NCBI RefSeq assembly: GCF_024345535.1 | Contig: NZ_JAGQBH010000002.1 | Location: 434,001 to 498,000, forward strand | Source: Cyanobium sp. N.Huapi 1H5 | GTDB lineage: Bacteria > Cyanobacteriota > Cyanobacteriia > PCC-6307 > Cyanobiaceae | Length of the DNA: 64,000 nt | Direction of reading: 5' to 3' | Part shown: piece by piece, positions 1-64,000 of the stretch | Numbering within the stretch: the first letter of the stretch is position 1 | Layout of the letters: every line of letters starts with the position of its first letter | Translations under genes and position numbers: made by a program | Notes under the pieces: generated by a model | The model's input: only the letters and a program-made list of their open reading frames with translations | Told to the model about the DNA's origin: nothing | Database searches by the model: none

Positions 1-535
1 CCAAAGCCTTCGATTGAATGTGACGATCACGCCAGGCGTCCAGATCCATGACGATCACCCCTGAGTTAAAGTATTGCTGAGGGTTTTCCAGCTTCAGCTT
101 TTCGCGAAGGCGCTGTTGCTGCTGCGGAGTGTCGATACCACCGTCAATCACACATGCACTCGATTTCCCTTGCAGATCGAGCAGCTGCAAGCCATTCAGA
201 TCCGAGCACACGATAAGATCCGTATCCAAGTAGATGCAGCGAGACACATCAGCCAGGTATTCGGGGATAAAGAAGCGTGCATAGGGGGATTTGCTCTTGA
301 CGAGCAGCGTGGTTCGAAATGTATCGACCTGCGCGAGGTCGAAGTCTATAAACTCGATGACGCCAAGATTGGTGGTCTGCCAGGAGTCAAAGAGCTTCTG
401 CTTATCTTCTGGTGATAGATCAACGCTGATGACGTAGACATTCAGCGTTGTGGTACAGGCTTCCAACGCGGACCGGACAGTAACTGCAGCGCCCCAAAGA
501 TAGTTCGCGGTGGCAACAATCACAATATTGACCAT
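1..535 (-). CDS. GT8-family glycosyltransferase, partial (3' end outside window)
   Basis: The complement starts with ATG at 535 and stays open to base 1, giving 178 codons of a longer protein. It begins MVNIVIVATANYLWG, has the GT8 metal/nucleotide-sugar motif YLDTDLIV (Asp104, Asp106) and the later GT8 signature QYFNSGV (157-159 NSG) followed by MDLDAW. Family members transfer hexoses (galactose, glucose) from UDP-sugars to lipopolysaccharide or exopolysaccharide in the cytoplasm. It is divergent from the export and polymerase genes that begin at 901, and probably belongs to the same polysaccharide locus. The acceptor and sugar cannot be told. GC is lower than in the rest of the window. The family call is firm; the C-terminus is not in view. 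Confidence 0.85.
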   Translation of the reverse strand, partial: MVNIVIVATANYLWGAAVTVRSALEACTTTLNVYVISVDLSPEDKQKLFDSWQTTNLGVIEFIDFDLAQVDTFRTTLLVKSKSPYARFFIPEYLADVSRCIYLDTDLIVCSDLNGLQLLDLQGKSSACVIDGGIDTPQQQQRLREKLKLENPQQYFNSGVIVMDLDAWRDRHIQSKAL

Positions 536-594
536 TGTGCCTCAAGCGACCTTGCTGTTGAAGTTTAGCTCAGCACCCTGAATCACCCCCCTTG

Positions 595-616
595 CCATGG
601 CCAATTGGCCGTATGG
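595..616. promoter_or_regulatory. Palindromic candidate operator
   Basis: GGCCAATTGGCC at 599-610 is a perfect 12-base palindrome. It is flanked by CCAT (595-598) and ATGG (613-616), which extend the dyad with a two-base GT insertion. It lies in the divergent spacer upstream of two polysaccharide genes, as expected of a dimeric repressor or activator site. No known cyanobacterial regulator consensus is recognised. Confidence 0.35.
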
Positions 617-857
617 CCTGACAAGACTCCAGGGATGGATCCGCAAGATGCCACCGGAACCTGCTGTTGCAGACGGTGGCGGCCAGATCCCCAACCCAGA
701 TGAGGAGACAGAAGCACCACGAACCAGGACTGGGCGGATGCACATTCAGGTGGCCTTTCCTGCATGGGATGGGAATCATCAAGCGATGGAATGGAAGGCC
801 ATCAATCCCGCGCAGCGAACAACCTGCTGGCTCGCCGACTAGGGATACGCTAGGGTT

Positions 858-874
858 GATTGGACAAGCCAATC
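858..874 (+). promoter_or_regulatory. Short inverted repeat in export-gene leader
   Basis: GATTGG (858-863) and CCAATC (869-874) form a perfect 6-base inverted repeat with a 5-base spacer. It ends 26 bases before the ATG at 901. It could be a small operator or a weak hairpin in the 5' leader. The site is short and could be chance. Confidence 0.2.
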
Positions 875-900
875 GGGGAAACTGTTCCGAATCGACACCA

Positions 901-1944
901 ATGTCGAAATTTGTATACTGGCTTCTTGGGCTGGCCTGCTGTATTGGCACAGCGGGTACCGCACAGGCTTTACCGATCTCACCCGGTGATCGGGTCAAGG
1001 TGACCATTCCGGAAGGTGAAGAATTCAGCGGAATCTTTGAAATCAATCTGAACGGAGAACTTGAACTTCCCTATCTCAAGGGAATCTCAGCCGTCGGCCT
1101 GGAACCTGAACAGCTGCAGAAGCGTGTCTCTCAAGCCCTTGTGCAACAGGGCTTCTTTCAACCATCCTTTCTCAGGGTCAGCCTGAGCGTCGTCCAGTGG
1201 GCACCGGTTCCCGTCTTCGTGATTGGATCCGCTTTTCAGCCTGGTCGCGTGTTGATCAACGAGTTGAGTGATGTGGAACAAACGCAGACACCTGTTCAAC
1301 TCTCTGGGCAGGCCCCGCTCAATCGTATGCTCACCACGGCTCTGCGTCGTGCGGGAGGCGTTACTCCCACCGCCGATGTCACCGCCGTGGAGTTGAAACG
1401 GGGATCACGGAAACAAGTGATTGACCTCACCGGCGCCTTCACGGGGGTGCCATTTAAGGACATCCCGCTGATTGCCGGTGATCAAGTGATGGTTCCCGAC
1501 ACGGGTAGCGTGAACCCACTGATCGTGCGCCCGTCGCACATCACACCCGCTGAGGTTGAAATCAACATCTCCAACCTCACTGTTCCTGCGGCGGGGAACT
1601 CTGTTGCCGGTATTGGCTCTCAGGCCAGGAACTTTCCCTATGGATCACGCCTGTCCCATGCCGTCATCTCGGCGAACTGCGCTGGTGGAACCATGGTCAC
1701 CAATGCGCGACGCAAAGCCATCCTGGTGCGAACAGAAAGAGCCTCGGGCAAGACGACGGTCTACGAACGGGGCGTGGAAGATCTTCTTCGTGCCTCGACG
1801 GACAACGCCAACAACCCCTACCTGATGGCAGACGATGGTGTGGCCTGTTATGACTCCAAGATGACAAACTTCCAGGCCGTCCTTAGTATCTTTACTCAGT
1901 TCCTGAATCCCGCCGTTTTGATATATGATCGAAGCATTCCCTAA
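901..1944 (+). CDS. Wza-like polysaccharide biosynthesis/export protein
   Basis: 347 residues from ATG 901. An open frame continues upstream, but 901 is chosen because the protein then begins with a clean Sec signal peptide (hydrophobic residues 5-21, likely cleavage after AQA at 23). The first mature segment (PISPGDRVKVTIP, then NGELELPYLKGI) matches the poly-export domain. VFVIGSAFQPGRV at about 105-117 begins an SLBB-type domain. Wza-family proteins form the outer-membrane channel for capsule or EPS export. No lipobox cysteine is visible, unlike E. coli Wza. Directly upstream of Wzz-like and Wzy-like genes, which fits a Wzy-dependent pathway. Confidence 0.85.
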   Translation: MSKFVYWLLGLACCIGTAGTAQALPISPGDRVKVTIPEGEEFSGIFEINLNGELELPYLKGISAVGLEPEQLQKRVSQALVQQGFFQPSFLRVSLSVVQWAPVPVFVIGSAFQPGRVLINELSDVEQTQTPVQLSGQAPLNRMLTTALRRAGGVTPTADVTAVELKRGSRKQVIDLTGAFTGVPFKDIPLIAGDQVMVPDTGSVNPLIVRPSHITPAEVEINISNLTVPAAGNSVAGIGSQARNFPYGSRLSHAVISANCAGGTMVTNARRKAILVRTERASGKTTVYERGVEDLLRASTDNANNPYLMADDGVACYDSKMTNFQAVLSIFTQFLNPAVLIYDRSIP

Positions 1945-1950
1945 GATAGA

Positions 1951-3462
1951 GTGAAAGAAGCTCCACCCATCATCAGACGCCTGAAGCCGAAGGTGCAGGC
2001 CGTACAAGAACCCTTGGGCAAGGCATCGCGGCTGTTTGCCGAGCAGTTTCGCAACATCCCTGGGTTGAAGCCTCCCGATCCAAAGGGTTGGTGGAAAAAG
2101 CTGAGTCGCACGGACAAACTCCGCTGGAGTCGTTATCTTTTCGTTTCCACGTGTACGAATGGCCTGATCTGGGGATCCAGCATTCTTTATCTTCTGCTGG
2201 CGAAGCCTGTCTATACTAGCTCCTGGGCTTTGATTTTACCTGGAAGTGCTAACGCTGTGAATTTGAGTCTCCCTGAGATTGGTCAGGCTACGGCATCGAA
2301 CGAATCCCTTGGCCTGGCAACATTTGATCCCCGAGCCAACTATGAATTCATCTTCGTTAGCGAGCAGGTATTGGCAAGGGCTGCCAAGATTGCCAATATT
2401 CCCAAGGCGGACTTTGCCAAGCCGCGCATTAAGAATATTGATAACACCACGCTGATGCAGATTGATACCACCGGTCCATCGCCTGAAGATGCTCGCAAGC
2501 GTGCCAATGCATTGCATGACGCCATGGTAGAGCGTCTCAATGAGCTGCGTGTCAGCGAGATTGAGCAACGGCAAGGTCCAGCACAAAAGATTCTTCTGGA
2601 AACGCAGCAGAAGCTTGAGAATGCCCAAAAACAAGTGTCTGCATACAAGCGCCAGTCTGGCCTCACATCGACAGAACAGGTTGAGATCCTGTCGGCTAAT
2701 ATTGAACAACTACGCAAGCAGAGGGCCGAACTTGCTGCTCAGCAATCGCAGGCTGAAAGTCGATTGCAGAAATTGAGTCGTAGCCTGGGGCTGTCTCCAT
2801 CCGAGGCCACAGATGCGTTCAAGTTGCAGGTGGATCAGATCTTCCAACAGAATCTAAAAGATTACAGCGAGGCGACATCTATACTCAAGGTTCAACAATC
2901 TAAGTTCGGTCGAAATAATCCGCGGATTCTCAAAGAAATCAAGCGGCAAGAGGCGGCAATGCAAGCCTTGAATCAGCGTGCCACTCTCTTGCTTGGACGG
3001 CCTGTATCCGCCAAGACGCTCTCACGACTTGCCTTGACGGGTGCAAGTTCGGGCCGTGAATCTCTCTTCCAGAACCTGGTGAACTACCAATCGGATGCCA
3101 GTGGTGCTGCATCACAAGTTCGTAAGCTTGATCAGCAGATCAGCTCCTTGGAGGGCCGTCTACGGTTGATGTCCCAAAGGCAGTCGTCTTTGGAGAACCT
3201 GAAGCGAAACGAGCAGATCGCAGAAGCCGTGTTTGCATCAACATTGGCCAAACTGGATCTTGGTCAGGCGAACATCTTTGCAGCCTTCCCGCTGATCCAG
3301 ATTGCTGTGGAGCCATCGCTGCCGGAAAAGGCGACGTCACCAAAACGTTCATTGGTTCTGGCTGGCTCAGCCTTTGGTTCCATCCTGACGACGACAGGTC
3401 TCTGGATTTTATGGATCCGCAAGCCCTGGATCAAGCGGCTTGGCCGTTGGGTTTCAACCTAG
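1951..3462 (+). CDS. Wzz/Wzc-like chain-length determinant (polysaccharide co-polymerase), no kinase domain
   Basis: 503 residues, GTG start six bases after the export gene stop. Topology is that of a polysaccharide co-polymerase: an N-terminal cytoplasmic tail, TM1 at about 62-84, a long periplasmic part rich in Gln/Glu/Arg heptads (coiled coil, roughly 190-420), and a second TM near 465-490 ending in the basic WIRKPWIKR. There is no C-terminal Walker-type tyrosine kinase domain as in Wzc. Such proteins set polymer length and link Wzy at the inner membrane to the Wza channel. GC is strikingly low for this genome: 23 of 60 bases in 2881-2940. Confidence 0.8.
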   Translation: MKEAPPIIRRLKPKVQAVQEPLGKASRLFAEQFRNIPGLKPPDPKGWWKKLSRTDKLRWSRYLFVSTCTNGLIWGSSILYLLLAKPVYTSSWALILPGSANAVNLSLPEIGQATASNESLGLATFDPRANYEFIFVSEQVLARAAKIANIPKADFAKPRIKNIDNTTLMQIDTTGPSPEDARKRANALHDAMVERLNELRVSEIEQRQGPAQKILLETQQKLENAQKQVSAYKRQSGLTSTEQVEILSANIEQLRKQRAELAAQQSQAESRLQKLSRSLGLSPSEATDAFKLQVDQIFQQNLKDYSEATSILKVQQSKFGRNNPRILKEIKRQEAAMQALNQRATLLLGRPVSAKTLSRLALTGASSGRESLFQNLVNYQSDASGAASQVRKLDQQISSLEGRLRLMSQRQSSLENLKRNEQIAEAVFASTLAKLDLGQANIFAAFPLIQIAVEPSLPEKATSPKRSLVLAGSAFGSILTTTGLWILWIRKPWIKRLGRWVST

Positions 3463-3475
3463 CCAGGAGACTTCT

Positions 3476-4807
3476 TTGGGACTCAAGACGCTTCTCTCCA
3501 AGGCTTTCCATTCTGAGGATGATCTTCAGCCGAGCAACGTGCCAGAGCGTCTGGTGTGGTGGTCGATTATCTGCACCTACCCCATCTGGCTCTTCGGTGG
3601 GCTTTATGTGGTGGGATCTGTTCTGTGCTGGCTCCTCCTGGGTTGCCTGCTGATCAAGATCCTGGCCCGCATGGATCACCCAGAGGAGAATGAAGAAATC
3701 TCTATTTCACCAGTGATCTGGCTGTGGATCATCGGCATGATCGTCATGGAGGTTGCCTTGATTGCAGGCCATGTGAATTTCAACCTCGGTACGGGGGCGA
3801 TCATCAAGTCCACGGTTGGCTGGGCCAAGGGCTGGGCCGCCCTGGCCCTTTACCCGCTAGCCGGAGCCCTGCCGATTCGGAGCAGCATCATCACGCGTGC
3901 CATTTGCATCGTCGGGCTGCATACGCTGCTCATCATGCCTTTTCTGATGCTGACCCCCAATCTGGGACTGCCAGAAGTCCTCTACGTCTCGCCACTGAGG
4001 GCCGTCGGTGGTCCGGGAAATGAGTTCTTTGATGTTCCGCTCTACGAAATCGATGGCAGCACCGGAGATCTTCGCTGGCGTCTCTTTGCACCGTGGGGGC
4101 CAGCCCTTGGTTTTGTTGGCAACATCAATTTCATGATCTGCTTACTGGAAAAGGACCGGAAGTGGAAACTTCTGGGAATTGCTGGTTCCATCGTCATGTG
4201 CTTTGTCTGCAAGTCCCGTCTGGCCCAGCTCTGCATCATCCTGATCCCGTCCGTGACGTTCGTGGTTTCCAGACTGCGGAAACCGGTCATGCTGATATCA
4301 CTTGGGGTTGTCTCCTATCTGGGTGGAATCTTCGCCACATCCATTCTTACGGCCGTCAATGACTACTGGGAAGGATTCAAAGGAGCAAGAGCTGGCTCAA
4401 CGCGAGTTCGCTTTGCGTTGAAGCGAATCGCCTTTCATCGCTGGGAGACAGAGGCTCCGATCTGGGGGCATGGTGTTGTGGAAGGCGGACCCCATCTGGT
4501 GGAGTACATGGCCATCGGCTCCCATCACACCTGGGCCGGGGTTCTGTTCGTGAAGGGCATCGTGGGATTCTTTGCTATTGCGGTGCCGATGCTGGCAACG
4601 GGTGTGGATCTGCTGCGTCGCGCAGCCAGTCCCCACTATCAACTTGGCACGGCGGGGCTGGGAATCATCATCCTCCTTTTCATGTACACGTTTGGTGAGA
4701 ACCTTGAGATCCTCGTCTACCTCTTCTGGCCAGGAATGGTGATCATGGGCATGGCTCTGCAGGAGAAGAAAGGCACGACCGTTCCTGACCTTCAGCCCGT
4801 ATCGTGA
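3476..4807 (+). CDS. Wzy-like O-antigen/EPS polymerase, integral membrane
   Basis: About 443 residues with roughly ten to twelve hydrophobic segments. A large loop in the second half holds WGHGVVEGGPHLVEYMAIGSHHTW, here split as WGHGVVEGG and GSHHTW, resembling the Wzy_C/O-antigen ligase loop with conserved His and Arg residues. Start: a TTG at 3440 would overlap the Wzz-like gene by 23 bases. The TTG at 3476 is preferred because AGGAG lies six bases upstream (3465-3469). Polymerises lipid-linked repeat units on the periplasmic side. Individual Wzy proteins are poorly conserved, so the call rests on topology and context between co-polymerase and flippase. Confidence 0.75.
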   Translation: MGLKTLLSKAFHSEDDLQPSNVPERLVWWSIICTYPIWLFGGLYVVGSVLCWLLLGCLLIKILARMDHPEENEEISISPVIWLWIIGMIVMEVALIAGHVNFNLGTGAIIKSTVGWAKGWAALALYPLAGALPIRSSIITRAICIVGLHTLLIMPFLMLTPNLGLPEVLYVSPLRAVGGPGNEFFDVPLYEIDGSTGDLRWRLFAPWGPALGFVGNINFMICLLEKDRKWKLLGIAGSIVMCFVCKSRLAQLCIILIPSVTFVVSRLRKPVMLISLGVVSYLGGIFATSILTAVNDYWEGFKGARAGSTRVRFALKRIAFHRWETEAPIWGHGVVEGGPHLVEYMAIGSHHTWAGVLFVKGIVGFFAIAVPMLATGVDLLRRAASPHYQLGTAGLGIIILLFMYTFGENLEILVYLFWPGMVIMGMALQEKKGTTVPDLQPVS

Positions 4808-4887
4808 TCCACACCTGCTGTGCCTGTAGTGAGAGGCCCGGATGCCATGATGGGCCACCGGATGCTCCCGGGCGGGGTTGACCATTG

Positions 4888-6168
4888 ATGGGCCTGCTCA
4901 GCAACCTCAAACAATTCATCCCCAAGGATCGATTCATCCGCAACATCGGCTGGATGGGTGCGGGGGAGGTGGGGATCCGAGTCTCGCGGCTCGTGGCCAC
5001 CGTTCTGCTGGCCAGGCTGCTGAGCCCCAGGGACTATGGCCTGGCGGCCATCGTGTTGACCTCAGGCGAGCTGGTCAAGGTCTTCACGCGCAACGGCATC
5101 GGCGACAAGATCGTGCAGGCCGATGCGGAGGAGGTCAGCGAGATCTGCCAGACGGCATGGAGTCTGAACTGGCTGATCGGCTTCAGCCTTTTTCTGATTC
5201 AGATCATTGGCTCGTTTGTCTTTGCCAAGATCTACAACGACAACGCGCTGATTGTTCCGATCATCGTGGTGAGTTTCAGCTATCTGATCTATCCACTCTC
5301 CATGGTCCAGTCGGCCTTGGTGCGTCGCAAGAATCGGCTGAAGTTCTACAGCATGACCAACCTCGCCGCCGTTGCCAGCGAAAACCTGATGACAGGCATC
5401 TTTGCACTGATGGGCATGGGGATGTGGGCGATTGTGCTTCCCAGATTGCTGGTGGCTCCCGTATGGGTTGCGATGATGCTGCGCTTCGAGCCATGGCGGC
5501 CCGCGATGACGTTCACGCTCAAGCGCTGGAAGTCCGTACTGCAGTTCGGCAGTCGCATCCTCGGGGTGGAGATGCTCAACACGTTCCGGGAGAACGTGGA
5601 TTATCTCCTGATCGGGCGCTTCATCGGTGTCAAGGCGCTGGGGGTGTACTACTTCGCCTTCAACGCCGGACTCGGTCTGAGCCTGAGCGTGATCAATGCC
5701 CTTTCCGTCTCCCTCTACTCCGACTTCTGTGACGTCCGCAGCCAACCCGCCGTACTCAAGGAGCGTTTCCGCAAGAACCTGCTCACCATCACCAAGGTGA
5801 TCGTGCCCGTGGTGGCCCTGCAGTGCAGCCTTGCCCCTCTCTATGTGCCGATCGTCTTTGGCCGGCAGTGGGTGACGGAGGGGGCGGTGCCGATTCTCAT
5901 GCTGATCTGCCTGTCGGCCCTCTCCAGGCCGTTCGCCAACGCCTCCGCCATGCTGTTCCGCGCCGTGGGCTTGCCCCAGGTGGATCTGCTCTGGAACCTG
6001 GCGTTCACGGTGGCACTCACCGTGGCCATTCTGATCGGCACGACATGGGGATCCCTCGGCGTGGCCGTCGCCGTGGCAGCGACCCATCTCACGCTGCAAC
6101 CCATCTACGTGATGCTGGGGCAACGGCTGCTGCGGAGGATCCAGATCGCTCAGCCCGCAGGCCTGTGA
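4888..6168 (+). CDS. Wzx-like polysaccharide flippase (MOP superfamily)
   Basis: 426 residues from ATG 4888 (a TTG codon directly before it is less likely). Multiple hydrophobic segments throughout, with an N-terminal amphipathic start (FIPKDRFIRNIGWMGAGE) and the polysaccharide-synthase pattern of paired TM helices with short charged loops (RLVATVLLARLLSPRDYG). Wzx proteins flip undecaprenyl-diphosphate-linked oligosaccharide across the inner membrane before Wzy polymerisation. It lies between the polymerase and glycosyltransferase genes. Composition rises towards the genome norm through this gene. Confidence 0.85.
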   Translation: MGLLSNLKQFIPKDRFIRNIGWMGAGEVGIRVSRLVATVLLARLLSPRDYGLAAIVLTSGELVKVFTRNGIGDKIVQADAEEVSEICQTAWSLNWLIGFSLFLIQIIGSFVFAKIYNDNALIVPIIVVSFSYLIYPLSMVQSALVRRKNRLKFYSMTNLAAVASENLMTGIFALMGMGMWAIVLPRLLVAPVWVAMMLRFEPWRPAMTFTLKRWKSVLQFGSRILGVEMLNTFRENVDYLLIGRFIGVKALGVYYFAFNAGLGLSLSVINALSVSLYSDFCDVRSQPAVLKERFRKNLLTITKVIVPVVALQCSLAPLYVPIVFGRQWVTEGAVPILMLICLSALSRPFANASAMLFRAVGLPQVDLLWNLAFTVALTVAILIGTTWGSLGVAVAVAATHLTLQPIYVMLGQRLLRRIQIAQPAGL

Positions 6169-6303
6169 CTGGGGCCCCGCCCGAGGCGAGGGTATGGTGA
6201 TGGAAGCCATCAAGCCTCAGCTCCCGCCCCCGGTCTGGAGCACGTCCGTGGTGCCCCGGGTGCCATCAGAGTCAGCCTTGACGTCCGTCCACCCGATCCG
6301 CTC

Positions 6304-7149
6304 GTGAAGATCTACGCCATTTGCCTGATCAAGAATGAGGGCGATGTCATTGCGGATTGCCTGCATCATGCACTGACCTTCTGCGATCGGATCTTTGTTC
6401 TTGATAACGGCAGCACGGATGGTACCTGGGAAACCGTGAATGCCCTTGCGAGGCAGTTTCCTGCCATCGTGATCGAAGAGCAGCTCCTGATTCCATTCCG
6501 TGATGGGATGCGCTCGATCGTCTACAACAAATACAACCACGAACTGACGGATCAGGATTGGTGGCTGCGGCTGGATGGGGATGAGTTCCTTGAGGGGAAC
6601 CCCAGAGACGTGCTCGCCAGGGCGAATCGTGAAAGGGCCGACTTCGTGACGGCCTGGAATCTTCAGTTCTATTTCACCGACGCGGATTACAAGAACTGGG
6701 CGGCCGAGAAGCTGGAACCCAGTCGACCCATCACCGAGCGCCGCCGCTATTACTCCGCCAATTGGCGAGAGTACCGCTTCTTCCGCAACCAACCCCATCA
6801 ACCATGGAACGAAGCGGTGGCGCCCCAGTGGCCCAACGGGCTCAAGAAGGCTTGCTCCCAGCGTCTCTATAACCGCCACTATCCCTACCGCACGCCGGAT
6901 CAGATCAAGGAGAAGCTTCAGGCCCGCTACGGCCATGAACAGTTTCGCCATATCAACTCCATCGACTGGACCTCCAAGCTGCTGCCTGCCCATCAGTTGA
7001 ACCACTTCCAGGAGGGTCAGCCACCAACCATCAACCAGTTCGATTACTACGCCAAACGCCTGCGGATGATCCGGATCACCCTGATGGGGCGTTTCAGGGC
7101 CATCCTGGGTCGGCTTCTGGGCGGCCACCGCTCCAGCCATACCTCGTAG
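6304..7149 (+). CDS. GT2-family glycosyltransferase
   Basis: 281 residues from GTG 6304. Begins MKIYAICLIKNEGDVI and has the nucleotide-binding DNGSTDGTW (34-42) and the metal-binding DGD (91-93, in LRLDGDEFLEGN). This subgroup (NEGD/E start, DGDEF) is common in bacterial glycan clusters. Cytoplasmic and predicted to add one sugar to the lipid-linked repeat unit. The preceding 135 bases hold nothing recognisable. Substrate unknown. Confidence 0.85.
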   Translation: MKIYAICLIKNEGDVIADCLHHALTFCDRIFVLDNGSTDGTWETVNALARQFPAIVIEEQLLIPFRDGMRSIVYNKYNHELTDQDWWLRLDGDEFLEGNPRDVLARANRERADFVTAWNLQFYFTDADYKNWAAEKLEPSRPITERRRYYSANWREYRFFRNQPHQPWNEAVAPQWPNGLKKACSQRLYNRHYPYRTPDQIKEKLQARYGHEQFRHINSIDWTSKLLPAHQLNHFQEGQPPTINQFDYYAKRLRMIRITLMGRFRAILGRLLGGHRSSHTS

Positions 7150-7156
7150 GGGGGCG

Positions 7157-8167
7157 ATGGCGCAGACCGAAAATCCCGAAACGTCGACGGCCGTTGCGTC
7201 CCCAGCAGGACAGGACAAACCGGCCATTGCCGTTGTGATCCCCATCTACAACGCGGCGCCACACCTCGCTGAAACGTTGCGTTCGCTCCAGAACCAGAGC
7301 CTGAGCAACTGGGAACTGATCGCGGTGGACGACGGGTCCACTGACGACAGCTGCGCCATCGTGACCCGCCTGTGCGGGGACGACCCCCGGGTGCACCTGG
7401 TGAGCCAACCCAATGCGGGCGTCTCGATGGCCCGCAATCGCGGGGTGGCCTGCAGCCGTGCGCCCCTGATCGCCTTCCTGGATGCCGATGACCTCTGGCA
7501 TCCCGACAAACTGCGCCTCCATGTCGAACACCACCGCCACCATGGCGAGGTGGGCGTGAGTTTCGCCCGCGTCGAGTTCCTGTCCCCTGAGGGGGCGCTC
7601 ACGGGCCTGCTGGCGGCCCTGCCCCGAGCCTCCTATCGACCGGTGGATTTCCTCTGTGAGAACCCCACCAACACCACCTCCAACTGGGTGCTGCGGCGGG
7701 AGGTGTTCAGCGCGGTGGGCGGATTCGTCTCCGACATGAGCTACTCGGAGGATCTGGAATGGTTACTGCGGGTGGCCTGCGATGGCCGCTGGCGCATCGC
7801 TGGACTGCCGCAGGTGCTCACCTACTACCGCACCTCGGCCGGGGGACTCTCTTCAAGTCTGCAGCGGATGGAGCAGGGCTGGCTGCGGCTGATCACCGAA
7901 GCCCGTGGCTATGCGCCGGAGCTGGTGAGGCGACACTTCGCCACGGCCCAGGCCATTCACCTGCGCTACCTGGCCAGGCGTTCCCTGCGCCTGGGGGGGA
8001 CTCCCGCCGTCGGCACCGATTTCATGCTGCGCTCCCTGCGCTCCGACTGGCGCCTCCTGCTGCGGCAGCCACGGCGTACGGTGCTCACCTCCCTGGCCGT
8101 CTTCGCCCGTCAGCTGCTGGCCCCATGCCGCCGCCTCGGTGGCCCCCACAGCAAGGCGCGGTCATGA
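7157..8167 (+). CDS. GT2-family glycosyltransferase (paralogue 1)
   Basis: 336 residues, ATG 7157, seven bases after the previous stop. A GT-A fold is indicated by VVIPIYNAA (27-35), DDGSTDD (58-64) and the DADD metal site (109-112), followed by SYSEDLEWLLRVA in the acceptor half. The first 20 residues are a Thr/Ala/Pro-rich extension. The C-terminal ~100 residues (HLRYLARR, SDWRLLL, PRRTVLTS) align by eye with the next gene, so the two are tandem paralogues that probably recognise related acceptors. Confidence 0.85.
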   Translation: MAQTENPETSTAVASPAGQDKPAIAVVIPIYNAAPHLAETLRSLQNQSLSNWELIAVDDGSTDDSCAIVTRLCGDDPRVHLVSQPNAGVSMARNRGVACSRAPLIAFLDADDLWHPDKLRLHVEHHRHHGEVGVSFARVEFLSPEGALTGLLAALPRASYRPVDFLCENPTNTTSNWVLRREVFSAVGGFVSDMSYSEDLEWLLRVACDGRWRIAGLPQVLTYYRTSAGGLSSSLQRMEQGWLRLITEARGYAPELVRRHFATAQAIHLRYLARRSLRLGGTPAVGTDFMLRSLRSDWRLLLRQPRRTVLTSLAVFARQLLAPCRRLGGPHSKARS

Positions 8168-8206
8168 TGGCTTCTGCGACGCCCCTCTGCCTGTGAGCCC
8201 ACTGTC

Positions 8207-9238
8207 ATGAGCCGAGTCCCCCTGATCACGGTGGTGATGCCGCTCTACAACTCCGCCGCGACGGTGCGGGAGAGTCTCGAATCGGTGCTGGCCCAGACCT
8301 ACACCAACCTCGAGATCCTGGTGGTGAACGACGGCTCCACCGATGACGGGGTGGCGATCTGCCAGGGCTACAAGGATGCTCGCCTGCGGATTGTGCACCA
8401 GCACAATCGGGGTCTGGCGGGTGCCCGGAACACGGGAATCCGCCAGGCCCAGGGGGAGTTTCTGGGGTTTCTCGACAGCGATGATCTCTGGCTGCCCACC
8501 AAGGTGGAGCGCCATGTGGCCCATCTGCAGGCGCGGCCGGAGGTGGGGGTGAGCTTCTCACGCTCCAGCTTCATTGATGAGGCCTCCAGGCCCATCGGCA
8601 TCCATCAGATGCCGCAACTGCGGGACATCACGCCGGAGATGGTGTTCTGCCGCAATCCGATCGGCAATGGCTCCGCGGTCGTGATCCGCCGCGAGGTCTT
8701 CGCGGCCATTCGCTTCACCGCCAATCTCTATGGCGAGGTGGAGGATTTCTTCTTCGACGACAGCTTCCGCCAGTCCGAAGACATCGAGTGCTGGCTGCGG
8801 ATCGCCCTCCAGACCCAATGGCGCATGGAGGGGATCCCCGAGGCCTTGACGCTTTACCGCATCAGCGACGGCGGACTCTCGGCCAACCTGATGAAGCAAT
8901 ACGCCTCCTGGGAGCGGGTTCTGGTCAAGACCGAAGCCACCCACCCCGACTTCATCGCCCGGTGGGGCTCCAGGGCCCGGGCCTATCAGCTGCGTTACCT
9001 GGCACGCCGGGCCACCCGTCAGCGGGATGGCGCCCTGGCCGTGCGACTGCTGCACCAATCCCTGGCCACCGACTGGAGGGTGCTGCTGGAGGAACCGCGA
9101 CGCACCCTGATCACCCTGGTGGCGGCCTACCTGCTGCTGGTGTTGCCGGAAGGTCCCTATCGCTGGCTGGAGGGGCGCATGCTGCGCTCCACCGGCGCCA
9201 GCCAGAAGCGACGCATGCAGGGGGAGCTGGGCCGATGA
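8207..9238 (+). CDS. GT2-family glycosyltransferase (paralogue 2)
   Basis: 343 residues from ATG 8207. Motifs: VVMPLYNSA (9-17), NDGSTDDG (41-48), DSDD (90-93) and QSEDIECWLRIA. The C-terminus shares LRYLARRA, TDWRVLL and PRRTLIT with the preceding gene. Its TGA overlaps the ATG of the Alg14-like gene (ATGA), which makes it the first member of a five-gene chain with four-base overlaps ending in the RsbW-like gene. Adds a sugar to the repeat unit; which one is unknown. Confidence 0.85.
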   Translation: MSRVPLITVVMPLYNSAATVRESLESVLAQTYTNLEILVVNDGSTDDGVAICQGYKDARLRIVHQHNRGLAGARNTGIRQAQGEFLGFLDSDDLWLPTKVERHVAHLQARPEVGVSFSRSSFIDEASRPIGIHQMPQLRDITPEMVFCRNPIGNGSAVVIRREVFAAIRFTANLYGEVEDFFFDDSFRQSEDIECWLRIALQTQWRMEGIPEALTLYRISDGGLSANLMKQYASWERVLVKTEATHPDFIARWGSRARAYQLRYLARRATRQRDGALAVRLLHQSLATDWRVLLEEPRRTLITLVAAYLLLVLPEGPYRWLEGRMLRSTGASQKRRMQGELGR

Positions 9239-9690
9239 AGATCCTTCTGGTCTGTTCCTCGGGGGGGCATTTCAAGGCCCTGCAGCAACTGGCCGACTTC
9301 TGGGGGCGCCATCCCCATCTCTGGATCACCTTTCGCACCCCGACCACCGAAACCGCCCTGACCGGGGAGTCGGTGCAATGGGCTCACAGCCCCACCAACC
9401 GCAACCTGCCGAATCTGCTGCGCAACCTGGCTCTGGCGCTGCAGGTGATCCGCCGCCAGCGGCCGGACGTGATCGTTTCGACCGGTGCCGGTGTGGCCGT
9501 CCCCTTTCTGCTGCTCGGTAAGCTGTTCGGATGCAAGACCGTGTTCATCGAGTCCGTGACCCGCATCGAGACCCTGAGCCTTTCGGCGCGGCTTGTTCGA
9601 CCGTTTCTTGACATTCTTTACGTGCACTGGCCCCAGCTCCAGCGTCGCTATCCCCGCGCCGAACTTGTCCAGAGCAAGGTGGGATCATGA
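9235..9690 (+). CDS. Alg14/PssD-like glycosyltransferase membrane subunit
   Basis: 151 residues, ATG overlapping the previous TGA. Starts MKILLVCSSGGHFKAL with the SSGGH motif (8-12) of Alg14 and the N-terminal half of MurG-like GT28 enzymes. STGAGVAVPF and a hydrophobic GKLFGCKTVFIES follow. In eukaryotic Alg13/Alg14 and bacterial PssD/PssE or EpsE/EpsF pairs this subunit binds the membrane and the lipid acceptor, while the partner carries the nucleotide-sugar site. Here the partner gene overlaps its stop by four bases. Likely adds the second sugar of the lipid-linked unit. Confidence 0.85.
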   Translation: MKILLVCSSGGHFKALQQLADFWGRHPHLWITFRTPTTETALTGESVQWAHSPTNRNLPNLLRNLALALQVIRRQRPDVIVSTGAGVAVPFLLLGKLFGCKTVFIESVTRIETLSLSARLVRPFLDILYVHWPQLQRRYPRAELVQSKVGS

Positions 9691-10166
9691 TCTTGGTGAG
9701 CGTGGGGACCGAACAGTTCCCGTTCAACCGGCTGATGCAGTGGATGGAGCTGCTGATCCAGCAGGAGCTCATCGATGAGGAGATCGTTGTTCAGTACGGC
9801 ACCTGCACCTTTCTCCCCAGCGGTACCACCGTGTACCGGTTGTTGAAGGAGGACTCCTTCCGGGCCCTGGTGGAAAAGGCGCGGGTCGTGATTGCCCACT
9901 GCGGGGAAGGAACGGTGCTGTTGCTCGATGAACTGCAACAGCCCTTCATTCTGGTGCCCCGCAGCGTCCGCTATCAGGAGCATGTCGACGATCACCAGGT
10001 GGAACTTGCCCTGGCCCTGAAGCAGATGGGTGTGCCGATCGCCTGGGGGCCGGGGGATCTGGTGCGCTTTCTCGCTGCGCCCTTCAAGACCTCGATCAGC
10101 GACGTGACCGACAGCTCCGCCCAGTCCCTCTGCCGGAGTCTCCAGTCCCATTTTCCAGAGCCATGA
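9687..10166 (+). CDS. Alg13/PssE-like glycosyltransferase catalytic subunit
   Basis: 159 residues, ATGA overlap with the Alg14-like gene. Matches the C-terminal GT28 domain: VSVGTEQFPFNRL (4-16) at the start, and HCGEGTVLLLDELQQP (71-86) in place of the canonical HGGxGT sugar-nucleotide loop. PLFILVPR-type ends (FILVPRSVRYQEHVDDHQ, here 87 onward) are typical of Alg13. Forms a heterodimer with the preceding product and transfers a UDP-sugar onto the undecaprenyl-PP-sugar made by the next gene's product. Gly to Cys in the second position of the loop is a small deviation. Confidence 0.85.
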   Translation: MILVSVGTEQFPFNRLMQWMELLIQQELIDEEIVVQYGTCTFLPSGTTVYRLLKEDSFRALVEKARVVIAHCGEGTVLLLDELQQPFILVPRSVRYQEHVDDHQVELALALKQMGVPIAWGPGDLVRFLAAPFKTSISDVTDSSAQSLCRSLQSHFPEP

Positions 10167-11164
10167 GCGGCGGCCCGTCGTCCCAGGATTCGTTCGTCAG
10201 GACCGTGCGCAACGGTGTGCTGATCCTCCAGCTGCCGCCCCGGCTCACCGTGGCCGAAGCCGTGGCGTTCCGCTCCGGTTTCGGGGGCTGGCTGGCGGAG
10301 GTGGAGGGCCTGCGGCAGGTGATCCTGGATTTCGGGCGCACGGCCATCATCGACAGCAGCGGCATCGGTGCCCTGGTGGGCGCCATCAAGACGGCCCAGG
10401 AGCGCGCGGTTCCCCTGGCGGCCTGGAGCCTGAACCGTCAGGTGTTCCTGGCCCTGCAGATGACGGGACTGGAGAAGGTCCTGCCGATCACGGCCCATTC
10501 CGAGGGGCTGCTGCCCCAGCTGTCCCATACGGAGGACCAGCGGCCACCGCTCACCCACCCCTCGGTGCGCTCCGCCGTCAAGCGATGCCTGGATGTCTGC
10601 GGCGCCCTGGTGGGTCTGGGGGTCACGGCGGTGCTGTTCCTGCCCATCGCCCTGGCCATCCGCCTGGACAGCCCGGGGCCGATCCTGTTCCGGCAGGTGC
10701 GCTGCGGCTGGATGGGCCGCCATTTCCGCATCTGGAAGTTCCGCTCGATGGTCACCGATGCCGAACGGCTGAAGGACAGTGTGGTGAACCAGGCCCAGGG
10801 GGCCTTCTTCAAGAATGACAATGACCCCAGGATCACCCGCGTGGGCCGGATCCTGCGCAAGACCAGCCTGGATGAACTGCCCCAGTTCTGGAACGTGCTG
10901 GTCGGCGACATGAGCCTGATCGGAACCCGGCCCGCCACCCCGGACGAAGTGCGCCGCTACGCCATCCCCAGCTGGCAGCGGTTCGATGTGCGGCCAGGCC
11001 TGAGTGGGGAATGGCAGGTGAGCGGCCGCTCATCGATCCGGGATTTCGAAGATGTGATCCGGCTGGATCTGCGCTACCAGCAGAACTGGAGCCTGGGTTA
11101 CGACCTCAAGCTGATTTTCCGCACCTTTCTTGTTCTGTTCAGCAAGAACTCAGGGGCGGCATGA
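10163..11164 (+). CDS. STAS-domain / undecaprenyl-phosphate sugar-1-phosphate transferase fusion
   Basis: 333 residues in one uninterrupted frame. Residues ~14-118 are a STAS (anti-sigma-antagonist) domain: VILDFGRTAIIDSSGIGALV contains the phospho-acceptor motif DSSG (64-67), and TGLEKVLPI (101-109) is the usual STAS end. A short linker leads to a bacterial sugar transferase (PF02397) at ~137-333: KRCLDV, the re-entrant hydrophobic helix 143-166, SPGPILFRQVRCG, KFRSM (192-196), the catalytic Asp-Glu of SLDELPQFWNV (237-238) and GDMSLIGTRP (usual GPRP is GTRP). The transferase starts repeat-unit synthesis by loading sugar-1-phosphate on undecaprenyl phosphate. Overlaps neighbours by ATGA on both sides; the next gene is an RsbW-type kinase. 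Confidence 0.9.
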   Translation: MSGGPSSQDSFVRTVRNGVLILQLPPRLTVAEAVAFRSGFGGWLAEVEGLRQVILDFGRTAIIDSSGIGALVGAIKTAQERAVPLAAWSLNRQVFLALQMTGLEKVLPITAHSEGLLPQLSHTEDQRPPLTHPSVRSAVKRCLDVCGALVGLGVTAVLFLPIALAIRLDSPGPILFRQVRCGWMGRHFRIWKFRSMVTDAERLKDSVVNQAQGAFFKNDNDPRITRVGRILRKTSLDELPQFWNVLVGDMSLIGTRPATPDEVRRYAIPSWQRFDVRPGLSGEWQVSGRSSIRDFEDVIRLDLRYQQNWSLGYDLKLIFRTFLVLFSKNSGAA

Positions 11165-11661
11165 ACCTGCCTGAGCCTTCGGAATCCGATCGGCCCCTCG
11201 GCCAGCTCGCCGTCAACAGTGATCTCGATGAGATCGAGACGGTGCTCCGCTGGTTCGAGCAGCTTGCTGATCCCGCCGTGCCGCCGGAGCTCTGGATGCA
11301 GGCCCAGCTGGGCCTGGTCGAGGGGTTCACCAACGCGGTCCGCCATGCCCACGCCGATCTGGACCCGCCGCCGCCTGTCCAGCTGTCGGTGCAGGTGAGC
11401 AGCCAGCGGTTCTGCGTGCAGATCCTCGACCAGGGTGCCCCCTTCGACTTCGAGGCCGCCCTGGCCACCGTGGAGAAGGCCGTGGAAACCAGCGATCACG
11501 ATCCCCTCGCCAGGGAGGCCCACTGGGGCCTGGTGATGTTGCTGAAACTGCGCGGCGCCTACGGATGGACGATCAGCCAACGGCGGGTCGACGCAGCGAC
11601 CAACTGCCTGTCCCTCTGCCACCCCCTCAGCGCTGATGGGGGGACAGAAAGGTCATTGTGA
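11161..11661 (+). CDS. RsbW/SpoIIAB-type anti-sigma factor kinase-like ATPase
   Basis: 166 residues, ATG overlapping the TGA of the STAS-transferase fusion. GHKL fold markers in order: N-box LVEGFTNAVRHAH (Glu54, Asn58, His62), G1 box ILDQGAPFDF (Asp90, Gly92), and the G2 region HWGLVMLLKLRGA (123 onward). RsbW/SpoIIAB proteins bind and phosphorylate STAS partners on the DSSG serine and, in their free state, hold a second target. Here the evident STAS partner is part of a biosynthetic enzyme. No sigma factor or PP2C phosphatase gene is in the window. Kinase activity is inferred from the family; phosphotransfer would need the intact N-box, which is present. Confidence 0.85.
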   Translation: MNLPEPSESDRPLGQLAVNSDLDEIETVLRWFEQLADPAVPPELWMQAQLGLVEGFTNAVRHAHADLDPPPPVQLSVQVSSQRFCVQILDQGAPFDFEAALATVEKAVETSDHDPLAREAHWGLVMLLKLRGAYGWTISQRRVDAATNCLSLCHPLSADGGTERSL

Positions 11662-12052
11662 AGTACTCGGGATGGCAACGGGCGGGCTGAAAGATCGACC
11701 AGCGGGTCCACAGATGCAGGTAGTGGTTCGTCCCGTTCGGCCCCCGTCCCCAACCATGGGCGACGGACTGGCCCCAGACGATGCTGTTCGCCTCCAGGGC
11801 TTTTCTTCGTTCCGGAGGCAGTGAGCTCAGATCTCCCCGGTAGAGAATTCTCCGGCCCCGGTAGAAGAAGGCGGGTTGGCTGTCCGTGTCCTTGTGGTGC
11901 CCATCGACCAGAAACCACACCTTCTTGCTCTTCTGGAGCATCCAGAAGCTGCGGGAACAGCGGGGCGGGACGGTGTCGTTCTTGTAGCTGTAAAGAAGGC
12001 CGTGGTGATGGTCCGGAGCCCCAAGGGCCGGGGCGACGATCTCCAGTCCCAT
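11627..12052 (-). CDS. Hypothetical protein, convergent with the RsbW-like gene
   Basis: The complement codes for about 141 residues from ATG 12052 (a TTG at 12130 would add 26). Rich in Trp, His, Tyr and Phe (FWMLQKSKKVWFLVDGHH, HYLHLWTRWSIF), unlike the low-complexity shadow frames of this genome, and moderately lower in GC. No family recognised; no signal peptide or membrane segment. Its last 35 bases overlap the 3' end of the kinase gene on the other strand. Could be a chance frame, but the composition favours a real protein. Confidence 0.45.
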   Translation of the reverse strand: MGLEIVAPALGAPDHHHGLLYSYKNDTVPPRCSRSFWMLQKSKKVWFLVDGHHKDTDSQPAFFYRGRRILYRGDLSSLPPERRKALEANSIVWGQSVAHGWGRGPNGTNHYLHLWTRWSIFQPARCHPEYFTMTFLSPHQR

Positions 12053-12270
12053 GAACACAAAGGCGGACGTACGGGCGGCGAATCGGTGCAACCGTGGCGC
12101 TTGGACCGATTGCCGCAATCCAGGCTGCAACCGGGTTCACCGTTGGATTTAGGAGTAGAACTTTAGACCGGGACCAGGCGAGGCCAGGCCTGTTCCGGGA
12201 CGGCCCCGGACCGTCGCTGCGTCCGGCTCGCTAACCTCAGGCCAGACGTCTGATCCCGGCTGACCGCATC

Positions 12271-12858
12271 GTGAACCGCCAAGCCATCCTGCCCCTGGCT
12301 CTGGCCCTGTTCAGCTGTCTCTGGGGATGGTCGGTGGAGCCGGCGATGGCCGCCGCCGCAGACCTTGAGCCGGCGGCGGCCACCCCTGGGCCGGCAGCGA
12401 CGCCGCCGGAGCCCACCTCCCCCCCGCTGCAGCTGGTCCTGGACCGCCGCAAGCGGCTGCTGAAGGTGATGGAGGGGGACCGGGAACGGCGGCGCTTCCG
12501 GGTTGGGGTGGGCATGCCCGGCTGGGAAACGCCGGTGGGTTCCTTCAGCGTGATCGAGAAGACCGCCTACCCGATCTGGGAACATCCCGCCAAGGGCGTG
12601 CGCATTCCCCCCGGCCCCACCAATCCCCTCGGTTCCCGTTGGATCGGCTTCCACCGCGACTGCAAGGGCCGGCGTGGTTTCAACGGCCAGGAGCACCTGG
12701 AGGTGAAGGGGTGCGTGACCTCCGGCTTCCATGGCACACCGAATCGCGACAGTGTCGGTGGTGCGGTCTCCCATGGCTGCGTGCGGCTCTTCGACGAGGA
12801 CGTCAAGGAGCTGTTCGAGATGGTGCAGGTCGGCACGCCGGTGACGGTGCTGCCCTGA
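12271..12858 (+). CDS. L,D-transpeptidase (YkuD family), secreted
   Basis: 195 residues, GTG 12271. A signal peptide covers ~1-28 (hydrophobic LPLALALFSCLWGW, AMA cleavage), then a Pro/Ala-rich linker (30-52), then the YkuD domain from LQLVLDRRKR. Catalytic motifs: HGT (154-156) and SHGCVR (167-172) with nucleophile Cys170. Cross-links or anchors peptidoglycan 3-3 in the periplasm. Stands alone, followed 74 bases later by glgA; the two are probably unrelated in function. Confidence 0.92.
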   Translation: MNRQAILPLALALFSCLWGWSVEPAMAAAADLEPAAATPGPAATPPEPTSPPLQLVLDRRKRLLKVMEGDRERRRFRVGVGMPGWETPVGSFSVIEKTAYPIWEHPAKGVRIPPGPTNPLGSRWIGFHRDCKGRRGFNGQEHLEVKGCVTSGFHGTPNRDSVGGAVSHGCVRLFDEDVKELFEMVQVGTPVTVLP

Positions 12859-12932
12859 GCCCGCTGCCTGTGGCCGCCGGCGCGCTCCGTGGCAGCCCGT
12901 AGAGTTCCAGGCGCACCAGCGATCGAGCACGG

Positions 12933-14477
12933 ATGAGGGTTCTGTTTGCCGCTGCGGAGTGCGCTCCGATGATCAAGGTGGGGGGCATGGGCGACGTGGT
13001 CGGTTCCCTGCCACCGGCCCTGGCGGCACTGGGGCACGACGTCCGGATCATCATGCCGGGCTATGGAAAACTGTGGAGTCGGCTGGAGATTCCGGCCGAA
13101 CCGATGTGGCGTGGCCACGCGATGGGCACCGATTTCGCCATCTACGAAACCCGCCATCCCACCAGCGGTCTGACCATCTATCTGGTAGGCCATCCGGTGT
13201 TCGATCCAGAGCGCATCTATGGCGGCGAAGATGAGGACTGGCGCTTCACCTTCTTTGCCAACGCCAGTGCCGAATTCGCCTGGAACGGCGGCTGGAAGCC
13301 CCAGGTTCTCCATTGCCACGACTGGCACACGGGAATGATCCCGGTGTGGATGCATCAGGACCCGGAGATCAGCACGGTGTTCACCATCCACAACCTCCGC
13401 TATCAGGGTCCCTGGCGCTGGAAGCTGGACCGCATGACCTGGTGCCCCTGGTACATGCAGGGCGATCACACCATGGCGGCGGCCCTGCTCTATGCCGACC
13501 GGGTGAATGCGGTCTCGCCCACCTACGCGATGGAGATCCGCACGCCTGAGTACGGCGAGCGCATCGACGGCCTGCTCAACTTCATCAGCGGCAAGCTGCG
13601 CGGCATCCTCAACGGCATCGACACCGAGGACTGGAATCCCGCCACCGACACCACCCTGCCGGCCCCCTTCTCCGCTGACGACCTCAGCGGCCGCAGCGCC
13701 TGCAAGCGGCTGCTGCAGGAGCGGATGGGCCTGAACGTCAACCCCCGCTCCTATCTGATGGGGATGGTGAGCCGGCTGGTGGACCAGAAGGGCGTGGACC
13801 TGCTCCTGCAGGTCGCGGACCGGGTGCTGGCCTACAGCGACAGCCAGTTCGTGGTGCTGGGCACCGGCGAGCGGGGCTACGAGTCCGGTCTGTGGCAGAT
13901 GGCGGCGCGCCACCCCGGCCGCTTCTCGGTGTTCCTCACCTACGACGACGCCCTGTCGCGGCTGATCTACGCCGGCAGTGACGCCTTCCTGATGCCGAGC
14001 CGCTTCGAGCCCTGCGGCATCAGCCAGATGCTGGCGATGCGCTACGGCTCGATCCCGGTGGTGCGCCGCGTCGGAGGCCTGGTGGACACCGTGCCCCCCA
14101 ACGACCCCACCGCCGGCACCGGCACCGGCTACGGCTTCGATCGCTACGAAGCGATCGACTTCTACACAACGATCGTGCGCTCCTGGGAGGCCTACCGCAA
14201 CGAGCCCAGCTGGCAGGACCTGCAGCGCCGGGCCATGACCACCGACTTCAGCTGGAACCGCTCCGCCCTGGAGTACGACGCCATGTACCGGGAGGTCTGC
14301 GGGGTCAAGGAGCCGACCCCCGACGCGGCCCAGGTGGAGCGCTTCTCCCAGGGTCAGGGGGCGGATCCGAGCCTGCTGCACGACGACTCCCGGCCGGAGG
14401 GCTCCCCCAAGGAGCCGCCGCCGCCCCAGCGTCCCCGCAACCCCCTGGCCCTGCTGCGCCGTCGCAACGACTCCTGA
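12933..14477 (+). CDS. glgA: Glycogen synthase (ADP-glucose type)
   Basis: 514 residues, ATG 12933. GT5 signature at the N-terminus: [20 protein letters not shown] with the KVGG ADP-glucose loop (15-18). The C-terminal half has [15 protein letters not shown] and the [13 protein letters not shown] motif with the catalytic Glu. Elongates alpha-1,4-glucan from ADP-glucose in the cytoplasm; carbon storage in cyanobacteria. The last ~45 residues are a Pro/Arg/Ser-rich tail beyond the enzyme core. Followed by an uncharacterised membrane protein and murF. Confidence 0.96.
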
Positions 14478-14501
14478 GCCAGCTCCCCGTGTCCGGCGTC
14501 C

Positions 14502-15230
14502 ATGGCTGATCCGGTTCCGCCACCCTCCGATCTGCCGGCGCCCTACGCGAGCCCATGGGGCCGGCTTGCCCAGGCGCTGCGGGCCGTGCTGGCCTCCCTG
14601 CGCCTGAAGCTGCGCGAACTCTGGCGCCGCAACGGCGAGGGGGACCTGTCGGTGCCGGGCTTCTGGCCCCAGGGGCTGGCCCCGGTGTTCTGGCCGCTGC
14701 TGCTGGCGGCCCTGCTGGCCCTGCTCCTGGCCCTGGCGGGCCAGCTATGGCGTGGGCTGACCCACAGGGCTGCCCCGGACGGCGGTGCCGCGGCTCCCCT
14801 GGTGGTTCCCGCTCCCCCCGTGCCCGTCCCCACGGCGCCCGTCCCCGCACCAACGGCGATCACCGCGCCGGCCGGGACCAGGAAGGCGCCCATGCCCAGC
14901 CCCGCATCGGAGGCCGTGGCCGACCCCGAGCCGCCGCCCGCCCTGGAGCTCGATCCCCTGCTGGCCCTGCTGGCGGAGGACGACCCGGAGCACCTGATCG
15001 CCTCGGCCCATCCGGAGCCCGCCGAAGGTCGCCTGGTGCTGACGATGGCACCGGCCTACGCGGGCCTCGCGCCGGCAAGCCGGAGCCGCTGGGCGGAGCG
15101 CTGGCAGCAGCGCGCCCGGGGGCTGGGCTACGAGCGGCTGGAGCTGGTGGACGGCCAGGGGCGGCTGCTGGCCCGGGGGGCCCTGGTGGGGTCCGGCATG
15201 ATCCTGCTCGACCCCGGACTGTCAGGTTGA
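14502..15230 (+). CDS. Conserved hypothetical membrane-anchored protein
   Basis: 242 residues, ATG 14502. Cytoplasmic basic N-terminus, one TM at ~61-82 (VFWPLLLAALLALLLALAG), then a Pro/Ala-rich stretch of ~70 residues and a small C-terminal domain (LVLTMAPAYAGLAPASRSRW, ARGLGYERLELVDGQGRLLA). The stop overlaps the murF start by one base (TGATG), so it is probably co-translated with murF. No function can be assigned. A periplasmic role linked to wall synthesis is only a guess from context. Confidence 0.75.
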   Translation: MADPVPPPSDLPAPYASPWGRLAQALRAVLASLRLKLRELWRRNGEGDLSVPGFWPQGLAPVFWPLLLAALLALLLALAGQLWRGLTHRAAPDGGAAAPLVVPAPPVPVPTAPVPAPTAITAPAGTRKAPMPSPASEAVADPEPPPALELDPLLALLAEDDPEHLIASAHPEPAEGRLVLTMAPAYAGLAPASRSRWAERWQQRARGLGYERLELVDGQGRLLARGALVGSGMILLDPGLSG

Positions 15231-16651
15231 TGCTGCTGCCGTTCGAGCCGTTGTGCCAGCTCTGGGGCGAGCCCCTGATGGCCCCCGGAACCACCGGGCC
15301 CGACCCCATCCGTCGCGTCAGCACCGACAGCCGCGGCGATCTGGCCGGCGCCCTGTTCGTGCCGCTGGTGGGGGAGCGTTTCGATGGCCACCGCTTCCTT
15401 GGCGATGCCTTCGCCGCCGGGGCGGCGGCGGCCCTGGTGCAGCGGGACCGGCTCGATGGGGCGGCGCTGGCGGAGGTTGTGGCCGGCAGCGGCCGGCCGA
15501 TCTGGCCCGTGGACGACACCCTGGAGGCCTACCAGCAGCTGGCCCTTCTCTGGCGGCGGCAGCTGGGCCTGCCGGTGGTGGCGGTGACCGGGTCGGCGGG
15601 CAAGACGACCACACGGGAACTGATCCGGGCGTGCCTGGCCCCGCTCGGGCCTGTGGTGGCCAGCAGCGGCAACGAGAACAACGACGTGGGGGCGCCACTC
15701 ACGATCCTGAAGGCGGACGCGGGCACAGCGGCCCTGGTGGTGGAGATGGGGATGCGTGGACTGGGGGAGATCGACCGTCTGACCCGCTGCACCGAGCCGG
15801 ACGTGGCCGTGATCACCAACATCGGCACCGCCCACATCGGCCGCCTGGGCAGCCGGGAGGCGATCGGCCAGGCCAAGTGCGAGATCACCGCCGGACTCGG
15901 GCCGGAAGGGGTGCTGGTGATTCCCGCCGGGGATCCCCTGCTGGAGCAGTCCCTGGGGCGGGTATGGCGGGGCCGGGTGGTGCGCGTCGCCCTGGAGGAC
16001 GAGGCGGCGGCCTTCCCGGCGGGGGTGCCGGCGGCGGAGCTGGTGGGCCGCCTGGAGGGCCCTTCCCTGTGCCTGCTGGACGGTCCGAGCCTGCCGCTGC
16101 CGCTGGAGGGCCGCCACAACGCCCGCAACCTGCTGCTGGCGGTGGCCGTGGCCCGGGAACTGGGCGTGCCGGCGGCGGCCCTCGGCGACCTGGCGGTGGC
16201 GCTGCCGGGCGGCCGCGCCAGGCGCCTGCAGCTGGGCGGGGTGGAGCTGCTCGATGAGACCTACAACGCCTCTCCGGAGGCGGTGCTGGCGGCCCTGGAG
16301 CTGCTGGCGGCCCCTGGAGGCGCCTGCGAAGGCCGCCGTTATGCGGTGCTGGGCACGATGCTCGAGCTGGGGGAGCGCAGCCTGGAGCTGCACCGCCAGG
16401 TGGCGGGCCGGGCCCGGGCCCTCGGGCTCGACGGGCTGGTGATCGTGGCCGCCGAGGACGAAGCCCAGGCGATGCTCGCCGCCGCCGCCGGATTGCCGCG
16501 GCTGGCGCGGGCGGCCACGCCCGAGGAGGCGGCCGCCGTGCTGCTCGACTGGCTGGAGCCGGGGGATCGGGTGCTGCTCAAGGCCAGCCGAGGCGTGGCC
16601 CTGGAGCGGGCCATTCCCCTGCTGGAGGCGGGCCTCGGCGCGGCCGCCTGA
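15230..16651 (+). CDS. murF: UDP-N-acetylmuramoyl-tripeptide--D-alanyl-D-alanine ligase
   Basis: 473 residues from ATG 15230 (TGATG overlap with the preceding gene). N-terminal domain with RVSTDSRGDLAGALFVPL, Mur-ligase ATP loop VVAVTGSAGKTTTREL (GKT at 124-126), NIGTAHIGRLGS in the central domain, and DETYNASPEAVLAAL in the C-terminal domain. Adds D-Ala-D-Ala to the UDP-MurNAc-tripeptide in the cytoplasm, the last soluble step of the peptidoglycan precursor. Length fits the family. Very GC-rich (47 of 60 bases in 16021-16080). Confidence 0.95.
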   Translation: MLLPFEPLCQLWGEPLMAPGTTGPDPIRRVSTDSRGDLAGALFVPLVGERFDGHRFLGDAFAAGAAAALVQRDRLDGAALAEVVAGSGRPIWPVDDTLEAYQQLALLWRRQLGLPVVAVTGSAGKTTTRELIRACLAPLGPVVASSGNENNDVGAPLTILKADAGTAALVVEMGMRGLGEIDRLTRCTEPDVAVITNIGTAHIGRLGSREAIGQAKCEITAGLGPEGVLVIPAGDPLLEQSLGRVWRGRVVRVALEDEAAAFPAGVPAAELVGRLEGPSLCLLDGPSLPLPLEGRHNARNLLLAVAVARELGVPAAALGDLAVALPGGRARRLQLGGVELLDETYNASPEAVLAALELLAAPGGACEGRRYAVLGTMLELGERSLELHRQVAGRARALGLDGLVIVAAEDEAQAMLAAAAGLPRLARAATPEEAAAVLLDWLEPGDRVLLKASRGVALERAIPLLEAGLGAAA

Positions 16652-16728
16652 AACCGGCCGCTTGGAGCACCCCGCTTGATCCGGGTTGCCGCTCGCAGCA
16701 GGATGGGGCGGCCGCCGACCGCCTCCCG

Positions 16729-17094
16729 ATGGTGAAACCCGTGTTCGTGACGACCACCTTCACGATCGAGGGCTACGACATCACCGCCTACCGGGGCCTG
16801 GTGCGCGGCATCGTGGTGCGCTCCCCCACCCTGGTGCAGGGGTTCCTGGGCGGGCTCAAGCAGATCGTAGGCGGCCGGATCGGGGCCTACACGGAGATGT
16901 GCGAGCAGGCGAGGGAGCAGGCCTACGAGCAGATGATCCAGCACGCCCGTGCCCTTGGGGCGAACGCGATCGTGGGAACCCGCTACGACGGCTCCGAGGT
17001 GCAGGGCGGCACCGCCGCCGCCACCGAAGTGCTCTGCTACGGCACCGCGGTGGTGGTGGAGCCGCGGCCCAGCAGCAGCGGCAGCAGCGCGTAG
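16729..17094 (+). CDS. YbjQ/UPF0145 family protein
   Basis: 121 residues, ATG 16729. Has the family hallmarks GYDITAYRGLVRGIVV, EMCEQAREQAYEQMIQHA, and GANAIVGTRYDGSE followed by EVLCYGTAVVVE. YbjQ proteins are small pentameric proteins sometimes annotated as heavy-metal binding; their role is unknown. The 3' end overlaps the convergent membrane-protein gene by 58 bases. A shortened copy of its C-terminal part lies downstream at 17489-17632. Confidence 0.88.
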   Translation: MVKPVFVTTTFTIEGYDITAYRGLVRGIVVRSPTLVQGFLGGLKQIVGGRIGAYTEMCEQAREQAYEQMIQHARALGANAIVGTRYDGSEVQGGTAAATEVLCYGTAVVVEPRPSSSGSSA

Positions 17095-17468
17095 AGAAGC
17101 AGCAGGGCCAGGTACACGGCGCCGGAGACCGGGTCGCGGCCGATGAGGATCTCCCGCAGGGGAAGCTGCCGCAGCAGCAGGCCCACCCCCAGCTCCGCCG
17201 CCACCATGAGCGCCAGGGCCAGGGCCCCGACCGCCGCCCGGGTGAGGGGACCGCGGCCGGCCAGCTGCCGCCGCACCACCAGCCGGGCGGCCAGCACCAT
17301 GGCCAGGGCCATCAACGGCATCTCCAGCAGTTCGGCCAGGCGCTCCCCCAGCCGCGGCACCAGCAGCGGCACCCGCACCGCCCCAAGAACGAAGCCGGTG
17401 CCGAACACCAGGGCGAAATAGGTGGCGGCGGCGCGGAGGATCGGCTTGGCAGCGAGGTCAGTGTCCAT
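17037..17468 (-). CDS. Small integral membrane protein, function unknown
   Basis: 143 residues from ATG 17468 (a start at 17501 is possible but gives a Gly/Pro lead that looks non-coding). Four hydrophobic segments: AAATYFALVFGTGFVLGAV, LMALAMVLAARLVV, AAVGALALALMVAAELGVGLL split over two, and LALLLLYALLPLLL near the end. Spacing by short basic loops supports a true membrane protein. Convergent overlap of 58 bases with the YbjQ gene. No family assigned with confidence. Confidence 0.7.
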   Translation of the reverse strand: MDTDLAAKPILRAAATYFALVFGTGFVLGAVRVPLLVPRLGERLAELLEMPLMALAMVLAARLVVRRQLAGRGPLTRAAVGALALALMVAAELGVGLLLRQLPLREILIGRDPVSGAVYLALLLLYALLPLLLGRGSTTTAVP

Positions 17469-17488
17469 TGGTGGGGGGCCGAGGGACG

Positions 17489-17632
17489 ATGCCTTCCCCA
17501 TCCAGCACGGCCCGGCGCCTGGGGGCCAAGGCCATCGTGGGAACCTGCTACGGCAGCGCCGTGGTGGTCGGGCCCCGGCCCAGCAGCAGCGGGGCGTCGA
17601 TGGGTGGTCTCACCACTTCGCCATCGTCTTGA
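17489..17632 (+). pseudogene. Decayed partial copy of the upstream YbjQ gene
   Basis: An open stretch of 47 codons (ATG 17489, TGA 17630) contains LGAKAIVGTCYGSAVVVGPRP followed by SSSG, here split to keep it short. It matches the end of the YbjQ gene at 16729-17094 but lacks 18 codons between AIVGT and CYG. In the parent gene, GCTACG occurs at 16982 and again 54 bases later at 17036, so the gap is explained by deletion between these repeats. The N-terminal ~70 residues are absent. Not expected to be functional. Confidence 0.6.
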
Positions 17633-18368
17633 GATGGGGTGACCAACGGGGAAAGCCCCTTGTCTGACCCCAAGGAAGCGCCCCGGCGAGGAAGGCAAAG
17701 CCGATCGCATAGGCCATGGCGGACACGGTGAGACGGATGGTTTCCTTCACCAGCCGATCCGGCTTCACGGCGGCCTGCGCTTCAACGCGCAGCGTCAGTT
17801 GGTTGGCCGCCTGCTGCGCCCGTGCCAGCAGCATGGGGCGCAGGTCGGCCATGGGGGTGCGCAACTCCACCGCTGAGAGACCCGCGTTCTGTCCGAAGAG
17901 CTTCCGCACCCGGGCCTGCAGCTCGTCATGGGTCTTCGCTGTGGCGATAGCCTGGCGCAGGTCCGCCAGCTTCTCGCTGGCCTGGCTGCTCTGCTGCTGC
18001 CGGCTGGCCGTGACAGTGGAGTAAAACTTCCAGCCGGCATAGCCCTGCAGGGGCACCAGCAGCAGAAAGCCGAGGGAGGGCGCCAGGGCGCCTCGGCGGA
18101 AGGCTTTCCCGGGGGTCCGCCTGTGCTTGTGGGCCTGATCGAGCCCGCGTGAAAGGGGCAGCAGCAGGGCACCGATCAGGGCAAGGGAGGCGTTGTTGAT
18201 CAGCACCTCGGTGGAGCCCAGTTGCCACTGGGGATCCAGGAGCCTGGGGGGCAAGGCGGTGGTGAGCACCGCGGCAAGGAACACCACCAACAACACGATC
18301 GAGAGGGCCTCCAGCACACGGGGAAGGGGAGCGCTGGGGACTGGGGAGAGTGGCGGGCTTGGGCTCAT
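17610..18368 (-). CDS. Membrane protein with two TM pairs and a periplasmic helical region (possibly HpsJ-like)
   Basis: 252 residues from ATG 18368; the frame stays open further upstream, but that part is Pro/Ser-rich and unlikely to be coding. TM segments: ALSIVLLVVFLAAVLTTAL (~16-34), ASLALIGALLLPLS, LAPSLGFLLLVPLQGYAG, and a last one near LTVSAMAYAIGFAFLAGALP. Between TM3 and TM4 lie ~90 helical, Gln/Ala-rich residues (RQQQSSQASEKLADLRQAI). The layout recalls cyanobacterial HpsJ-family proteins linked to polysaccharide secretion, but I am not sure of that. The gene's 3' end overlaps the YbjQ remnant by 23 bases. Confidence 0.65.
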   Translation of the reverse strand: MSPSPPLSPVPSAPLPRVLEALSIVLLVVFLAAVLTTALPPRLLDPQWQLGSTEVLINNASLALIGALLLPLSRGLDQAHKHRRTPGKAFRRGALAPSLGFLLLVPLQGYAGWKFYSTVTASRQQQSSQASEKLADLRQAIATAKTHDELQARVRKLFGQNAGLSAVELRTPMADLRPMLLARAQQAANQLTLRVEAQAAVKPDRLVKETIRLTVSAMAYAIGFAFLAGALPWGQTRGFPRWSPHLKTMAKW

Positions 18369-18695
18369 GGAGCGGATCGGGGAAGGGCGAGCGCGACTCG
18401 GACCGGATTTTCTGCCGTTGGTGCTGGGCAAGGGACAGGAGACGTTCGGCTTCCTGCTGCAATCACTGGGTGCAAGCGCAGGCGGTGAACATCCAGGGAA
18501 GACTGCTGGCGTGGCCTGGCAATGGGGCGGATCTGCTGGCGGAGACCTTCCCGCGGGCCAATGGAGATCGAGGAACAATCTGGGACGTGTTCTTTGGCAA
18601 AGAGAATCGTAAGATTGATGGAACAGGCGGCAAAGAAAAGGAACCACTAGCAAGTTCATCCAACTTTCTTCTGGCTGCAGTCAAGGAGAAAGAAA
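18369..18695. other. Intergenic region, no confident gene
   Basis: These bases lie upstream of the leftward membrane-protein gene and before the small frame at 18696. Several open frames run through, none with family features. From ~18560 on the composition drops sharply in GC (AAAGAAAAGG and similar runs), which suits a promoter region or recently acquired DNA. No hairpin or tRNA-like fold was spotted. Confidence 0.4.
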
Positions 18696-18836
18696 ATGGC
18701 CAAAATCACTGATTGCTACCGGGTCCCAGTGAACCCTGTAGGTACCAGGTATCGCCAAGGAATTGATCAGCAGAATGGGTCTACGGCGAGAGTGTTTCTG
18801 AGACCCTTGATTCGCCGTCTCAGCCTGCGGCTATAG
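18696..18836 (+). CDS. Candidate small protein of 46 residues
   Basis: ATG 18696 is preceded by AAGGAG at seven bases, one of the best ribosome binding sites in the window, in an AT-richer patch. The product starts MAKITDCYRVPVNPVGTRYR and ends in the basic LRPLIRRLSLRL. It overlaps, on the opposite strand, the 3' end of the PEP-CTERM-like gene (18767-19387). No family known. It may be a remnant or a chance frame; the strong ribosome binding site is the reason to list it. Confidence 0.25.
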   Translation: MAKITDCYRVPVNPVGTRYRQGIDQQNGSTARVFLRPLIRRLSLRL

Positions 18837-19387
18837 CCAAAGGCCGCGGCGGCACCGAAGACAGGCAGGGGTGCAGGAACGGCTTCAGAGACGAACGCGA
18901 ATTGCGCTGGGCCTCGGACTCGTGCGTCCGAGCCGAACAAGGATCCTTCAAAAAAACTGGGAAATTGGTCTTGGTAGGAGAGGGTCGCCAGAAAGAGCAC
19001 CCCAGCTCCAGGAGGAATCAATTGGGGATTGGAGGTGCCATTTCCACCTGCCCAAAGCGCTTTCACGATGGAGGGGGTTCCGCCTTGGGGGGTGAGTACC
19101 TCAAACCCTTCAGCGGGGGAGCCTCCCCCCTCCGGGAAATCCGCCGAGTAAGGGTGCGATGGGCCCACTGGAGCGCCGGTGCCTCCGTTACTGGTCACTG
19201 TGATTCGACAGGGCTCATAGGGTTGGCACGTATTCCCCCCTTCTCTCAAGCCCTCAATGAGGCCCGTCACCCCTCCAAAGGAGAAGGTGAAGTCAAGAGC
19301 CGAAGCTGCCTGCGGAGCCAGCAGCGAGCCAGCGGCCACGCCAAGGGAGAAGAGTATCGATCCGACAAGAGCCCGGGTTGCAGCCAT
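18767..19387 (-). CDS. Secreted protein with PEP-CTERM-like C-terminal anchor
   Basis: 206 residues from ATG 19387. Signal peptide 1-~29 (ALVGSILFSLGVAAGSLLA, then ASA). The middle is a Gly/Pro/Ser-rich beta-type domain (FTFSFGGVTGLIEG, SNGGTGAPVGP, SYQDQFPSFFEGSLFG) with a probable disulfide pair in NTCQPYEPCRIT. Near the C-terminus VPAPLPVFGAAAAFGYSRRL is followed by RRR: a Pro motif, a short hydrophobic helix and an Arg cluster, the layout of cyanobacterial PEP-CTERM sorting signals. Probably surface or envelope associated. About 20 residues follow the Arg cluster, longer than usual. Confidence 0.75.
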   Translation of the reverse strand: MAATRALVGSILFSLGVAAGSLLAPQAASALDFTFSFGGVTGLIEGLREGGNTCQPYEPCRITVTSNGGTGAPVGPSHPYSADFPEGGGSPAEGFEVLTPQGGTPSIVKALWAGGNGTSNPQLIPPGAGVLFLATLSYQDQFPSFFEGSLFGSDARVRGPAQFAFVSEAVPAPLPVFGAAAAFGYSRRLRRRIKGLRNTLAVDPFC

Positions 19388-19470
19388 AAGGGGAATCGGA
19401 GAGTGGGGCGGGAGGCCTCTGATCTTCCTTACAGCATTCGACGGGGAAATAGGATGACCTCCGGCGCATT

Positions 19471-19512
19471 GGGGCAAAGGTGATGCGATCGTGGGGCAAT
19501 GGCGATGCAATC
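19471..19512. repeat. Two 20-base direct repeats upstream of the PEP-CTERM-like gene
   Basis: GGGGCAAAGGTGATGCGATC (19471-19490) and GGGGCAATGGCGATGCAATC (19493-19512) match at 17 of 20 positions with a 22-base period, about two helical turns. They sit 84-125 bases upstream of the leftward start at 19387 and 108 or more bases before the rightward start at 19620. This spacing suits two protomers of one regulator bound on the same DNA face. Confidence 0.45.
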
Positions 19513-19619
19513 CATGGCAGCTGGCTGAAGCCGACTGCTCATTAATCTCGCGTTGTCTGCTTCGGCAGGCTCTCTCAAATAGTGTTGATGTCTGCAGCTG
19601 AGTGAGCCGTAGCAGCCCG

Positions 19620-20612
19620 ATGACCTCCACGAACTCCACCGCCAACACCGTCCGCCAACGGTTCAGTTGGCGTCTCTGCGGGGCGGGGCTGGCCTCGCTC
19701 CTGACGGGGGCGTCGCTGCCCCTGGAAGCAGCCCCCCAGAACCCGCCGCTGCAGGGGACCACCTGGCAGCTGGTGGGGATCCAGTCGATGGATGACGCCC
19801 AGGGCCTGACGCGTCCGGCGAACCCCTCCCGCTACACCCTCTCGCTCCAGGCCGATGGCCGGGCGGTCCTGCAGCTCGACTGCAACCGCGCCACGGGCAG
19901 CTGGCGGGTGGAGCCCAGCACCGACCCGGGCAACGGCGGCTTCCGCTTCGGGCCCCTGGCCAGGACCAAAGCCCTGTGCCCGGCGCCCAGCCTGGGGGAA
20001 CCTCTGGCCCGCCAGCTTCCCTTCGTGCGGGGCTACCTGCTGCGGGACGGCCGGCTCAACCTGAGCCTGCTGGCCGATGGCGGCATCCTCATCTGGGAAC
20101 CCCGCGCCGCCGCCGGGCCCGGCTACAGCAACCAGCCCGATCCGGCGCTGGAGGCGGCGATCCTGGCGGCCTCCCCCGACCTGCGCCGCCCCCTGGGAAG
20201 CGCCGCCGGGGGCATGGGGCGGATCAGCTACGTGCACGCCCGCACCGACCTGGATGGAGATGGCCGTCAGGACGTGCTCGTCTACCTGATGGGCCCCTAC
20301 GTGTGCGGCACTGGTGGCTGCACGCTCCAGGTGTTCCGCCAGGAAGCCCGGGGCTACCGCCTCATCAGCAGCTTCCCCTCCAGCCGGCTGCCGGTCATCG
20401 TCCCGGAGGCGCGCCGCAGCCGCTGGCGCGATCTGTGGCGCCTGCAGTCCGGCGGCGGCGCCCCGGCCACCTGGGTGCGCGAGGTGTTCGACGGCCGGGG
20501 CTACCGCACCAAGGAGCGCATCCCGGCGGCGGGCCGACAACCGGCGGGCACCGCCGTGCTGAGCGGCGATCCCTCCCTGGCGGACGGGGCGCCGCTGCTG
20601 CCGCGCCCCTGA
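19620..20612 (+). CDS. Exported META-like domain protein, function unknown
   Basis: 330 residues from ATG 19620 (GTG 19602 is an alternative). An N-terminal basic/hydrophobic export signal (RFSWRLCGAGLASLLTGASL) ends around 38. Residues ~45-160 resemble a META/HslJ domain: GTTWQLVGIQS, YTLSLQADGRAVLQLDCNR, ARTKALCPAP, RLNLSLLADGG. The second half has DLDGDGRQDVLVYL, an FG-GAP-like calcium-binding-type loop, plus CGTGGCTLQVF. META domains in other bacteria relate to stress or motility. Role here unknown; probably periplasmic. Confidence 0.75.
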   Translation: MTSTNSTANTVRQRFSWRLCGAGLASLLTGASLPLEAAPQNPPLQGTTWQLVGIQSMDDAQGLTRPANPSRYTLSLQADGRAVLQLDCNRATGSWRVEPSTDPGNGGFRFGPLARTKALCPAPSLGEPLARQLPFVRGYLLRDGRLNLSLLADGGILIWEPRAAAGPGYSNQPDPALEAAILAASPDLRRPLGSAAGGMGRISYVHARTDLDGDGRQDVLVYLMGPYVCGTGGCTLQVFRQEARGYRLISSFPSSRLPVIVPEARRSRWRDLWRLQSGGGAPATWVREVFDGRGYRTKERIPAAGRQPAGTAVLSGDPSLADGAPLLPRP

Positions 20613-20639
20613 TCGATCCCGTCGGCCCTGGGTTGGCGC

Positions 20640-21701
20640 TCAGCCGTCAGCGGCCAGCCGCCACTGCAGCACCTGGCCGGCATGGAAGGGCACCAGGGTG
20701 CTGGCGGTGCCGTCGGCGGCGTTGCCGTGCAGGCGCGGCGGCACCGTGTGGGGCTCCCGCACCAGGGTGATGTGGCCGTCGTTCAGGGGCAGCCCGTAGA
20801 AGGCGGGGCCGTGCAGGCTGGCGAAGGCCTCCAGGCGATCCAGCGCCCCCTCCTGCTCGAACACCGCCGCGTAGCTCTCCAGGGCGAAGGGGGCGTTGTA
20901 GATGCCCGCACAGCCACAGGCGCTTTCCTTGGCCGAGCGGGGGTGGGGGGCCGAATCGGTGCCCAGGAAGAAGCAGGGCTCCCCCGAGGTGGCCGCCTCG
21001 CGCAGGGCCAGCCGGTGCCGTTCACGCTTGGCCACCGGCAGGCAGTAAAAGTCCGGCCGCAGCCCGCCCTGGAACATGGCGTTGCGGTTGATGTGCAGGT
21101 GATGGGGGGTGATGGTGGCGGCCAGGTTGGCCCCCCCCTGGCGCACGAAGGCGACGGACTCGGCGGTGGTGATGTGCTCCAGCACCACCTTCAGGCCCGG
21201 ATGCCGCGCCAGCAGCGGCGCCAGGTGGCGCTCGATGAACACGGCTTCGCGATCGAAGATGTCGATCTCGGCGTCGGTCACCTCGCCGTGGATGAGCAGG
21301 GGCATGCCGATGCGCTCCATCGTGGCCAGCACCGCCTCGATCCGGGCCAGGTCGGTGACGCCGGCGGCGGCGTTGGTGGTGGCATGGGCCGGGTAGAGCT
21401 TGCAGGCGGTGAAGACCCCCTCGCGGTGGCCGCGCTCGATCTCGAGCGGATCGATGTTGTCGGTGAGGTAGGCGGTAAGCAGGGGGGTGAAGCGGCTGCC
21501 ATCCGGCAGGGCCGCCCGGATCCGGGCGCCGTAGGCCGCGGCCGCCGCCACCGTGGTGATCGGCGGACTGAGGTTGGGCATCACGATCGCCCGGGCGAAG
21601 CTGCGGGCCGTGGCCGGGGCCACCATCTGCAGCAGGGCGCCGTCGCGCAGGTGCACGTGCCAGTCGTCGGGTCGCCGCAGCCTCACGCGGGAACTCACCA
21701 T
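20640..21701 (-). CDS. pyrC: Dihydroorotase
   Basis: 353 residues, ATG 21701. Class II (E. coli-type) dihydroorotase: metal motif DDWHVHLRDG at 11-20, carbamylated-Lys region TACKLYPAHATTN, LLIHGEV, VVLEHITTAESV, ITPHHLHINRN and GTDSAPHP. Closes carbamoyl-aspartate to dihydroorotate in pyrimidine synthesis, cytoplasmic. Length is normal. Convergent with the META-like gene and downstream of the YqhA-like gene on the same strand. Confidence 0.95.
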   Translation of the reverse strand: MVSSRVRLRRPDDWHVHLRDGALLQMVAPATARSFARAIVMPNLSPPITTVAAAAAYGARIRAALPDGSRFTPLLTAYLTDNIDPLEIERGHREGVFTACKLYPAHATTNAAAGVTDLARIEAVLATMERIGMPLLIHGEVTDAEIDIFDREAVFIERHLAPLLARHPGLKVVLEHITTAESVAFVRQGGANLAATITPHHLHINRNAMFQGGLRPDFYCLPVAKRERHRLALREAATSGEPCFFLGTDSAPHPRSAKESACGCAGIYNAPFALESYAAVFEQEGALDRLEAFASLHGPAFYGLPLNDGHITLVREPHTVPPRLHGNAADGTASTLVPFHAGQVLQWRLAADG

Positions 21702-21739
21702 GGAGAGGACCTGAGCAACCGGGTCATGTCATCCAGTCT

Positions 21740-22285
21740 CTAGAAGAGCCGCTTGCCGCCGCTGCCCGTGACCAGATAGCCGCTCAGGGACAGCAGCAGG
21801 ACACTCAGGCAGAAGAACGCCAGGGACGGGCCGTCAAGGATCGGCAGGGTCAGCATGGCCTTGAAGGCCGACACGATCAGGGCCACCACCAGCACCTTGA
21901 CCAGTTTCTCCTTGAGTTGGTCGAGATCCCGGATGTCGAGCAGGCCGCCACCCCCCTGGTCACGTTCCCGGGCCGGCTCGATCGGAGAGATCAACAGTTC
22001 GTAGACCCCATACCCGAAGATCAGCAGGGCGATGCCGATCAGATAGAGATCGATCCCGGTCACGATTGCCCCCAGCAGTTCGGCCACGAAGGTCTTCTTG
22101 GTGTGGGCCACATCGCCCAGGCTGACCAGCGCCTTGCCGATCTCGAGCGTGCCGAGCACGAAAGCGACGACCGTGCTGACCAGGCTCATGACCACCGGCA
22201 GGATGGCGATCAGCCGCAGGCGCCACAGAATCCGCTCGAAGCGATGCTCAAACCGCTTGAAGCGGCCATTGGGCACGGAAGCCAT
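21740..22285 (-). CDS. YqhA/UPF0114 family membrane protein
   Basis: 181 residues from ATG 22285; an upstream in-frame ATG at 22336 is less likely, because the family begins close to RFEHRFERILWRLRLIA. Four TM segments: IAILPVVMSLVSTVVAFVLG, AIVTGIDLYLIGIALLIFGY, VLVVALIVSAFKAML and LAFFCLSVLLLSLSGYL. YELLISPIEPA is a family hallmark. Function not established. Thirty-eight bases upstream of pyrC on the same strand. Confidence 0.85.
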   Translation of the reverse strand: MASVPNGRFKRFEHRFERILWRLRLIAILPVVMSLVSTVVAFVLGTLEIGKALVSLGDVAHTKKTFVAELLGAIVTGIDLYLIGIALLIFGYGVYELLISPIEPARERDQGGGGLLDIRDLDQLKEKLVKVLVVALIVSAFKAMLTLPILDGPSLAFFCLSVLLLSLSGYLVTGSGGKRLF

Positions 22286-22365
22286 GCGGCGCTGATGCAA
22301 TCGGCCAACCCTAGGCAGCGTTTCGGCTGCCCACATCCATCCGTCACGGCGGTGCCACCACCGGT

Positions 22366-23952
22366 TCAGCGCTGCGGACGCCCCAGCAGGAACACCACCG
22401 CCATCGCCAGATAGCCCAGGGCCCAGGGGGTGCCGCTGCCCCAGCCGGGGTCCAGCACCGTGTCAGCCAGGGTGAAGCTCCAGGCGTGGATCAGCCCCAG
22501 CCAGGAGGCGGCCGCCGCCACCAGGGCGCACAGGGCGGCGGCGCGGAACCGCTGCTCGATCACGTACACCAGCATCGCCGCCAGCAGCATCGCCGCCAGG
22601 ATCTGACCCTGCTCCAGGGCGAAGGCGCCGGCGGCCCACACGTCCGCCTGCTGCAGGGGCAGCAGCAGCTGGGGACCGAAGGGGTTGGCCGGGGTGCCGC
22701 TGCCCCCGGCCCGCAGCCCCGCCTTGAGCATCAGGGACCCCCAGCCCGCCAGGCCGGGCAGCAGGCCGAGAGCCACGGCGGGGGCATGGGCGGGCGGTGT
22801 GGCCTGGAAGGCCTGGGCCGCCATCACCAGGGCGATGTAGAGCACGATCGCCATGCCGGCCTCGATCGGCACCAGCTGGCCCACCACCCCGAACAGCCCC
22901 AGCAGGCAGCCCAGGCCCATCACCAGGCCGTTGAGCCAGGAGTAGCCGATGCGGGCCCCCATGCCCTTCCAGCCCGGATGGCCGATGTAAATGGTGGTGG
23001 GGAAGCAGGAGCCGAGTGCTGCCGCCGCGATCGTGCCGATGCCGTTGATCAGCAGGGAGCTCTTCACCGGGTAGGCGTCGCCGGCCGCCTCGGCGCTCTC
23101 CAGGTTCTGCAGGGAACCCAGCAGGTTGAACAGACCCATCGGCACTGTCACCCCCAGCCAGGGGACCAGGGCTTCGCGACCCTCCCAGAGGGCACCGAGC
23201 CTGGGCACGGGCAGGTGCAGGCCCACCTGGGCGATGTTGGCCTGCCAGGTGGGCCCATCCAGCCGCAGCAGGCCCGTGGCCGCGGCCAGGACGATGCCCA
23301 CCAGCACCGCCAGCACGCCGCCCGGCAGGGGCAGCCGGGCCTGGCCGAAGTAGGCCAGCAGGATCACCGCCAGCACCGCCAGCCCCACCACCGGGACGGC
23401 GTAGGTGCGCAGCAGGAAACCCAGGCCGATGTACCCCAGGGCGATGCCGGCCAGGGTGGAGAGCAGGGCCGCCCGGGGCAGCCAATGGCGCAGGGGGGCC
23501 ACCAGGAAGGCGCCCCCCGCCTCGATCAACCCCGAGCCCAGGCAGGCCAGCAGGCCGGCGCGCCAGGAGAGCTGGGCGGCCTCCAGAGGATCCAGGCCCT
23601 GCCCCATGGCCGCCAGCTTGACCGGCAGCATCACCAGGAACACGTAGGCGAACAGGCTGACGGTGTTGATGCCGTAGGGCAGGGCGGTGCGGTCGTCGCG
23701 CCCCTCGCGCCGCCCCAGCCGGTGGGCCTGGACGGCGTAGGCCACGTTGCCCACCACCAGGCTGATGCCGGTGGCAGGCAGGATCGTGGCGAAGATCAGC
23801 TCATCGGGATATCCCAGCACGCCGCGACACAGGCCCACGATCAGCAGGATCTGGATCAGGTTGTCGAGGCCGAGCCCCAGGAAGCCGTCCAGGTCACCGC
23901 GCACCCACCAGCGGGGGGTCGGCGGCGGGACAGTTGCGGTGAGCTCAGCCAC
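22366..23952 (-). CDS. NCS2-like xanthine/uracil/vitamin C permease
   Basis: 528 residues. The start is GTG 23952, which overlaps the def stop by eight bases; the frame is open further but would run into def. Twelve or more hydrophobic segments. Typical parts: [17 protein letters not shown] at the start, [40 protein letters not shown], and [20 protein letters not shown], which resembles the substrate-site region of nucleobase permeases. Inner membrane; likely imports a purine, pyrimidine or similar anion. Substrate cannot be read from sequence. Probably co-transcribed with def. Confidence 0.8.
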
Positions 23953-24439
23953 GGGGCAGCCCCGCCGGCACCCGGTCCGGAAACAGCACCCCATCGAGGT
24001 GGTCACACTCGTGCTGCACCACCCGGGCGTGGAAGCCCTCCACCTCCCGCTCCAAGGGTTGCCCCTGACCATCGAAGCCCCGGTAGCGCAGGCGGCGCCA
24101 GCGGGGCACCCGGGCCCGCCAGCCGGGCACGCTCAGGCAGCCCTCCCAGGCGTCGTCGTCCAGGTCGTCGCCGAGGGGCGTGAGCACGGGATTGATCAGC
24201 ACCGTCTCCGGGATGGGGGGCGCCTCCGGGTAGCGGGGGTTGCGGCTGATGCCGAAGATCACCACCCGCAGGGGCACGCCGATCTGGGGGGCCGCCAGGC
24301 CGGCGCCATCGGTGGCGGCCATGGTGTCGCGCAGGTCGTCGAGCAGGGCCGCAAGGGCGGGGTCGTCGAACCGTTCCACCGGCGCACTCACCTGCCGCAG
24401 GCGCGAATCCCCGATGGTGAGCACGTCACGGACGGCCAT
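23945..24439 (-). CDS. def: Peptide deformylase
   Basis: 164 residues from ATG 24439. All three family motifs are present: [10 protein letters not shown] (45-54), EGCLSVPG (99-106) with metal ligand Cys101, and HECDHLDG (143-150) with ligands His143 and His147 and catalytic Glu144. Removes the N-formyl group from nascent proteins. Divergent from the formyltransferase-like gene at 24525. The tail after the HExxH helix is short, as in type 1 enzymes. Confidence 0.95.
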
Positions 24440-24524
24440 GGGCACCTCAGGATCGGTCCCACTGTGCCGCCTTCCGGTCGCCCCGTCCGTACCATCCGCA
24501 GATGATGCTGCGATCGGCGGTTCC

Positions 24525-25397
24525 ATGGCCGTGAGCTCCCTGCGGGTGGCCGTGCTCTGCTGCGACGGCCTCTACCAGCGCCATCTGCTGCGGCGGGCCG
24601 CCGAGGAGTTCACCCTGGTGGGCGTGGTGCTGCAGGTGTCGCCGCCGGCCAGCCGCCGCACCCTCTCCCGCCTGGCCAAATATCGCCGCCCCCTGCGGCT
24701 GCTGCGCCAGCTGATCGCCCGGGTGCTGCTGCGTCCCCACGACCGCCGCGGCGCCGCCCTGGAGCGGCAGCTGTTCCACCGGGACGGCGCCCCGCCCGAG
24801 CTGCCGGACGGGGTGCCGGTGCTGGTCACCTCGGCCATCAACGAGCCGCGCACCGCCGACTTCCTGCACCAGGTCGCCCCCGACATCGTGCTGGTGAACG
24901 GCACCCAGCTGCTGCGGGCGCCGGTGCTGGAGCTGATCCCCTCCATCCGCCACGGCCTCATCAACCTGCACACCGGGCTGTCGCCCTACTCCCGCGGTGC
25001 CAACTGCAACCTCTACATGCTCATGGAGGGGCATCCGGAGCTGGTGGGGGTGACGGTGCACCACATCGACCCGGGCATCGACAGCGGCGACATCATCCTG
25101 TCGGCCCACGTGCCGATGGAGCCCGACGATGACGTCGAGACCATCGAGGTGCGCAGCTTCCAAGTGGGCATCGAGCTGCTGATCGAGGCAGCCCACCGGC
25201 TCGAGGCCGGCACGGCGCCCCGGGTGCCCCAGTGGGAGAAGGGCAAGCTGTTCCTCAGGCGTACCGGCTACGTCTACGAGCCCTGGCAGCGGCTGATGGC
25301 CAACCGCCGTATCGCCCGGGGCCTGGTGCGCGACTACCTGGCCGACCAGGCGCGCCGCGACGGGGCCGTGCGGGTGGTGCGGGGGGAGCAGCCATGA
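24525..25397 (+). CDS. Formyltransferase-family protein (possibly sugar N-formyltransferase)
   Basis: 290 residues from ATG 24525 (GTG 24531 also possible). A Rossmann-type start ([15 protein letters not shown]) and the formyltransferase core: [14 protein letters not shown] with catalytic Asn147 and His149, then [13 protein letters not shown] with Asp186. Uses 10-formyl-tetrahydrofolate in known members. It is not a standard Fmt: the C-terminal tRNA-binding domain is missing and HxSLLP is HTGLSP. The ATG of a polysaccharide deacetylase gene overlaps its stop, which points to sugar modification. folD is also in the window but far away. Confidence 0.75.
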
Positions 25398-26400
25398 ACC
25401 GCCTGGGACGCGCGGTCAACCGGGCGGCGGACCTGCTCTTCCTGCCGCCGCTGGATCGACTCTGGCTCCGCCGCCTGCGGGGCAAGGTGCTGTGTCTGCT
25501 TTACCACCGGGTGGACGAGCCTGGCCGGGAGCCCTTCCTCGACCGCTTCGGGGTGCCACCGATTCCCGCCGAGGAGCTGGCCGCCGAGCTCGGTGTCCTG
25601 CAGCGCCGCGGCGCCCGCTTCCTCACCTACGCCGACCTGCGGGCCGGCCGCTTTCCCGCCGGCTCCGACTTCGGGGTGATCGTCAGCTTCGATGACGGCC
25701 TGCGCTGCAATTACGAGCAGGGAATGGACGTGCTCCAGAGCCTGGGCATCCCGGCCGTGTTCTTCCAGTCCACGGCGATGCACGCCGGCGGGGAGCTGGT
25801 CTGGGAGCACGCCCTTTACTGGTACGGGGCCCATCCCTCCCTGGCGCCCCGGCTGGAAGAGCTGGCCCACCAACGGCTGGACCTGCCGGCCGACCTGGAG
25901 GGCGCGGCCCTGATCGCCCGGCGCGGGATGGCACCCCCGTGGTGCGGGTGCGGGAGCTGCTGGCGGAGCTGGCAGAGCGCTGGGGCACGGCCGGCGAACT
26001 GGCGGCGGCGGCCAAGCGCCTGTATCCCAGCGGTGAGCATCTGCGCCGGGCCAGGGAGGCCGGCCATGAGCTGGGCAGTCACGGCCACCACCACGTCCCG
26101 CGCTGCAACATCAGCCCGGAGGCGTTCGAGGAGGAACTGAGCCGCTCGGCCGCCGAGCTCGAGCAGGTGCTGGGGGAGGCCCCCCGGGCCTTCTCCTACC
26201 CCTTCAACAGCCATCTGCCCGGCGACGCGGAACTCTGCGGCCGCCATTACCTCCAGGTGGCCACCGTCGACGCCGCCCTGGTGACGCCCGCCACCCCGGC
26301 CCTGGACCTGCCCCGCTTCACCTGGCCGGGGCCCCACGCCAACCGGCTGCGCCGCCGCCGCTGGCTCAGCACCGGAACACTGGCCTGGCCGGGGAGATAG
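25394..26400 (+). pseudogene. Polysaccharide deacetylase, interrupted by a frameshift
   Basis: Starts with ATG overlapping the formyltransferase TGA. The first frame has LCLLYHRVDEPG (YHRV 37-40) and the NodB metal motif VSFDDGLRC (FDDG 99-102) and reads sensibly to ~25924 (EGAALIARR). From there the meaningful sequence moves to another frame: DGTPVVRVRELLAELAERWG, later GHELGSHGHHHVPRCN (the HxxxH metal pair) and APRAFSYPFNSHLPG, ending at 26400. One extra base near 25924-25926 would restore one frame of about 335 residues. Carbohydrate esterase family 4. Either a real mutation or a sequencing error. Confidence 0.8.
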
Positions 26401-26424
26401 GGTCTGGATTCCTTCCACGTTGCG

Positions 26425-27090
26425 ATGGCCTGGCCCCTGGCCGTGTTCGACGGGACCATCAGCCTCAGCACCCTGGAATCCCTCCTGCAGGACTGGGGGT
26501 ACTGGGTGGTATTCGGCGCCATGCTGCTGGAGAACGCCGGGGTGCCCCTGCCCGGCGAGACGGTGACGCTGCTGGCGGGCTACGCGGCCGGCAGCGGCCA
26601 GCTGCAGGTGCTCGGGGTGATGGGGGCGGCGGCCGGCGGGGCGATCCTGGGGGACAACCTCGGCTACTGGGTGGGGCGCCGGGCGGGCTGGGGGCTGCTG
26701 CTGCGGGTCGGTCGGCTGCTGGGCCGGACCCCGGAGCAGATGGAGGCCCTGCGCGAACGCTTCCTGCGCCACGCCGGCAAGTCGGTGCTGCTGGGCCGGT
26801 TCGTGGCGGTGCTGCGGGTGCTGGCCGGCCCCATCGCCGGCGCGGTGCGCATGCCCTACCGCCGCTTCCTGCTGTTCAACATGCTGGGGGCGGTGCTCTG
26901 GGCCTCGACGATGGTGGGCCTGGCCTGGCTCGGGGGGCGCTGGATCCCCTTCGATCAGATGGTGAAAGGGGTCGTTGAGTTCGGGCTCGGCGCCCTGGTG
27001 CTGCTGGTGATCGTGCTGGTGGTGCCGAAGCTGGTGGGCCGCTTCGAGGAGGCGGCCCTGGAGTCCGATGGCGGGGAGCCGCCCGCCTAG
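26425..27090 (+). CDS. DedA/SNARE-associated family membrane protein
   Basis: 221 residues, ATG 26425. Family motifs: FGAMLLENAGVPLPGETVTL (membrane-embedded E and P-G-E), GDNLGYWVGRRAG, and FLGRF-like LGRFVAVLRVLAGPIAGAVR followed by MPYRRFLLFN. Four or more TM segments. DedA proteins are proton-coupled scramblase-like proteins; some recycle undecaprenyl phosphate, which would serve the wall and EPS pathways here. Its stop TAG and the stop of the convergent SLC13 gene share the bases CTAG (27087-27090). Confidence 0.88.
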   Translation: MAWPLAVFDGTISLSTLESLLQDWGYWVVFGAMLLENAGVPLPGETVTLLAGYAAGSGQLQVLGVMGAAAGGAILGDNLGYWVGRRAGWGLLLRVGRLLGRTPEQMEALRERFLRHAGKSVLLGRFVAVLRVLAGPIAGAVRMPYRRFLLFNMLGAVLWASTMVGLAWLGGRWIPFDQMVKGVVEFGLGALVLLVIVLVVPKLVGRFEEAALESDGGEPPA

Positions 27091-28907
27091 AGCCCGAAGT
27101 GCCGACAGATCAGCCAGGGCACCACCAGGGCCAGGGTGATCGTGAGCGGTGCTCCGTAGCGGGCCATGTCCAGGAAGCGGTAACGGCCGGGGCCGAACAC
27201 CATCAGGTTGGTCTGGTAGCCGATCGGGGTGAGGAAGCTCTGGCTGGCGGCGAAGGTGATGGCGAAGATGAAGGCCATCGGCGGCAATGCCAGCCCCTTG
27301 GCCAGTTCGGTGGCGATCGGAATCAGCAGCACCACCGTGGTGCCGTTGCTGAGGGCCTCGGTGAAGACCTGCCCCAGCACGAACACCACCAGCAGCACCC
27401 CATAGGCGGGCCAACCCTTGAGGGAGTGCAGCAGATCGGTGGCCAGGGCCTCCGCCAGGCCGGTCTTCTGCATCGCCACGCTGAAGCAGGAGAGGGAGCC
27501 CAGCAGCAGGATCACGTCCCAGCGGATGGAGCGCAGCAGCTCGCCGGAGCGCAGGCAGCCCGTGGCCACCATCGCCACCATGGCCAGCAGCACCGAGGCC
27601 ATCAGCGGCAGGATCCGGAGCATCGGCAGCAGGATCATCAGGGCGGCGATCACCATGCCGATGAGCTTGCGATCGGTGGTGGGCAGATCCTTCTCGAGCT
27701 CGTCGAGCAGCACCAGGTCGTTGTTGGCCTGCAGGCCGCGGATGGCATCCACCGGGGCCTGGAGCAGCAGCACATCGCCGGCCTGCAGCACCACCCGGCC
27801 CAGCAGCTCCCGCAGCACCTGGTTGCCCCGGCGCACCGCCAGCAGGGTGGAGTTGTAGCGCTGGCGGAAGCGCATGTCGCGCACGCTGGCGCCGGCCAGG
27901 GTGGAGCCGTTGGGCAGCAGCACCTCCACCACCCGCTGGGGTGAGGTGGCCTCGCCAGAGAGCTCCCGCAGATCCTCTTCCTGCTCACCGATCGGCGCCA
28001 GGGTGACGGTGTGCTCCTGCTGCAGACGCAACAGGTTGTCCCGGTTGCAGCGCAGCAGCAGCCGGTCGCCGGCCTGCAGGGGCAGGTCGGCCAGGGGGGC
28101 CGTGAAGCTGTCCTGGCCCCGGTGCAGCTCCAGCACGTCCACGTCGAAGCGGCGCTGCAGGCGGCTGTTGTGCAGGGACTGGCCGATCAGCTCGGACTGC
28201 TCCGGGATCAGCACGTCGGTGAGGTAGCCGTCCCGGGCGAGGCCGCCCAGCAGGTCCTCGTCCCCCTGGCCGCGGTCGGGCAGCAGCCGATCGGAGACGG
28301 TGAGCATGTACAGCCCACCCAGCAGCCAGACAGGGATGCCGATGGCGGTGAAGCTGAACAGCTCCAGGGAGCCGAAGCCCAGCTGGCGGCTCACATCACT
28401 GGCCAGCAGGTTGGTGGAGGTGCCGAGCAGGGAGATGGTGCCGCCCAGCACGGTGGCGAACGACAGGGGCAGCAGCACCTTCGAGGGGGAGACGCCGCGG
28501 CGGTGGCACCAGCCCTCGATCACCGGCAGCAGGGTGGCCACGATCGGGGTGTTGGGGATGAAGCCGGAGATGGGGGCCACCACCCCCACCATCAGGGCGA
28601 TCATCCGCTTCGGGCTGCGGACCGCATCGGAGCCGATCAGAGCCCGCAGCCGATCCATGCCGCCGCTGCGGAACAGGCCGGCGGAGACCGCGAACAGGCC
28701 CATCAGGGTGATCAGGGCGGGGCTGCCGAAGCCCTGCACCGCCTCATCGGGCTTGAGCACCTGGAAGCTGACCAGCAGCGCCGCCGCCAGCAGGCCGGTG
28801 ACCTCCGGGGCGAGCCAGCCGGTGACGAACAGCACCATCGCCCCAGCGAAGACCACCAGCGTGATCAGACCATCCGGCGTGGCGGCGACCGTGAGGAACG
28901 CTTGCAT
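27087..28907 (-). CDS. SLC13-family anion permease with internal RCK_C/TrkA-C domains
   Basis: 606 residues from ATG 28907. N-terminal membrane half (VVFAGAMVLFVTGWLAPEVT, APISGFIPNTPIVATLLPVI, GTISLLGTSTNLLAS), then a soluble middle of ~200 residues with two TrkA-C repeats (VLIPEQSELIGQSL/LLRCNRDNLLRL and VLLPNGSTLAGASVRD/VLLLQAPVDAIRG), then a second membrane half (TEALSNGTTVVLLIP, PIGYQTNLMVFGPG). The ...NTP and SNGTT motifs are the ion/substrate sites of the DASS/SLC13 fold. Probably Na+-coupled sulfate or dicarboxylate uptake. Eight bases downstream of the KimA-like gene, hence one operon. Confidence 0.88.
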   Translation of the reverse strand: MQAFLTVAATPDGLITLVVFAGAMVLFVTGWLAPEVTGLLAAALLVSFQVLKPDEAVQGFGSPALITLMGLFAVSAGLFRSGGMDRLRALIGSDAVRSPKRMIALMVGVVAPISGFIPNTPIVATLLPVIEGWCHRRGVSPSKVLLPLSFATVLGGTISLLGTSTNLLASDVSRQLGFGSLELFSFTAIGIPVWLLGGLYMLTVSDRLLPDRGQGDEDLLGGLARDGYLTDVLIPEQSELIGQSLHNSRLQRRFDVDVLELHRGQDSFTAPLADLPLQAGDRLLLRCNRDNLLRLQQEHTVTLAPIGEQEEDLRELSGEATSPQRVVEVLLPNGSTLAGASVRDMRFRQRYNSTLLAVRRGNQVLRELLGRVVLQAGDVLLLQAPVDAIRGLQANNDLVLLDELEKDLPTTDRKLIGMVIAALMILLPMLRILPLMASVLLAMVAMVATGCLRSGELLRSIRWDVILLLGSLSCFSVAMQKTGLAEALATDLLHSLKGWPAYGVLLVVFVLGQVFTEALSNGTTVVLLIPIATELAKGLALPPMAFIFAITFAASQSFLTPIGYQTNLMVFGPGRYRFLDMARYGAPLTITLALVVPWLICRHFGL

Positions 28908-28915
28908 CGGGACGT

Positions 28916-30796
28916 TCAGAGGTAGAAGCCGACCGTAGTGACGACCCGGGTGCCGTGCTCGCGCAGGGCGCGCCGCAGGCGGATCGTCGACTGGTTGTGG
29001 AGCAGGTTCTCCCAGCGGTGCCGGGTGACGAACACCGGCAGCACCACCATGCAGAAGGCGTGGCGATCCTTGTGGTGCTCCTGTTCGAAGCGCCCCACGA
29101 ACCGGGTCACCGGGTCCACCAGGGAGCGGTAAGGGGAGGGCACCACCTCCAGGGGCACATCCGGCAGCTGGCGGCTCCACTGGGCGCGGAAGGCCTCCCC
29201 CTGGTCGCCGGCGAGATCCACGTGCACGGCCACCAGGTCGCTGGCGACGCTGCGGGCGAAGCAGAGGGCCTCGTAGCTGCCCCGGTGCAGCTGGCCCACC
29301 AGCACCACCGTGGGGGTTCCGTCGCCGGGAGGCGGGGGATCCGGCAATGTCAGCCGCCCCTCAGAGACGATCCGCAGGCGCCTGGCCACATGGTCGTAGT
29401 GGGTGCGGATGCGGAGGTACATCAGCACCAGCAGGGGGATGGCGAGCACCACCACCCAGGCCCCCTGGGTGAACTTGCTGATCAGCAGCACCGCCCCCAC
29501 CACGGCGGTGATCGTCGCCCCCACCCCATTGACCAGGGCCCTGGTGCGCCAGCCCCGGTCCTGCAGCTTCCACCAGTGCATCACCATCCCGGCCTGGGAC
29601 AGGGTGAAGCTGATGAACACCCCCACGGCATAGAGGGGGATCAGGCGGCTGACACTGCCTTCCACCAGCACCAGCAGCAGGCCGGCCAGGGCGCTGAGGG
29701 CCAGGATGCCGTTGCTGAACACCAGCCGGTCCCCGAGGGAGGAGAGCTGGCGGGGCAGGAAGCCGTCCTGGGCCAGGAAGGCGGCCAGCCGCGGGAAATC
29801 GGCATAGGCCGTGTTGGCGGCGAGGAGCAGGATCAGCAGCGTCGCGAACTGCAGCACGAACAGCAGCGGCCCATTCCCGAAGATCAGCTCGCCCAGCTGG
29901 TAGAGGAGCGTGGGTCCGTTGTCCTCCACCACCAGGCCGCTCTGGCTGGCCAGGGCGCTGATGCCGCTGAACATCACGGCCAGCATCAGCACCATCACCA
30001 CCAGCACCCGGCGGGCGTTGCGCCACTCGGTGGGCCGGAAGGCGGCGACGCTGTCGCTGATCGCCTCGATGCCGGTGAGGGCGGCGCAGCCGGAGCTGAA
30101 GGCCCGCATCAGCAGCAGGGGGCCGATGACCTGCAGACCCTGGCTGCCCTGGTGGGCGGCCTCCAGCAGCCGCTGCTGCTCCGCCAACGGCAGGGGGGGG
30201 AGCTGGCCCAGCCCGGTCTTGATCGCCCCGGCCACCAGAAGGGTGACGACGGCGGCCATGAACAGATAGGTGGGCACGCTCAGGAAACGGGCGCTGGAGC
30301 TCACCCCGCGCAGGTTGGCGAGCATGACGAGCAGCACCGCCAGCAGGCAGAGGGGCACCCGCTCGGGTGCCAGCGCCGGGACATAGGAGGTGAGGGCGGC
30401 GATGCCGGCGGCCACGCTCACCGCCACCGTGAGCACGTAGTCGATCGAGAGCGAAGCCCCGGCCACCAGGCCCGCCGTCTGCCCCAGGTTCTGCTGGGAG
30501 ACCCGGTAGGAGCCTCCCCCGTGGGGGTAGGCCTTGATCGTCTGGCGGTAGCTGCTGGCCACCACCAGCATCAGACCGACGATCAGGGCCGTGATCGGCA
30601 GGGTGTAACCGAGGGCTGCCGCTCCGCCCATCCCCAGCACCAGCACGATCTCCTGGGTCGCGTAGGCCACCGAGGAGAGGGCGTCGGAGCTGAGGATCGC
30701 CAGGGCCTCGGCGTTGCTGTACCGCTCCTCGTGGTGGGCACTGGTGGGCAGGGGAGTGCCGATGAGCCGGCGCCGCAGGTTCTCGAGGCGGGCCAT
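28916..30796 (-). CDS. APC-family transporter, KimA-like (candidate K+/H+ importer)
   Basis: 626 residues, ATG 30796, close to KimA (YdaO) in length. Strong KimA-type segments: LAILSSDALSSVAYATQEIV, SSYRQTIKAYPHGGGSYRVS, LVAGASLSIDYVLTVAVSVA, plus a C-terminal cytoplasmic domain (TVVLVGQLHRGSYEALCFAR, HRWENLLHNQSTIRLRRAL). In Bacillus KimA is a high-affinity potassium importer held in check by c-di-AMP. Twelve TM segments expected. A general amino acid permease is the alternative, but the DALSSVAYATQE motif and tail favour KimA. Confidence 0.82.
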   Translation of the reverse strand: MARLENLRRRLIGTPLPTSAHHEERYSNAEALAILSSDALSSVAYATQEIVLVLGMGGAAALGYTLPITALIVGLMLVVASSYRQTIKAYPHGGGSYRVSQQNLGQTAGLVAGASLSIDYVLTVAVSVAAGIAALTSYVPALAPERVPLCLLAVLLVMLANLRGVSSSARFLSVPTYLFMAAVVTLLVAGAIKTGLGQLPPLPLAEQQRLLEAAHQGSQGLQVIGPLLLMRAFSSGCAALTGIEAISDSVAAFRPTEWRNARRVLVVMVLMLAVMFSGISALASQSGLVVEDNGPTLLYQLGELIFGNGPLLFVLQFATLLILLLAANTAYADFPRLAAFLAQDGFLPRQLSSLGDRLVFSNGILALSALAGLLLVLVEGSVSRLIPLYAVGVFISFTLSQAGMVMHWWKLQDRGWRTRALVNGVGATITAVVGAVLLISKFTQGAWVVVLAIPLLVLMYLRIRTHYDHVARRLRIVSEGRLTLPDPPPPGDGTPTVVLVGQLHRGSYEALCFARSVASDLVAVHVDLAGDQGEAFRAQWSRQLPDVPLEVVPSPYRSLVDPVTRFVGRFEQEHHKDRHAFCMVVLPVFVTRHRWENLLHNQSTIRLRRALREHGTRVVTTVGFYL

Positions 30797-30902
30797 GCGT
30801 CGTCGACTCGTCCGAAGGATGCCCTAGGACGCTAAGGGCAGTGGGCCAGCCCGTCCCCAGCCGCGCCGAACCGTCCGCCACCCGCCTGGGCCGAGCCGTG
30901 CC

Positions 30903-32072
30903 ATGGGACAACCCACGCTGCTGAGCACCCTCCTGATCCTGCTGCTGGGGGTGCTGCTGGCCCGCCTCTCGGAAGGCTGGATGGCGCGCCTGGCCGTGCC
31001 GGCGATCGTCGTCGAACTCGTGCTGGGCTTCGTCCTCGGCAACACCGTGGTGCCGTTCGGGGCGATGGCACCCCTGAGCGGCCTGACGGAGCTGGGGGTG
31101 CTCACCCTGTTCTTCCAGGTGGGCCTGGAGGTGCGCGGCGACCTGCTCACCTCACGAAAGGGCGCCATTCTGCGCACGGTGGCGCTGAGCTTCTGCACAC
31201 CCCTGCTGGCCTTCTGGCCGCTGCAGAGCGGCTTCGGCCTCTCCACCCCCACCACCCTGCTGTGCCTGGCGGTGCTGAGCGCCACCGGAACCGGCGTGAC
31301 CCTGCGGCTCCTGTCCCAGCGTGGCGCCTTGCAGACCCCTTCCGGCCGGCTGCTGGTGGGGGTGTCGGTGCTGGATGACCTGCCGGCCATCGGCCTGCTG
31401 GCCGTCGCCACCGCCAGCGCCGGCCTGCGCTTGGGTAGCCAGGGCATCGGCTGGGGCGGGCCACTGCTGGGTGTGCTGCTGGCCGGGCTGAGCTGGCTGG
31501 CGGTGACCCACTGGGCCCGCCACCACAGCCGGCGGCCCACCAGCGCCCTGGCGATCCTGATGCTGCTGATCGGCTCGGCCTGGCTGGGGGAGGCCTGCGG
31601 CCTGACCAGCCTGCCGGGGGCCCTCTGGGGCGGGGTGCTGATGGCCCGGCTGGGGCCGGTGGAGGGGGAGGTGCAGCGGGTGCTGACCGTGCTCTCGGAG
31701 GTGTTCCTGCCGCTCTACTTCATCAGTGTGGGGATGCGCATCAGCGCCGGCACCCTGCTGCAGCCGGCGGCCTGGAGCCTGGCGGCGGCCCTGATCGTGA
31801 TGGCCCTGCTCAGCAAGCTGGCCTGCGGTCTGGGCATCGATCGCCACGACCGTCGGGCGGGGGTCGACCGCTGGCTGGTGGTGTTCGGCCTGATCCCCCG
31901 GGGCCTGCCGGGACTGGTGTTCGCCACCACCGCGCTGAACCAGGGACTGATCGATGCCGTCCAGTTCTCCTCGCTTGTGCTGATGGTGACCGTCACCACC
32001 GTGGTGGGCCTGGTGCTGCTGGAGCGGCGGCTGAAACGCCTCGAGGCTGTTCCAAACGCTGCGCACGGCTGA
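30903..32072 (+). CDS. CPA2-family cation/proton antiporter
   Basis: 389 residues, ATG 30903, divergent from the KimA-like gene with a 106-base spacer. About twelve TM segments. Markers: VPAIVVELVLGFVLGNTVVP, ELGVLTLFFQVGLEVR with the family GLE motif, SATGTGVTLRLLSQRG, and VSVLDDLPAIGLLAV, whose Asp-Asp pair is the ion-binding site in NapA/KefB relatives. GLIPRGLPGLVFATT near the end. Exchanges Na+ or K+ for H+. No C-terminal TrkA-N domain. Confidence 0.88.
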   Translation: MGQPTLLSTLLILLLGVLLARLSEGWMARLAVPAIVVELVLGFVLGNTVVPFGAMAPLSGLTELGVLTLFFQVGLEVRGDLLTSRKGAILRTVALSFCTPLLAFWPLQSGFGLSTPTTLLCLAVLSATGTGVTLRLLSQRGALQTPSGRLLVGVSVLDDLPAIGLLAVATASAGLRLGSQGIGWGGPLLGVLLAGLSWLAVTHWARHHSRRPTSALAILMLLIGSAWLGEACGLTSLPGALWGGVLMARLGPVEGEVQRVLTVLSEVFLPLYFISVGMRISAGTLLQPAAWSLAAALIVMALLSKLACGLGIDRHDRRAGVDRWLVVFGLIPRGLPGLVFATTALNQGLIDAVQFSSLVLMVTVTTVVGLVLLERRLKRLEAVPNAAHG

Positions 32073-32125
32073 CCGGAACCGCTGCATCCTGTGACTAATG
32101 TTTGAGCGATTCGTGAATCGCCGCG

Positions 32126-34891
<2,766 letters not shown>

Positions 34892-34941
34892 GCCCCGAGC
34901 CGCCCCCGGCCGACTGATAACAACCTCTTGATGAACCCATA

Positions 34942-34964
34942 GGGCTTTCCTTCCTGGAAAGCCC
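34942..34964. promoter_or_regulatory. Perfect 9-base inverted repeat upstream of the CO2-uptake operon
   Basis: GGGCTTTCC (34942-34950) and GGAAAGCCC (34956-34964) flank TTCCT. It lies 50 bases after the ATPase stop and 71 bases before the ndhF3 start. No T-run follows, so it is a poor intrinsic terminator on the plus strand. It may be an operator for the CO2-responsive operon or an RNA hairpin. It does not look like the published NdhR (CcmR) site. Confidence 0.4.
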
Positions 34965-35035
34965 ACCGCCAGCGGCCTGGGATCTTAGTGTTCGCCACCA
35001 CGCGGGCCATCTCCGGTCCCGACCGTTCTCCCGCC

Positions 35036-36952
35036 ATGACCCTGTTCTTCGCCCAGACGGCCTGGCTGGTTCCGCTCTACCCGCTGGTGGCGTCCCTGCT
35101 GTCGCTGCTTTGGTCTCCAGGGCTGATCTCACGCACGGGCCCACGCCCCTGCGGCTATCTCAACCTCACCCTGGTGAGCGTGGCCTTCCTCCACAGCGCC
35201 GCCGCCCTGATGGCGCTGCATTCCAATTCCGCCGCCGGTGCGGCCGCTCTCTACAAGCCGCTCGCCTTCGGCTGGACCTGGCTGGAGACCGCCGGGCTCA
35301 AGGTGAGCTTCGACGGCCTGATCACCGAGCCGGCCCTGATCGCCATGACGGTGATCACCGGCCTGCATGTGCTGGTGCAGATCTACGCCATCGGCTATCT
35401 GGAGATGGACTGGGGCTGGCCCCGCTTCTTCGGTTCCCTGAGCTTCTTCGAGGCCGGTCTGTGCGCCCTGGTGCTCACGGACTCGCTGTTCTTCAGCTAT
35501 GTGATCCTCGAACTGCTCACCCTGGGTACCTACCTGATCGTGGGCACCTGGTACAACCAGCCCCTGGTGGTCAAGGGCGCCCGCGATGCGTTCCTCACCA
35601 AGCGGATCGGCGACCTGATCCTGCTGGCGGGCCTGATCGCCCTGCTGCCGATCACCGGCACCTGGAACTTTCACGGGCTGCAGGCCTGGGCCGCGGATCA
35701 GATCAACAACGGCAACCCCCTACCCCAGGTTCTGCCGTTGATCCTGCTGGCCCTGATCGCCGGGCCGATGGGCAAATGCGCCCAGATCCCGCTGCACCTG
35801 TGGCTCGATGAGGCCATGGAGAGCCCCTTGCCCTCCACCGTGCTTCGCAACTCGGTGGTGGTGGTGGGCGGCGCCTGGGTGCTGCTGCGGCTCGAGCCCC
35901 TGATCGAACTGAGCGCCCTGGTGCAGACCGTGCTCGTGATCGTGGGCGGAACCACTGCCCTGGTGGCCTCCCTGATCGCCCTCGCCCAGATCGATGTGAA
36001 GCGCGCCCTCTCCTTCCTGGTGAGCAGCTGGCTCGGCCTGCTGTTCGTGGCGGTGGGTCTGGGCGGCATCAGCGTGGCCGATCACCTGATGCTGGTGTAT
36101 CCCCTGCCGATGGCCCTGATGCTGATGGTGATCGGCGCCATCGTGATCACCAATGTCACCCAGGACCTCACCCAGCTCGGGGGCCTGTGGAGCAAGCGTC
36201 CGCTGATGGGCCTGGCCTTCCTCACCGGCGCCGCCGGCCTGATGGCCCTGCCGCCGTTCGGTGGCTTCGCCGCCCTGCGCGAGCTCATGGAGCTCACGGC
36301 CGAGAGCTCCCATCCGGTGCTGCTCGGTGGCCTGGTGCTGTTGACCAATGCCCTGATCAGCGCCGGCCTGATCCGGGTGTTCGGTCTGATCTGGGGCGGG
36401 CGTCCGTCGGTGTTCACCACCCGCTCGCCGGAGGTGCTGTGGCTGATGGCCCTGCCCACCTTGGTGCTCATGGGTCTGGTGCTGCACCTGCCGCAGCTGA
36501 TGGTGATCAACGGCGTCTTCGCCCTGTCCCCCCTTCCGGGCTGGGGTCCGCTGGCGGTGCCCCTGCTGATCTCCACCCTCGTGGGCGGCGGCCTCTCGGC
36601 GGCCTTTTACCTGCGGCCCCACCCCCTGGCCCATCTGCCCGCCGCCCTCGGCGGTCTGCAGGACTGGCTGGCCCACGACATGCAGACCGAGCGCTTCTAC
36701 CACCGCACCGTGGTGTGGCTGGTGGTGGCCCTGGCCCGGCTCAGCGCCTGGTCGGATGACCGGCTGATCGATGGTTTCAGTGGTGCCTCCGGTAGTGCCG
36801 CCCTCGAGGGTGCACGCCGCCTCAGCTTCACCACCTCCGGCCGCACCCAGGCCTATGCCCTCACCCTCCTTCTCGGCGTGCTGCTGATGGCCGCCTGGCT
36901 GCTGGCCTCCGCCCCTTCCGTTCCGTCCGAACTCATTCGCCCGTTCCGCTGA
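35036..36952 (+). CDS. ndhF3: NDH-1 subunit NdhF3 of the CO2-uptake complex
   Basis: 638 residues from ATG 35036; GTG 34988 is possible but lies in the leader. Proton-pumping NuoL/NdhF family with ~16 TM segments: SFFEAGLCALVLTDSLFFSY, VVKGARDAFLTKRIGDLILL, MGKCAQIPLHLWLDEAMESP (antiporter Lys/His region), LIALAQIDVKRALSFLVSSW. In the NDH-1MS complex NdhF3 and NdhD3 replace NdhF1/NdhD1 and attach the CO2-hydrating module at the thylakoid membrane. Assigned to set 3 because the next three genes are ndhD3, chpY and cupS, as in Synechocystis sll1732-sll1735. Confidence 0.88.
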   Translation: MTLFFAQTAWLVPLYPLVASLLSLLWSPGLISRTGPRPCGYLNLTLVSVAFLHSAAALMALHSNSAAGAAALYKPLAFGWTWLETAGLKVSFDGLITEPALIAMTVITGLHVLVQIYAIGYLEMDWGWPRFFGSLSFFEAGLCALVLTDSLFFSYVILELLTLGTYLIVGTWYNQPLVVKGARDAFLTKRIGDLILLAGLIALLPITGTWNFHGLQAWAADQINNGNPLPQVLPLILLALIAGPMGKCAQIPLHLWLDEAMESPLPSTVLRNSVVVVGGAWVLLRLEPLIELSALVQTVLVIVGGTTALVASLIALAQIDVKRALSFLVSSWLGLLFVAVGLGGISVADHLMLVYPLPMALMLMVIGAIVITNVTQDLTQLGGLWSKRPLMGLAFLTGAAGLMALPPFGGFAALRELMELTAESSHPVLLGGLVLLTNALISAGLIRVFGLIWGGRPSVFTTRSPEVLWLMALPTLVLMGLVLHLPQLMVINGVFALSPLPGWGPLAVPLLISTLVGGGLSAAFYLRPHPLAHLPAALGGLQDWLAHDMQTERFYHRTVVWLVVALARLSAWSDDRLIDGFSGASGSAALEGARRLSFTTSGRTQAYALTLLLGVLLMAAWLLASAPSVPSELIRPFR

Positions 36953-38508
36953 TGGGATCGTCCTCACTCCTGCTTCTCCTGGCCGCACCCCTGGCCGGCA
37001 CCCTGCTGCTGCCCCTGCTGCCGGCAACCGTTCCTTCCGTTCGGGTCCGCGGCATCGCGGCCCTGTTCGGCGGCCTTCAGTTCCTGGTGGGCCTGCTCTG
37101 TTGGCAGCACCCCCCGGCCGATCTGCAGCTCTCCTGGCTGCCGAAACTCGGGCTCCGGCTCGATCTCGGTCTGGATGGCCTGTCGCTGCCACTGGTGCTG
37201 CTCACCGCGCTGATCACCTCTCTTTCGATCCTCTCGGCAGCGGCTGACCAGTCCAGGCCGCGGCTGTTCTTCTCGCTGATGCTGGCCACCAACCTGGGTG
37301 TCGTCACGGGTCTGCTGGCCCGCAACGCCCTGCTGTTCCTCCTGGCCTTCGAGCTGGTGCTGATCCCGATCACCCTGCTGGTGGCGGTCTGGGGGGGCGA
37401 GAAACGGGCCGGTGCCGCCGTGCGTTTCCTGCTCTACAGCGCTGTCTCCGGCCTGGCCCTGCTGGCGGCCGTGCTGGCCTTCGCCTGGTTCAATCCCGCC
37501 GGTCCTCTCTTCGCTTTCGAGGATCTTCGCCAGGCCCAGTTCTCCCCCACCGCCCAACGCTGGATCCTGGCCCTGCTGCTGCTCTCCTTCGGCCTGAAGC
37601 TTCCGGTCTTTCCCCTGCACGGCTGGCAGCCCTTCACCTACGGCCAGGCCCCCACCCCGGTGGTGATGCTGCTGGCGGGCTCCGTCTCCAAGCTGGGCGC
37701 CTACGGCCTGCTGCGCTTCGGCGTGGGATTCCTTCCGGACACCTGGGCCGCCTGGTCGCCCTGGATCGCCGCCGCCGGCGCCATCAGCGCGGTGTACGGC
37801 GCCCTCAACGCCATCGCCCAGAGCGACATCCGCCGCCTGATGGCCTACAGCTCCCTCGGCCACATGGGCCTGCTGGTGCTTGGGCTGTCGGCCGCCACCC
37901 CCCTCAGCCTGCAGGGGGCGGTGGCCCAGATGCTCGCCCACGGCATCATCGTGGCCCTGCTGTTCGCCTGCGTGGGGCTGATCGAGCGCAAGACCGGCAC
38001 CACCGCCATCCCCGAGCTCTCCGGCCTGATGAATCCGCTGCGGGGGCTGCCCTTCACCATGGGCATGCTGCTGCTGGCCATGATGGCCGCCGCCGGCATC
38101 CCCGGCCTGGCGGGCTTCCCGGCCGAGCTGCTGGTGTTTGAGGGTAGCTGGACCACCTTCCCCCGCGCCACCCTGGTCAGCCTGATCGCTTCGGGCTTCA
38201 CCGCCGTCTACGCCATCCGCCTCTTCAACAGGGTGGGCTTCGGCCGCCTCGACAACGAACGGGCCGACTGGTCGTCCACCTGCTGGAGCGAGCGGGCGCC
38301 GGCCATGGCCCTCACCGTTCTGGTGGTCGCGGCGGGCCTCTGGCCGACGGCCCTCACGGGCTGGAGTGAGACCGAATCCACGGGCCTGGCCCTGCGCACC
38401 CAGCCGTTCCTCAGCCGGTCCGCCACCCAGCCCCTCACCCTCGCCGCCGCCACCTCCCCCCTGGTCGCCGTCACCCTCCCTTCCGCCTCGGAGCTGCGCA
38501 CGTCATGA
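36952..38508 (+). CDS. ndhD3: NDH-1 subunit NdhD3 of the CO2-uptake complex
   Basis: 518 residues, start overlapping the ndhF3 stop by one base (TGATG). NuoM/NdhD family: LRLDLGLDGLSLPLVLLTAL, LLFLLAFELVLIPITLLVAV (conserved Glu in TM5), FGLKLPVFPLHGWQPFTYGQ (Lys, His), YSSLGHMGLLVLGLSAATP and the late VYAIRLFNRVGFGRL. The C-terminus is extended by ~60 Ser/Thr-rich residues. Proton-translocating subunit of the CO2-uptake NDH-1 complex. Confidence 0.88.
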   Translation: MGSSSLLLLLAAPLAGTLLLPLLPATVPSVRVRGIAALFGGLQFLVGLLCWQHPPADLQLSWLPKLGLRLDLGLDGLSLPLVLLTALITSLSILSAAADQSRPRLFFSLMLATNLGVVTGLLARNALLFLLAFELVLIPITLLVAVWGGEKRAGAAVRFLLYSAVSGLALLAAVLAFAWFNPAGPLFAFEDLRQAQFSPTAQRWILALLLLSFGLKLPVFPLHGWQPFTYGQAPTPVVMLLAGSVSKLGAYGLLRFGVGFLPDTWAAWSPWIAAAGAISAVYGALNAIAQSDIRRLMAYSSLGHMGLLVLGLSAATPLSLQGAVAQMLAHGIIVALLFACVGLIERKTGTTAIPELSGLMNPLRGLPFTMGMLLLAMMAAAGIPGLAGFPAELLVFEGSWTTFPRATLVSLIASGFTAVYAIRLFNRVGFGRLDNERADWSSTCWSERAPAMALTVLVVAAGLWPTALTGWSETESTGLALRTQPFLSRSATQPLTLAAATSPLVAVTLPSASELRTS

Positions 38509-39815
38509 CGCCCCCCACCGCTACGGCCCCCGAGCCCGTCACCGCTCCCCTGATCCCGCCCTCCACCCATCGCTATGCCGATGTGATCCACCGGCTGGAG
38601 GCCGGCGGCTCGATGCTGCCGGACACGCCGGAGAACCTGATGCAGATCATCGGCATCTACAAGGCCTATGCCGTGCCGATGGACTTCTACTGGCGCGACC
38701 TGCTCTACATCGCCGAGCGGGTGTTCCTCGATCCCCTGCCGGCCTTCAAGTACTTCCCCACTCAGGAGTATCTCGATCTCCCCAATTCCTACGCCGGCGA
38801 TCAGTCGAAGCTGCGGATCTGGCGGGGTGGTGAAAAGGCCCATCCTGAACTGCTGGCGTTCATGGAGAAGGGCGAAACCGGCAAGATGTCGAAGCTGCTC
38901 CATCACCTCTGGCACGACCGGATCAACATGGAGTTCGCCGAGGCGTGCATGGAAGCCATGCTCTGGCATCAGGGCATGGGCGGCCGCTTCTACGACTATC
39001 TCGCCAGTGACGCTTATCGGGTCAACGCCGATCGCGCCATCAAGGCCTACTTCCGCGGCAATCCGCTGATGCTCGGCCTCTACCGCCTGTTCCCTGAGAT
39101 GTTCATGGAGCAGGTGAAGAAGATGAGCTACTACGCCAACCTCGGCCTGTTCTGGGAGGTGATGGCACCGGTGTTCTTCGAGATGAGCGACATCTACGAC
39201 GAGGGCGGTTTCAAGGGTGTTCCCGACGCCATGAACTTTCTCGTCAACGGCATTTTCGCCGTAGCCGGCCGGCCCATCTATCACCACGTCTACATCAAGG
39301 GCGAGTGTTTCGAGATCATCCCCAAGAGCGAAGGCTTCACCTGGCTCTATGAGGCGGCTCTCCCCTACGTGGAGGCCGTCTTCTACCGCACGGCGCCATT
39401 TCGTGGCACCAAGAGCTACAACGCCCAGGCCTATCAGGTGCCTGCCGATCAGGCCGATTTCCACTACGGCATCCTTTACGCCGACGTGTTCCCGGTGGGC
39501 TCGGCCGGCATCCCCCCCACCCTGCTGATGCAGGACATGCTCCACTTCCTGCCCCCCTATCTGGAGGAGCTCTACAAGCAGCACAAGCGTGGCGATGAGG
39601 ACAAGCTCATCCAGCTGGGGATCACCTTCCAGCGCTCCATGTACAACGTCACCTCGGCGGTGATCCAGGCCCTGCGCTGCGCCCTGCTCTATCCCCTCGA
39701 TGACACCGACCCGGAGCACCTGATGGCCAACCGGCGCTTCTTCGAAGCCCAGATGGACCGCTTCCTGCGGCCCGAGGCGCGCCTGCCCCAGATCCAGACC
39801 CAGGACTACCGCTAG
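38505..39815 (+). CDS. chpY: CO2 hydration protein ChpY (CupA)
   Basis: 436 residues, ATGA overlap with ndhD3. Matches the cyanobacterial CO2-hydration protein family: RYADVIHRLEAGGSMLPDTP near the start, FYWRDLLYIAERVFLDPLPA, HHLWHDRINMEFAEACMEAM, WHQGMGGRFYDYL, GVPDAMNFLVNGIFAVAGRP. It converts CO2 to bicarbonate on the stromal side using NDH-1 energy; a Zn site of His/Cys/Arg residues has been seen in the structure of the homologous complex. ChpX (CupB) is the near paralogue. ChpY is preferred because cupS follows. Confidence 0.9.
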   Translation: MTPPTATAPEPVTAPLIPPSTHRYADVIHRLEAGGSMLPDTPENLMQIIGIYKAYAVPMDFYWRDLLYIAERVFLDPLPAFKYFPTQEYLDLPNSYAGDQSKLRIWRGGEKAHPELLAFMEKGETGKMSKLLHHLWHDRINMEFAEACMEAMLWHQGMGGRFYDYLASDAYRVNADRAIKAYFRGNPLMLGLYRLFPEMFMEQVKKMSYYANLGLFWEVMAPVFFEMSDIYDEGGFKGVPDAMNFLVNGIFAVAGRPIYHHVYIKGECFEIIPKSEGFTWLYEAALPYVEAVFYRTAPFRGTKSYNAQAYQVPADQADFHYGILYADVFPVGSAGIPPTLLMQDMLHFLPPYLEELYKQHKRGDEDKLIQLGITFQRSMYNVTSAVIQALRCALLYPLDDTDPEHLMANRRFFEAQMDRFLRPEARLPQIQTQDYR

Positions 39816-39824
39816 GAGACTCCC

Positions 39825-40226
39825 ATGGCCAACATCATCGAAACCGCCAAGGGGGCCGGTTGCTTCGGCACCCTGCTCACCGCCGTCGAGGTGGCCGGCC
39901 TCACGGGCGCCCTGGAGAGCCCCGGCCCCTTCACCGTCTTCGCTCCCGTCGACGACGCCTTCGCCGCCCTTCCCCCGGGCACGGTCCAGACCCTGGTGGA
40001 CAACGTCCCCCAGCTGGCCCGGATCCTCAAATTCCATGTGCTCTCCGGGGCCTATCTGCGGGAGCAACTGATCGAGCATCCGGAATGGGAGAGCCTGGAG
40101 GGGGCGCCGGTGGCGATCCGCCGGGCCGATCCCTTCGAGGTCAAGAACGCCACCGTCGTCTCCGCCGACATCGTCTGCGACAACGGCATCGTGCACGTGA
40201 TCGACCGGGTGATCCTGCCCGGATGA
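39825..40226 (+). CDS. cupS: CupS, fasciclin-domain subunit of the CO2-uptake NDH-1 complex
   Basis: 133 residues, ATG 39825. A single fasciclin (FAS1) domain and nothing else: GPFTVFAPVDDAFAALPPGT (H1-type motif), LARILKFHVLSGAY, and ATVVSADIVCDNGIVHVIDR (H2-type motif). No signal peptide, consistent with a cytoplasmic peripheral subunit. In Synechocystis (sll1735) and Thermosynechococcus it binds NDH-1MS next to CupA. Its TGA overlaps the ATG of a solute-binding protein gene, which is unusual. Confidence 0.88.
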   Translation: MANIIETAKGAGCFGTLLTAVEVAGLTGALESPGPFTVFAPVDDAFAALPPGTVQTLVDNVPQLARILKFHVLSGAYLREQLIEHPEWESLEGAPVAIRRADPFEVKNATVVSADIVCDNGIVHVIDRVILPG

Positions 40227-41278
40227 GCGGGGCGCTGCGGCTGGCGGCCCTTGGCGGCCTGGTCGCCAGCCTGGTGGGCTGCGCCGCCGGCAACGACGCC
40301 CCCGGCAGCCCCACCATGGCCAAGATCCGCGAGCGGGGCCGGCTGGTCTGCGCCGTGGACGGGGCGGTGCCCGGCTTCAGCACCGTGGGCCCCGGCGGCG
40401 CCTTCGTGGGCATCGACGCCGATTTCTGCCGGGCCGTGGCCGCTGCCGTGCTCGGGGACCCCACCAAGGTGGAGTTCCGGCCGGTGACGGCGGGGGAGCG
40501 CTTCGTGGCCCTGGGCAGTGGCGAGGTGGACCTGCTCTCGATCAGCTCCACCCACACCCTCAGTCGCGACGCCGCGGGGGGCAATGCCCTCAGCTTCGGC
40601 CCCGTGTTCTTTTACGACGGTCAGGGGGTGATGGTGCCCGCGGCCAGCGGCGTCCGCAGCCTGCGGGAGCTGGAAGGCAAGCCGATCTGCGTCGAAAGCG
40701 GCACCAACACCGAGCTCAACCTGGCCGATCGCATGCGGGAACTGGGGGTCTCCTACCAGCCGCTGCGCTTCCAGTCGGGCGAGCAGGCCTACCCGGCCTA
40801 CGAGCAGGGTCGCTGCGCCGCCATCACCAGCGACAGCTCCCTGCTGGCGGCCAAGCGCAGCGGCTTCAAGCAGCCGGCGGCCCACGTGCTGCTCCCGGAA
40901 CTACTGAGCAAGGAGCCCAGCGCCAAGGTGACGATCCAGGCGGATCCGGCCTGGGCCGATGCGGTGCGCTGGGTCACCCACACCCTGGTCCAGGCGGAGG
41001 AGAGCGGCCTCACCCAGGCCAACATCGAAGCTCGCCTCGCCGCGGCCCGGCGGGACCCCAGCCAGGCCGAAGCGCGCCGCTTCCTGGGGATCGAGGGGGA
41101 TTTCGGCCGCCAGCTGGGCCTGCCCGCCGACTTCACGGTGCGGGTGGTGAAGGCGGTGGGCAACTACGGCGAGCTGTTCGAGCGCCACCTGGGCCGCGCC
41201 ACCCCCCTGGGCCTGGAGCGGGGCCTCAACCGGCTGTGGAACAGGGGCGGTCTGCACATCGCGCCCCCCTTCCGCTGA
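40223..41278 (+). CDS. Amino acid ABC transporter solute-binding lipoprotein (paralogue 1)
   Basis: 351 residues, ATGA overlap with cupS. N-terminal lipoprotein signal ending LVASLVGC (Cys lipobox). SBP family 3 fold: GRLVCAVDGAVPGFSTVGPG, GAFVGIDADFCRAVAAAVLG, SGEVDLLSISSTHTLSRDAA, GKPICVESGTNTELNLADRM, DPAWADAVRWVTHTLVQAEE. Length and motifs match the AapJ/general L-amino-acid type. Very similar to the next gene (see 41348). Its position at the end of the CO2-uptake operon may mean a different expression pattern from the transporter proper. Confidence 0.85.
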   Translation: MSGALRLAALGGLVASLVGCAAGNDAPGSPTMAKIRERGRLVCAVDGAVPGFSTVGPGGAFVGIDADFCRAVAAAVLGDPTKVEFRPVTAGERFVALGSGEVDLLSISSTHTLSRDAAGGNALSFGPVFFYDGQGVMVPAASGVRSLRELEGKPICVESGTNTELNLADRMRELGVSYQPLRFQSGEQAYPAYEQGRCAAITSDSSLLAAKRSGFKQPAAHVLLPELLSKEPSAKVTIQADPAWADAVRWVTHTLVQAEESGLTQANIEARLAAARRDPSQAEARRFLGIEGDFGRQLGLPADFTVRVVKAVGNYGELFERHLGRATPLGLERGLNRLWNRGGLHIAPPFR

Positions 41279-41291
41279 GGAGGTTCCTCAG
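41275..41291. terminator. Hairpin spanning the stop codon between the two binding-protein genes
   Basis: CTGAGGA (41275-41281) and TCCTCAG (41285-41291) pair perfectly around GGT, and the TGA stop (41276-41278) lies in the left arm. No T-run follows. It could attenuate read-through from the CO2-uptake operon into the transporter operon, or protect the 3' end. Weak as a classical terminator. Confidence 0.3.
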
Positions 41292-41347
41292 GGCCTACCT
41301 GCACCGGCGCGCACCTGCAACAATGCGGCCACCTTTACGTCGCAGGC

Positions 41348-42409
41348 ATGTTCCGGACCCGGACCCGCTCCCTGGTGGTTTCCCTCTGTGCCGCCGGCCT
41401 GCTCGCCGGTTGCGCCGGCGATGGTGGCGGTGTGCAGAGCCAGAAGCTCTCCACGATCATCGGGCGGGGCAAGCTGATCTGCGGGGTGGAGGGCAAGCTG
41501 CCCGGCTTCAGCTTCGTGGGGCCCGACGGCAAGTACCTGGGCCTTGATGTGGATGTCTGCAAGGCGGTGGCCGCCGCGGTGCTGGGGGATCCCGAGAAGG
41601 TGGAATACCGCGACCTGAACTCCAGCGAGCGCTTCGCGGCCCTGGCCAGCGGCGAGGTGGACCTGCTGTCGCGCAACACCACCATGACCCTGAGCCGCGA
41701 TGCGGCCGGCGGCAATGGCCTCAGCTTCGCCCCCACCACCTTCTATGACGGCCAGGGGGTGCTGGTGCCCGTGGCCAGCGGCATCAAGGACCTCAAGGGC
41801 CTGGCCGGCAAGCCGATCTGCGTCGAGAGCGGCACCACCACCGAGCTCAACCTGGCCGACCGGATGCGGGAGCAGAACATCCCCTACACGCCGCTGAAGT
41901 TCCAGACCAGCGACCAGACCTTCGCCGCCTACCTCGGCGACCGCTGCGTGGCCGTCACCAGCGACCGCTCCCAGCTGGCGGGCAAGCGCACCAGCTTCCC
42001 CAAACCGGACGCCCACACCCTGCTGCCGGTGGTGATGAGCAAGGAGCCCCTCACCCCCGCCACCACCAACGGTGATCCCGCCTGGGCCGATGCGGTCCGC
42101 TGGATCGTCTACGGCCTGATGCAGGCCGAGGAGAGCGGCATCACCCAGGCGAACGTGGACGCCAAGCTGGCCGAGGCCAAGGCCAACACCAACCAGGCCG
42201 ACCTGCGCCGCTTCCTGGGCGTGGAGGGTGACTTCGGCAAGCAGCTGGGCCTGCCGCCCGACTTCGTGGTCAAGGCGGTGAAGGCCGTGGGCAACTACGG
42301 CGAGATCTTCGATCGCAACGTCGGGCCCGCCTCCGCCCTCAAGCTCGACCGGGGCCTCAACCGCCAGTGGAAGGACGGCGGCCTGATCTACTCGCCGCCC
42401 TTCCGTTGA
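41348..42409 (+). CDS. aapJ: Amino acid ABC transporter solute-binding lipoprotein (paralogue 2, AapJ-like)
   Basis: 353 residues, ATG 41348. Lipoprotein signal with lipobox LLAGC. Same architecture and most of the same blocks as the preceding protein: GKLICGVEGKLPGFSFVGPD, ASGEVDLLSRNTTMTLSRDA, KPICVESGTTTELNLADRMR, DPAWADAVRWIVYGLMQAEE. AapJ-type proteins (NatF in Anabaena) bind several L-amino acids in the periplasm. The stop overlaps the first permease start by one base, so this copy is the one coupled to the membrane subunits. Confidence 0.9.
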   Translation: MFRTRTRSLVVSLCAAGLLAGCAGDGGGVQSQKLSTIIGRGKLICGVEGKLPGFSFVGPDGKYLGLDVDVCKAVAAAVLGDPEKVEYRDLNSSERFAALASGEVDLLSRNTTMTLSRDAAGGNGLSFAPTTFYDGQGVLVPVASGIKDLKGLAGKPICVESGTTTELNLADRMREQNIPYTPLKFQTSDQTFAAYLGDRCVAVTSDRSQLAGKRTSFPKPDAHTLLPVVMSKEPLTPATTNGDPAWADAVRWIVYGLMQAEESGITQANVDAKLAEAKANTNQADLRRFLGVEGDFGKQLGLPPDFVVKAVKAVGNYGEIFDRNVGPASALKLDRGLNRQWKDGGLIYSPPFR

Positions 42410-43431
42410 TGGCGCCGGTGCCCCCCGCCGACCCGGCCCCTCGTCCAGCCCCTCCGCCTTCGCCGCCCTGGTGGCGCGACCGCCGCATCGTGCCCTGGGT
42501 GGTGCAGGCGGTGGTGGGCCTGCTGGTGCTGCTGCTGATCGCCTTCCTGCTGGGCAATCTGGTGCGCAACCTCACCGCCGCCGGCCTGCTGCTGAGCTGG
42601 CGCTGGCTGCAGCAGCCCGCCGGCTTCGACATCTCGGAATCGGTGATTCCGTTCAATGCCCAACTGCCCTACTGGCGCGCCCTGGCCGCCGGTCTGGTGA
42701 ACACGATCCGGGCGGTGCTCGTGGGCCTGGTGGGGGCCACGCTGCTGGGCACCCTGGTTGGCATGGCCTCCTTCAGCCACAACGGCCTGCTGCGGCGGCT
42801 GGCGCGGGTCTACGTGGAGGTGGTGCGCAACATCCCCCTGCTGCTGCAGCTGGTCTTCTGGTATTTCGTGGTGTTCCTCAGCTTCCCCAACGGCGTGGCA
42901 GCCATCCAGCTCCCCGGCGTGGTGCTGGCCAAATCGGGCCTCTACATCGCCGGCTTCGGCGAGGGGCTGCGCTGGATGGGGCCCACCCTGGTCAATGGGG
43001 TGTGGCAGGCGCCGGTGCGCCTGAGCGTCGAGTTCGGCGCCCTGCTCACCGGCCTGATCGTCTATTCCGGCGCGTTCATCGCCGAGGTGGTGCGGGGCGG
43101 CATCGCCGCCGTGCCGAAAGGCCAGTGGGAGGCCGCCTCCTCCCTGGGGCTGAGCTGGTTCGCCACCCTGCGGCGCATCGTCCTGCCCCAGTCGCTGCGG
43201 GTGATCGTGCCGGGGCTCAACACCCAGTACATCTCCCTGGCCAAGAACTCCTCCCTGGCGGTGGCCGTGGGCTACACCGACCTCTATTCGGTGGCCGAAA
43301 CCACCCTCAACCAGACCGGACGGGCCGTGGAGGTGATCCTGGTCCTGCTGGCGGCCTACCTCACCCTCGACCTGCTGATCTCGGCCCTGATGAACGGTCT
43401 CAACCACCTGGTCCAGATCCGGGAGCGCTGA
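42409..43431 (+). CDS. aapQ: Polar amino acid ABC transporter permease, AapQ-like
   Basis: 340 residues from ATG 42409 (TGATG with the binding-protein stop). Cytoplasmic Pro-rich N-terminus, TM near VVGLLVLLLIAFLLGNLV, then an HisM/AapQ-type core: LAAGLVNTIRAVLVGLVGAT, VYVEVVRNIPLLLQLVFWYF, GAFIAEVVRGGIAAVPKGQW and the EAA loop EAASSLGLSWFATLRRIVLP. The long insertion between the first two TMs is characteristic of AapQ and separates it from short permeases. Heterodimer with the next product. Confidence 0.88.
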   Translation: MAPVPPADPAPRPAPPPSPPWWRDRRIVPWVVQAVVGLLVLLLIAFLLGNLVRNLTAAGLLLSWRWLQQPAGFDISESVIPFNAQLPYWRALAAGLVNTIRAVLVGLVGATLLGTLVGMASFSHNGLLRRLARVYVEVVRNIPLLLQLVFWYFVVFLSFPNGVAAIQLPGVVLAKSGLYIAGFGEGLRWMGPTLVNGVWQAPVRLSVEFGALLTGLIVYSGAFIAEVVRGGIAAVPKGQWEAASSLGLSWFATLRRIVLPQSLRVIVPGLNTQYISLAKNSSLAVAVGYTDLYSVAETTLNQTGRAVEVILVLLAAYLTLDLLISALMNGLNHLVQIRER

Positions 43432-43432
43432 G

Positions 43433-44644
43433 ATGCAAGTCCTTCTGCGCCGCCTCCGCTCCGAACTGTTCGCCACCCCCGCCGATGGGGCCCTGAGCGT
43501 CGCCCTGATCACCCTGCTCAGCCTGGGGGCCTTCGGTTTCCTGCGCTGGGCCCTCACCCAGGCCCAGTGGGCCGTGGTCAAGGTCAACAGCACCCTGTTC
43601 GCCGTGGGGCGCTACCCGATCGAGCAGCAGTGGCGCCTCTGGCTGCTCACCGCCCTGCTGGTGGCAGCCAGTGGCGCCACCTGGGGACTGCTGCGTGCCC
43701 ACCCCCGCCCCGACCGCACCGGGGTGCTGTGGCCCAGCAACGACCGGCTGGCCCTGGCGCTGCTCGCCCTGATCGCCCTGGCCGTGCCCTTCGCCCTGGG
43801 GCTGACCCTGGCCATCCAGTCCCGCTGGTGGGGGCTCCTCCTGCTGCTGGCCCTCTGCCGCTGGCTGGCCGGCCGCTACGGGGCGAACCTGTCGCCCACC
43901 GGTCGGCGGCTGGCCGCCCTGGTGTGGCCGCTGCTCTACCTGGGGGGCATGGCGCTGATCAGCGGCGGGCTGGGTCTGGTGGGGGTGCCGCCATCGGAAT
44001 GGGGCGGCCTGCTGCTCACCCTGCTGGCCTCCAGCTTCGCGATCCTGCTGTGTTTCCCGATCGGGGTGCTGCTCGCCCTGGGACGCCGCAGCGAGCTGCC
44101 CCTGCTGCGCTGGGGCTCGGTGCTTTACATCGAGTTCATCCGCGGCGCGCCGCTGATCACCCTGCTGTTCCTCGGCCAGAACATCCTCGGCTTCCTGCTG
44201 CCCGGCGGCCTGGCACCGGAGCGGGTCTGGCGGGCGGCCTGGGTGCTCACCTTCTTCGCCGCCGCCTACCTGGCGGAGGCGGTGCGCTCCGGCCTGGCGG
44301 CCGTGCCCCGGGGACAGCTGGAGGCCGCCCGCTCCCTCGGCCTCTCCTACCCGAAGGCCCTGCAGCACGTGGTGCTGCCCCAGGCCCTGAGGGTGGCCCT
44401 GCCGGCGATGGTGGGCCAGTTCATCTCGCTCCTGCAGGACACCACCCTGCTGTCGCTGATCGGATTGCTGGAACTGCTCGGCACGGCCCGCACCGTGATG
44501 GCCAACCCGGCTTTCCTGGGCCGAAACGGTGAGGTCTATCTCACCCTGGCCGTGCTGTTCTGGGGCTGCTGTGCCGCCCTCGGACTGGGCAGCCGGGCCC
44601 TGGAGCGCCGCCTCGATCCCCACGCCGTGCCCAGCGCCACCTGA
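43433..44644 (+). CDS. aapM: Polar amino acid ABC transporter permease, AapM-like
   Basis: 403 residues, ATG 43433, one base after the previous stop. The N-terminal ~200 residues contain four to five extra TM segments (LALALLALIALAVPFALGL, LVWPLLYLGGMALISGGLG) before the family core: LYIEFIRGAPLITLLFLGQN, AAYLAEAVRSGLAAVPRGQL, EAARSLGLSYPKALQHVVLP. Such a long N-terminus is typical for AapM. Inner membrane partner of AapQ. Confidence 0.88.
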   Translation: MQVLLRRLRSELFATPADGALSVALITLLSLGAFGFLRWALTQAQWAVVKVNSTLFAVGRYPIEQQWRLWLLTALLVAASGATWGLLRAHPRPDRTGVLWPSNDRLALALLALIALAVPFALGLTLAIQSRWWGLLLLLALCRWLAGRYGANLSPTGRRLAALVWPLLYLGGMALISGGLGLVGVPPSEWGGLLLTLLASSFAILLCFPIGVLLALGRRSELPLLRWGSVLYIEFIRGAPLITLLFLGQNILGFLLPGGLAPERVWRAAWVLTFFAAAYLAEAVRSGLAAVPRGQLEAARSLGLSYPKALQHVVLPQALRVALPAMVGQFISLLQDTTLLSLIGLLELLGTARTVMANPAFLGRNGEVYLTLAVLFWGCCAALGLGSRALERRLDPHAVPSAT

Positions 44645-44694
44645 AACGGTCTGACCCCGCCCGACTCCCCCGCCTCCTTCCCGTTTCCCGCCCC

Positions 44695-45444
44695 ATGAGC
44701 CAACCCAGCAGCGAACTGATGATCGAGGCGCGGGCCGTCGAGAAGTGGTACCCCAACGGATTCCAGGCGTTGCGCGGCGCCAGCCTGACCGTGCGGCGGG
44801 GCGAGGTGGTGGTGATCATGGGCCCATCGGGATCGGGCAAGAGCACCTTCATCCGCACCTTCAATGCCCTGGAGGACTTTCAGAAGGGCAGCATCACCGT
44901 CGACGGGATCGTGCTCTCCAACGACCTGCGCAACATCGATGCCATCCGCCGGGAGGTGGGGATGGTGTTCCAGCAGTTCAACCTCTTCCCCCACCTCTCG
45001 GTGCTCGACAACCTGACCCTGGCGCCGGTGCTGGTGCGCAAGCGCCCCAAGGCCGAGGTGGAGAAGCAGGCCCGGGCCCTGCTGGAGCGGGTGGGCATCG
45101 CCGAACAGGCCGGCAAGTATCCCGGCCAGCTCTCGGGGGGTCAGCAGCAGCGGGTGGCGATCGCCCGGGCCCTGTGCATGGAACCGCGCATCCTCCTGTT
45201 CGACGAACCCACCAGCGCCCTCGACCCGGAGATGGTGCGGGAGGTGCTGGAGGTGATGCAGGATCTCGCCGCCGACGACATCACCATGGTGGTGGTGACC
45301 CACGAGGTGAAGTTCGCCCGCCACGTGGCCCACCGGGTGGTGCTGATGGCCGACGGCGAGGTGGTGGAGGAGGCGGAGCCGGAGGTGTTCTTCACCAACC
45401 CCAGCCACGAGCGCACCCGCCGCTTCCTGGATCAGATTCTCTGA
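44695..45444 (+). CDS. aapP: Amino acid ABC transporter ATPase, AapP/GlnQ-like
   Basis: 249 residues, ATG 44695. Walker A MGPSGSGKSTF (GPSGSGKST), Q-loop MVFQQFNLFPHLSV, signature LSGGQQQRVAIARAL, Walker B ILLFDEPTSALDPEM and switch His in VVTHEVKFA. The VEKWYPNGFQALRG start is typical of the polar amino acid subfamily (AapP, GlnQ, BgtA). Energises the permease pair encoded just upstream. Convergent with the GH57 gene nine bases away. Confidence 0.93.
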   Translation: MSQPSSELMIEARAVEKWYPNGFQALRGASLTVRRGEVVVIMGPSGSGKSTFIRTFNALEDFQKGSITVDGIVLSNDLRNIDAIRREVGMVFQQFNLFPHLSVLDNLTLAPVLVRKRPKAEVEKQARALLERVGIAEQAGKYPGQLSGGQQQRVAIARALCMEPRILLFDEPTSALDPEMVREVLEVMQDLAADDITMVVVTHEVKFARHVAHRVVLMADGEVVEEAEPEVFFTNPSHERTRRFLDQIL

Positions 45445-45453
45445 GGCTGGCCG

Positions 45454-47019
45454 CTAGCCCCGGGTCGCCCAGTCGGCGGCGTTGAGCTGCGGGAACAGCC
45501 CGTCCTCCCGCTCCACCCCCACCAGCCACTCCCGGGGCAGGTCGGTGCCGTGCTCGAGGGCATCGATCAGCCGCCAGAAACGGTCGAGGTGGCGGCGGAT
45601 CCGCTCCCGCGCCAGGCCAGTGGTGGTGCCGGCCCGCAGGATGAAGCTCCAGTCGGAGCTCTGGGCCAGCAGCAGCTCACGGCCCGCCTGGGTGAGCAGG
45701 GCCCGCTGGGCGGTGCTGCCCACTCCCCGGTTCACCCGCTGAACCATGGCCCGGGAGGCGCGCTGCCACTCCGCCACCACCCAGGCGTTGGTGTCGTTGA
45801 GCCAGTAGTCGTGGTAGCCCCCCTGGCCCCAGCTGGAGGGGGCCGGCCGGCAGACCTGCAGGGCCCGCCCTTCGCTGAGCACTTCGCGCAGATGGGTGAA
45901 ACGCACGTCCAGGGCCGGCCCCTGGCGGAACAGCTCGGCCAGGAACCGGGGCCCCTCGAACCACCAGTGGCCGAACAGCTCCGCATCGAAGGGGGCCACC
46001 AGCAGCGGCGGCGGCTCGATCGTGGCCGCCAGCTGCCCCATCTGGGCGGCGCGGCCCCGCAGGAAGGCTTCGGCATGCTCCGTCACGCGCTCCGCCGCCT
46101 GCTCCGGGTCGTAGGGGCGCTTCAGCTCCAGGGGACAGCCCTGGGCGGTGACCCGGTGCAGCTTCAGCCCGAGGGGGCGACGGTCGTGGATGCCCTGGGC
46201 CTCCAGGGCGTCCTCCGGCAGGTCCCAGCCCAGGTCGCGGTGGAACTCCCGGTAGGCCCCGTCGCCTGGGTAGCCCTGGCTGGCACTCCACACCGGCAGG
46301 GTGGATTCGCTGTCGCGGGCGAAGAAGGCCACCCCCGCCGGGGAGCAGATCGGCGCATAGACCCCGTAGCGGGGACGGGGCAGGCCATGGAGCAGGCCGT
46401 GGCCGTCGAGCAGGGAATAGCGCAGGCCGCACTCAGCCAGGAGCCGGTCGAGGTCTTCGTAGTAGGCGCACTCCGGCAGCCAGATGCCAAGGGGCCGTTG
46501 GCCGAGCAGCCGCTGGTGCTCCCGCACGGCGGTGAGCAGCTGGGCCCGCACCGCCTCCGGCGAATCCCGCAGCAGGGGCAGGTAGCCGTGGGTGGCCCCG
46601 CAGGTGATCAGATCCAGGACCCCCTGCTCCTGCAGCCGCCGGAAGCGGGGCAGGAGGTCCCCCTCCATCTCCCGCCACTGGGCCTCGATGGCCGAGAGGG
46701 TGCGCTGCAGCTCCCGGGCCGGAACCTCCAGGTCGGGGTCGGCCCCGTCGAGCAGGGTGCGGCGCAGGGCGAGCCAGGCCGGGAAGCGGCCGTTGAGGGC
46801 CCGGTCGCTCAGCAGCGACAGCAGGGTGGGGGAGAGGCCGAGGGTGAGCCGGGGCCGTTGCTGGGGATCGGCGGCCGCCTGCTCCAGCACCTCCAGCAGC
46901 GGCAGATAGCATTCCTGGAGGGCCTGGAAGTACCAGTCCTCCTCGAGCGAACCGGGTTCTCCGGAGCGCACGTAGGGGAGGTGGGCATGCAACACCAGGG
47001 CCAGATCGCCTGCGGCCAT
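45454..47019 (-). CDS. GH57 family 1,4-alpha-glucan branching enzyme
   Basis: 521 residues, ATG 47019. GH57 landmarks: LVLHAHLPYVRSGEPGS (HAH at 11-13), ITCGATHGYLPLL, GIWLPECAYYEDLDRLL with the nucleophile Glu, SATQG-type region SASQGYPGDGAYREFHRDLG, LLVAPFDAELFGHWWFEGPR with the acid/base Asp, then a helical C-terminal domain (TNAWVVAEWQRASRAMVQ). GH57 branching enzymes make alpha-1,6 links in glycogen; some members are amylases or 4-alpha-glucanotransferases. Together with glgA in the window it serves carbon storage. Divergent from leuA. Confidence 0.85.
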   Translation of the reverse strand: MAAGDLALVLHAHLPYVRSGEPGSLEEDWYFQALQECYLPLLEVLEQAAADPQQRPRLTLGLSPTLLSLLSDRALNGRFPAWLALRRTLLDGADPDLEVPARELQRTLSAIEAQWREMEGDLLPRFRRLQEQGVLDLITCGATHGYLPLLRDSPEAVRAQLLTAVREHQRLLGQRPLGIWLPECAYYEDLDRLLAECGLRYSLLDGHGLLHGLPRPRYGVYAPICSPAGVAFFARDSESTLPVWSASQGYPGDGAYREFHRDLGWDLPEDALEAQGIHDRRPLGLKLHRVTAQGCPLELKRPYDPEQAAERVTEHAEAFLRGRAAQMGQLAATIEPPPLLVAPFDAELFGHWWFEGPRFLAELFRQGPALDVRFTHLREVLSEGRALQVCRPAPSSWGQGGYHDYWLNDTNAWVVAEWQRASRAMVQRVNRGVGSTAQRALLTQAGRELLLAQSSDWSFILRAGTTTGLARERIRRHLDRFWRLIDALEHGTDLPREWLVGVEREDGLFPQLNAADWATRG

Positions 47020-47043
47020 GGGGAAACCCTCTGTGCGGCCACT

Positions 47044-47088
47044 CTACGTTTCGCACCCTGACGTTCCGCTCCCTGATGTTCCGCTCCC
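47044..47088. repeat. Three tandem 15-base repeats in the GH57/leuA divergent spacer
   Basis: TGACGTTCCGCTCCC (47059-47073) and TGATGTTCCGCTCCC (47074-47088) differ at one base. CTACGTTTCGCACCC (47044-47058) before them agrees at 11 of 15 positions. They occupy a third of the 128-base spacer, 25-69 bases upstream of the GH57 start and 60-104 bases upstream of leuA. Possible regulator array or slippage-born repeat. Confidence 0.5.
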
Positions 47089-47147
47089 GGAGCCGGGTCT
47101 TCCGGCCCGTAGAGTGGGACTAACTCATAGCTGTTCCGCCTAACCCC

Positions 47148-48773
47148 ATGGCCCGCGATCCCGGCCGGGTATTGATCTTCGATACCACCCTCCGCGACGG
47201 GGAGCAGTCCCCCGGCGCCAGCCTCAACCTGGAGGAGAAGCTCGCGATCGCCCAGCAGCTGGCCCGCCTGGGGGTCGACATCGTCGAGGCCGGCTTCCCC
47301 TTCGCCAGCAGCGGCGATTTCCACGCCGTCCAAAGAATCGCCGCCACCGTGGGCACACCCGATGGCCCGGTGATCTGTGGCCTGGCCCGGGCCGCCAGCG
47401 GCGACATCAAGGCCTGCGCCGAGGCCGTGGCCCCCGCCGCCCGCCGGCGCATCCACACCTTCATCGCCACCAGCGACATCCATCTGGAGCACAAGCTCCG
47501 CAAGACCCGCGCCGAGGTGCTTGCCATCACCGCGGAGATGGTGGCCTACGCCCGCTCCCTCGTCGACGACGTGGAGTTCTCCTGCGAGGACGCCGGCCGC
47601 AGCGACCCCGAGTTCATGCACCAGGTGATCGAGGCGGCGATCAACGCCGGCGCCACCACCATCAACATTCCCGACACGGTGGGCTACACCACCCCGGCCG
47701 AATTCGGTGAAATCATCGCCGGCATCAACCGCTCGGTGCCCAACATCGACCAGGCGGTGATCTCGGTCCATGGCCACAACGATCTCGGTCTGGCCGTCGC
47801 CAACTTCCTCGAAGCGGTGAAGAACGGCGCCCGCCAGCTGGAGTGCACCATCAACGGCATCGGCGAACGGGCCGGCAACGCCTCCCTCGAGGAGCTGGTG
47901 ATGGCGCTGCACGTGCGCCGCAGCTACTTCAACCCTTTCCTGGGCCGGCCGGCCGATCAGCGCGACCCGCTCACCAACGTGCGCACCGAGGAGATCACCA
48001 AGACCTCCCGGCTGGTCTCCAACCTCACCGGCATGGCGGTGCAGCCCAACAAGGCGATCGTGGGCGCCAACGCCTTCGCCCATGAGTCCGGCATCCACCA
48101 GGACGGGGTGCTCAAGAACCGGCTCACCTACGAGATCATCGACGCCCGAACCGTCGGCCTGGCCGACAACCGCCTCTCCCTCGGCAAGCTCTCGGGCCGC
48201 AGCGCCTTCCGGGCCCGGCTGGAGGAGCTCGGCTACACCCTGGAGCGCACCGACCTCGACGACGCCTTCGCCCGCTTCAAGGAGCTGGCCGACCGCAAGC
48301 GGGAGATCACCGACCGGGATCTGGAGGCGATCGTCAGCGAGCAGGTGCAGCAGCAGGACCAACCCCGCTACGCCCTGCAGTCGGTGCAGGTGAGCTGCGG
48401 CACCAACCTGCAGCCCACCGCCACCGTCACCCTCCGGGACGGGGACGGCATCGACCTGACCGAGGCGGCGATCGGCACCGGACCGGTGGATGCGGTCTGC
48501 CAGGCCCTCAACCACCTGGCCCAGGTGCCGAACGAGCTGGTGGAGTTCAGCATCAAGTCCGTCACCGAGGGCATCGACGCCATGGGCGAGGTGACCATCC
48601 GCCTGCGCCACCAGGGGGTGCTCTATTCGGGCCATGCGGCCGACACCGACATCGTCGTGGCGGCGGCCCAGGCTTTCGTGAACGCCCTCAACCGGCTGGT
48701 CTCCGGCAGCCAGCGCGCCCCGCTGCATCCCCAGAAGACCCCCCTTCCGGTGGCGGAACTGCCGCGTCTGTGA
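47148..48773 (+). CDS. leuA: 2-isopropylmalate synthase
   Basis: 541 residues, ATG 47148. TIM-barrel motif [16 protein letters not shown] (Arg16, Asp17), metal ligands in [40 protein letters not shown], and the C-terminal LeuA dimer/leucine regulatory domain ([20 protein letters not shown]). Condenses acetyl-CoA with 2-oxoisovalerate, the first step of leucine synthesis, normally feedback inhibited by leucine. Full length. Its TGA overlaps the GTG of a sugar-permease-like gene. Confidence 0.96.
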
Positions 48774-49606
48774 ACGCCCCCAACCGCTCCCCGCTGGCCA
48801 CCGGGCTGCAGCTCGCCCTGCTGCTGCTGGTGGCCGTGCTGCTGCTGCTGCCCCTGCTGTGGCTGGTCAGCACCTCCCTCAAGGGGCCGGCGGAGGACAT
48901 CTTCACCAGCCCTCCGGCCCTGCTGCCGAGCCAGCCGAGCCTGGAGGCCTACGGACGCCTGTTCGCCGCCAACCCGATGGGCACCTACCTGCTCAACAGC
49001 ACGATCGTCAGCTCCCTGGCGGTGCTGGCCAACCTGCTGTTCTGCTCCCTGGCGGCCTACCCCCTGGCGCGGATGCGTTTCCGGGGCCGCGGGCTGGTGC
49101 TGGCCCTGGTGGTGGCCACGATCCTGATCCCCTTCCAGGTGGTGATGATCCCCCTCTACCTGCTGATGGTGCAGATCGGGCTGCGCAACACCCTCTGGGC
49201 CCTGATCGTGCCCCAGGCGGCCACGGCCTTCGGCATCTTCCTGCTGCGCCAGAGCTTCCTGGCGGTGCCGGTGGAGCTCGAGGAGGCGGCCCGGATCGAT
49301 GGCTGCACGCCCATCGGCGAATGGTGGAACGTCATGCTGCCGGCCGCCCGGGCCGACCTGATCACCCTGGCGATGTTCGTGTTCATCGGCACCTGGAGTG
49401 ACTTCCTCTGGCCGCTGATCATTCTCGACGACCCCACCCTCTACACCCTGCCCCTGGGCCTGCAGCAGCTGGCCAGCAGCTTCTCCCTCGACTGGCGCCT
49501 GGTGGCGGCCGGATCGGTGGTGTCGATCCTGCCGGTGCTGCTGCTGTTCGTGCTGCTGCAGCGCTACATCCTGCCCAGCGCCAGCGGCGACGCCGTCAAG
49601 GGCTGA
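48770..49606 (+). CDS. MalG-type carbohydrate ABC transporter permease (orphan)
   Basis: 278 residues, GTG 48770 coupled to leuA by a GTGA overlap. Six TM segments and the family EAA loop: [20 protein letters not shown] followed by [13 protein letters not shown]. Early [20 protein letters not shown] and [18 protein letters not shown] are typical of MalG/UgpE. No MalF, binding protein or ATPase gene is in the window, so its partners must lie elsewhere, as happens for dispersed osmolyte (glucosylglycerol/trehalose) systems in cyanobacteria. Substrate unknown. Confidence 0.88.
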
Positions 49607-49625
49607 GGCCCCCCAGGGGCCTCAG
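49603..49625. terminator. Hairpin formed by the stop codons of two convergent genes
   Basis: CTGAGGCCCC (49603-49612) and GGGGCCTCAG (49616-49625) pair perfectly over ten bases with a 3-base loop. The plus-strand TGA (49604-49606) is in one arm and the minus-strand stop (49622-49624) in the other. It probably acts as a shared, bidirectional 3' boundary. There is no T-run on either side, so Rho-independent termination is uncertain. Confidence 0.5.
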
Positions 49626-50125
49626 GGGGTGCTCACCGGCGGGGGGCGGAGCACGCCGCCGCCCTCGCCACGGTCGGCCGGGGCCTGGCCAGGACGGCCG
49701 CCGGGCCCCGCCGAAGGCATCGCTGGGGCGGGGAAGGGGTCCGGATCCCGCTGGGGGCGCCGCACCGCCCTGCCCTGCAGGTCGGCCAGGGCGGAACGCC
49801 ACTCGTCCTGCTGCTGCTCGAGGGCCGCCAGCCGCTGGGCCCCGGCTTCCAGGGTCTGGAGGCGCCCCACCATCGCCCGCTGCTGCTCCTCCAGCACGGA
49901 GGTGCGATCGAGGGCGCGGCTGTTCTCCAGTCCCTGCAGGCGCTGCTCCAGCTTCATCAGCAGCTGGCTCTGCTCCCGCGTCTTGCCCAGGATCACCAGG
50001 AACAGGACAGCCAGCATGGAGCTCAGGCCGATCTGCAGCCAGCTGGTCCAGGCCGGCGGGCCGGAGGCCGGGGGCGGGGGGGAACGCCGGGAGCCGTCGT
50101 CTTCGCGGTCGGTGATCGAGACCAT
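49622..50125 (-). CDS. Hypothetical membrane-anchored coiled-coil protein
   Basis: 167 residues from ATG 50125, preceded by a G-rich AGGGGG; ATG 50146 would add seven residues. One TM at ~33-47 (IGLSSMLAVLFLVILG) followed by a Gln/Glu/Leu-rich coiled coil (~48-110: LLMKLEQRLQGLENSRALDR, LEAGAQRLAALEQQQDEW) and a Pro/Gly-rich tail. Reads as a single-pass protein whose helical domain faces one compartment. No family recognised. Confidence 0.65.
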   Translation of the reverse strand: MVSITDREDDGSRRSPPPPASGPPAWTSWLQIGLSSMLAVLFLVILGKTREQSQLLMKLEQRLQGLENSRALDRTSVLEEQQRAMVGRLQTLEAGAQRLAALEQQQDEWRSALADLQGRAVRRPQRDPDPFPAPAMPSAGPGGRPGQAPADRGEGGGVLRPPPVSTP

Positions 50126-50169
50126 GCGCCCCCTGTGCTGACCCATCCTGCCCTGAGCGGCCCGGGGCG

Positions 50170-51699
50170 TCAGCCGCCGGCCGCCGGAAGGCCGGCGCCG
50201 CTGCGGGTGGCGGCACCGGCCAGCAGCTCCGCCACGGTGGAGCGGTAGACGGCGGATGCCTGCTCCGGATCGCGGCCGATGCAGGTCATGCCCAGCTTGC
50301 CGAACTCCGAAAGGCAGCCCAGCAGGTGAAACACGCTGCCCTGCAGGCGTGCCGGATCGTAGTGGAGGCCGGCCTCAGCCACGATGTCGATCAGATCCAG
50401 CGGCATCAGGCCCCGCAGGCGGGGGTCGCTGAGGTTGTCAGTGGCGCGGTAGTGCAGCGGCTGGCCGGTGGGGGAAAGGAAGCAGCCGGTGGCGGGGTCG
50501 AGGCTGCCGGCGGTGATCGCCCGCAGGGCCATGAACGGATGGGTGGTGCCCCCCTGGCGCAGGTTGACCTCGATGGCCTGCAGATCCCAGCGCTCGCCGA
50601 AGCGGCGGGCGATGAAGTCGACCCCGAAGCGCTCGAGGGCCCCTTCGGCGGCAAGGGCCCGGCCGACGGCCAGGCCGTGCTCCATCAGCGCCACCCGGTA
50701 GGGCTCGGCGGCGGGGAAGCAGCAGCCCAGGTAGGTCTGGCCGCCGGCGCCGCCGAGGATCTGCTCGTGGGTGGAGAGCACTTCCACCACACCCCCCGGA
50801 TGGATCGTGCCCTGCACGCTCGGGGAGCGCAGCGCGTCGCCGCCCTCCAGCCAGGCCTCGGCCAGGGCCCCCTGGCCGCCCAGCAGCTCCGACCAGCCGG
50901 CCGCCGGCATCGGCAGGGCCTCCAGGGCCCGCCGGATCCGCCCGACCCGCTCGCGCCGGGCCAGCCCGGCCAGCGCCAGGGGCGGGAGATCGAGGCGGGC
51001 ATTGCCCTCGCCGCTGAAGCCCTCATTCAGCTTGACGACACAGCCGCCGAGCCCGGGGTCGCTCTCCCACAGGTCGGCCACCGCTTCCGCCAGCGCGTCG
51101 AGGTCGTGGGCCAGGCCGCTGCCGGGGGGATGGGGCACACCGCAGCGGGCGAACAGCTCCCGGCTGCCCGCCTTGGTGCCCCAGTAGCCCAGGGCCGGAT
51201 CGGTGCCCAGCAGGGGCACCTGCAGGCGCTCGGAGAGCGTCTTCTCCAGCTCGGTCACCACGTAGCAGATGATGAAACTCCTGCCCGGCCGCAGCCGCTC
51301 CCGGATCCGCCCGAGCAGGGCCGGCCGCTCCAGCAGCTTCTGGGTCAGGGGCCGGGCGGAGCCGTCGTCGGTGTCGAACAGGTGAAGCCGGCGGCGGGCA
51401 TGGGAGGTGGGCACCCCCGGCATCAGCTCCAGGACCGCATCCACCACCAGCTCGGGCAGCAGCTTGCTGGTCACGTAGACCACCTGCACGCCCGGATTGC
51501 GCAGCCGCATCAGGGAGAACAGCTGGCGTTCCTCGTAGTGGTGGGCCCCCGTCACCAGGGCCAGCTGGGAGGGGTCCATGGTGAGGGAGGGCACCATCAG
51601 CAGGTCGAAATCCGCACCCGCCCCGCCACCGGCGTCGCCGTGCTCCCGGCCCCACGGGGCCTGCAGCCCCTGCTGCAGTTCGCGGAAGCTCAGGGCCAT
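50170..51699 (-). CDS. PGM1-like ATP-grasp peptide ligase-related protein
   Basis: 509 residues, ATG 51699. The N-terminus (LLMVPSLTMDPSQLALVTGA, HHYEERQLFSLMRL, VVYVTSKLLPELVVDAVLEL) is the pre-ATP-grasp domain of the PGM1 group. The middle has GGCVVKLNEGFSGEGNARLD, an ATP-grasp nucleotide loop, and LQAIEVNLRQGGTTHPFMAL with the metal-binding Glu/Asn. The C-terminus has FHLLGCLSEFGKLGMTCIGR. PGM1 of Streptomyces ligates peptides in pheganomycin synthesis; relatives elsewhere are uncharacterised. No peptide-precursor gene was seen beside it. Substrate unknown. Confidence 0.75.
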   Translation of the reverse strand: MALSFRELQQGLQAPWGREHGDAGGGAGADFDLLMVPSLTMDPSQLALVTGAHHYEERQLFSLMRLRNPGVQVVYVTSKLLPELVVDAVLELMPGVPTSHARRRLHLFDTDDGSARPLTQKLLERPALLGRIRERLRPGRSFIICYVVTELEKTLSERLQVPLLGTDPALGYWGTKAGSRELFARCGVPHPPGSGLAHDLDALAEAVADLWESDPGLGGCVVKLNEGFSGEGNARLDLPPLALAGLARRERVGRIRRALEALPMPAAGWSELLGGQGALAEAWLEGGDALRSPSVQGTIHPGGVVEVLSTHEQILGGAGGQTYLGCCFPAAEPYRVALMEHGLAVGRALAAEGALERFGVDFIARRFGERWDLQAIEVNLRQGGTTHPFMALRAITAGSLDPATGCFLSPTGQPLHYRATDNLSDPRLRGLMPLDLIDIVAEAGLHYDPARLQGSVFHLLGCLSEFGKLGMTCIGRDPEQASAVYRSTVAELLAGAATRSGAGLPAAGG

Positions 51700-51750
51700 G
51701 GCCGGATGGGCGGAATGTCGTCATGCTGACCACCACAGCGACCAGCGCCA

Positions 51751-52026
51751 ATGGAGTCGTTCACGGTGAGTGCCCTCGGGTACGGCGCCGCCTCACTCAC
51801 CACCCTGAGCCTGTTCCCCCAGGCGCTGAAGACCGTGCGCAGCGGCGACACCAGCGCCATCTCGCTGCGGATGTATGGACTGTTCACGCTGGGGGTGCTG
51901 GCCTGGGCCGTCTACGGCCTGCTGCGGGCCGACGGTCCGGTGATCGCTGCCAACCTGATCACGCTGATCCCGGCGTCGGTGGTGCTGGAACGCAAGCTGC
52001 GGGCCCTGCTGGAGGGGAGACGCTGA
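51751..52026 (+). CDS. SemiSWEET-type transporter
   Basis: 91 residues, ATG 51751. Three TM segments and the PQ-loop motif LTTLSLFPQALKTVRSGDTS (Pro23-Gln24), followed by ISLRMYGLFTLGVLAWAVYG. SemiSWEETs are half-size sugar transporters that dimerise in the inner membrane; bacterial ones carry sucrose or glucose by facilitated diffusion. Followed at once by two crcB genes, with no obvious functional tie. Confidence 0.9.
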   Translation: MESFTVSALGYGAASLTTLSLFPQALKTVRSGDTSAISLRMYGLFTLGVLAWAVYGLLRADGPVIAANLITLIPASVVLERKLRALLEGRR

Positions 52027-52027
52027 G

Positions 52028-52411
52028 GTGGCGGCACCCATGGACAACGGCGCCCTGTTCGTCGCGATCGGAGCGGTGCCGGGGGCCTGGCTGCGCTTCC
52101 GGGTGGTCAACCACTTCGAACCGATGCTGCCCCGCAAGCACTGGGGAACGTTCGGCGTGAATCTGATCGCCTGCTTCGCCATCGGCCTGCTGGTGAGCCT
52201 GGAGGCCAGCTGCGGGCTGGCGGCGGGCCGCGCCCTGCTGCTGCTCGGCACGGGGTTCCTGGGCAGTTTCAGCACCTTCTCCACCTGGATCGCCGAACTG
52301 CACGCGACCCTGCACCAGCGCCAGCGCCGCGAGGCCGTCCTGCTCTGCGGCGGTTCGGTGCTGGGGGGCCTGCTGGCCGTGGGTGCCGGCCTGGCCATCG
52401 GCGGCAGCTAG
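52028..52411 (+). CDS. crcB: Fluoride channel subunit CrcB/Fluc (1)
   Basis: 127 residues from GTG 52028, one base after the SemiSWEET stop (ATG 52040 is possible). Four TM segments with GAVPGAWLRFRVVNHFEPM (Fluc N-terminal GxxxR), FGVNLIACFAIGLLVSLEA (pore Asn) and GFLGSFSTFSTWIAE (the TFST Phe/Ser track). Exports toxic fluoride passively. Nine bases before a second crcB, so the pair may form a heterodimer. No crcB riboswitch was recognised upstream. Confidence 0.88.
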   Translation: MAAPMDNGALFVAIGAVPGAWLRFRVVNHFEPMLPRKHWGTFGVNLIACFAIGLLVSLEASCGLAAGRALLLLGTGFLGSFSTFSTWIAELHATLHQRQRREAVLLCGGSVLGGLLAVGAGLAIGGS

Positions 52412-52420
52412 GGGGGAACG

Positions 52421-52855
52421 ATGGCGCCATCCCCTTCACCCACCCCCCCCACCCTGCGCCGCGAGGCTCGGGACCTGCTGCTGGTGGCCGCGGGCGCGGT
52501 GCCTGGTGCCCTGCTGCGCTGGCGCCTGGAGGACGTCGGCAAGGGCCTGGAGGGCGTGCCCACCGGCCTGATCGAAGCCGACCTGGTGGCCAACCTGCTC
52601 GGCACCTTCCTGATCGGTGTGATCGCCGGCCTCCACCCCCCCCGGCCCCGGCTGCTGCTGCTCGGCGGCATCGGCTTCTGCGGCTCGCTCACCACCTTCA
52701 GCAGCTGGATGCTGGAGATCAGCCTGGCGCTGCGGCGCGGACGCCCCGATGAGGCGCTCGCCGTGGTGCTGGTCAGCCTGCTGGGGGGCCTGCTGGTGGT
52801 GACGCTGGGGCTGGCGGTGGGCCGACGGCTGGGGCGGTCGCGGCTCAGGCGCTGA
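52421..52855 (+). CDS. crcB: Fluoride channel subunit CrcB/Fluc (2)
   Basis: 144 residues, ATG 52421. GAVPGALLRWRLED, EADLVANLLGTFLIGVIAGL (pore Asn) and GFCGSLTTFSSWMLEISLAL mark the same family as the preceding gene. It is more divergent at both ends, with a Pro-rich start and a basic C-terminus. Two tandem crcB genes are known in several bacteria. Its last 11 bases overlap the 3' end of the convergent HD-domain gene. Confidence 0.88.
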   Translation: MAPSPSPTPPTLRREARDLLLVAAGAVPGALLRWRLEDVGKGLEGVPTGLIEADLVANLLGTFLIGVIAGLHPPRPRLLLLGGIGFCGSLTTFSSWMLEISLALRRGRPDEALAVVLVSLLGGLLVVTLGLAVGRRLGRSRLRR

Positions 52856-54935
52856 ACGCCTTGCGGGGGGGAATGGGGTAGGGAATGCGGCGGTGGCGCA
52901 TGCGCTTCCAGACCCGCACGAAGGCACGGATCACCAGCTCCAGCTCGGCCCGGGAGATGCCGCTGCCGTCGAGCTGGCCGTCGTTCTGGCGGGCCTCCAC
53001 CAGCCGCCGGACCATCGCCCGGGCCTCGGCTTCGGTGGTGCCCGGCGGCAGGGAGCGCAGGGCGGCCTCACAGCCGTCGGCCAGCATCAGGATCGCCGTC
53101 TCTCTGCTGCGGGGCGCCGGACCGCGGTAACGGAACTGCTCCTCCCGCACGGAGGGGTCCCGCTCCTTGGCCTGGTGGAGGAAGTAGCCCATCTTCAGCC
53201 GGCCCTGGTGCTCGGGGATGAAATCGGCCAGGGGGCGGGGCAGCCGGTAGCGACGGGCCAGCTTCAGCCCCTCATCGACATGGGCCTGGAGGATGGCGGC
53301 GCTGGCGAAGGGGTCGTCGAGTTCGTCGTGGGGGTTGGCGCCGTGCTCCTGGTTCTCGATGAACCACTGGGGGCCGTGCAGCTTGCCGACGTCGTGATAG
53401 AGGGCGCCGGTGCGGATCAGGTCCACATCGGCCTGGATGGCGCGGGCCCCCTCCTCGGCCAGGCCGCAGATCATCAGGGTGTGCTCGAAGGTGCCCGGCG
53501 CCTCCATCGACAGACGGCGCAGCAGGGGCCGCTCCAGATCGGCCAGCTCCATCAGCCGGGCCCGGGTGAGCAGGCCGAAGAAACTCTCCACCAGCGGCGC
53601 CAGCAGCAGACCGGCCATCAACAGGCCCGCCATCAGCAGGGCCTCCTGCAGCAGGTCGGTGCCGCTGAGCGGCCCCTGGGAGACCTCGAGGCTGCCCAGG
53701 TGGAAGAGCTGGATCAGCAGCCCCTGCAGCAGCACGGCCCCGATCGGCAGCAGCAGGGCCAGCTGCAGCAGCTGGGCCCGGTTGCGCTGCCGTCCGGCCA
53801 GCACCGCCGCGATCGCGGCCACCACCGCCGCCACCCCCAGCTGGGGCACCAGCAGCCCCTGGACGGGCGCCGGCCAGAGCATGGCGGCCACGGCCAGCCA
53901 GGCCAGGCCCGCGGCCGTGCCCAGCCCCTGGGAGAGCAGCAGGGTGGGGGGAACCAGCAGGGCCAGGGGGCTGACCTGGCTGCCGAGCCAGAGCTTGCAC
54001 CCCTGCACCAGCACCAGCATCGCCAGGGCCAGCAGGGCCTGGCGGGGTTCGAGGCTGGCGCGCCAGCGGCGCATCACCAGCAGCAGGACTCCGCAGGCGG
54101 CGAGGGCCTCACTGAAGCGGCCCAGCCAGGCCAGGGGCCTGGGGCGATGGTTGACCAGATCGAAGTGCTCCAGCACGTCGAAGGCCTGGGAGCTGATCGG
54201 CTCCCCCTGGCGGGTGATCAGGTCGTTCTTGCGCACCCGGATCGTGGGCAGCCCCTGGCGGGTGAGCAGGTCTTCGATGCGGCGCTGGCTGAGGAAGCTG
54301 TCGCCGCGGAGGTTGGTGCGGCCCTGCAGGCTGGCGGCCAGCAGGCGGCTGCCCAGGCTGCGGGCGGGGGGGGAGAGGTCGTGCAGCTGCAGCTCCGCGG
54401 CCGTCAGCAGCTGGCCCTCGGAGAGGCTGGCCACGACGCCCTGGCTGAGCATGCGCTGCTGGGCCCGCCGCAGGGAGACCTTCCAGCGCATCAGGTCGGG
54501 GGGCGTCAGCCCCGTCAGCCAGCGGCGCTCCTCTTCGGTGAGATTGAGGGAATCGGGCCGGGGCTGGTCGTCGGCGACCTTCTGGCGCACCCGCTGCAGC
54601 CGCAGCTCCAGCTGCTGGACCAGGGCTTCACTGGCCTGGGGGTCGACCACCTGGATCTGGCTGCGGGGCAGCATCTGGCTGCGGCGCTGCTCCAGGTCGG
54701 TGCTGTCGATCACCGTGGCGTCCGTCGGGGCGCGGACCGTGAACGGGGCCGGCATCCCGGGCCGCAGGTTCGGCTCCACCAGCCAGGGCCAGCTGGAGAG
54801 CAGGGCCACCAGCAGACAGAGCAGGAGCACCAGAAGGCCACCCCCGGGGCGCCAGGCCACCAGGGCCTGGCGGGGACGCTCGAGCCGCAGCAAATGGCGC
54901 CACAGTCCCCTGATCCGCCGCAGCCCGAATCTCAT
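52845..54935 (-). CDS. PgpH-like 7TM receptor HD-domain phosphodiesterase (c-di-AMP type)
   Basis: 696 residues, ATG 54935. TM1 ([20 protein letters not shown]), a ~250-residue extracytoplasmic 7TMR-HDED region ([35 protein letters not shown]), seven clustered TM segments, and a cytoplasmic HD domain: [70 protein letters not shown]. PgpH hydrolyses c-di-AMP, which in cyanobacteria is tied to night survival, osmotic balance and K+ transport. Divergent from folD. Confidence 0.9.
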
Positions 54936-55015
54936 CGGTCCAGGCTAGCCAACGGATGAAGGTCGCCCTCCGGGAGCTGTCGGTGCATGCTGGGGTTCGG
55001 CAACGCACCCCCCCG

Positions 55016-55897
55016 ATGGCCACCCTTCTTGACGGCAGGCGACTGGCGGCGGTGATCGAAGGGCGGCTGCACGCCGTGATCGCCGATGGGCTGGCGGTGG
55101 CGGGACGCCCCCCCGGCCTGGCGGTGCTGCGGGTGGGGGATGACCCCGCCAGCGGCGTCTATGTGGCCAACAAGGAGAAGGCCTGCCGCCGCGTCGGCAT
55201 CAGCAGCCATGGCGGCCATCTGGCGGCGGACACCCCGGCCGAGGAGGTGCTGGCCCTGATCGCGCGCCTCAACGCCGACCCGACGGTCGACGGCATCCTG
55301 CTGCAACTGCCCCTGCCGAAGGGCATGGACGAGGGGCCGCTGCTGGCGGCGATCGACCCGGACAAGGACGCCGATGGTCTGCACACCCTCAACCTGGGTC
55401 GCCTGCTGAAGGGGGAGCGGGGCCCGCGCAGCTGCACGCCGGCCGGGGTGATGGCCCTGCTGGGCAGCGCCGACGTGCCGATCGCCGGCTCCCAGGCTGT
55501 GGTGGTCGGCCGCAGCATCCTGGTGGGCAAGCCGATGGCCCTGATGCTCCAGGCCGCCGATGCCACCGTCACCATGGCCCATTCGCGCACCCATCACCTG
55601 GCCGAGGTGACCCGGGAGGCCGAGATCCTGGTGGTGGCGGCCGGTCGCCCCCGGCTGATCGGCGCCCAGCACGTGCGGCCGGGGGCGGTGGTGGTGGATG
55701 TGGGCATCCACCGGCTGGAGGGCAGGCTCTGCGGCGATGTGGACTACGAGACGGTCGAGCCGCTGGCGGCGGCGATCACGCCGGTGCCCGGTGGGGTGGG
55801 ACCGATGACGGTGGCGATGCTGCTGGTGAACACCGTGCTGGCCTGGTGCGAGCGCCACGGGATCGACACATCGGACCTGGCGGATCTGCGCCCCTGA
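55016..55897 (+). CDS. folD: Bifunctional methylene-tetrahydrofolate dehydrogenase/cyclohydrolase
   Basis: 293 residues from ATG 55016, where the family begins ([11 protein letters not shown]); an upstream in-frame start at 54956 is rejected. [14 protein letters not shown] has catalytic Tyr49 and Lys53. [46 protein letters not shown] (NADP loop) and [15 protein letters not shown] complete the family. Interconverts methylene-, methenyl- and 10-formyl-THF, the last being the donor for formyltransferases such as the one at 24525. Cytoplasmic. Confidence 0.96.
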
Positions 55898-55933
55898 GGC
55901 CCGCCTGGGACGGCCCCCGGACGGCAGGGACGC

Positions 55934-56218
55934 TCAGGGCCGGGGCGCCGTGGCGCGGGTCGCGTCGTGGGGTTCGCCGGAGCCGATCAGCAGGGGTACG
56001 GCCACGCCGATGCGGACCAGACCCGACGCCAGCAGCAGACCGGCCAGCAGGACGGCGGCGAGGCTGCCGCAGACCAGGGGCACCAGGTCCGGCTCGCTGT
56101 TCAGGGGGGCCTGCATCGCGCTCTGAGACGTGACTGCATCGAGCATGGCGGCGCTGGGGTCCCCGGACCGCACGCCTTCATCGGGCTTCACCGGAAGGTT
56201 CGTATCGTGTCGAAACAT
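55934..56218 (-). CDS. Candidate small membrane protein
   Basis: 94 residues from ATG 56218; ATG 56146 would give 70. It fills most of a 379-base gap between folD and crtE. One strong TM ([20 protein letters not shown]) is flanked by a charged N-terminal part ([13 protein letters not shown]) and an Arg/Ala/Pro tail. No clear ribosome binding site and no known family. Could equally be untranslated promoter DNA for crtE. Confidence 0.4.
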
Positions 56219-56276
56219 CAAGGTGGCGGCGTCCGGCCCGTGGCCTGAGAGAATCCGCGCCAACCCTCAGGACCCC

Positions 56277-57179
56277 ATGACTCCGGCGGTGAGCACGGCC
56301 TTCGACTTCACCGCCTACCTGGAGGCGGCCCGCTGGCGCGTGGAGGCCGCCCTGGACAGCTCCCTGGGCCCGGAGCGTCCGGAGTCGCTGCGGGAGGCCA
56401 TGCGCTACTCCCTGTTGGCGGGCGGCAAGCGGCTGCGGCCGATCCTCACCCTGGCGGCCTGCGAGCTGGCGGGTGGCGACGCCGACCTGGCCATGCCGAC
56501 GGCGGTGGCGATGGAGATGATCCACACCATGTCGCTCATCCATGACGACCTGCCCGCCATGGACAACGACGACCTGCGCCGCGGCCGGCCCACCAACCAC
56601 AAGGTGTACGGCGAGGCCAAGGCGATCCTGGCCGGCGATGCCCTGCTGACCCGCGCCTTCGAGATGGTGGCCCTGCGCAGCCCGGGGGTTCCCCCCGAAC
56701 GGCTGCTGCAGGTGGTGGGCGAGCTGTCCCTGGCCTCCGGCGCCCCCGGCCTGGTGGGCGGCCAGGTGGTGGACCTGGAATGCGAGGCCCGCCAAGTGGA
56801 TCTCGACACCCTCGAATACATCCATCTCCACAAGACCGGCGCCCTGCTGCGGGCCTGCGTGATCTCCGGCGCCCTGGTCGCCGGGGCCTCCGAGGAGCTG
56901 CTGGCGGCCCTGCGCACCTACGCCCGCGGCATCGGCCTGGCCTTCCAGATCATCGACGACATCCTTGATGTCACCGCCAGCAGCGACGTGCTCGGCAAGA
57001 CGGCCGGCAAGGACCTGGCCGCCGACAAGACCACCTACCCCAAACTGCTGGGCCTGGAGGAATCCCGCCGGCGCGCCGATGCCCTGGTGAGCGAAGCCAA
57101 GGCGGTGCTGGAGCCCTGGAGCGCCAAGGCCGCCCCCCTGCTGGCCCTGGCCGACTACATCACCAGTCGCGACCGATGA
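56277..57179 (+). CDS. crtE: Geranylgeranyl diphosphate synthase
   Basis: 300 residues from ATG 56277. Trans-prenyltransferase with [13 protein letters not shown] (substrate Lys/Arg), first Asp-rich motif [20 protein letters not shown] (90-102) and second motif [19 protein letters not shown] followed by AGKD. Makes GGPP for carotenoids, chlorophyll phytyl tail and tocopherol; short-chain class by residues before the first motif. The stop overlaps the next gene by ATGA, a crtE-DUF212 arrangement seen in cyanobacteria. Confidence 0.93.
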
Positions 57180-57718
57180 GCGAAGCCATCGGCGCCCTCG
57201 ACGCCCTGTTCGAGGTTCTGGCCAACGGCGTGCTCGCCTGGGGCCTGGCCGCCTGCGGTGTGGCCCAGCTCTCCAAACTTCTGATCGAGCTGGTGGTGCA
57301 TCGCCGCTGGCGCCCGGCGGTGCTGATCGAGACGGGCGGCATGCCGTCGAGCCACTCCTCCCTGATGACGGGCACCGCCGCGGGCCTGGGCTGGGAGCTG
57401 GGATTCGCCGATCCCCTGTTCGCCCTGGCGGCGGTGCTCTGCTTCGTCGTCCTCTACGACGCCAGCGGCGTGCGGCGGGCCGCCGGCCTGACGGCCCAGC
57501 GGGTGAACGGGCTCCCCGACGGTCTCTGGGACACCCATCCCCAGGAGGGGCCTGAGGGGGCCCCGGTGCTGCGCCCCCTGAAGGAAAACCTCGGCCACAC
57601 CCGCGCGGAGGTGCTGGTGGGCAGCCTGATCGGGCCCCTGGTGGCCCTGCCGGGCCTGGCCCTGCTGGGCTCGCCGCTGCAGATCGCCCAGGGCGCCGGC
57701 TGGCTGCCGCTGGGGTGA
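57176..57718 (+). CDS. DUF212/YuiD family protein (acid phosphatase/haloperoxidase-related)
   Basis: 180 residues, ATGA overlap with crtE. Family marks: [40 protein letters not shown] (PSSHS as in PAP2-type phosphatases), [20 protein letters not shown] and [20 protein letters not shown]. Three to four membrane segments. Some members may dephosphorylate prenyl diphosphates, which would suit coupling to crtE, but this is unproven. Confidence 0.88.
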
Positions 57719-59175
57719 GCGATCACGACGGCCTGAGCGACGACCAGCAGCAGGCGGCCGACGCCTTCGCCGACTGGCTCGGGGCCCCGGCCGATGGGGT
57801 GCCCTTCGTGCTGGAGGGCTACGCCGGCACCGGGAAGACCTTCCTGTCGATGCGGTTCCTGGCCCAGGCGGAGCGGGCCGGTCTCTGCTGGACCGTGGTC
57901 GCCCCCACCCACAAGGCGGTGGGCGTGCTGCGCCACCACCTCGCCCTGGCGGGTCTGCACCCCACCTGGTACCCGTCCACCATCCACCGCCTGCTGCGGC
58001 TCAAGCTGAAGCGCCAGGGGGACCGGGAGCGCTGCGAGGAGACCCTGCAGACCGCCCTGGCGCTGGAGAACCTGGGGCTGGTTCTGATCGATGAGGCCTC
58101 CATGGTGGATGGCGGCCTGCTGGAGATCACCCTGCGTTGCGCCCAGGCCTACCGCACCCGGCTGGTGTTCGTGGGGGATCCGGCCCAGCTGCCGCCGGTG
58201 GGGGAGGAGCTCAGTCCGGTGTTCGCCCTCGGGCGGGCCCGGCGGGTGGCCCTGACCCACGTGGTCCGCCACGGGGGCCCGGTGCTGCGCCTGGCCGGCG
58301 GCCTGCGGGAAGGGGCCCTGCCCTGCCGGCGGCCGCCGCTGCTGGATCCGGTGCGCAGCGCCGAGGGCCGGGTATCGCTGCTGGGGCGGAGCGACTGGCT
58401 GGCGGCCGCCCAGGAAGGCCTGCGCCGCAGCGCCGAAGCCGACGATCCCGACCTGGCCAGGATCCTCTGCTACACCAACCGCTCCCTGGAGCGGCTGGTG
58501 CCGATCGCCCGCCGCGCCCTGCACGGCGCCATGGCCGACCAGCTGCCGGTGCTCCCCGGCGAGGTGCTCATCACCCGCACGGCCGTGATGGCGCCGGCCT
58601 GCCGGGAGGGGGACGCCGCCGCCGAGGAGCCGGACCTGCTGCTGGGCAGCAACCGGGAACTGGTGGTGCGGGACGTGCGGCCCGACCGCTGCGATCTGGC
58701 CGAATTCGGCGTGGACGGCTCCCACGGCCCTGCGGTGATCGACACCCTCAACGCCACCGTGGAGGCGGGCGAATCCCAGCTCAACCTGCGCCTGCTGCCG
58801 CCGATCGGCAGCGCGGCGCGGGCCGCCCTGGACGGGGTGCTGGAGCGGCTGCGGCTGCAGGCCAGGGAGGCGGGCCAGAAGGACGGCAAGGCCCTCTGGC
58901 GCCGCTTCTTCCTGGTGCGCGATGCCTTCGCCTCCCTCGGACCGGCGGCCGTGCTCACCGTCCATCGCAGCCAGGGCAGCACCTTCGGCGAGGTGTTCAT
59001 CGACGAGGACGTCTTCTGGCCCCGGGACCAGCCGCTGCGCCAGCGGCTGGTCTATGTGGCAGTGAGCCGGGCCAGCCAGGCGGTCACCCTGATGGCGGGG
59101 GCCGCAGACCCCGGCGAGCGGGAGCGCTGGGACCGCTGGCTGCGGGACACCGGCGGCGATGCCGCCGGCGCCTGA
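57715..59175 (+). CDS. RecD2-like ATP-dependent DNA helicase (SF1)
   Basis: 486 residues, GTG 57715 with GTGA overlap on the DUF212 gene. Walker A VLEGYAGTGKTFLSM, motif Ia VVAPTHKAVGVL, Walker B LVLIDEASMVDGG, motif III VFVGDPAQLPPVGEE, and the UvrD_C_2 end LTVHRSQGSTFGEVFIDED with VYVAVSRASQAVTL. Resembles T4 Dda/RecD2 but lacks the N-terminal RecD2 region, so it is a compact helicase. Role in repair or replication; not predicted to join a RecBC complex. Confidence 0.88.
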   Translation: MSDHDGLSDDQQQAADAFADWLGAPADGVPFVLEGYAGTGKTFLSMRFLAQAERAGLCWTVVAPTHKAVGVLRHHLALAGLHPTWYPSTIHRLLRLKLKRQGDRERCEETLQTALALENLGLVLIDEASMVDGGLLEITLRCAQAYRTRLVFVGDPAQLPPVGEELSPVFALGRARRVALTHVVRHGGPVLRLAGGLREGALPCRRPPLLDPVRSAEGRVSLLGRSDWLAAAQEGLRRSAEADDPDLARILCYTNRSLERLVPIARRALHGAMADQLPVLPGEVLITRTAVMAPACREGDAAAEEPDLLLGSNRELVVRDVRPDRCDLAEFGVDGSHGPAVIDTLNATVEAGESQLNLRLLPPIGSAARAALDGVLERLRLQAREAGQKDGKALWRRFFLVRDAFASLGPAAVLTVHRSQGSTFGEVFIDEDVFWPRDQPLRQRLVYVAVSRASQAVTLMAGAADPGERERWDRWLRDTGGDAAGA

Positions 59176-59238
59176 AGCGGAGGGGGATCGGGGTGTGCGC
59201 AAACGGGGCCGACCCGTTACCCTCATCTCGACTGCTGC

Positions 59239-59607
59239 GTGGGAGACGTCAGATTCGTGCTGGAATCCCGTCCCCTGTTTGCACCCTTCGGCATGGCGCC
59301 ACCCCAGGCCGGAGCGATGGCCTTGATCGGCACCGCTTCAGCCACGGACGGCAAGCCGGCCGATGCCGGGGCCTCCGGCGGATCCGGTGGCGGTGAGCTG
59401 CTCACGGATGTAGGGGCCCTGGTGATCGCTGCGGCCCTGGTGGGGGTGGTCCTGCTGGTGCGGCGCTGGCTGATGCTGCGCTCCCGCCAGCCCCTGCCTG
59501 GCCTGCCGAAGGAGCGGGTGCTGCCCCTCTCCCGCCACGGCACCCTGCATGACCCCAAATATCTGGGCCGGATCCTGGAGGCCGAGGAGCCCCCGACCGG
59601 CCCCTGA
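59239..59607 (+). CDS. Hypothetical single-pass membrane protein
   Basis: 122 residues, GTG 59239. Gly/Ala/Ser-rich N-terminus, TM at ~57-76 (VGALVIAAALVGVVLLV), and a basic cytoplasmic end with RSRQPLPGLPKERVLPLSRH and TLHDPKYLGRILEAEE. The ordered C-terminal part argues for a real gene, although the reverse strand is also open. Convergent with the next gene by four bases. Function unknown. Confidence 0.55.
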   Translation: MGDVRFVLESRPLFAPFGMAPPQAGAMALIGTASATDGKPADAGASGGSGGGELLTDVGALVIAAALVGVVLLVRRWLMLRSRQPLPGLPKERVLPLSRHGTLHDPKYLGRILEAEEPPTGP

Positions 59608-59610
59608 GCC

Positions 59611-60297
59611 TCACCCCGCCCGCAGTCCTTCGATGCCCTGCCAGCCCAGGTAGATGGCCAGGCCGAAGCAGATGGCCGCCACGATCAGCTCGGCGTTGTC
59701 GAACAGCCAGAGCTTGCCCGCCTGGAGCACCGGCAGCAGGCGTTCCTGACCCACCAGCACCAGCCCCGCCAGGGGCAGCAGCAGCAGGGTGCCGGAGAAG
59801 AGGCTGAAGACCGCCGTGGTCAGCAGCTCCCGGGGCCGGCTCAGCCCGGCCTCCAGCAGGCTGGCGGCAGTGCGGGCATAGAGGAACAGGTCGTCCGGGC
59901 TGGACACCTGCACGGCGGCGCTGAGGCCGAGCAGGAGCGGCAGGGGCAGGGCGCAGAAGCCGTCCAGCCGGCGGGTCCAGCCGGGGGGACCGCCCCCCTG
60001 GCGGCTGCTCAGCAGGCCGTTGAGGCCGAGGGCCAGCAGTCCCCCCGCCCCCAGCAGGTCGAGGCCGGTGCGCTGGTCGGTGCCCCGCTCCATCGTGAGC
60101 AGCAGGCCGTGGCCCACGGTCAGCAGCAGGGCGATGGCCGCCGCGGAGGTGAGCAGCCAGCCGAGCACGAACCAGCTGCCCCGGCGGAGCGGGCTGGGAC
60201 CCAGCAGGATCAGCAGCAGCAGGCCGATGTGCAGCGGGCTGAAGCTGATCGCCAGGCCGAATCCGAACAGTTCACTCCAGAGGCTGGGGGTCGGCAT
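59611..60297 (-). CDS. GAP/LysE-like small transporter family protein
   Basis: 228 residues, ATG 60297. Six TM segments; GFGLAISFSPLHIGLLLLIL with the conserved SP motif, LGPSPLRRGSWFVLGWLL, AAVQVSSPDDLFLYARTAAS, and LIVAAICFGLAIYLGWQGIE at the end. Matches the GAP (GPL-addressing) / LysE-type exporter family, whose cyanobacterial members have no known substrate. Inner membrane. Confidence 0.75.
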   Translation of the reverse strand: MPTPSLWSELFGFGLAISFSPLHIGLLLLILLGPSPLRRGSWFVLGWLLTSAAAIALLLTVGHGLLLTMERGTDQRTGLDLLGAGGLLALGLNGLLSSRQGGGPPGWTRRLDGFCALPLPLLLGLSAAVQVSSPDDLFLYARTAASLLEAGLSRPRELLTTAVFSLFSGTLLLLPLAGLVLVGQERLLPVLQAGKLWLFDNAELIVAAICFGLAIYLGWQGIEGLRAG

Positions 60298-60339
60298 CCA
60301 TGGGAGTCGTGACGCCCCATTGTCCGGTGCTTGGGGCGT

Positions 60340-60624
60340 TCAGGTGCGGATCTCGAACCAGTCGGTGCCCGCCACGGCCACCTGCCCGCTGGTGACCCCG
60401 GTCACGTGGGCGCCCTGGGGACCCTTCTCGCACCAGAGACGCAGTTCCACCAGCCGGTCGGGCAGCCCCTCGGCCTCCACTTCCACCGACCCGTCGGGAC
60501 GGTTGCGGACCCAGCCGCTGAGGCCGAGGTCGATGGCCTTCTGGCGGCAACCCAGCCGGTACCCCACCCCCTGCACCTGACCGCGGACGCTCATGCGCCA
60601 GCGCTCATGGGGGGTGGACGTCAC
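60340..60624 (-). CDS. acyP: Acylphosphatase
   Basis: 94 residues from GTG 60624, chosen because it makes a GTGA overlap with the cbiA stop and gives the usual family length. Core motif RGQVQGVGYRLGCRQKA contains the phosphate-binding loop and catalytic Arg. LGLSGWVRNRPDGSVEVEAE contains the catalytic Asn and the strand that follows. Hydrolyses carboxyl-phosphates such as 1,3-bisphosphoglycerate. Small, cytoplasmic, complete. Confidence 0.9.
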   Translation of the reverse strand: MTSTPHERWRMSVRGQVQGVGYRLGCRQKAIDLGLSGWVRNRPDGSVEVEAEGLPDRLVELRLWCEKGPQGAHVTGVTSGQVAVAGTDWFEIRT

Positions 60625-62090
60625 CCGGAGACTGGGTTGCAGGAAACGGCGTTCCTCGGCAGCGGCACGGCGCTGGCGGCGGATCTGGCCAGTCTCGAGG
60701 GAATCGCCGGGCATCCAGCCCAGTGGAGGTGCAGCCAGGTGGCGTGAACGGTCGGAGCGTTCCATCCTTCGATCCTCCCGGGTGATCCCCATCCTTCAAG
60801 TTGCCACAGGCTCTCGGCCTCTGCCAACACCTCGGCGCCGGAAGGCTGGGGCAGCAGCTGCCAGCGGTGGAACTCATGGCCGCAGAGGGATTCACCGCGG
60901 CGCACCAGCAGCCCGTCGGCCACCGGCACGGCCTGGCGATAACCGAGGCTGAGGGGCCCCCGGCGGGCGCGGAAGGGGAGCAGGCCGGCCATGGGGTGGG
61001 GCAGGCCGTCCGGGTCCTCCAGCTCCCGGCCCAGCAGCAGCAGACCGCCGCATTCGGCCACGATCGGCAGGCCGGCCCGGGCGGCGGCCCGCAGGGATCC
61101 GAGGCTGCGGCGGCTGGCCGCCAGCCGGGCGGCATGGAGTTCGGGGTAGCCGCCGGGCAGCAGCACCGCCCGGCAGTCCGGGGGCAGGGGATCGTCGGCC
61201 AGGGGGCTCCAGGGCGCGGGGCTGAGGCCGCAGGCCTGGAGCAGTTCCTGGGCTTCCGGGTAGCGGAAGTGGAAGGCCGCATCGCTGGCGATCGCCACCG
61301 GCAGGGGGATTCCGGCCCCGGCGGCGGGGGCGGGGGCGGGGGCGGGGGCGGGCTCCGGCGGGACCTGGTCGAGGCACCAGCGGATCGGATCGCGCCGTTC
61401 CGGCGCCGGCGCCGGCGGTGCCAGCAGCGGCCACAGCCGCGCCAGGTCGAGGTGCTCCTCGGCCAGGGCGGCCCAGATCCGCTGGCGTTCGCCCAGGTCG
61501 CCCAGCTCCCCCGGGGTGAGCAGGCCCAGGTGGCGGGAGGGCAGCTCCAGGCTGGGGTGGCTGGGCAGCACCCCCAGCAGGGGCACCTCGATGGCGGCCA
61601 GGGCCTCGGCCAGCAAAAGCCGGTGCCGTTCGCTGCCGACCCGGTTCAAGACCACCCCGGCCAGGCTCACCCGGGGCGGGCCGTGGTCGCGGAAGCCCCG
61701 CACCAGGGCCGCCAGGCTGCCGGCCTGGCGCGAGGCCTCCACCACCAGCACCACCGGCAGCCCCAGCAGGGCGGCCACGGCGGCGGAGCTGCCCTCACTG
61801 CCGGACCCACGGCCGTCGAACAGGCCCATGACCCCCTCCACCAGCACCCGTCCGGCGCGGCCGCCGTGCCAGCGGTAGCTGCGCCGCACCCACTCCTCGC
61901 CGCAGAGCAGGGGGTCGAGGTTGCGGCAGGGTCGGCCCGCCACCGCCCCCAGCAGCTGGGGGTCGAGGTAGTCGGGACCCACCTTGAAGGGCTGGATGGT
62001 CTCCCCCCGCGCCCGGGCCACGGCCGCCAGGCTGAGGCTCAGCAGGGTCTTGCCGCTGCCGCTGCAGGGGGCCGCGATCAGGCAGCTCAT
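60621..62090 (-). CDS. cbiA: Cobyrinate a,c-diamide synthase
   Basis: 489 residues, ATG 62090. N-terminal ATP-dependent part: LIAAPCSGSGKTLLSLSLAA (P-loop), FKVGPDYLDPQLLGAVAGRP, VEGVMGLFDGRGSGSEGSSA. The C-terminal class-I glutamine amidotransferase part includes AVLLPGGYPELHAARL and AECGGLLLLGRELED (nucleophile Cys), then GHEFHRWQLL. Amidates side chains a and c of cobyrinate in cobalamin (or pseudocobalamin) synthesis. The two domains are joined by a Pro-Ala repeat linker coded by 61325-61352. Confidence 0.93.
   Translation of the reverse strand: MSCLIAAPCSGSGKTLLSLSLAAVARARGETIQPFKVGPDYLDPQLLGAVAGRPCRNLDPLLCGEEWVRRSYRWHGGRAGRVLVEGVMGLFDGRGSGSEGSSAAVAALLGLPVVLVVEASRQAGSLAALVRGFRDHGPPRVSLAGVVLNRVGSERHRLLLAEALAAIEVPLLGVLPSHPSLELPSRHLGLLTPGELGDLGERQRIWAALAEEHLDLARLWPLLAPPAPAPERRDPIRWCLDQVPPEPAPAPAPAPAAGAGIPLPVAIASDAAFHFRYPEAQELLQACGLSPAPWSPLADDPLPPDCRAVLLPGGYPELHAARLAASRRSLGSLRAAARAGLPIVAECGGLLLLGRELEDPDGLPHPMAGLLPFRARRGPLSLGYRQAVPVADGLLVRRGESLCGHEFHRWQLLPQPSGAEVLAEAESLWQLEGWGSPGRIEGWNAPTVHATWLHLHWAGCPAIPSRLARSAASAVPLPRNAVSCNPVSG
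61325..61352. repeat. CGGGGG hexanucleotide repeat inside cbiA
   Basis: Four perfect CGGGGG units (61325-61348) and a partial fifth. On the coding strand each unit is one Ala-Pro pair, so changes in copy number would lengthen or shorten the interdomain linker without breaking the frame. The strand shown has G-runs that could form a quadruplex. Confidence 0.75.
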
Positions 62091-62127
62091 GCGGTCGGCG
62101 GCATCGGCCGCTCCGGCGGAAGGTGCC

Positions 62128-63426
62128 TCAGCCTGGCAGCAGGCTCGCCGCCAGCGGCGCGGCCGCCGCCAGCAGCGGTGAGGTGGAATCGTGCCCCCCC
62201 GAAAGCAGGCGGGCCATCTCCATCTCCTCGCTCTCCTCGGGCAGGGGCACCACCCCCTCCGCCAGCTCCATGCTGGCCATCCCGCCGGACTCCAGGCGCA
62301 TGCAGCCGCCGGACTCCGAGCAGAGAATCACGCACAGGGGGGGGCGCTGCTGCGGTTCACAGATCAACCGCATGCCGACGATGGCGCCGGGGTGGGTCTT
62401 GGGCGCGCCCATGGGCACGGGCATCAGGGTGAACTGGACCGCCACCCCGTCGGTGCGCTCGAACTCCGCCGTGATCCCCGGGCCCGGACCGTCCACCTCC
62501 ACCGCGTAGCTGGTGATGAGGTGCCAGCCGAGGCGGTCGGCGATCCAGGCGGCCAGCAGCAGCCCCTTCACCGGGTGGTCGCCCTCCACGTCGATGTCCA
62601 GCTGCACCACGTGGCCGAGGGCATCGCGGCGGGACGGGGGATCGAACACCATGGCCAGGGATTCGCGCCAGGTGCGCAGCCGCAGCCAGTTGAGGTCGTT
62701 GACGGCCTGGCCGGCGCTGATCCGGGCCAGCATCAGGTCGAGGCAGCGGCGCGGCTCCCCGAGGGAACTGTCGATCACCAGCCGCCGGGGGACCGGCGCC
62801 AGGGCCTCCAGCATCTCGGAGGGCTCATCCAGGCTGCTGTTCCACCACACCCAGCAGGGCAGGGTGTCGTCCACCAGGGAGCCGATCAGATCGAGGCTCT
62901 GCTTCAGGGCGCCCATGCCGCCGCGCAGCACCACCACGTCACCGCAGGCGGCGCCGGCGCCGCCCTCCTCCGGCAGGGGGCAGTAGGCCGCCACCAGGGT
63001 CTCGAGCGGATGGCCCGGGTCGAGGGTGGGGGCCAGGGTGATCAGGCGCCGGGGCATGTGGGCGCTGATGGCGCTCTCGACGAACTGGCCGCGCAGGTCC
63101 TCGGGCCGGTGGTTCCCCTCCTTCTGGCCGATGGCCCAGGCCAGGCGGGGATCCATGGGTGCCGTGCTGTACGGCAGACCGGTCTCGGGCACGGCCTGGC
63201 GGGCCGCCTCCAGCAGTTCGCTGCGCAGCAGGCCGGTGATCGGGCCGTCGACCCGGCCGATGCGCACCATCTGCTGCTCCAGCCAGGAGGGCTCCCACAC
63301 CACCAGGGTGAAGGTGGCGGCCCCGGTGGAGCCCTCCAGGTCATGGGTCCAGAGACGGTGCAGGTAGGGGTTGACCTCCTCGGGCGGCAGATCGAGGGGG
63401 GCCTGGAGGGTGAGCTGGGGAGCCAT
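62128..63426 (-). CDS. opcA: Glucose-6-phosphate dehydrogenase assembly protein OpcA
   Basis: 432 residues, ATG 63426. OpcA family: LTLQAPLDLPPEEVNPYLHR at the start, GATAT-like TGAATFTLVVWEPSWLEQQM, VVLRGGMGALKQSLDLIGSL, LPCWVWWNSSLDEPSEM, and a C-terminal glucose-6-phosphate dehydrogenase subunit domain. OpcA activates and redox-tunes G6PDH in cyanobacteria for the oxidative pentose phosphate pathway at night. Seventy-one bases downstream of zwf. Confidence 0.93.
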   Translation of the reverse strand: MAPQLTLQAPLDLPPEEVNPYLHRLWTHDLEGSTGAATFTLVVWEPSWLEQQMVRIGRVDGPITGLLRSELLEAARQAVPETGLPYSTAPMDPRLAWAIGQKEGNHRPEDLRGQFVESAISAHMPRRLITLAPTLDPGHPLETLVAAYCPLPEEGGAGAACGDVVVLRGGMGALKQSLDLIGSLVDDTLPCWVWWNSSLDEPSEMLEALAPVPRRLVIDSSLGEPRRCLDLMLARISAGQAVNDLNWLRLRTWRESLAMVFDPPSRRDALGHVVQLDIDVEGDHPVKGLLLAAWIADRLGWHLITSYAVEVDGPGPGITAEFERTDGVAVQFTLMPVPMGAPKTHPGAIVGMRLICEPQQRPPLCVILCSESGGCMRLESGGMASMELAEGVVPLPEESEEMEMARLLSGGHDSTSPLLAAAAPLAASLLPG

Positions 63427-63497
63427 GGGCGCGGAAGGGGCGGAGATCGCTGGACTGCGGAAGGGGAACGGAGCGCGGGGGGCCCTGGAGCCGTGTC

Positions 63498-64000
63498 TCA
63501 GGGACGCCGCCAGATCAGACCGTCCCTGGCCAGGAGGCCATCGGCGGCGGCGGGACCCCAGGTGCGGGCCTCGTAGGGCTGGACCGGCAGCTGCCAGGGG
63601 GATTCCTCGATCAGGGCCAGCAGCGGGGTGTACAGCCGCCAGGCCGCCTCCACCTCGTCACTGCGGGTGAACAGGGTGGGATCGCCCAGCATGGCGTCGG
63701 CCAGCAGCCGCACGTAGCCCTCGTCGGAGGGCTCGCCGAAGGATTCGTCGTAGCTGAAGGCCATGTCGACCGGCCGGCTGCGCATGCCGGAGCCGGGGGC
63801 CTTGACCTCGAACTTGAACTCGGCGCCCTCGTCGGGCTGGATGCGCAGGATCAGCTGGTTGGGGGTTGGGGCGCCACCGGCGGCGTCGAACAGGTGCACC
63901 GGAGCCTCCCGGAAAGTGAGCACCACCTCGCTGAGGCGCTTCGGCAGCCGCTTGCCGGTGCGCAGATAGAACGGCACCCCCTGCCAGCGCCAGTTGTTGA
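63498..64000 (-). CDS. zwf: Glucose-6-phosphate 1-dehydrogenase, partial (3' end only)
   Basis: The frame is open from the window end at 64000 to the stop at 63498, giving the last ~166 residues. It begins NNWRWQGVPFYLRTGKRLPK and continues RLSEVVLTFREAPVHLF, LILRIQPDEGAEFKFEVKAP, SYDESFGEPSDEGYVRLLAD, and WRLYTPLLALIEES: the C-terminal substrate/NADP domain of Zwf. Oxidises glucose-6-phosphate with NADP+. Upstream of opcA on the same strand, as in many cyanobacteria. The catalytic N-terminal half is outside the window. Confidence 0.95.
   Translation of the reverse strand, partial: NNWRWQGVPFYLRTGKRLPKRLSEVVLTFREAPVHLFDAAGGAPTPNQLILRIQPDEGAEFKFEVKAPGSGMRSRPVDMAFSYDESFGEPSDEGYVRLLADAMLGDPTLFTRSDEVEAAWRLYTPLLALIEESPWQLPVQPYEARTWGPAAADGLLARDGLIWRRP

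Follow-up and report, generated by a model that had tools for sequence, protein, structure and literature searches.

A STAS domain fused to a polysaccharide-initiating transferase in Cyanobium and other cyanobacteria, and the candidate partner switch around it

The window, a stretch of 64,000 nucleotides from Cyanobium sp. N.Huapi 1H5, contains an open reading frame in which a STAS domain is joined to a sugar-phosphate transferase of the initiating type. The next gene encodes an RsbW-like kinase. This raises the question of whether a switch best known from separate regulatory proteins is here connected directly to the enzyme that begins a polysaccharide. An earlier note on this DNA held that kinase binding or phosphorylation would gate the first membrane step of synthesis, an interpretation that is partly supported by the present analysis. 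The preferred reading is an Rsb-type partner switch with the initiating transferase itself as the output, to which a probability of roughly 60% is given.

Domains of the fusion and its kinase

The features of the locus are collected in Table 1. The earlier note had described a single frame with a DSSG-bearing STAS domain followed by a complete PF02397 transferase, and Pfam and the sequence agree. The motifs KFRSM (residues 192-196) and SLDELPQFWNV (residues 235-245) are both present, and the Bac_transf match covers profile positions 1-178 of 179, the extent of a complete catalytic domain. When compared with PDB sequences, the transferase half matches WbaP (1e-36) and PglC (3e-26). The structure model of the fusion (pLDDT 87) resembles PglC and WbaP in one half and SpoIIAA and RsbV in the other, with the STAS domains of SLC26/SulP transporters also among the fold matches. 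A long helix spans residues 138-169 of the model, which has a fold match to PglC. The Asp237-Glu238 pair falls where monotopic transferases have their catalytic dyad, as known from work on PglC. The N-terminal bundle of four membrane helices that marks the large form (WbaP) is absent from the fusion, the N-terminal half of which is STAS according to both Pfam and the model. With a complete domain, the Asp-Glu dyad and one predicted membrane-embedded helix, the enzyme is assigned to the small form.

Judged by its gene content, the cluster upstream of the fusion is of the Wzx/Wzy polysaccharide type. As ATGA overlaps are found on both sides of the fusion, co-translation of the Alg13/14-like pair with the fusion and its kinase is probable.

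Table 1. Features of the locus; positions are those of the window unless preceded by C5, which marks positions on the contig.
Feature	Position	Strand	Basis or remark
Export protein	667-1944	+	Pfam
Two frames without Pfam match	1951-4807	+	Pfam scan
Flippase	4885-6168	+	Pfam
Glycosyltransferases	6304-9238	+	Pfam
Alg14-like and GT28 C-terminal (Alg13-like) pair	9235-10166	+	Pfam; ATGA overlap with fusion
STAS-phosphoglycosyl transferase fusion gene, 333 aa	10163-11164	+	Open frame; Pfam; structure model
STAS domain, residues 14-112	10202-10498	+	Pfam E 1.3e-11
DSSG putative switch site, D64-S65-S66-G67 (Ser65 codon 10355-10357)	10352-10363	+	Sequence; conservation
Monotopic phosphoglycosyl transferase domain (Bac_transf, PF02397), residues 140-326	10580-11140	+	Pfam E 2.8e-64
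Asp237-Glu238	10871-10876	+	Sequence; both nearly invariant in alignment
RsbW/SpoIIAB-like kinase gene, 166 aa, HATPase_c_2	11161-11661	+	Pfam E 3.1e-13; model; fold match
Kinase N-box EGFTN (E54, N58)	11320-11334	+	E54, F56, N58 invariant in 37 kinases
Kinase G2 box, reading HWG where GxG is usual	11521-11529	+	Sequence; kinase alignment
Stand-alone STAS gene	C5:427558-427920		Same contig, outside window
Receiver-SpoIIE (PP2C) phosphatase gene, convergent to free STAS	C5:427926-429239		Same contig, outside window
Hybrid histidine kinase with HNOBA, HisKA, receiver and Hpt domains			Same contig, outside window
H-NOX gene beside HNOBA kinase			Same contig, outside window; HNOB E 6.1e-49
Pyruvyl transferase gene			Same contig, outside window

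The following gene had been described as an overlapping GHKL kinase with an intact N-box and G1 box. This holds, and an atypical G2 box, which had gone unmentioned, is to be added. The overlap is formed by the kinase ATG at 11161 and the TGA of the fusion at 11162-11164. A start at 11011, taken from the open-reading-frame list, makes the kinase too long and was set aside for the ATG at 11161. The N-box (E54, N58) and G1 (D90, G92) are intact, and G2 reads HWGL where GxGL is usual. Across 37 aligned kinases the residues E54, F56, N58, A63, L67, D90, G92, G123 and L150 are invariant, and these span the N-box, G1 and part of G2. The structure model (pLDDT 88) returned SpoIIAB as all of its top five PDB matches and RsbW within the first ten, these being structures solved together with STAS partners. 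The likeness is moderate, with TM scores of 0.54-0.61 to the query and 12-16% identity, and other GHKL ATPases follow close behind. Matches came from the fold search alone, the kinase sequence having none among PDB sequences at E 0.1.

Because the G2 box is atypical in this subfamily, phosphorylation by the kinase, as opposed to binding, is uncertain. It could be proposed that the kinases of the subfamily are pseudokinases, which bind and block the STAS-transferase without phosphorylating it until free STAS displaces them. The G2 of the Cyanobium and Nostocales kinases, HWG or QWG against GxGL in most others, would fit such a role. However, the Glu and Asn of the N-box and the Asp and Gly of G1 are invariant in all 37 kinases, and a PP2C phosphatase is retained that would then have no substrate. 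This explanation is considered unlikely.

Spread of the fusion and linkage to the kinase

A search for STAS plus PF02397 in one protein with a neighbouring HATPase_c_2 gene, as the earlier note had suggested, reveals a conserved family. Among 40 searched genomes, the fusion is carried by 12 of 25 from the genus (counting G008, in which it is split over two frames) and by nine of 15 from other families (counting G032, where it was seen in locus L023). In a class-wide draw, the STAS part is matched at E 1e-12 or better in 106 of 388 genomes, the matching frames being for the most part as long as a fusion. Scanning genome contigs confirmed 589 relatives, of which the best 80 were analysed. The STAS-transferase is present in all 80 (L127 being cut off by its contig), and all but one of these best 80 of 589 are filed under cyanobacteria, the exception being filed under Rhabdochromatium. 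The closest named relatives among the matches listed are one Cyanobium strain and one Synechococcus strain. In a survey whose scope was the cyanobacteria, the fusion is a cyanobacterial family.

The split frame of G008 could be taken as a sign of a sequencing or assembly artefact, or of chance neighbours, and it is found in that one relative only. The same architecture at approximately 100 loci, in many genera and two genome collections, refutes this explanation, the probability of which is negligible.

In a transferase tree of 117 rows, 100 of 100 fusions fall on one branch (100/98), although the tree has long branches and its bootstrap had not settled. The ten outgroup rows fall outside this branch, and so do seven close transferases that lack STAS. 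Duplicate or truncated copies (L025, L032, L033-L050, L127) were excluded before the tree was built, as were identical rows such as L051; the label “kinase adjacent” was assigned manually to L001, L003 and L012. A loss of the STAS part in close relatives, which had been raised as a point against the proposal, was not seen, the seven close STAS-less transferases lying outside the fusion branch.

An alignment of 63 fusions shows no invariant positions in the STAS half other than Ser65 and Gly67. All 100 fusions that could be assessed have Ser65, with or without an adjacent kinase; the scoring pattern missed L003, which reads DSSG, and L117, where KSSG still contains the serine, and L127 is truncated by its contig. 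The family is thus characterized by a STAS domain with a conserved, predicted phosphorylatable serine, as in partner switches.

The kinase lies immediately downstream of the fusion in all 12 fusion-bearing genomes of the genus. Elsewhere, a same-strand kinase is found within 1 kb in 26 of the best 80 of 589 loci, a tally that scored L001 and L003 as kinase-less since its distance rule missed long frames; at both the kinase in fact adjoins. In the other 54 of the best 80 there is no neighbouring kinase, and some of these loci end near contig ends. An overlap of -4 (ATGA/GTGA type) joins fusion and kinase in seven of 11 genus loci measured or read. As 33 genomes of 2.3-7 Mb contain one to six HATPase_c_2 matches each (E <= 1e-6), adjacency by chance is expected at well under 1% of loci, and it is ruled out by the counts in the genus and elsewhere. 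On the transferase tree, the adjacency was gained or lost in approximately 11 changes.

The earlier note had called the kinase the fusion's own. It does travel with the fusion, as a member of the family is present at 4e-30 or better in 27 of 28 fusion-holding genomes searched, the 28th being Rhabdochromatium, with a best match of 7e-7. A strict dedication to the fusion is ruled out by the 54 of the best 80 of 589 loci in which none adjoins, some of them near contig ends. From those genomes 20 kinase loci were taken, four of which adjoin a fusion. Of the other 16, 11 adjoin a PP2C gene; both of the two such PP2Cs checked carry a receiver domain. At the Nostoc locus L189, a STAS gene completes the kinase-PP2C set away from the fusion.

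The same 54 loci are an argument for regarding the STAS domain as a mere docking or dimerisation module, serving the transferase or another protein of the cluster with no phospho-switch. The STAS domains of transporters, which were met among the fold matches, work without such a switch. Set against this, Ser65 and Gly67 alone are invariant in the domain and are kept whether or not a kinase adjoins, and the kinase, a free STAS and a PP2C recur beside the fusion. A purely structural role is thought improbable.

Phosphatase, free STAS and H-NOX genes

A PP2C gene had been anticipated just outside the window; it is found there with a second STAS gene beside it. A receiver-class PP2C lies on the contig of the fusion, 8-19 kb away, in ten of the 12 genus genomes with a fusion; in the remaining two (G002 and G011) it is on a different contig. 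A STAS gene adjoins the PP2C in all 12. The module is accompanied, by domain assignment, by a phosphatase of the SpoIIE family. With two STAS proteins in the circuit, the kinase could switch between the free STAS and the enzyme.

More compact arrangements occur elsewhere. In five Nostocales loci (L053, L055-L058) the fusion, kinase, STAS and PP2C genes lie within approximately 4.5 kb. These loci also contain H-NOX and an HNOBA kinase, making all six parts; this pair adjoins the phosphatase gene in four of them, and in L055 it flanks the fusion on the opposite side. The fusion, kinase, PP2C and STAS genes are likewise together in three Laspinema/Oscillatoria loci, where the one PP2C checked has PAS domains and H-NOX has no match within the sequence stretch examined. 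L148 is a further compact fusion-kinase-STAS-PP2C module. From the comparison of Nostocales with Laspinema/Oscillatoria, the input part looks exchangeable, whereas the output part stays.

The recurrence of a free STAS with the switch, in all 12 genus genomes and in the compact modules, means that the kinase has another partner. It has been considered that the flow may run in reverse: the STAS-transferase would act as a decoy that tethers the kinase at the membrane, and the state of the enzyme would act through the kinase on a different target, either a sigma factor or the free STAS, as a feedback on expression. The canonical RsbW does control a sigma factor. Pure sequestration, however, needs no control by phosphorylation, yet Ser65 is invariant, and the cellulose-synthase-like enzyme described below likewise places the switch in a synthase. 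The decoy model is held to be quite unlikely.

H-NOX is present in eight of the 12 fusion-bearing genomes of the genus (including G003, in two pieces, and G017, partial), each time within 15 kb of the fusion. It occurs in one of 13 fusion-free genomes of the genus (Fisher p 0.0036, kinship not corrected for). In the class sample, 19 genomes hold both H-NOX and the fusion. The two are within approximately 12 kb in five; in the remaining 14 they are widely separated or lie on different contigs, and H-NOX is thereby ruled out as a general partner of the fusion. The five with linked genes are G000, G008, G248, G332 and G394.

The H-NOX encoded next to the switch is closely related (E 1.8e-70) to Alr2278 from Nostoc sp. 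PCC 7120, of which structures have been solved. The haem-ligating His is kept in eight of ten aligned H-NOX proteins of the cluster. In the window's strain the putative sensor looks mutated: its sequence has a Tyr in place of this proximal histidine, and the H-NOX/partner-kinase input there is one without it. In this strain, a hybrid kinase in the vicinity also contains an in-frame stop. With these two changes, the input may be in decay even though the output part is retained.

Proposed signal flow and related systems

Under the partner-switch reading, the kinase would bind the STAS domain of the phosphoglycosyl transferase and probably phosphorylate Ser65, and the bound and/or phosphorylated form would hold the transferase at low activity. 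The hybrid histidine kinase would drive the receiver-PP2C phosphatase, which in turn would dephosphorylate the free STAS and perhaps the fused STAS as well. The dephosphorylated free STAS would then draw the kinase off, allowing the transferase to charge the lipid carrier with the first sugar phosphate. The binding, the phosphorylation and the order of signals are inferred, as is the sign of control. For the latter, the unphosphorylated form is presumed active by analogy, because the unphosphorylated forms of SypA and HmpV are described as active in the relevant part of PMC8256260. At the subset of loci with an H-NOX/HNOBA input, nitric oxide or a related ligand would be the likely signal.

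Several observations speak for this reading: the family on one branch, the invariant Ser65, the linkage of kinase, PP2C and free STAS, the SpoIIAB/RsbW fold, the mirror case in a second enzyme and the precedent of EpsW-EpsZ. Those that speak against it are the patchy adjacency of the kinase, the degenerate G2, the moderate likeness of fold, the mutated H-NOX, the stop in a nearby hybrid kinase and the low frequency of H-NOX linkage.

The component parts are of known kinds. The Rsb/SpoIIA systems (RsbU-RsbV-RsbW, SpoIIAA-SpoIIAB) share the DSSG-serine STAS, the GHKL kinase of SpoIIAB/RsbW fold and the SpoIIE-family PP2C. The differences here are that one of the two STAS domains forms part of a membrane enzyme and that the kinase has an atypical G2 box; the module as seen also includes no sigma factor, the other kinase partner of the canonical form.

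In Nostoc punctiforme, the PP2C, STAS and kinase proteins HmpU, HmpV and HmpW are linked to polysaccharide, with the STAS as output, according to the sections of PMC6495340 and PMC8256260 that treat them (gene numbers are given in PMC10581220). The likeness lies in a cyanobacterial PP2C, STAS and kinase tied to polysaccharide; HmpV, however, is a free STAS whose effector is left undefined in those sections, whereas here a STAS domain is covalently joined to the initiating transferase. The nearest parallel to the whole pathway is HnoX-HahK-SypF-SypE-SypA of Vibrio fischeri, which, as outlined in parts of PMC12369376, PMC4517449 and PMC8256260, leads from H-NOX to a polysaccharide pathway. There too an H-NOX, a hybrid kinase and a receiver protein acting on a STAS end in polysaccharide. 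In that account SypE combines the kinase and phosphatase functions, and SypA is free and of unknown target; here kinase and phosphatase are separate and the STAS is fused to the enzyme.

EpsW-EpsZ of Myxococcus xanthus offers a precedent for the initiating transferase as a point of post-translational control, a signalling protein acting on the enzyme in the portion of PMC12802240 concerned. Its regulator is a separate phosphorylated response regulator and its transferase is large, whereas here a STAS is fused to a bare catalytic domain. The discussion of that paper mentions receiver-domain fusions in small transferases and, within that discussion, not STAS. A search of the open-licence PMC literature found no description of a STAS domain fused to an initiating transferase.

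No target is known for the STAS outputs HmpV and SypA, according to passages of PMC6495340 and PMC8256260. The covalent fusion suggests a candidate, namely the enzyme of the first membrane step, and the question of the target becomes testable with one purified enzyme and one kinase. If the reading is true, a partner switch would control an enzyme directly, bypassing transcription, and would link a signal by a defined route to the lipid carrier that cell-wall synthesis also uses. In many cyanobacteria, polymer production may be under direct control at its initiating enzyme.

A broader and more tentative proposal, which is at present less likely to be right than wrong, is that on at least two occasions partner switches became a built-in part of cyanobacterial membrane enzymes that initiate or assemble polysaccharides: once as a STAS-transferase with a kinase in trans, and once as a kinase within a synthase with a STAS in trans. 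By the argument from the fusion, such enzymes would be the missing effectors of HmpV/SypA-like STAS outputs, and H-NOX would feed nitric oxide into the switch in some clusters. The second arrangement is predicted in three genomes, where a cellulose-synthase-like protein of 801-807 aa contains an RsbW-like domain of the same kinase family. Within the catalytic domain, the YxLDDG motif lies on one side of this insert and DADH on the other, and in all three a STAS gene comes directly downstream. Going by these sequences, a part of the switch was here built into a polysaccharide enzyme a second time and separately. In nine such frames, three of them probably from those three genomes, the motifs D, DxD, TED and QxxRW are all retained. 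Kinase matches in frames of 786-844 aa occur in at least 13 of 388 genomes, four of these being judged by frame length only.

Kinase domain within a cellulose-synthase-like enzyme

At three loci, an RsbW-like kinase domain is located between the YxLDDG and DADH motifs of a cellulose-synthase-like protein, and in all three a STAS gene follows immediately 3′. Long kinase-bearing frames of this type occur in at least 13 of the 388 genomes.

Locations of the features described
Feature	Location	Strand
Cellulose-synthase-like protein with RsbW-like insert	L186:5818-8223	-
Cellulose-synthase-like protein with RsbW-like insert	L187:7306-9726	+
Cellulose-synthase-like protein with RsbW-like insert	L188:2472-4874	+
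H-NOX adjoining switch	L021:17661-18338	-
H-NOX adjoining switch	L025:10424-11038	-
Hybrid histidine kinase	L021:11406-13070	-
STAS, HATPase_c_2 and SpoIIE genes	G000:C9:184389-186341	
Split fusion, genome G008	L012:1091-2148	+
STAS-transferase, Rhabdochromatium marinum	L106:7840-8991	+
Two kinase genes	L074:10932-12179	+
Two STAS-transferase genes	L114:7987-12707	+
Frame without Pfam match	window 1951-3462	+
Frame without Pfam match	window 3440-4807	+
Frame without Pfam match	window 11627-12130	-

Sensory genes and a second, probable switch

The haem-ligating histidine is retained in eight of the ten aligned H-NOX proteins, with tyrosine at this position in the window's strain and aspartate in G008. 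The H-NOX match of G003 is in two pieces and that of G017 is partial. In the hybrid histidine kinase adjoining the phosphatase operon, an in-frame stop separates the HisKA and HATPase parts. Apart from the fusion locus, the window's own genome carries STAS, HATPase_c_2 and SpoIIE genes in a row (L034, L037, L049), an ordinary-looking partner switch.

Unusual fusions and unmatched frames

The STAS-transferase fusion of G008 is divided into two overlapping frames, one with the STAS domain and the other with the transferase, which may reflect a frameshift or an assembly error. Another STAS-transferase is found under the label of the purple bacterium Rhabdochromatium marinum, where a genome search for the kinase family returned nothing better than 7e-7; this copy may result from transfer or contamination. 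Two consecutive kinase genes lie 3′ of the fusion in L074, while L114 contains two STAS-transferase genes, one with a very long branch in the transferase tree.

Three frames lack a Pfam match: two within the polysaccharide cluster, which could encode a polymerase or ligase judging by position, and a reverse-strand frame in or beside it.
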